Shown here: positions 1 to 21,323 of the stretch, piece by piece
Position numbering within the stretch: position 1 is the first letter of the stretch
Layout: each line of letters starts with the position of its first letter
DNA from: a virus
IMG/VR virus record: IMGVR_UViG_3300030389_002312
Coordinates: 1-21,323 of that record
DNA: 21,323 nucleotides
Direction: 5' to 3' (one strand)
The notes under the pieces: generated by a model
The model's input: only the letters and a program-made list of their open reading frames with translations
Database searches by the model: none
Told to the model about the DNA's origin: nothing
Position numbers and translations under genes: made by a program

Positions 1-55
1 ATGTACAGCAAAATATATTTTTTTTTTGTATACCCATATCCCCTTTTATTTTTTT

Positions 56-340
56 TTACATTTTAGATTCATAACCACTCTTCCTATTATGACATACTGC
101 GCACATACTTTGCCAGTTATCTCTATTCCAAAACTCTCCACCGAGTCTAACTGGTTTTATGTGGTCAACAACGCTAGCTAACTTATTACATACAACACAT
201 AATGGATTTTGTTTTATGTAGATAGCTCTTGCTTTTTTCCAGCGCCTTGTGTTGTATCTTTTTTCTTTATATGTTCTTTTAGACATATCTTTTTTTTGTG
301 ACCAGTATGCTGGCGTAGCTTTCTTATTTAGTCTTGGCAT
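56..340 (-). CDS. HNH endonuclease
   Basis: Predicted 94-aa HNH nuclease. A basic N-terminal half (residues 1-45, rich in K and R) precedes a zinc-ribbon-type HNH core: C48xxC51, D59-H60, N75, C80xxC83 and H84-N85 with K87. Together these give the His-Asn-His metal site and the four-cysteine structural zinc. In HK97-like phages such proteins work with the terminase at the cos site, and their genes sit directly before the small terminase. Here the gene is at the left edge and the small terminase at the right edge, so they would be neighbours in a circular molecule. I chose the ATG at 340, which overlaps the end of the upstream gene by 17 bp. An in-frame start at 385 would add a 15-residue extension deeper inside that gene and looks less likely. 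The family assignment is firm; the packaging role is inferred. Confidence 0.85.
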   Translation of the reverse strand: MPRLNKKATPAYWSQKKDMSKRTYKEKRYNTRRWKKARAIYIKQNPLCVVCNKLASVVDHIKPVRLGGEFWNRDNWQSMCAVCHNRKSGYESKM

Positions 341-827
341 AATATCTATTGTATAGTTCGTTATCAGTCCACTTACATACAGCAATGCTGTATAAATATT
401 TGTATGGTACTAAAATAATTACGCTACCTCTACCTTTTACGCTACGAGTATGCCAATCGCCACGCGGTATTGTCTTACCATTATTCTCTATATATCTTAA
501 TACACACTCGCCAGCTACCTCATTACGATCAACCCATAACCAACCAATCGGCGAAGCAATTACAATAAAGTCAGCTCTACCAAACAAAGAACCACGTAAG
601 CCACTATTGTTTCTTATCTCTAACCATCTATGAGTCATTGAGTATTCTTTATCTTGTTTCTGTATTCTGCTTGGCCCTTTGACATCTATTGTTTTAGCCA
701 AGCCATTCATACTACAAACTAAATCAATATGCTCAGAGCTATCTATTATATCTTCTGTAAAACTTACATGCATCTTACGCTGTCTACATAACTTTACTAT
801 TCTATGTTCAGACCAATTACGCTTCAT
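324..827 (-). CDS. PD-(D/E)XK nuclease-like protein
   Basis: A 167-aa protein that I do not recognise by name. It has the layout of a small PD-(D/E)XK nuclease: D35 in HIDLVC at the end of a hydrophobic strand, then D48-V-K50 in TIDVKG. A second conserved-looking block follows (WLEIRNNSG at 68-76, GRADFIVI at 83-90), then a strand ending in WVDRNE. This is typical of restriction-like or repair nucleases rather than a binding protein. Its ATG overlaps the stop of the cytosine methyltransferase as ATGA, so translation of the two is probably coupled. The pairing suggests a restriction-modification-like or DNA-modification role, but this is inference. The nuclease fold is a motif-level call, with no similarity search behind it. 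Confidence 0.6.
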   Translation of the reverse strand: MKRNWSEHRIVKLCRQRKMHVSFTEDIIDSSEHIDLVCSMNGLAKTIDVKGPSRIQKQDKEYSMTHRWLEIRNNSGLRGSLFGRADFIVIASPIGWLWVDRNEVAGECVLRYIENNGKTIPRGDWHTRSVKGRGSVIILVPYKYLYSIAVCKWTDNELYNRYYAKTK

Positions 828-1459
828 ATTGTACTTATTAATATTTCTTTTATAAGTTGTTCTGGTATTATACTTCTAGTATAATTATCTGATATGCCTT
901 GTGTACCAGTCTTAGAACCTCTTGGTGCTGCTTCATGGTGGCATTGTGTATTACCGTTGAAACATTCTGCTCTTGGTTGCCAGCCTTCTGGGTTAAATAA
1001 ATCTGCTATGTTGTTAGACCAAATGTCAGTTGGTTTTGCTCTTGTATCACCATACTTACAATACCAAACTGTTGCTCTTGGTATATGTTTTAATATAGGT
1101 AAAGATCTTAATTTGCCTCTAGGATTTTCTATAAAAAAGTAAGTAGGGTTACAAGCTTTGATAATTTCTAAAGTCTTATTAACTATGGCTAAACCTAATA
1201 AAGCTTCCTTTGTTTTAGGTGTATTGTCTTTATGCCAATGATAACCTATTGAAGCTACAGAAAAAAAAGTACAAGGAGGGCTAGCCCATATGACTCTAGG
1301 GTTAATATCAGTAAATATATTTAATGGTAACTCTAATATATCGCCTACTATGTCTATGCCGTCAAAATTATTTATATCTGTAGATATTACAGTATAACCA
1401 TAATGTTCAGCTACTTTACCAAAAGACCTAGAACCAGCGAATAATTCAAGCGCTCTCAT
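824..1459 (-). CDS. DNA (cytosine-5) methyltransferase, short phage type
   Basis: Predicted 211-aa SAM-dependent C5-cytosine methyltransferase. Motif I is LELFAGSRSFG (residues 4-14). Motif IV is ASPPC with the catalytic cysteine at C63. Motif VI is FFIENP (108-113), with proline where many family members have valine. A later KYGDTRAKPTDIW block (135-147) and a terminal IPEQL-type motif (198-202) resemble motifs VIII and X. At about 210 residues it is much shorter than typical bacterial enzymes (300-400 aa), with little room for a target-recognition domain; this compact form is known in phages. No classical restriction gene is present, but the next gene is PD-(D/E)XK-like and coupled to it. 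The likely role is modifying phage DNA against host restriction. I took the ATG at 1459 rather than a TTG at 1468; the start overlaps the upstream gene by 14 bp. Confidence 0.88.
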   Translation of the reverse strand: MRALELFAGSRSFGKVAEHYGYTVISTDINNFDGIDIVGDILELPLNIFTDINPRVIWASPPCTFFSVASIGYHWHKDNTPKTKEALLGLAIVNKTLEIIKACNPTYFFIENPRGKLRSLPILKHIPRATVWYCKYGDTRAKPTDIWSNNIADLFNPEGWQPRAECFNGNTQCHHEAAPRGSKTGTQGISDNYTRSIIPEQLIKEILISTI

Positions 1460-1985
1460 CTTTTCCAAATATTTCTTTAAACCTTTTTCTTTTTAGGTCA
1501 GCCATGCTTTGGGGCTTATAGTTTACTTTCTGGCCTTCTTTTAGTCCTCTCTCAATAATCTTATAAGTGTGCATATCTTCTAATACCTTAGCACGTTGAT
1601 TGCCTTCGTAGTGTTTTATGGCTTCTGCTATTTCAGCGAGCTTTAAGCGCTCATAAAACTTACCATGCTGGCCTCTCTTCATTCTATCGCATATTAATCT
1701 AAACTCTTCTATTGTTAGAATAGGAAAATCTTTTATTATTGCCTCTACAGCATATATTATATCGTCGTCTGTAGTTAGTGTACGCTTGGCATCTACGAAC
1801 TGACATAAGTCCATTACTAAAGCGCATAGTATCTGCTTAGTTTGTTTTGGCTGTAATCTAAGCGCTTTGCGCACGTTTAAGCCTTCTTTAAAAGCTTCTT
1901 TTGGTGTGTACTTAACTATTCCCTTCGTTGAAATAGTTTCTAAGGCCTTCGCCACTAATTTTTGTTCTGTCAAATCCGTTTGCAT
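1446..1985 (-). CDS. Unknown protein of the replication block
   Basis: A 179-aa mostly helical, charged protein with no recognised catalytic motif. A central part has an acidic start (TTDDDIIYAV, about residues 71-80), then FPILTIEEF and GKFYERLKLAEIAEAI (about 108-123). This pattern occurs in small Bacteroidetes phage proteins beside helicase-loader-like genes, where the GK..Y.RL block is the most conserved part. I cannot assign a function. It sits between the winged-helix initiator candidate and the methyltransferase, overlapping the former by 74 bp. The ATG at 1985 was chosen because it follows an A-rich stretch (AAAACAAAAAAC) like other starts here. An ATG at 2006 and a GTG at 2009 are alternatives. 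Confidence 0.6.
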   Translation of the reverse strand: MQTDLTEQKLVAKALETISTKGIVKYTPKEAFKEGLNVRKALRLQPKQTKQILCALVMDLCQFVDAKRTLTTDDDIIYAVEAIIKDFPILTIEEFRLICDRMKRGQHGKFYERLKLAEIAEAIKHYEGNQRAKVLEDMHTYKIIERGLKEGQKVNYKPQSMADLKRKRFKEIFGKDESA

Positions 1986-2559
1986 TGTTTTTTGTTTTGA
2001 AATCATCACATCTTCTAATCCAATTTCGAGCTGCTGCCTTCCAGTTTATAATAGGCTTGCCTTTGCCTTGTACCCAGCCGTTGCTCTCATAATGGTCATA
2101 AAATTTATTAGCTTCTTTTTCGGTACTACCAGCTTCTATAAAAGCATCTATTACAACCATATTATTTACGGGTGTACGTTCTCTATTTGTTTTATTAGAT
2201 TGTTTTTTTATATTGATATTAGTATGCCGTAAAATATACGGGTACTCTTTCGCAGAATTTACGGCTGCATCTTCGCAAAAGTTGCTATTTGCTAACCGTA
2301 AAAAACGCTGGTAAGATCCTTCTATTTTCTTTTTTGTTCTTACAATAATCCCTTGCTTTACTAGCTTACTTATAGACTTTTCTACTGAGCTAAGGCTAGC
2401 TTGTGTAAAATCTGCTAGGTGTTCATTACTTACAAAACATTCTAAGCCGTTGTTACTGAAGCTGTGTACTTCTAAAATAATTAGCTTATCAGTCCACGTT
2501 AAGCCCTTCTCTAAATAAAGTTTTTTTGGTATCCAAACGCCTTTAAATTCTCTATTCAT
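1912..2559 (-). CDS. Winged-helix replication initiator or helicase-loader-like protein
   Basis: A 215-aa protein with an N-terminal winged helix-turn-helix. GVWIPKKLYL (7-16) leads into the helical segment LTWTDKLIILEVHSF, the HTH spans about residues 43-67 (SNEHLADFTQASLSSVEKSI), and the wing reaches about residue 75. This opening is typical of phage replication proteins of the O/DnaD-like type. A polar linker (90-135) follows, then a C-terminal block FYDHYESNGW...INWKAAARNWIRR (153-183) of the kind found at the end of phage primosome or helicase-loading proteins. The likely role is origin binding and recruitment of host replication machinery, fitting the absence of a phage polymerase or helicase. 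The ATG at 2559 forms an ATGA overlap with the upstream nuclease stop; an earlier in-frame ATG at 2598 would lie inside that gene. Confidence 0.7.
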   Translation of the reverse strand: MNREFKGVWIPKKLYLEKGLTWTDKLIILEVHSFSNNGLECFVSNEHLADFTQASLSSVEKSISKLVKQGIIVRTKKKIEGSYQRFLRLANSNFCEDAAVNSAKEYPYILRHTNINIKKQSNKTNRERTPVNNMVVIDAFIEAGSTEKEANKFYDHYESNGWVQGKGKPIINWKAAARNWIRRCDDFKTKNNANGFDRTKISGEGLRNYFNEGNS

Positions 2560-2900
2560 AGTACGTCGTTTTTTCGTAGCATCTCGATAATCTCGCAAAA
2601 ATCTTCTAGCTGTATTGCTACTATTGGCGGCCTTCTGTTTAGCTTATGTACTACTATTTTATACTTACCCTCCATATCCATCATTTCCTCTAATACATCA
2701 TGCAAGTACTTACCAGTTTCAACGGCTTTACATTGTACTATAAAGGGCGCAGTTTCTTCTGGCATAAGATCTATACCATTATCGTCATAATACTTACCGT
2801 AATAGCTACTGCGCTTTGGCTCTGTGCCTAAAGCTTCGCCAAGTATTTTAGCAGCTTTTAGCTCCCATTGTTTGCCTTTTATTCTGCTATTTATACCCAT
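2556..2900 (-). CDS. Holliday-junction-resolvase-like PD-(D/E)XK nuclease
   Basis: A 114-aa protein with the residue order of archaeal/phage Hjc-type resolvases and small restriction-like nucleases. SRIKGKQWELKAAKIL contains E13 on the first helix. GIDLMPE has the metal-binding D44. FIVQCKAVE provides the Q56-x-K58 pair at the end of the next strand. The length suits a single-domain structure-specific endonuclease that would work as a dimer on branched DNA during replication or before packaging. It lies 3 bp after the RecE-like nuclease and overlaps the next gene by 4 bp, so it belongs to the replication/recombination operon. VRR-NUC-type nucleases are a close alternative. The nuclease fold is fairly sure; resolvase specificity is inferred. 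Confidence 0.7.
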   Translation of the reverse strand: MGINSRIKGKQWELKAAKILGEALGTEPKRSSYYGKYYDDNGIDLMPEETAPFIVQCKAVETGKYLHDVLEEMMDMEGKYKIVVHKLNRRPPIVAIQLEDFCEIIEMLRKNDVL

Positions 2901-2903
2901 AAC

Positions 2904-3653
2904 TTATATAGCCCACGCTGGTACGTCTAAATCAAAGTAACCAAAAGTACTTACTTGGTCGTAGCCAGTAGCTTCACCATTCCAAGTCTTAAAATTTTTT
3001 AATAATTCTTCTAACTCTTGCTTACCACGCTGTAAAATCTCTGGTGTTAGCTTATAACAAGTCACTACATACGGGCTTGTTTTTTCTAGTGCTATAATCC
3101 AATGCTCTTTGATCTCATGGCCTAAAGTTTTTTCTAAAAGCCTACAATATATATACCCTTGTATATGGTATTTTTGTCTATAGCTGTCGCTAGTAAAATC
3201 TCTTGGTGATCCCTTCTGGCAAGTTTTAAGATCAACGCAGTACTTAGAACTAAAACCATCAGCAAAGCCTCTAAACGGTACACCACCTATTGACCCTTTT
3301 AGCTCTTGCTCAAATGCCATACAGTCTTTAAGTATTTTGCTGGCTATTGGGTGAGCTTCTACAGCTGCTTTTATTTTCTGTATTTCGTTATGCTCTGATG
3401 GGCTTAACCAAATAGCTTTAGGGTTCGATTCTACTAATTCTTTATACGCTTTAGTACCTCTCCTTACTTCTAATACTTTATAATTTTTAGAAAATTCTTT
3501 TGGCTCTAATATGGCCGCATGAACTGCCGTACCAAAACGCATCGCTGGCGTTTCATGTTGTTCTCTATTTTTATATGCTATAAAGTGAGCTGGGCTATTA
3601 GCAAAATTTTTAATACTACTAAAACTTAAAGGATAATATTTAGATATGTTCAT
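2904..3653 (-). CDS. RecE-like PD-(D/E)XK exonuclease
   Basis: A 249-aa nuclease resembling the C-terminal domain of exodeoxyribonuclease VIII (RecE) and related PDDEXK phage enzymes. Recognisable parts are the opening LSFSSIKNFANSPAHF (9-24), the helix RFGTAVHAAILEP with H45 (39-51), FRGFADGF with D132, CVDLKT with D141 and K143, and a YHIQGYIYCRLLEK helix carrying Q165 and Y167. Such enzymes degrade one strand of duplex DNA to give single-stranded ends for annealing or recombination. The usual partner, a RecT/Erf-like annealing protein, is not recognisable; the possible ssDNA-binding protein two genes upstream may substitute. The start overlaps the DnaA-like gene by 14 bp. Its length is close to that of isolated RecE catalytic domains. 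Confidence 0.82.
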   Translation of the reverse strand: MNISKYYPLSFSSIKNFANSPAHFIAYKNREQHETPAMRFGTAVHAAILEPKEFSKNYKVLEVRRGTKAYKELVESNPKAIWLSPSEHNEIQKIKAAVEAHPIASKILKDCMAFEQELKGSIGGVPFRGFADGFSSKYCVDLKTCQKGSPRDFTSDSYRQKYHIQGYIYCRLLEKTLGHEIKEHWIIALEKTSPYVVTCYKLTPEILQRGKQELEELLKNFKTWNGEATGYDQVSTFGYFDLDVPAWAI

Positions 3654-3981
3654 TGGTCAAAATTTTCAAAGTGTTATAAAAATCGTTTCTTATCTGATAG
3701 TACCTAATCTTAAAACCTTCATCAGTTCTAAGTAGGTCGTCTACTTTTTTGACGTTGTGTATTACGCAACTGTGATCACGATGGAAGATATACCCTATAT
3801 CAGATAGACTTAGCGCAGTAGTATTGCGTAGCATATGCATAAGCATAGAGCGCATATCTGCATACGCTCTACGCCTATTATCTTCTTTAAGACTAGCCAA
3901 CGTAAAACCACACTTTTTAGCAGATAGCCTTGTACAGTCTTTAGCTATCATTAGTGAAGTATATACTTTATCTTGAATCAT
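3640..3981 (-). CDS. DnaA domain IV-like DNA-binding protein
   Basis: A 113-aa protein that looks like a stand-alone version of the C-terminal DNA-binding domain of the initiator DnaA. RRRAYADMRSMLMHMLRN (36-53) matches the long helix of domain IV. LSLSDIGYIF (57-66) and HRDHSCVIHNVKKV (67-80) match the helix-turn-helix and the signature seen in bacterial DnaA as RDHTTVxHAxxKI. There is no AAA+ ATPase domain. It could bind DnaA-box-like sites in the phage origin, compete with host DnaA, or act as a transcription factor. It sits in the replication operon between the possible ssDNA-binding protein (1-bp overlap) and the RecE-like nuclease. The domain match is good; the role is inferred. Confidence 0.75.
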   Translation of the reverse strand: MIQDKVYTSLMIAKDCTRLSAKKCGFTLASLKEDNRRRAYADMRSMLMHMLRNTTALSLSDIGYIFHRDHSCVIHNVKKVDDLLRTDEGFKIRYYQIRNDFYNTLKILTNEHI

Positions 3982-4430
3982 TAGAACTGATTAAAAGTAT
4001 CGTTACGAGTTTCAACTTGTGGCGCTTGCGCTTCGTTCTTAAAATAATCCAAACATTTATTAGCTGCATCTTGATACTCGGTAAATGATTTACCAGAGCC
4101 TAGCATAAAAGCAGCAATTTTTAGAGCGCTTTGGCGCTGGATATTTCTTCCTTTAGCGCTTTCGTTAGAATTTGTGTAGCTATTGTTGCTAGGTGTATAT
4201 CCAGTATCTTTTTTAACTCTTAGGCGTAAGCCGTCAGCAGTTTTTTTAACTTCGCTATACAGAACGTCATCGCCTACTTGATACGGTGCGCTTTCGCTTT
4301 TACCTAGCGCATACCCTTGTACGCCATCAGACATTTGTACGTTATGGATATGGAATACAGTTCCATCTGGTGCGCTCCATGTTTTTACGTTTTCGCGGAG
4401 CTGTTGAATTTGTGATTTTACTTCACTCAT
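3981..4430 (-). CDS. Possible ssDNA-binding replication protein
   Basis: A 149-aa protein without a firm family. Residues 15-74 are rich in predicted beta strands (VKTWSAPDGTVFHIHNVQM, GVQGYALGK, DDVLYSEVKKTADGLRLRVKK), compatible with an OB-like fold. A disordered Asn/Ser-rich linker follows (about 76-95). A C-terminal helical part (QRQSALKIAAFML 98-110, EYQDAANKCLDYF 118-130) ends in a short acidic/polar tail. The layout of fold, flexible linker and tail recalls phage single-strand-binding proteins. Its place at the head of the replication operon, before DnaA-like and RecE-like genes, fits. Its ATG overlaps the stop of the preceding 50-aa gene by 3 bp. The function is inferred and a different role in replication is possible. 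Confidence 0.5.
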   Translation of the reverse strand: MSEVKSQIQQLRENVKTWSAPDGTVFHIHNVQMSDGVQGYALGKSESAPYQVGDDVLYSEVKKTADGLRLRVKKDTGYTPSNNSYTNSNESAKGRNIQRQSALKIAAFMLGSGKSFTEYQDAANKCLDYFKNEAQAPQVETRNDTFNQF

Positions 4431-4579
4431 TTTATTTGTTTTTTAGTATAAGCTTTAAATAAATCTTGCTTAAACTGGTTTATAATTCTTTCTGTTTTCG
4501 CGTCTAGCGCTTGTTTAGCTATGTACGCACGCCATGACTCATAGTCTTTTATAGGCTCTTTAGGGTATACTGTTTTCAT
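4427..4579 (-). CDS. Unknown 50-aa protein, first gene of the replication operon
   Basis: A short ORF starting ATG AAA ACA GTA after an A/T-rich leader (TTTAAAA) and ending in a TGA that overlaps the ATG of the next gene. The product (MKTVYPKEPIKDYESWRAYI... to ...KAYTKKQIK) is charged and helical, with no membrane segment or motif that I recognise. The coupled stop/start and codon use like its neighbours support real translation. It is the first gene after the terminator-like structure at 4673-4698 and so the likely head of the early/replication transcript. Confidence 0.6.
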   Translation of the reverse strand: MKTVYPKEPIKDYESWRAYIAKQALDAKTERIINQFKQDLFKAYTKKQIK

Positions 4580-4625
4580 TTTTAAATAATTGTGATGCTA
4601 ATATCTTATGTACAACATGTTAATA

Positions 4626-4655
4626 CAAGTAGACATACTTATTAGTTATTAACAA
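4626..4655 (-). promoter_or_regulatory. Weak candidate promoter for the replication operon
   Basis: TTG at 4655-4653 and TCTACTTG at 4633-4626, separated by 19 nt as in the strong promoter at 19.1 kb. The -7 box has two mismatches to TAnnTTTG, so this is a weak candidate. It lies after the terminator and 47 nt before the first replication gene. Confidence 0.3.
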
Positions 4656-4672
4656 TAAATATTTAATAATGT

Positions 4673-4698
4673 AAAAGGCCGACTCCGTAGAGCCAGCC
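4673..4698 (-). terminator. Rho-independent terminator with UACG tetraloop
   Basis: On the minus strand GGCTGGCTC (4698-4690), loop TACG, GAGTCGGCC (4685-4677), then TTTT. The stem has nine pairs, two of them G-U, closed by C-G around a UNCG-class tetraloop, which is unusually stable. The T run is short (TTTTACATT). It ends the lysis-gene transcript and the short RNA predicted from the promoter at 4750-4780. Confidence 0.75.
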
Positions 4699-4722
4699 TA
4701 ACACAATGAAAACATAAATCAA

Positions 4723-4743
4723 GGGCGTACAAACAAAACGCCC
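4723..4743 (-). other. Hairpin at the predicted RNA 5' end
   Basis: Perfect 6-bp GC-rich stem, GGGCGT and ACGCCC, around a 9-nt loop, followed by TTGATTTATG. It starts within a nucleotide or two of the predicted transcription start. It could be a 5' protective stem-loop or a weak first terminator. Confidence 0.55.
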
Positions 4744-4749
4744 AGTTTG

Positions 4750-4780
4750 CAAATATACTACTCTACTTTATTTTTTGCAA
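4750..4780 (-). promoter_or_regulatory. Bacteroidetes-type promoter before the short RNA
   Basis: A -7 box TATATTTG (4757-4750) matches TAnnTTTG exactly. A -33 TTG (4780-4778) lies 20 nt upstream, inside the last codons of the preceding gene. The -7 box abuts that gene's TAG stop. It has the same octamer as the promoter at 19113-19142. Expected transcription start is about 4743-4745. Confidence 0.6.
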
Positions 4781-4961
4781 GTAATAATTTAATATCTTGT
4801 ACAGCTTGTAAAAGTTGCTTTACATCTTCTTTATACTCTCGGCAGTCATTTTCAATATTTTTAACTCTTACGCTAAGTTTTGTATAGTCACCATGAAACT
4901 TAAACACAGTACCAATTAAGGCTATAGCCAGCATTATTAACTCGTATTGTGTGATGTCCAT
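4758..4961 (-). CDS. Small membrane/coiled-coil protein of the lysis block
   Basis: A 67-aa protein with one N-terminal membrane segment (about residues 7-22, YELIMLAIALIGTVFKF) followed by a charged heptad-like coiled coil (28-63, VRVKNIENDC...VKQLLQAVQDIKLLL). Its ATG overlaps the holin stop by 1 bp, placing it in the lysis cassette. Topology and position would suit an inner-membrane spanin-like or holin-modulating protein, but no spanin partner with a lipobox was found, so the role stays open. Confidence 0.65.
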   Translation of the reverse strand: MDITQYELIMLAIALIGTVFKFHGDYTKLSVRVKNIENDCREYKEDVKQLLQAVQDIKLLLAKNKVE

Positions 4962-5374
4962 TATTTCTTTACATATTTATCTGCACTACGCAGCACAAAA
5001 TACCCACCAACAGAAGTAAGTAATAAACTTTCTAATAAGTTTATGTACGCATCTTTTACACATAATATATTGAAAGCATCGAGTAAAGCAAATATTAAAA
5101 ATATAATACAGCTACCAAGTACTATTAATGGCCTTACCATAGAGCTTAATTTATTTTGGCTGTCGCTAGTCCAACGCTTTGTCACTTCTGCTTCTGCCTC
5201 CGCTTGAAATAAATAAGGCTCTGCTTGCTCTGTTAGATCTTCGCTATCAAGTAAATTTTTTACTATACCTAAGCCGCCTTTGTCGGGTAGTAGCTCTCCA
5301 ACAGTATCTAAAATATTTGGAGCTTTTGACTTTAGCCATTTACCTAAACCAGTATCTTTAATCTTTTTACTCAT
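4961..5374 (-). CDS. Holin, GTA/3TM-holin type
   Basis: A 137-aa protein with a basic amphipathic N-terminus (KKIKDTGLGKWLKSKAP), an Ala/Glu-rich helix (55-66, FQAEAEAEVTKR) and a sequence WTSDSQNKLSSMVRPLIVL in which the RP dipeptide (81-82) precedes a membrane segment (about 82-104). A second segment follows at 111-129 and the end is basic. The 'dsW..k..RPl' pattern before the first membrane segment is typical of the GTA_holin_3TM group. The holin would form lesions in the inner membrane and release the amidase encoded just upstream, with which it overlaps by 8 bp. Confidence 0.75.
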   Translation of the reverse strand: MSKKIKDTGLGKWLKSKAPNILDTVGELLPDKGGLGIVKNLLDSEDLTEQAEPYLFQAEAEAEVTKRWTSDSQNKLSSMVRPLIVLGSCIIFLIFALLDAFNILCVKDAYINLLESLLLTSVGGYFVLRSADKYVKK

Positions 5375-5786
5375 TACAAAATTTTTCGCCGTACTTCTCT
5401 ACCACATCAAAACTAGGGCAAGCCTTATTTACATTTGGTAAATCGCAATGGCCTTTAATTTCAACTTTGCCAAATATCATACGTAGGCAAAGCATAAGAG
5501 TATAAAAACTATTGTGTTGAGCTTCTGTAAAATTATCTTCTGGCTTTCCTATATCATCTATACCGCCTACTAAGCATACCCCAATACAGTCGTTATAACC
5601 TTTTGCATGAGCGCCACGCTGAGTTATTGGCCTACCAGTTTCAGTAGTGCCGTCGCGCCTAATGATAAAATGATAACCGCAGCCTTTCCATTTTCTTGCC
5701 TTGTGCCAGCTATCTATTTCTTTTAGGCCAATATCTTGCGTTTCTTTTGTAGCGCTACAATGTAATATAACTTTATTAAAATTCAT
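5367..5786 (-). CDS. N-acetylmuramoyl-L-alanine amidase (endolysin)
   Basis: A 139-aa single-domain zinc amidase of the T7-lysozyme/PGRP (Amidase_2) type, which cuts the bond between N-acetylmuramic acid and L-alanine in peptidoglycan. Zinc ligands are H9 (VILHCSAT), H113 (KGHCD) and C123 (KACPSFD). Catalytic residues matching T7 Y46 and K128 are Y38 (GCGYHFII) and K121. H60 in RGAHAKGYN and the CIGVCLVGG strand are also typical. There is no signal peptide, so export depends on the holin encoded downstream. There is no separate cell-wall-binding domain, usual for phages of Gram-negative hosts. Its ATG overlaps the stop of the preceding 50-aa ORF. Confidence 0.93.
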   Translation of the reverse strand: MNFNKVILHCSATKETQDIGLKEIDSWHKARKWKGCGYHFIIRRDGTTETGRPITQRGAHAKGYNDCIGVCLVGGIDDIGKPEDNFTEAQHNSFYTLMLCLRMIFGKVEIKGHCDLPNVNKACPSFDVVEKYGEKFCNE

Positions 5787-5935
5787 AGCCTAGTATTTTC
5801 ACTTACAATAAGTGCCATAAGGTCATTGACTTTGTTTATAAGCTCTTGTATTTTATTGTGCCTATCGTTATCACTAGACCTAGTTGGTAAGTCTGATATA
5901 GTGTGGTTATTATTTGATTTTTCTAGCCAGTCCAT
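5783..5935 (-). CDS. Unknown 50-aa protein before the amidase
   Basis: A short ORF beginning ATG GAC TGG CTA after an A-rich stretch (TTAAAAAA) just past the tail-protein stop. It ends in a TGA that overlaps the amidase ATG. The product is hydrophilic with a C-terminal helix (HNKIQELINKVNDLMALIVSENTRL, about 26-50) that could form a coiled coil. No family is recognised. Filling the gap exactly and coupling to the amidase argue that it is translated. Confidence 0.6.
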   Translation of the reverse strand: MDWLEKSNNNHTISDLPTRSSDNDRHNKIQELINKVNDLMALIVSENTRL

Positions 5936-5939
5936 TTTT

Positions 5940-8813
5940 TTAAGTAATTGCTAATAAACTGTAAGATACATTAACATTAGTAGTTACGTTACCTCCATCA
6001 GCACGTTTAAATACAACAAAAATTAACTCACCAGCTGATACACTCAAACCAGTTAATGCAATATCGCAGTTATAATGAAGATCTTGGCCAGCATCGTTAT
6101 TTGCTGAGCCAGTACCTAAAGAAGTCAAAGTAATTGCAGAGCTTGAGCCATTTGGTCTAGCTCCTTTTAATATAGTTACATCAATATCGTTTGCGTTACT
6201 GTCGTTTCTTATAGTACTCTTAAATACAAGTCTTGTAAAACCTAGAGGAACTACTATACCATTGTGTGCATATTGGTCATCTATAGTAGATATACCACTA
6301 GAGCTTGAGTTTATAGCAAAACTATCCCAACCATAAAAATTAGAACCATAATAGTAAAAATCCTCCCTACCCATAGAAGCCATAAAACTATGACTAGCTA
6401 GCATATATGCAAAGCTTTGCGCTCCGAAGCTATATACACCACTACCGTTAGTACTTAATATATCGCCGTTTGAGCCATCTGCTACCTCTTGTAATACTCC
6501 GTTAGCGTCTATTGTAGCAATGTTAGCCCCCGTTTGTGAGCTTCTATTAGCAGCTACCGCAGTAGCTAGTAACGCTTGTACTGGCGCTACGTTTTCTGCT
6601 ATAGTACTTCTAAAATTATAAATACCACCTACATCTCCTATACCTAAATTTATGTCATTTGTTATTGGGTTACTAGGTGAAATAACATTTGTAAAACCAG
6701 TTGTGCTTGTAGTATTTCTAGCTATTTCTACTAAGCTTACGTTAGTTTCTTCTATACCAGTAAAAACACTTAATTTTGTTGCCTTGTATTTTATAGTAGT
6801 ATTGCCACCACTTTCTACATGAGTTAAACTGAATATACCATTTAAACCCGTATCGCTCATTTTAATTAGAGTACCCTCATACATCTCTCTAACAGTACCG
6901 TAAAAATTAGCCATTTCTCCAAGTATAAGTTTTATACTTGGGTAGGTATTAGTACTTTGCATCAATGAAGTAAACGCAGTTTCCTCTCTTTTAAAACTAC
7001 CGTCGCTTTTTCTATATCTTACTATTCCTAAGCTTTTAATAAAATCGTCATTCAACAAAACTTCACCCGTATCTAGTGTTTTTCTTGTAGATCCGGAATT
7101 TATAGCATTAAATTTTCGCTCATTTGAAGGCTCAAAACCGTTAAATGCTCTTAGCTTCATTACAACTTTTGGAGTCGATAAACTTTCTATAACACTTGCA
7201 CCAGTTCCAGAATATTGTTGTATTGTAGCAGTATGATCTAAAAAATCTACTTCACATTTTACTTTAATTCCGTTAGCTGTATCAAATGGTATTGCTGGTA
7301 AAACATAATCTCTTACCTCGTGTATCATTTGAGCTTGTGTAATTACAAAAGGATCACTAACAATAGATATATGTGTAGAAGAAGTAGAAAATTCGATATC
7401 ATCTGTGGCAATAAAATTTGTATAAAATTGAGGATAAGAGCTGAAACCGTAACTAGTATCGTATATAGGTATTTCACCACCAGTACTTTGTACCCTTTCT
7501 GCAAATTGGTCAGCACCTAAAGACGTACCGTCTTCATCTTCATTCAATAGCTGTATGGTTATTCTTATTACAATTCTACCTATTGTAAAAGCTTCTGGTG
7601 GGCTACCAGCGTTACCAGTAAGACTCCATATATTAGAAGGTGGGCCAACAGCAGCTTGTCCGCCCCATTGATTATGTAATACTACTCTTAAACGAAATAC
7701 GTCACCTTCATTGAAATTATGATAATTAGTGTGCTTTAATTCTCCATATTGGCCAATATTATCGTTCATTGAATTTTGTAACGGATCTGTATCTAATAAA
7801 AAAACCCTAGAGAACAAAGTTTCATCTTCATGCACTTTTAAAGTACGGTTAACCTTTCTATATGGCTGTAAATATGTAAAACTACCGCCAGCTAATCTTT
7901 TTTTGTTACTACTATCGTTTGTAATATCTACGGAAGATTTATTAGCTGCTCCATTAACTGCTATAGCTCCATTACTTCTATATGTTTTACCAGTAGGTGA
8001 ATACCCTCCGGCTGCTGTAGCTTGATAAGTAGCAAAGCTAGCCATAACGAATACTGGTACATCTTGCTCAAAGCTTTGGTAAATACTTACTCCTAAATAT
8101 TTACATATCATATCTAACACGTCGTAACTATTCCTTACTAAGTCTTCAGCATCGTCAACATAAAACATGTTATTGTCAACTTGAGTTTCTTCTAAAAAGC
8201 CAACATTATTTCCAGCGCTTACATATTCGCTTGGTGTTAAATCATCTTCATATGATAGCTCTTTATTAAAAAAACCAAAAAGACTAAAATCATAATACCA
8301 CCTTGTACGAATATTTTTTAAAGCTTGCAAAATATGTTCTAAGAGTGTTTGATTATGTCTAAATCTATTGCCCGATGAGTCTAAGTATGGTGCATCTTTT
8401 AAATATCCAAGATCATCTGTAGCTGTTAAATCTATTTGCTGTGGCAAAGAATCAGAAAAAGTTATCTGGTCTGAAATCAATGTACCTACCCATTTAGTAG
8501 TTAAAGGCGTACCATTAGAATCTGCTCTAAGTACTCTTACACCATACCTACCAACTGCTGCTGCTGCAACCTCCCTTAAAAAATCAACTTGCGCTTGTGT
8601 AGTACAAACAAAGGTAAAGCTACATGTGCTTGGTATTATAGATTTATAAACGTCTTGTTCATTACTTTCATAGCTTATCTCAGCACCAGCTACAGTTATG
8701 TCATATTCTCTAATATTAGTACTTACTTGCGTACTATCTACTATCTCTACTCTGTACCTAAAATTACCAAACCTACTACGGTAATCTGCTCTAGCTTGAA
8801 TCGTTGCGTTCAT
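5940..8813 (-). CDS. Large tail protein: hub/baseplate plus receptor-binding C-terminus
   Basis: A 957-aa virion protein directly after the tape measure, the place of distal-tail, hub and fibre genes. It is the only large structural gene left, so it probably combines those roles. Residues 1-700 are beta-rich without recognisable enzyme motifs, starting YRSRFGNFRYRVEIVD and including LTATDDLGYLKDAPYLD, of the kind found in Bacteroidetes phage tail proteins. A linker near 768-797 (DANGVLQEVADGSNGDILSTNGSGVYSFG) carries the repeat-like 'G.iL.t.GsG...' motif common in tail-fibre knobs. The last 160 residues (798-957) are rich in aromatic and short beta strands and look like a jelly-roll receptor-binding head. 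Start and stop are clear; the ATG overlaps the tape-measure stop by 1 bp. The tail role is likely; the domain split is inferred. Confidence 0.72.
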   Translation of the reverse strand: MNATIQARADYRSRFGNFRYRVEIVDSTQVSTNIREYDITVAGAEISYESNEQDVYKSIIPSTCSFTFVCTTQAQVDFLREVAAAAVGRYGVRVLRADSNGTPLTTKWVGTLISDQITFSDSLPQQIDLTATDDLGYLKDAPYLDSSGNRFRHNQTLLEHILQALKNIRTRWYYDFSLFGFFNKELSYEDDLTPSEYVSAGNNVGFLEETQVDNNMFYVDDAEDLVRNSYDVLDMICKYLGVSIYQSFEQDVPVFVMASFATYQATAAGGYSPTGKTYRSNGAIAVNGAANKSSVDITNDSSNKKRLAGGSFTYLQPYRKVNRTLKVHEDETLFSRVFLLDTDPLQNSMNDNIGQYGELKHTNYHNFNEGDVFRLRVVLHNQWGGQAAVGPPSNIWSLTGNAGSPPEAFTIGRIVIRITIQLLNEDEDGTSLGADQFAERVQSTGGEIPIYDTSYGFSSYPQFYTNFIATDDIEFSTSSTHISIVSDPFVITQAQMIHEVRDYVLPAIPFDTANGIKVKCEVDFLDHTATIQQYSGTGASVIESLSTPKVVMKLRAFNGFEPSNERKFNAINSGSTRKTLDTGEVLLNDDFIKSLGIVRYRKSDGSFKREETAFTSLMQSTNTYPSIKLILGEMANFYGTVREMYEGTLIKMSDTGLNGIFSLTHVESGGNTTIKYKATKLSVFTGIEETNVSLVEIARNTTSTTGFTNVISPSNPITNDINLGIGDVGGIYNFRSTIAENVAPVQALLATAVAANRSSQTGANIATIDANGVLQEVADGSNGDILSTNGSGVYSFGAQSFAYMLASHSFMASMGREDFYYYGSNFYGWDSFAINSSSSGISTIDDQYAHNGIVVPLGFTRLVFKSTIRNDSNANDIDVTILKGARPNGSSSAITLTSLGTGSANNDAGQDLHYNCDIALTGLSVSAGELIFVVFKRADGGNVTTNVNVSYSLLAIT

Positions 8814-11176
8814 TAAATTGCACCTCTTAAATTACCTACTTCGCGAGTAGCTCTTTCGTTAGTTAAAAATATATCTCTGCCACGTATTACACCATGTACT
8901 TGTACTTGGCCACCAGCGCCACCTATCATAGATTTTAACTTATCAAGAGGAGCTATAACCTCTGGGTTTGAACTAACACCAGCATACTCACCAACTTGTA
9001 CCAAAGTGTTACCAGTTACTATACCACCCTCAGCCATAGCTGGTATGTTAGCATCTTCGCCAGCTTTATTAACAGCAGCTTTTAACCCTACGCCTAATCC
9101 TATTAATACCACACCAGCTGCAATTGCAGCCGCTGGGTTTAGTGATTGTAAGGCTTTTTTAATTCCTTTTATTGTAACACCGTAACCTATCGCTAGCTGT
9201 CCTAAATTAACGGCTAAATCAGCTAAAGGCGATAGTATGCCCTCTGCAAAACTTTTAGCACCGACAGCAGCTTCAATACCACCTTGAACTAAACCACCAA
9301 CAGCGCCTTTTAATGTAGTTAAAACTGAATTATGAAACTCTTCGAACATCATTATAGTAGGGTTAACCCATGATGTAAGCTTTGAAGTCATATCTACAGT
9401 ACTTTCGCCAAGTTGTTTAAATTGTTCGCCAGTATCGTTAGCTATTGGGCCTATCTGTTGTAAAGGAATCTGAGCTAAGGGTACTACTCTAGCTAGTGTT
9501 TCGTAACTAGATGATGCACTAACTACACTTTGAGTACTTGCTACTTGTTGTTGTTCTAATTTTTCTAAAGCTACATTGGCAGTTTTTACTATATTTTCAT
9601 AAGTTTTTATATCGCGATTGGCTTCTTTTTGCTGCTTTTTATACTCTTTTATAGTTATAACATTGCCTTTATAGCTAGCTTTTAAATCAATAAGAGATTG
9701 TTTTAGCTCGTCAACTCTTTGTTGCCCTCTTTCTGCTGCCTTTGTAAAGCCATCTTGGTCAGCTGTTAACTCACTAAAAAATTGAAGATCTCCTACCTCT
9801 TGTGCGTTGTTTGCAAACTGTGCTAAATCATGTGTTAAAGCATCTAACTCATTTCTTAGCATGTTAGTGTCCATTGCCTCTAAAGGAATAATACTACCTC
9901 CAGCAGTTTTTTGAATGTTTACTAAACTATCGTTAGCACTATCAACATCACCACCAAAGTCTATGAAAGCCATAGCTAGCGCAGTAACGCCAGCTACTAC
10001 TAAACCTACTGGGCCAGTTAACGCTACAAGTGCAGTTTTTAGTATTCCTATAAACGCAATTAAATTAGGTAATATTACTAACAAAGGCCCAATAGCAGCT
10101 GCTAAGCCTCCTATAATAAGTATAATATTTTGTGTACGGCTACTAAGATTAGTAAATCTTGTAGCTATATCGCTTATGAAATTTGCTAAACTTACAATAT
10201 GAGGCGCTAAACTTTGACCAATAACGATAGCAGCACCTTCTAAAGCAGATTTCATTTTTGCTAGACTTCCTTCGCTAGTGCTGTCCATAATACCAGCCAT
10301 CTCTGAAGCTGTACCAGTAGCGTTATTAAAAGAGTTAGCTAATTCGTCTGTGACTCCAGTATTTTCTGCTAATATCAATAATGCACTTTGTGCGCTTCTA
10401 CCTACTTCATCTTTTGCATCTGCTAAGTTTAACCCTTCATTAGCTAAAGCTTGTATAGAAGTAGCTACATCACCTCCAGTAGATCCTAAATCTGATATTA
10501 TACGTCTTAAAGCTGTACCAGCTTGGCTACCTTTTATACCGTTATTAGCTAGAGCGCCTAACATCGCTGTAGTTTCTTCTATGCTTATACCAGCTGCTTT
10601 TGCTACTGGAGCTACAAACTTCATAGAGTCTTTAAAGCTACCCATATCTAAAGCCGTAGAGCTAAAGCTAGCAGCCATAACATCTGTAACCCTTTGAGTC
10701 TCTGAAGCATCTAAACCAAAACCACGTAAAGTAGCTCCAGCTACCTCAGCAGAAGTGGCAAGGTCTGAGCCAGTAGCTTGAGCTAATGCTAAAGTAGATT
10801 CTGTAACTTTTGTTATCTCATCTGCTGAAAAACCTAGTTTACTAAACTCTAGTTGTAAGCCACTAACTTCACTTGCTGTAAATCTTGTGCTACTACCTAA
10901 ATTTAAAGCATTTTGTTCTAATGCTTCAAACTGTGACGCTGTAGCACCAGATACAGCTTTTACTTTGGCCATTGATTGCTCAAACTCTGCTGCTAATTTG
11001 AAACTGCCAGCTCCAACAGCAGCTAAAGGTAACGTCAAACTTGTAGTTAATTTTTTCCCAAGTTTTTTTGTTTCCTTTCCAAACTGGCCAAGCTTGCGCA
11101 TACCTCTGCCCAAACCTTTATCAAAGTCTTTAGCATCAACGCCAAGCTTTAAAATTAAATCACCTAAAGAAGCCAT
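8813..11176 (-). CDS. Tail tape measure protein
   Basis: A 787-aa protein with the standard tape-measure layout. It has a basic N-terminal segment (KKLGKKLTTSLTLPLAAVG), then a TIGR01760/PhageMin_Tail-type domain (about 60-270, with FEQSMAKVKAVSGAT, NLGSSTRFTASEV, LRGFGLDASET and NNGIKGSQAGTALRRII). A long hydrophobic stretch (350-407) suits passage through the host membrane, a charged coiled-coil part lies at about 480-550, and a second hydrophobic Gly/Ala stretch comes near the end. The C-terminal AEGGIVTGNTLVQVGEYAG is also typical. It sets tail length; at roughly 1.5 A per residue, 787 residues predict a tail of about 115-120 nm. It overlaps the chaperone reading frame by 1 bp, the normal position for this gene. 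Confidence 0.95.
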   Translation of the reverse strand: MASLGDLILKLGVDAKDFDKGLGRGMRKLGQFGKETKKLGKKLTTSLTLPLAAVGAGSFKLAAEFEQSMAKVKAVSGATASQFEALEQNALNLGSSTRFTASEVSGLQLEFSKLGFSADEITKVTESTLALAQATGSDLATSAEVAGATLRGFGLDASETQRVTDVMAASFSSTALDMGSFKDSMKFVAPVAKAAGISIEETTAMLGALANNGIKGSQAGTALRRIISDLGSTGGDVATSIQALANEGLNLADAKDEVGRSAQSALLILAENTGVTDELANSFNNATGTASEMAGIMDSTSEGSLAKMKSALEGAAIVIGQSLAPHIVSLANFISDIATRFTNLSSRTQNIILIIGGLAAAIGPLLVILPNLIAFIGILKTALVALTGPVGLVVAGVTALAMAFIDFGGDVDSANDSLVNIQKTAGGSIIPLEAMDTNMLRNELDALTHDLAQFANNAQEVGDLQFFSELTADQDGFTKAAERGQQRVDELKQSLIDLKASYKGNVITIKEYKKQQKEANRDIKTYENIVKTANVALEKLEQQQVASTQSVVSASSSYETLARVVPLAQIPLQQIGPIANDTGEQFKQLGESTVDMTSKLTSWVNPTIMMFEEFHNSVLTTLKGAVGGLVQGGIEAAVGAKSFAEGILSPLADLAVNLGQLAIGYGVTIKGIKKALQSLNPAAAIAAGVVLIGLGVGLKAAVNKAGEDANIPAMAEGGIVTGNTLVQVGEYAGVSSNPEVIAPLDKLKSMIGGAGGQVQVHGVIRGRDIFLTNERATREVGNLRGAI

Positions 11177-11825
11177 TAAAAGCTAAGGTAAGAATTTTCT
11201 TCTGAATACTTAACTAATTCTTTTATACGTTCTTCACTAAATGAAACTTTTGATTTTTCTAGTTCTTTTTGTTTTTCCCAAGTAAACTGGCATATGTCCT
11301 CTGCTTTAATTCTAGTACCTTTTTTAGTGTGTGGCTGTAGTAATATATGCGCTACAAATCGCGCTCTCTCCCATGCAGCTTGCTGCTTCCCATTGTCAAT
11401 TTTATGAAAGTACTCTAAAGCTGTAAAAAGCTCGCCTAAAGTACAAGCCCAAAAATCAGAAGGGGGATACCTTAGTACCCCCATTCCCAAACCTATTAAT
11501 TTCTTCCAGTTTAAAGGTCTATCATCGCCTTCTACTTCTTTTTTTTACCTTCGCCCGTATATTGCTGTAAAGCAGTTACGGCTAGAGTAACGTGTGAAAG
11601 ATCTACATAAGGCTCAATGTCTGCTAAAGATTTATCAAATTCAATACCCTCAAAATCACAGCCATCAACTATACCTACATAAATAAGCCAACTCATGGCG
11701 TCAGCTGTCATAGTTCCAGCATCGCCAAATTGAAATACGCTTTTTTTAGTTTTATGCTCAAATTTTTTGAGCGCACGAAGTGAGTAGCGTAGCGGATATT
11801 CTACACCGTCTATTTCTATAGTCAT
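11176..11825 (-). CDS. Tail assembly chaperone, long form by -1 frameshift
   Basis: Predicted fusion of the short chaperone (frame 0, 11825-11538) to the downstream frame (11538-11176) by a -1 slip on A AAA AAG, giving 96 + 120 = 216 residues. The downstream frame reads continuously back to the slip site with no start of its own. It begins EVEGDDRPLNWKKLIGLGMG and continues RYPPSDFWACTLGELFTALE, the 'W..L...G..P.DFW.lT..EL..AL' pattern of tail assembly chaperones (TAC family). Phages need a fixed ratio of short to long form to coat the tape measure before tube assembly, and position just before the tape measure fits this role. The only start in the downstream frame would be a TTG or an ATG inside the conserved core, so separate initiation is less likely. 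Confidence 0.75.
11532..11825 (-). CDS. Tail assembly chaperone, short form
   Basis: A 97-aa protein (MTIEIDGVEYPLRYSLRAL...YTGEGKKKK) of gpG-like character. The strand-rich N-terminus ending in LRYSLRALKKFEHKT is shared by many small tail chaperones, followed by helices with many acidic residues. It binds the tape measure protein during tail assembly and is not expected in the virion. It ends GGT AAA AAA AAG AAG TAG, so the last codons are the slip site for the long form. It starts 9 bp after the tail tube gene. Confidence 0.78.
   Translation of the reverse strand: MTIEIDGVEYPLRYSLRALKKFEHKTKKSVFQFGDAGTMTADAMSWLIYVGIVDGCDFEGIEFDKSLADIEPYVDLSHVTLAVTALQQYTGEGKKKK
11538..11546 (-). promoter_or_regulatory. 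-1 ribosomal frameshift site (A AAA AAG)
   Basis: Eight A residues followed by G, read in frame 0 as AAA AAA AAG. The heptamer A AAA AAG is the same slip sequence as in E. coli dnaX. A -1 slip leads into the chaperone extension open to 11176; the frame-0 stop is 4 nt further on. No convincing structure lies right after it. Transcript slippage on the A8 run could also contribute. Confidence 0.7.
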
Positions 11826-11834
11826 ACTATCAGA

Positions 11835-12233
11835 TTAAGTATTACCCTTAGTTATAGCTCCAGTTAGCTCAAAGCTTGCTGAGTACGTTGGCGCATCGTC
11901 AGTACCTCCAGAGATTTCTAAGGAAGTTAGAATACCATTCGCTGAGAATGTTTCACCACTTGTAGCAACTTGGTCGAATACCAAAGCTACAGCTGTACCA
12001 GTATTAAAAGTTGATGTTAATGCTTTGATACCATTAGAGCCAGAGAACTCTTGAAGACCAGAGCATGACATAGAACCAGACTTCTGGCCGGGAATCAGCT
12101 CACGATTACCAGCGCTATCTTTTGTAGTAACGTCAATAACGTCATGGTTTAGAGATAAGCTTACCTCTTGCGCATTTGCTATAGCTGTACCGCCTAGAGT
12201 AATAACTAAATTTGTGCCGTTTACAACTGCCAT
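11835..12233 (-). CDS. Major tail (tube) protein
   Basis: A 132-aa beta-rich protein of the Phage_tail_2/phi13-type tail tube family. It shows an N-terminal MAVVNGTNLVITLGG strand, ANAQEVSLSLNHDVIDVTTKDSAG (about 20-43), a K-S-G-S-M-S-C-S-G hairpin and a C-terminal TYSASFELTGAI strand. The 'i..ttKds.g..e.ipG.ks' motif is diagnostic for tube subunits that stack as hexamers around the tape measure. Position between tail-terminator and chaperone genes fits. At 132 residues it is a short, single-domain version without an added Ig-like domain. Confidence 0.88.
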   Translation of the reverse strand: MAVVNGTNLVITLGGTAIANAQEVSLSLNHDVIDVTTKDSAGNRELIPGQKSGSMSCSGLQEFSGSNGIKALTSTFNTGTAVALVFDQVATSGETFSANGILTSLEISGGTDDAPTYSASFELTGAITKGNT

Positions 12234-12234
12234 C

Positions 12235-12393
12235 TTATTTAATTTTTTTAGTTTTTAACTTAGCTGCAATATAGCCACCTTTTTCTAATTCTTCAACTAA
12301 TTCTGGAGTACATTTTGCACTTTCTCCTTTTTTAATGGTATGACCGCTAGAGTGTTTCCAGTCTTTTATAAATGTTACTTTTTTAATCGCCAT
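12235..12393 (-). CDS. Unknown 52-aa basic protein in the tail operon
   Basis: Starts ATG GCG ATT AAA and ends TAA one base before the tail tube ATG. The product (MAIKKVTFIKDWKHSSGHTI..., ...TPELVEELEKGGYIAAK...) has a strand / turn / helix layout seen in short proteins between structural phage genes, where a 'G..i.kG......pe.v.eLe..GyI' pattern recurs. The function is unknown; it may be a head-tail or tube accessory protein. It fills its gap fully, matches neighbours in codon use, and starts 13 bp after the tail-terminator gene. Confidence 0.65.
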   Translation of the reverse strand: MAIKKVTFIKDWKHSSGHTIKKGESAKCTPELVEELEKGGYIAAKLKTKKIK

Positions 12394-12405
12394 TTTTTCT
12401 ATTTT

Positions 12406-12792
12406 TTATAAAGGTACAAAAGCTTTGACTTCTAACACGCAAGCGTATCTGTCTGGGCTTTCAAAAAATTCTATATCTTCATCGTCTAAAAATATTTTAT
12501 CTATTACTACACCACCAACATTATAAGAAGCTCTAGCAAAAGTTTCTTTTAATTTAGTTAAAAGAGTAACTGCTTCAGCATAAGTAGCAGTATATCCAAC
12601 TATTTCAACTCTACTTAAATTATGAGTAGCTGCTTCTTTTGTATGTTGTATATCAGAATTTGTAACTTCATAAGTAATAAAAGGTAATGACGTGCCACTA
12701 GGCGCTTGTAAAGGGTGAATCTTAGTACCAACAATATTTGTAACGTCGCTATTTGCTGACATTAAAGCTTTTATACCTTTTGTAAATTCCAT
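12406..12792 (-). CDS. Tail terminator/completion protein (DUF3168-like)
   Basis: A 128-aa protein of the DUF3168/gp17-like type. It opens with a helix (FTKGIKALMSANSDVTNIVGTKIHP) and has PFITYEVTNSDIQHTKEAATHNLSRVEIVGYTATYAEAVTL in the middle, where the first strand and the R-V-E-I-V-G-Y strand are typical. A closing strand is FESPDRYACVLEVKAFV. Members cap the tail tube and form the head-tail interface. The gene lies between the gp10-like gene (1 bp apart) and the tail tube gene, its standard position in HK97-like modules. Confidence 0.82.
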   Translation of the reverse strand: MEFTKGIKALMSANSDVTNIVGTKIHPLQAPSGTSLPFITYEVTNSDIQHTKEAATHNLSRVEIVGYTATYAEAVTLLTKLKETFARASYNVGGVVIDKIFLDDEDIEFFESPDRYACVLEVKAFVPL

Positions 12793-12793
12793 A

Positions 12794-13270
12794 TTACTTA
12801 ACTCTTTTTGGAAACTCTTTTTTATACAAATCTATTGTTTTAGCTATAACTTTTGGCCCATCACTTTTTATGTGATTTACTAAAACGCCTCTGTTTCTAT
12901 TTGGGCCACCTTGTATGTGTTGTTTACCTTGCTCAACTATAAATTGGAACCAACCATCTTTACGACTATTAACTTTTGAGCCAGTTCTAGATCCTATAAA
13001 AAATACATGATTAGCTTTGTGCTTCTTTGGCTGCCAAGCTGAAATAGAACGCTTGTAAGTACCTTTTGTAACAGTTTCACGAACAACACCATCAGAATAA
13101 ACTAAAATATCTCTATTGTATTCTGTTATCTTTCTTTTAAGGCGCCTTGAAGAAGCTCTAGCAACTCGCCTATGAATGTTTTTTATTTTTTGGTCTGATC
13201 TATTACAAAAGGTAGAAGCCTTTAGCATTTTCTTTTGTATCTCTTCTAAACCTACTAGCTTTGCTTCCAT
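12794..13270 (-). CDS. HK97 gp10-like head-tail protein
   Basis: A 158-aa basic protein of the HK97 gp10 type. It starts EAKLVGLEEIQKKMLKAS, has a long basic helix (RRVARASSRRLKRKITEY, about 34-51), and a middle YKRSISAWQPKKHKANHVFFIGSRTG that corresponds to the family's 'G.L..Si..........v.vg' core. A GWFQFIVEQGKQHIQGGPN part then matches the 'y...vE.Gt......p.PF' block. It is thought to act at the head-tail junction or in tail completion. Its ATG lies inside the stop region of the joining protein (1-bp overlap). Confidence 0.82.
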   Translation of the reverse strand: MEAKLVGLEEIQKKMLKASTFCNRSDQKIKNIHRRVARASSRRLKRKITEYNRDILVYSDGVVRETVTKGTYKRSISAWQPKKHKANHVFFIGSRTGSKVNSRKDGWFQFIVEQGKQHIQGGPNRNRGVLVNHIKSDGPKVIAKTIDLYKKEFPKRVK

Positions 13271-13596
13271 TACTCTACTAAATTACAAATTAAGCGAAGT
13301 GATAAATTACGGCCTATTTCTTGTACGCTTTCTATATCGTACAACTGAGAATTGTATAAAACTCTATCACCAGCAGTTATATCATTTACATCTGTTGAAA
13401 AACGTATCAAAAAACTGACATTTTGTTGGCTAGTTTCAATACCATTACTTACTCTTTCTTTACCTCTTGGCTGTGTTTCGATCATAGCCCAAACTGAAGC
13501 GCTAGAACTATAAGCTGCTACAGATTCTCCGAAATCGTTTTGGCTGAAACTCCTAAACTGTATAGTAATTTTTCTATCTAGCTTTCCTATGCGCAT
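13270..13596 (-). CDS. Head-tail joining (stopper) protein
   Basis: A 108-aa protein of the Phage_H_T_join/SPP1 gp16 family. It begins MRIGKLDRKITIQFRSFSQNDFGE, the usual 'G.l..ri.iq.......d.yGe' start. Then VWAMIETQPRGKERVSNGIETSQ and SFLIRFSTDVNDITAGDRVLYNSQLYDIESVQEIGRN follow, where 'i..gdrv.y.g..y.I..v' is the family core. It closes the portal channel after packaging and receives the tail. The gene overlaps both neighbours by 1 bp. Confidence 0.88.
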   Translation of the reverse strand: MRIGKLDRKITIQFRSFSQNDFGESVAAYSSSASVWAMIETQPRGKERVSNGIETSQQNVSFLIRFSTDVNDITAGDRVLYNSQLYDIESVQEIGRNLSLRLICNLVE

Positions 13597-14162
13597 TATC
13601 TAAAGCTTATACTTCTGTAAGTATTGAGTAATGATTTTATACCTAAAGGTATCTCTTTAATATTTCCTACCTCAGCAGCTTGGCGGTTTTCAAAGTAATG
13701 ACCTACTAAAAGCCTTACAGCATGAACTAAAGGCTCTGGTGTAGTTGCATAGCCACATGTAGCCGTTACTCTTACTGGCGCTAAGGCATCACCGTCAGTA
13801 CTTGGCGCTGTCATAAATTTAATTAAGGCCGGTATTCTAGCTTTTTCTACGTAATAGTTAGCACTATCTAAAGTGATATAAGAACCAGTTTTACTTGTTT
13901 TATATTCTACTGCGCTAACACTAATTACTGGCCCTATTTGAAATTCACCTATAGCACCAAAAGCTTGAGCGTAAAAATAAACACTTTGGCTAGTTAGTCT
14001 TGTATTACAATAATTTTCTACAAACTGGCAAGCTGCATTACGATAGCTGTTTATCAAACTATCTTCATCGTTACTAGTTACTCTTAAATGATTTTTTAAA
14101 TCGCTAGTAGTTATTACAGTCGCATAATTTGCAGCAGCAACATTCTCTACACTTAAAAACAT
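13596..14162 (-). CDS. Head-tail connector/adaptor (gp6-like)
   Basis: A 188-aa protein of the phage connector (gp6/TIGR02215-like) type. It shows ITTSDLKNHLRV (18-29) followed by DEDSLINSYRNAACQFVENYCNTRL, matching the family's 'l.e.K.hLrid..d.D.ll..li.aA...iE.yt.r.l'. The middle is beta-rich (GPVISVSAVEYKT), then VRVTATCGYATTPEPLVHAVRLLVGHYFENR and a C-terminal IPLGIKSLLNTYRS. It forms the ring under the portal to which the joining protein binds. Start ATG is 3 bp after the preceding small gene's stop. Confidence 0.88.
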   Translation of the reverse strand: MFLSVENVAAANYATVITTSDLKNHLRVTSNDEDSLINSYRNAACQFVENYCNTRLTSQSVYFYAQAFGAIGEFQIGPVISVSAVEYKTSKTGSYITLDSANYYVEKARIPALIKFMTAPSTDGDALAPVRVTATCGYATTPEPLVHAVRLLVGHYFENRQAAEVGNIKEIPLGIKSLLNTYRSISFR

Positions 14163-14165
14163 TTA

Positions 14166-14324
14166 TCATTTTTTTTTTACTGGCTTTACTATAGCATTTA
14201 TAACTCTATCTACGATCCCAAATATTGCGTCGTCTTTTACGCTTGGCGTTAGGTTTACTATCACTTTAGCAAAAGCCATTAGAGCTATAGCTATCTCTAG
14301 CCAGTTATTACTTAAAAATTCCAT
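14166..14324 (-). CDS. Small membrane protein after the capsid gene
   Basis: A 52-aa ORF (start ATG GAA TTT TTA, stop TGA) with an N-terminal NNWLEIAIALMAFAKVIVNLTP (6-27), enough for one membrane segment, an amphipathic part (KDDAIFGIVDRVINAIV, 30-46) and a basic tail (KPVKKK). This layout occurs in small phage membrane proteins often called holin candidates. Here it lies in the head genes, far from the amidase, so a lysis role is uncertain. It follows the hairpin at 14340-14365. Confidence 0.6.
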   Translation of the reverse strand: MEFLSNNWLEIAIALMAFAKVIVNLTPSVKDDAIFGIVDRVINAIVKPVKKK

Positions 14325-14339
14325 ATAGCTAAAATAAAG

Positions 14340-14365
14340 AAAGGGCAGCTAATAAGCCACCCTTT
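14340..14365 (-). terminator. Terminator-like hairpin after the major capsid gene
   Basis: On the minus strand AAAGGGTGGC (14365-14356), loop TTATTA, GCTGCCCTTT (14349-14340), then CTTTATTTT. Ten pairs including two G-U; the T-rich tail is interrupted. It lies 26 bp after the capsid stop. Partial termination here would make capsid mRNA more abundant than connector and tail mRNA; 3'-end protection is the alternative. Confidence 0.55.
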
Positions 14366-14391
14366 CAAAGTATAGTTATATACAGTAGATA

Positions 14392-17208
14392 TTAGCTATC
14401 TGCTCCAAGTACTGCTACGCTGTTAGCTAACATGTAGCCAATAGCTCCAGAATCACGAAGTCCTACATCAAAGTAGTTATCTGCTACGAGCTTTACAGTA
14501 CCAGCTGAAGCTCCGCTAAACGGATCAACAGTTAGCGAGTAACCGCCCCATTGGCACCAGAATAGCTGGCTGAAGTCTCCGTAGAACATTACAGAAGAAA
14601 CAAAACCAGCACCTAAATCAACATCAGCACCTCCACCAGAGAATATTGCGTCTGCATGAATGTTAGTACCCTTAACATTAGGAATATTAGACGTCCAACG
14701 TGCATTATAACCCATTAAGTTATTACCTACTAAAGCAGCTGGGCCTCCATCACCAGTTACGTTAGCTTGCATTAATGCGCCAGCTACAGCTGGTGACATT
14801 ACAAAAGCAGCATTATCTCCAATACCATTACCAGTAATATCAGCCCAAAGGTTCATAACAGCAGCAGTATTTACAGCAGCTAAATCGTTAGTACCAGTTT
14901 CTATTGACTGTACTAGCGTACCTTGCCCAGCTGCAAATTCAGAGTTAGTTGGTACTAGCTCTTGCTGTGTACCCTCGATAGACCCGTTACAAATCTTAGC
15001 AAAAGCATAACGGTCAATAGAGTTTCCAATAGCTACAGAGAAATCTCTAGCTATAACATCTTGCATATTACCAGTAGCTTGGTTTAGAGCTTCTTTTGTA
15101 ATAGTCATCTCAGCAGCGAAACGCTGTGGAGAAAGTGTAACGCTTGACATAGAACCAGAGAACGCAGTAGCAGCAGCAGCCTCAGCTGGTAAGCTAGCTT
15201 TGTCGTTTGGTAAGCTTGGTAGCTTTACATCACCTACAAAACCAGTAAGCTGTGTAGCTCCTAGCTCTTGTATAACTGGTGTAGCTCTTAGAGATGGAGC
15301 AACCTCTGCTGCTTCAGTACCAGCAGTACCTACAGCTGTATCTGGTGTACCAGAAGCATCGTTACCATATACGTTACGCTTTTCAACAAAAGACTGTGGA
15401 ATACATACGTTACCTCTAAGCTGGATACCGAAAGCAGAAGCCTCTCTTAAAGCCTCTTCGTGTATCTCTTGCTCTAGTCCAGATAAACGGCCTTGAGCTG
15501 CTTCACGTAGGGCTTTGCCCATATCGTAACGCTTATTCATTTTATTAATTTCTACAGATTCACCCTTTGGTGTAGCGTTTACGTTAGCATGGCGCTTTAC
15601 GTTATTCTCTGTAGTTTCTGCTCTCTCGATAGACTTATCAAGTTCAGAAATATCAGAATTAAGCTGCTCTTGGCGAGTTAGCTCTGCATCTGTGTAATCT
15701 CTAGCTTCAGTTTCTGCAACCTCCACCAAAGCATTTAGCTCTATTAGCTTATTGCTACGTAGGCTTTTTAGTTGGTCAGATTTTTTCATCTTGAATTTAT
15801 TTTTTTGAATTATTTTTGGTGTGCTAGTTGCACAAACTTCTGGAGCAGATTTTTCTTCTACTACAGTAGCATCTTTAATTTTTTCTTTTTTACAGCCACA
15901 GCTTTCTTTAGCTCTTATAGTTGCGCTAGCTTCTGCATACGCTGGTACTGTAACTACAGAAACGTCATAAAGGCCGCGCACCTCTTCAACTGTTCTTAAA
16001 TCATCTTGCCAGCTTTCGCGTTCTATAGTAAACGCAAATGAACTTTGCGATATATCGCCACGCCTCATAGACTCAGCTAAGTCTTTAGCGTAGCTTTGAT
16101 TACCTAGCTTTAGCTCATATTTCAAACCTCTCTCATCTACGCTTAATTTTAGCGTATCGCTTGTAGTTCTTCCTAAAACATAGTTGCGATCATGATTTAG
16201 TAAAGCTACTACATCGGGAGATTTTTCTAAAGCTCTGTTAAAAGCTTCGGGCGCTATTTGCTCTCTAAAGTTTCCTATCTGCGTTTCTGTATTAAATACA
16301 GCTGCATAGCCTACGATAGTACTACCTTTCTTAGATTCTCTTATCTCAAAATCTGCTAGCTGTGTACGCTTATGTACTAAGCCTTCGGCTTGTCTATAGC
16401 CGTTACCGTTGTCGTCGTCAGTAGCACCACTATGGCTTGAGCATGGCATATATACGGTCTTGCCTTCTAATTCCATAGAATGAGAACCACTACAGCCTAG
16501 CTTTTCAGCAGCCTCTTCAGCTTGCTCTTTGTTGTCGTAAACTGGTACGCCGTCAACCATGCCGACGCGCGCACGCTCTTTATTATCTTCTTCCATTTTA
16601 CTTTTTAATTTATGGCCCTCTGGAAATAAATCCGTATCATGCTTACCACTACGGAACTTATCATTTTTTAAGGCATACAGAAAGCTATTGACTCGTGCCA
16701 TTGCCCATTGTTCGGGGCTTTTTACGGTAGGTCTAACGCTTTCTGGGTTAGTTTTGTAGGCTCCTATACCACGCTTGAAAACGGCGCTAAGAGTCCTTAG
16801 ATTAGTTTTGCGTACTTCTGAGCGTACGCTTTCGTTATGCTCTTCTACTTTGTTTTCTAAAGCAGTTTTGGCTTTGCCAGTTATTTCTTGGCGTTCTTCT
16901 TTTTCTAGTTTATCTAATTCTTTTCTAGCCCATCTAAGCATAGTAGTGCCACCCCAAGCTGCATACATCACAGAGCCACAAACCTCTTTACCTTCATTTA
17001 AGAATTTACCAGTATTGTAAACTTTAGCACGAGATAAAAAACTAAAAACTCTTTTGAGCCTATCTAATGTAAGAGGCTGTTTGTTAGATATTATACCAGC
17101 AGATCTCCAGCCAACAGTAGTACCACACTTAGAGCCATATTCTTCTTTATGCTTTAACGCTCTTTTAGCTGCATTAACAGCCGTTTGTGGATAATTACTG
17201 TAAGCCAT
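14392..17208 (-). CDS. Prohead protease-major capsid protein fusion
   Basis: A 938-aa polyprotein. Residues 1-105 form a 'CGT..GW...WGG...LRWA' domain found at the front of some phage proteases, and a helical linker follows. Residues 217-260 hold a small VDGVPVY...GCSGSHSMELEGKTVYMPC domain. Residues 280-433 are an HK97-type (U35) prohead protease, with H339 (LLNHD), S389/S390 (DISQSSFAF) and the ELYD-like EVRGLYDVSVVTVPAY block. Residues 474-535 are a charged coiled coil like the HK97 delta/scaffold region. About 600-938 is an HK97-fold capsid protein (ATPVIQELG, VTLSPQRFAAEMTITKEAL, AAVMNLWADI, C-terminal VKLVADNYFDVGLRD). Self-cleavage would release the mature capsid subunit. M474 (15789), after an A-rich stretch, could also start a separate capsid protein. 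It overlaps the portal gene by 14 bp. Confidence 0.88.
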   Translation of the reverse strand: MAYSNYPQTAVNAAKRALKHKEEYGSKCGTTVGWRSAGIISNKQPLTLDRLKRVFSFLSRAKVYNTGKFLNEGKEVCGSVMYAAWGGTTMLRWARKELDKLEKEERQEITGKAKTALENKVEEHNESVRSEVRKTNLRTLSAVFKRGIGAYKTNPESVRPTVKSPEQWAMARVNSFLYALKNDKFRSGKHDTDLFPEGHKLKSKMEEDNKERARVGMVDGVPVYDNKEQAEEAAEKLGCSGSHSMELEGKTVYMPCSSHSGATDDDNGNGYRQAEGLVHKRTQLADFEIRESKKGSTIVGYAAVFNTETQIGNFREQIAPEAFNRALEKSPDVVALLNHDRNYVLGRTTSDTLKLSVDERGLKYELKLGNQSYAKDLAESMRRGDISQSSFAFTIERESWQDDLRTVEEVRGLYDVSVVTVPAYAEASATIRAKESCGCKKEKIKDATVVEEKSAPEVCATSTPKIIQKNKFKMKKSDQLKSLRSNKLIELNALVEVAETEARDYTDAELTRQEQLNSDISELDKSIERAETTENNVKRHANVNATPKGESVEINKMNKRYDMGKALREAAQGRLSGLEQEIHEEALREASAFGIQLRGNVCIPQSFVEKRNVYGNDASGTPDTAVGTAGTEAAEVAPSLRATPVIQELGATQLTGFVGDVKLPSLPNDKASLPAEAAAATAFSGSMSSVTLSPQRFAAEMTITKEALNQATGNMQDVIARDFSVAIGNSIDRYAFAKICNGSIEGTQQELVPTNSEFAAGQGTLVQSIETGTNDLAAVNTAAVMNLWADITGNGIGDNAAFVMSPAVAGALMQANVTGDGGPAALVGNNLMGYNARWTSNIPNVKGTNIHADAIFSGGGADVDLGAGFVSSVMFYGDFSQLFWCQWGGYSLTVDPFSGASAGTVKLVADNYFDVGLRDSGAIGYMLANSVAVLGADS

Positions 17209-18385
17209 TAGTACTTATTTTTTCGCTGTAAGCTTCAAACTTACTAGCACTAATTACATTTACTGGTATACGTAGAGCATCTCCACCCTCTATAGTAGGT
17301 AGATTCTCTTGGCTTCTAACTTCATTTGCTGTTAATACTCCAGCTTGTAAAAGAGTATTGTAGTAATCTGCTCTGGTTTTTAAATCGCCTCTCATTAAAT
17401 CATCTATATTGAAGCGTACAAAGTAGTTAACTCTTTGCTGTGGCGTAAGTAACTTGTTTTCTATTTCTTGCTCTATACGTCTGGCTATAGGTAGTATTGT
17501 ATGCTTTGCAAAGAAGATTCCAGCTTGCTCAGTATTAGAGTAAGTAAAGTTACCCTCTAAACCAATTAAAGCAGCTGGTACATTGTATATCCTTGCAATA
17601 TCTTCAGCACTCATTTTACGGCTTTCTATATTTTGTGCTTCATCTGGGCTTAATGCGATGCGGTCGTACTTAAAACCAGCTGGAAGAACTCTAGTAAGAT
17701 TACCAGCACTTGAAGCGTTCCAGCTATCTCTTACAATGTCCAGTTGCTCTTTCTTTAATGGCTGATCGCTAGATAATACGCCAGTCATTATTGAACCGTT
17801 GTTAAAATACTCAGCTGCATAGCGTTCAGCTGCTTTGGCGAGTCCAAAAGTTTCAGCATGTAAGTCTAACGGCGAAGCTCCAAGTAAGTAAGGTATGCAT
17901 AACATATCATCGCTAAATACAACACCTTCAATTCCATCTACTTCAAATACATCAGTACCTTCATAATCTAACTGCTTAACAGCTTTTGTAGGTATAAATT
18001 CTAAACGCTCTGGTAAGCCAGTATTTTGATTTCTGATAATTAGTGCATAGCCTTTACCATACAAAAGCATATTAGCTATAATCTGCTCAAAGAAAAAAGA
18101 AGCTGTTACGTTTTCATCTGGTGACTGGCTAAGTAAATCGTAAATACTTAATTCTGTTGCTGGTCTTGATCCAGTACCTTCGCGCCTAAGTGCTGTAAGT
18201 TGTAAAGTACCTAAAGTACTAGCTATCTTATAAATACATGCATATACAGTAGGCACACTTAATGCTTTTTCTGCGTTCATATTCACGCCACTTCTTTGCG
18301 CAGCAGATCTTAGAGCTGTCCAATTTCCTCCAGTATAAGCTATAGTTGCTGCTCTAGTAAAAAAGTTTCTTAGACGTTCAAACAT
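17195..18385 (-). CDS. Portal protein (HK97 family)
   Basis: A 396-aa HK97-type portal (TIGR01537-like), forming the 12-subunit ring at one capsid vertex through which DNA enters and leaves. Features are ALSVPTVYACIYKIASTLG (41-59), LLSQSPDENVTASFFFEQII and LLYGKGYALI (84-116), the LP..F/Y block LTRVLPAGFKYDRI, AEDIARIYNVPAALIG and the C-terminal FVRFNIDDLMRGDLKTRADYY. These match the family core; length is slightly below HK97 gp3. The position between large terminase and protease/capsid is canonical, apart from the inserted small genes. Confidence 0.93.
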   Translation of the reverse strand: MFERLRNFFTRAATIAYTGGNWTALRSAAQRSGVNMNAEKALSVPTVYACIYKIASTLGTLQLTALRREGTGSRPATELSIYDLLSQSPDENVTASFFFEQIIANMLLYGKGYALIIRNQNTGLPERLEFIPTKAVKQLDYEGTDVFEVDGIEGVVFSDDMLCIPYLLGASPLDLHAETFGLAKAAERYAAEYFNNGSIMTGVLSSDQPLKKEQLDIVRDSWNASSAGNLTRVLPAGFKYDRIALSPDEAQNIESRKMSAEDIARIYNVPAALIGLEGNFTYSNTEQAGIFFAKHTILPIARRIEQEIENKLLTPQQRVNYFVRFNIDDLMRGDLKTRADYYNTLLQAGVLTANEVRSQENLPTIEGGDALRIPVNVISASKFEAYSEKISTNGLQ

Positions 18386-18402
18386 TGTTCCAAATATAAT
18401 GA

Positions 18403-18585
18403 TTATTCAAAGCTTTCGGCTAATTTATCTACTTCATTTTCATACAATATGAACACCTCTTGATTACCGTTATGTTCATATAAAATATGTAAGTTGCCAT
18501 CTTGTAATTTAAAAGCTAACATTTTATCGGGAGCGCTAGCTACTAGCAAAGCTTTTGCTTTCTCGTACTTAGTCATTTCAGCCAT
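18403..18585 (-). CDS. Unknown 60-aa protein before the portal
   Basis: A short ORF (MAEMTKYEKAKALLVASAPDK..., ending DKLAESFE) that begins about 12 nt after the T-run of the strong terminator and ends 17 bp before the portal start. A helical N-terminus and two or three strands (MLAFKLQDGNLHILYEHNG, QEVFILYENEV) give a small alpha/beta shape. No family is recognised. It is either the first gene of the head transcript or a remnant of the adjacent insert. A second ATG at codon 4 is possible. Confidence 0.55.
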   Translation of the reverse strand: MAEMTKYEKAKALLVASAPDKMLAFKLQDGNLHILYEHNGNQEVFILYENEVDKLAESFE

Positions 18586-18597
18586 AGCTATAAAGAT

Positions 18598-18623
18598 AAA
18601 AAAAAAAGCGCCAAACGGCGCTT
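18598..18623 (-). terminator. Strong rho-independent terminator
   Basis: On the minus strand AAGCGCC (18623-18617), loop GTTT, GGCGCTT (18612-18606), running into a T tract of ten (the last two stem T's included). A perfect seven-pair stem. It closes the unit that starts at the promoter 19113-19142 and would also stop read-through from the terminase genes. Confidence 0.88.
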
Positions 18624-18641
18624 AGTTTTAGTTGTAAGACT

Positions 18642-18854
18642 CTAGTGTTTTTCTATCTTTTTGTCTGTTTGTTTGATAGAACATATTAAATGTTTAACTA
18701 ATTGTAAGTTGTCAGTATTTTTGTAATCTAAAACATTCCATTTCTTATCGGTAATGATTTCGATATCTTGACAACCATAAGGCGTATTAAAAGTGTGCAT
18801 ATAACCAAAGCCGATTCTATCAATTATAACTTTTTCGGTATATAAAAATTCCAT
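18642..18854 (-). CDS. Unknown 70-aa protein, second gene of the insert
   Basis: MEFLYTEKVIIDRIGFGYMHTFNTPYG..., ending SIKQTDKKIEKH. The first 45 residues look like a beta sheet and the end is a basic helix. There is no membrane segment, signal peptide or catalytic motif. It is preceded by AAACAGAAAACATG, the same 14-nt start context as the first gene of the unit. Promoter on one side and terminator on the other suggest independent expression, possibly a host-takeover or superinfection-immunity factor, but there is no direct evidence for either. Confidence 0.6.
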   Translation of the reverse strand: MEFLYTEKVIIDRIGFGYMHTFNTPYGCQDIEIITDKKWNVLDYKNTDNLQLVKHLICSIKQTDKKIEKH

Positions 18855-18865
18855 GTTTTCTGTTT
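18852..18865 (-). repeat. Repeated start-site context, copy 2
   Basis: AAACAGAAAACATG, ending in the ATG of the 70-aa gene; identical over 14 nt to the sequence at 19088-19101. An A-rich leader without Shine-Dalgarno, as expected in Bacteroidetes. Confidence 0.6.
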
Positions 18866-18874
18866 GTTAAATGG

Positions 18875-19090
18875 CTATGCTTTCTCCCAAAGCTCTTGTT
18901 TGTACTCTGTGTGATTGTTTGCAAGCATATCCTCACACTCCTCTCTATCGTACTTAGTAACTTTCTTACCATTGATGTAAAAGTAATTTCTTGATTTGCG
19001 TCCTTCTTCATTCCATTGTTGTATATGAACTTGTTTGTATTCTGTACCGCTGTGGTGAGTGAAAGTTATTGTTTGCTTTGAGTAGTTCAT
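18875..19090 (-). CDS. Unknown 71-aa protein, first gene of the insert
   Basis: MNYSKQTITFTHHSGTEYKQVHIQQWNEEGRKSRNYFYINGKKV..., ending in a charged helix (DREECEDMLANNHTEYKQELWEKA). Three or four strands are followed by one helix, hydrophilic overall; no family or catalytic motif is recognised. It is the first gene after a consensus promoter with a palindrome at its start site, and carries the AAACAGAAAACATG start context. A separate frame on the same strand (18820-19011) is a shadow of this gene. Confidence 0.62.
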   Translation of the reverse strand: MNYSKQTITFTHHSGTEYKQVHIQQWNEEGRKSRNYFYINGKKVTKYDREECEDMLANNHTEYKQELWEKA

Positions 19091-19101
19091 GTTTTCTGTT
19101 T
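19088..19101 (-). repeat. Repeated start-site context, copy 1
   Basis: AAACAGAAAACATG, ending in the ATG of the 71-aa gene. It is the same 14 nt as at 18852-18865, so the two genes probably share initiation properties or arose with duplicated leaders. Confidence 0.6.
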
Positions 19102-19103
19102 TT

Positions 19104-19115
19104 TTGATATATCAA
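19104..19115. promoter_or_regulatory. Palindrome at the promoter start site (possible operator)
   Basis: TTGATATATCAA, a perfect 12-bp palindrome overlapping the last three bases of the -7 box and covering the expected transcription start. This is a normal place for a repressor site. No repressor gene was identified in the window. Confidence 0.4.
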
Positions 19116-19142
19116 ATATACAACACTATTTTCATTTGTCAA
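19113..19142 (-). promoter_or_regulatory. Strong Bacteroidetes-type promoter
   Basis: -7 box TATATTTG (19120-19113), a full match to TAnnTTTG, and TTGAC (19142-19138) with 17 nt between them (19 nt from the TTG). The expected start is near 19106-19108, about 15-18 nt before the ATG of the 71-aa gene. It lies in a 126-bp AT-rich gap, the second-longest intergenic stretch in the window. Confidence 0.82.
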
Positions 19143-19180
19143 CTATTTTACACAATTATTTTTAATTTATTTTATGTTTG

Positions 19181-19194
19181 CCAGTATTTACTGG
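19181..19194. other. Inverted repeat after the large terminase gene
   Basis: CCAGTA-TT-TACTGG, a 6-bp perfect inverted repeat, extendable by GC pairs with a bulge (TGCC...GGGCA). It lies 22 bp after the terminase stop and about 40 bp upstream of the -33 element. It has no T-run, so a terminator is unlikely; a regulator-binding site or RNA 3'-end stabiliser is possible. Confidence 0.4.
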
Positions 19195-19216
19195 GCATAC
19201 AGAGCTAAAGTTTTTT

Positions 19217-20923
19217 TTAAAAACTTAGTACTTTTAAATCCTCGTCGCTAATTTCTGGCTCTTGTTTCATGCTTTCGCCTAAGGCCATTACCATACTAAC
19301 TATAGGATCTATCTTATTTTGCCTAGTGCCTTTACCTTCTACTTTACCTTTATCTGGTTTTATATTACCAGCTGGGTCTGTACGTAGCTCTACGTTTTGT
19401 AAGCTCCACGCTAGAACCTTATCGCCATCATGCTTTAGCTTACCAGTTCTTACAAGTACTTCTAATTGCTTTGTAGGTGCGCTCATACTTATAAATCCTT
19501 GTCCATAAGGAACTAAAGGCGCTCCATCGTTAGTTAAGTCTATTGCGATTTGTGTACTATTATATCTATCGTATGCAACCTTTTTAACTTGGTATTTATT
19601 TAGTAAGCATTCGTTAGAAGTTTCTAAGCCATTTGGCGTATATGTAACGCCAGTTATTAACTTACGTATATCAGCGTAATCTGTTACGTTGCCTTCAGTT
19701 AGTATAAAATTATCTTGCTGTATAAAATCACCATAAGGGTGCGAAGCATCAGAAAGTAAAGCAGCTTCATAAGTATCTTTTGGTAGCCAGTAGTAGCCTC
19801 TTACGTGATATTCATCTTCTACTGGAAATACTAAAACTAGAGCCGTCAAATCTGAAACGCTCGCAAGATCCAAACCAGCGTAGCAAGGTAAGCCACTTAA
19901 ATCTTTTGATAGTTCATTCTTTGCCCAATCATCTGCTGCTATCCAAGTCTTACTAGCGCTAACCCATGTATTAAGGTGTTTTATTTTAAACTCGGTTTGG
20001 TAGCTACCGCCTATATTTTTAGCTTGTACGTACTGGCGCTTTAAGCCATCTAAAGAAATTGTAGCGCCTAAGCTTGGGTTAGCCTTACGCCAGTTCTTTT
20101 GTACCTTCCAGTCATCGCCTTCGTCCAACTCATAGATTATTGCAAATTGGCTTTCGTCTTTTTTAACGCCGTCTAAAATTTGCTTTACTGTCTTTTGTAG
20201 CTTAAAGCAAGCGCCTTGAAAAGTACCAGCTGTTGTTATGGTTAAGTGTAACGGATTTTTACGCGACTGCATAGAAGATCTAAGTACATTACTTACGCTG
20301 TCATCTCTATGAAAAGCGTATTCATCTACAGCGCAAAAGTTTGCGTTTAGACCGTCTAAGCTTCGGCTGTCGCTACTTAGGTACGTTACTTTAGTATCGT
20401 ACTTAGGAACGTAAATATCGTGCTTACCTACTTCGCAGAAACCTTTTAGCGCTGCACTACGCGAAGCCATACGGCTCGCTTCATCAAAACCTATACGGGC
20501 TTGGTCGCGCTTTGTAGCTGCAAAGTAAACTTGGCCAGCTTGCTCTTCATCAAAAATAGCAGATGCTAAAGCGCAGCCAGCTATTAAAGTAGTTTTACCA
20601 TTTTTTCGAGCTACTGATATATAGCCATATCTAAAACGCCTAGAGCCGTCTTTATTATACCAGCCGTAAAGATTCCAAAGTATAAACTGTTGCCATGCTA
20701 AAGGTTTAAACGGTTTGCTAGCAAATTCGCCAACAGTATGCACTAAGCACTTGCTAAAAAAATTTAAGTAAGCTAACGCCGTAGACTCTCTAAATTCAAA
20801 GCCTTTTTTTTCAGCTTTGGAAAGATCATCTAAATAACGCTTGCAAGCTAAAACACAATACTTACCAGCAACTACTTTGCCAGCTACCACATCTACAGCG
20901 TATTTATGAGCTGGGTGTATCAC
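19217..20923 (-). CDS. terL: Terminase large subunit (HK97/Terminase_1 type)
   Basis: A 568-aa packaging motor. The ATPase half has Walker A VARKNGKT (104-111), Walker B NFCAVDE (195-201, D200-E201) and coupling motif LTITTAG (227-233). The nuclease half has D352 (AGLDLASVSD, with D358), AYDRYN (D452) and D539 (KIDP), the RNase H-like metal residues that cut concatemers. Length and motif spacing are those of full terminases of cos/HK97 phages. It starts with GTG overlapping the small-terminase stop as GTGA. Nothing appears damaged. Confidence 0.95.
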   Translation of the reverse strand: MIHPAHKYAVDVVAGKVVAGKYCVLACKRYLDDLSKAEKKGFEFRESTALAYLNFFSKCLVHTVGEFASKPFKPLAWQQFILWNLYGWYNKDGSRRFRYGYISVARKNGKTTLIAGCALASAIFDEEQAGQVYFAATKRDQARIGFDEASRMASRSAALKGFCEVGKHDIYVPKYDTKVTYLSSDSRSLDGLNANFCAVDEYAFHRDDSVSNVLRSSMQSRKNPLHLTITTAGTFQGACFKLQKTVKQILDGVKKDESQFAIIYELDEGDDWKVQKNWRKANPSLGATISLDGLKRQYVQAKNIGGSYQTEFKIKHLNTWVSASKTWIAADDWAKNELSKDLSGLPCYAGLDLASVSDLTALVLVFPVEDEYHVRGYYWLPKDTYEAALLSDASHPYGDFIQQDNFILTEGNVTDYADIRKLITGVTYTPNGLETSNECLLNKYQVKKVAYDRYNSTQIAIDLTNDGAPLVPYGQGFISMSAPTKQLEVLVRTGKLKHDGDKVLAWSLQNVELRTDPAGNIKPDKGKVEGKGTRQNKIDPIVSMVMALGESMKQEPEISDEDLKVLSF

Positions 20924-21267
20924 TTACTTTGTAAAAGACTGTCTAGTATATTATCTCCGCTTTCTAGTTGCGCTACTTTATTTCTAGCAGCTGGAGTTAA
21001 TCCTAAGTCACGCAGTATGGTTAGATACCTAGTACGTCCGTCTACTAGTTGCTGGTGTTGGGGTCTGTGCTTGTGCATGACTTCGCCAGTTCTAGTTATA
21101 CATTCGTAGGTAGTGCCGTTCTTATCTATAAAGTCTTGAAGTACGTCTAGCTCAGCTCTTACGTTTGCAGCCATTTCTATTAGCTCGTTATCTGGTTCAG
21201 CGTACTTGTTACTTTCTTGAAGCCATGCGCTTAGGCGCTGGTAAATTATCTCTGCTTTCTTATTCAT
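20920..21267 (-). CDS. Terminase small subunit (P27-like)
   Basis: A 115-aa protein with an N-terminal helical region (MNKKAEIIYQRLSAWLQE), central helices (NELIEMAANVRAELDVLQDFI) and a C-terminal part RTGEVMHKHRPQHQQLVDGRTRYLTILRDLGLTPAARNKV, the P27-family pattern of 'np......l..l...LGLtPaaR'. It binds the packaging start site and recruits the large subunit. I chose the ATG at 21267. In-frame ATG (21312) and GTG (21318) starts would add a hydrophobic stretch (NLFWLCILV) atypical for this protein. The stop overlaps the large-terminase GTG. Confidence 0.82.
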   Translation of the reverse strand: MNKKAEIIYQRLSAWLQESNKYAEPDNELIEMAANVRAELDVLQDFIDKNGTTYECITRTGEVMHKHRPQHQQLVDGRTRYLTILRDLGLTPAARNKVAQLESGDNILDSLLQSK

Positions 21268-21323
21268 GTCTACTAATATACACAACCAAAAAAGGTTAGG
21301 TTTTATTTTCATGGTCACAAAAT

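Follow-up and report, generated by a model that had tools for sequence, protein, structure and literature searches.

A candidate small-RNA gene between the lysis and replication genes of an uncultured virus with Bacteroidota-type promoter signals

Short, promptly terminated RNAs are known from lambdoid phages. The PR'-tR' transcript and the StxS small RNA (about 74 nt) arise next to the lysis region from a late phage promoter that has sigma-70 signals and an intrinsic terminator immediately behind it, and they depend on Hfq and RNase E (PMC7873438, PMC12197685). The OOP RNA of phage lambda (77 nt) is a short terminated RNA encoded near the replication genes, and it is a true antisense RNA of cII, transcribed from the opposite strand. 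Bacteroidota dominate many marine and gut communities, and we know of no Hfq or ProQ partner in these bacteria. A review of phage small RNAs holds entries for Proteobacteria, Staphylococcus and cyanobacterial phages and none for phages of Bacteroidota.

The window, by which we mean the whole stretch of DNA analysed (21,323 nt), is the 21.3-kb record of an uncultured virus with genes called on the minus strand. Along that strand, terminase and structural genes (21318 down to 5940) are followed by an amidase gene (5786-5367) and a holin gene (5374-4961) for lysis, a 67-aa gene that comes immediately after the holin gene (4758-4961), the candidate unit described here, and a 50-aa gene (4427-4579) that opens the replication operon. 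A 149-aa gene (3981-4430) comes next, and after it genes for a DnaA-type HTH protein, exonuclease VIII, a RusA-like resolvase and a replication initiation protein. The candidate unit is thus placed between the lysis genes and the replication genes; control of the early-late switch, which the first-pass annotation had suggested for this position, is speculation. The 113-aa protein of the replication cluster (3640-3981) has as its sole recognised domain the DnaA C-terminal DNA-binding domain (PF08299, E 7e-14). No Pfam or PHROG entry matches the 149-aa protein above cut-off; its low-confidence model (pLDDT 60) shows five strands and two helices, with weak fold matches (all E > 0.008) mostly to OB-fold proteins (S12, S1, RPA, Teb1), and it is perhaps a single-strand DNA-binding protein. 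Neither the whole window nor the 149-aa protein or the holin matched an isolated phage, leaving the window without a near isolated relative, and two protein alignments returned no prophage relatives in bacterial genomes. We infer a host of Bacteroidota type from the TAnnTTTG at -7 and the TTG near -33 (PMC9723704, PMC7366714).

Reading along the minus strand, the unit runs from TTG (the -33 element, 4778-4780) through 20 nt to TATATTTG (the -7 element, 4750-4757), CAAACT, a 5' hairpin (GGGCGT-9 nt-ACGCCC, 4723-4743) with a 6-bp stem GGGCGU/ACGCCC and a 9-nt loop, a 23-nt single-stranded linker that is a candidate pairing region (UUGAUUUAUGUUUUCAUUGUGUU, 4700-4722), and an intrinsic terminator hairpin of 10 bp with a UACG loop (AGGCUGGCUC-UACG-GAGUCGGCCU, 4676-4699) and a short U tail, UUUUAC. 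The promoter elements, the two hairpins and the UACG terminator had been singled out in the first-pass annotation and are present as it described them, and its statement that there is no protein gene in between holds for open reading frames of at least 50 aa. Folding of 83 nt gives -31.7 kcal/mol (z = -5.6, with 0 of 200 shuffles as good), and the 5' part folded without the terminator is moderately better than its shuffles (p = 0.015). Because the U-tract of the window is short, termination there may be leaky.

The arrangement TTG-N20-TATATTTG is a Bacteroidota-type -33/-7 promoter on the minus strand, which gives the putative small-RNA gene a host-type promoter of its own. The 67-aa gene contains this TTG in its final codons (LLAKNKVE), and the -7 box comes immediately after its stop codon. 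By the flavobacterial rule, in which the -7 box occupies -12 to -5 (PMC9723704), transcription is predicted to start at about 4746-4745, which shifts slightly the start near 4744 proposed earlier. The promoter match by itself is within chance, with 3 matches observed in the window against 2.2 expected for spacers of 19-22. All three TATATTTG boxes on the gene strand are intergenic, in a window of which just 2.8% is intergenic, and an exact TTG plus TAnnTTTG with a terminator within 110 nt occurred in none of 150 simulated windows. The other two boxes (19142-19113 and 18398-18391) lie shortly before late-gene starts at 19090 and 18385, and a strong terminator, GCGCCGTTTGGCGC followed by T10, is found near 18620-18597.

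Scans with the holin, 67-aa and 149-aa proteins recovered the unit at the same gene boundary, within the same gene order, in five other viral contigs (L002/L052, L003/L053, L004/L056, L005/L054 and L006/L055). In these relatives the -7 box reads TATATTTG, TACCTTTG or TACCTTAC and begins 0-2 nt past the stop codon of the 67-aa gene; the -33 element is TTG in L002, L003 and L005, TTA in L004 and CTA in L006. The position of the promoter is therefore conserved and its sequence partly degenerate in L004 and L006, the L006 promoter being imperfect. A 10-bp terminator stem with a U tail is present in all six contigs, the tail being short in the window, L002 and L003, and three relatives have longer U-rich tails. 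The predicted RNAs of L002, L003, L005 and L006 fold likewise into a 5' hairpin, an open linker and a terminator. Across the three more distant contigs (L004, L005 and L006) the layout is retained with unrelated stems: L005 and L006 keep the order of elements, and the open linker of both contains UUUCAUUC, while L004 keeps promoter and terminator and has a doubtful 5' hairpin, whose beginning would lie ahead of the predicted transcription start and whose fold is no better than that of shuffles (p = 0.29). The 67-aa gene is also found without the unit, in fourteen further contigs where other genes or DNA follow it directly, and from this we take the unit to be a separate heritable module. In the other phages L079 (at 933) and L088 (at 4066) a plain terminator (AAAAGGGGCCGAAGCCCCTTTCTT) comes directly after the homologue of the 67-aa gene, with no promoter or 5' hairpin. 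The conserved LLAKNKVE ending was rejected as evidence for the promoter, as this protein end is also conserved in phages without the unit.

Base pairing within the unit is maintained through sequence change. In the three closest phages, 16 of 16 base pairs are intact despite three double compensatory and six one-sided changes; the 5' hairpin accounts for two double and two one-sided changes and the terminator stem for one double and four one-sided, with zero broken pairs in either. Slid controls are only 27-54% paired, and 16 of 500 shuffles reach the level of covariation observed in these three related sequences. Loss of the stems between conserved flanking genes, which had been named beforehand as evidence against the unit, is the opposite of what the relatives show. 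Between the window and L003, the linker is identical at 20 of 23 positions, 17 of them in one run, against identity at 25 of 53 four-fold codon sites in the 149-aa gene (P = 9e-5); the other 28 of these sites (53%) have diverged. Constraint is not unique to the linker, because the remaining intergenic sequence is likewise conserved (76 of 91 identical, window vs L003). Five further viral records contain the linker 17-mer, none with the surrounding unit.

We propose, with moderate confidence, that a phage infecting Bacteroidota encodes in this unit a stand-alone small RNA, which would probably act through its linker. In this mechanism, the main sigma factor of the host would recognise the -33/-7 promoter where the 67-aa gene ends, and transcription would begin near 4745 and end at the UACG-loop terminator to yield an RNA of ~72-76 nt. 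The 5' hairpin, adjacent to the start, would probably guard this RNA against decay from its 5' end, and the terminator hairpin would protect the 3' end; production of a stable RNA is thus a prediction from sequence. The conserved open linker would most likely serve as a seed for pairing with mRNA of the phage or of the host; A-rich translation starts are plausible sites, since UUCAUU mirrors AAUGAA. Linker pairing, together with the identity of any target, is the most speculative part of the proposal.

An independent small-RNA gene is also the simplest account. Attenuation would need read-through or a switch. The best-surviving alternative is of that kind: a conditional leader of the PR'-tR' type, in which a constitutive promoter and a leaky terminator are combined with a phage or host factor that loads on the 5' hairpin or linker of the nascent RNA and allows polymerase to continue into the replication genes. 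The short RNA would then be a by-product, whether or not it also has a function. Promoter and downstream operon do share direction, 97 nt separate the terminator from the 50-aa gene that follows it, the U-tract of the window is short, the 5' hairpin could serve as a loading site, and by-product RNAs of such a kind exist, StxS among them (PMC7873438). We nevertheless regard this leader as doubtful. An exact promoter for the next gene, TTG-21-TAAGTTTG, sits between it and the terminator in L004, and a partial one (TTG-19-TCTAYTTG) is present behind the terminator in the window, L002 and L003; the U-rich tails of three relatives are longer; and no antiterminator gene was recognised among the proteins scanned. 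Nor was a mutually exclusive antiterminator fold found, the 5' hairpin being unchanged when the terminator arm was removed or forced to be unpaired. A leader peptide in the linker (MFSLC*) was rejected as not conserved, its sequence AUGUUUUCAUUGUGUUAG being present in the window and L002; the short frame of L003 stays open through the terminator and the units of L005 and L006 contain no AUG, such that no conserved short open reading frame ends at the terminator. The first-pass annotation had offered a small RNA or an attenuator. In relatives, the promoter and its position are conserved together with the layout of two hairpins and with compensatory pairing, which speaks for the former, and the attenuator or riboswitch reading is the weaker of the two because no alternative fold was found and an exact promoter follows the L004 terminator. 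An inverted repeat, TGTTAATA...TATTAACA (4654-4618, minus strand), flanks the partial promoter before the 50-aa gene, is conserved in the window, L002 and L003, and is a candidate operator of the replication operon.

It is unlikely that the locus makes no functional RNA, with the second hairpin simply terminating the late/lysis operon and with both the promoter-like box and the 5' hairpin incidental. A terminator is required at any operon end, the TTG sits in LLAKNKVE codons whose protein sequence is conserved even without the unit, and a promoter match of this quality can arise by chance. A terminator, however, leaves the covarying 5' hairpin and the frozen linker unexplained, the -7 box begins 0-2 nt after the stop codon in six of six contigs, and other contigs terminate the 67-aa gene without the unit.

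Antisense action on the adjacent gene is improbable in our estimation. Here UGUUUUCAUU in the linker (4705-4714, minus strand) would pair with AAUGAAAACA across the start codon of the 50-aa gene (4580-4571) and stop its translation. The 10-nt complement is perfect and includes the AUG in the window, L002 and L003, and a 7-nt complement (UUCAUUC/GAAUGAA) is present in L005 and L006 at or just ahead of the next gene. Yet shuffled linkers do nearly as well (P = 0.02-0.09 within one lineage), L004 has no meaningful match, AUGAAA starts are frequent in AT-rich genomes, and the next gene ranks only 9 of 31 by duplex energy in the window, 2 of 22 in L002 and 2 of 9 in L003. The pairing to gene starts that had been suggested as a check is thus found at the next gene, but the 50-aa gene was rejected as the preferred target because other gene starts pair better, and no target stands out by duplex energy among phage gene starts. 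All surrounding genes lie on the same strand, which does not fit a cis-antisense RNA of the OOP type. Very unlikely, finally, is the broadest reading, an undescribed regulatory-RNA family of uncultured Bacteroidota phages in which an anti-start-codon linker between two protecting hairpins blocks many A-rich AAUGAA starts of host or phage.

Importantly, a unit defined by promoter, terminator and covariation offers a concrete start for the culture-free discovery of small RNAs in Bacteroidota phages, and a stand-alone small RNA of this type would allow small-RNA action to be tested where no Hfq or ProQ is apparent. Rfam returned no credible family at gathering or relaxed thresholds, the best sub-threshold match being SprD (24.6 bits vs 100 needed). 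The kind of element, an intergenic phage small RNA, is known, and the family, judged on a partial library, appears to be undescribed. With the lambdoid PR'-tR' transcript and StxS the unit shares the immediate succession of phage promoter and intrinsic terminator, the predicted RNA size and the lysis-region neighbour, but its promoter is of Bacteroidota type, replication genes lie downstream, and no relation by sequence or Rfam is detectable. Its predicted product resembles OOP as a short terminated phage RNA near replication genes, whereas the unit is encoded on the same strand as the genes, with no opposing gene overlapping it. With the Bacteroidota small RNAs GibS of B. thetaiotaomicron and Rfp18 of F. 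psychrophilum it has in common a TAnnTTTG promoter, an intrinsic terminator, an intergenic position and a presumed independence of Hfq (PMC7366714, PMC9723704); those two RNAs are chromosomal, whereas the unit described here is carried by a phage.
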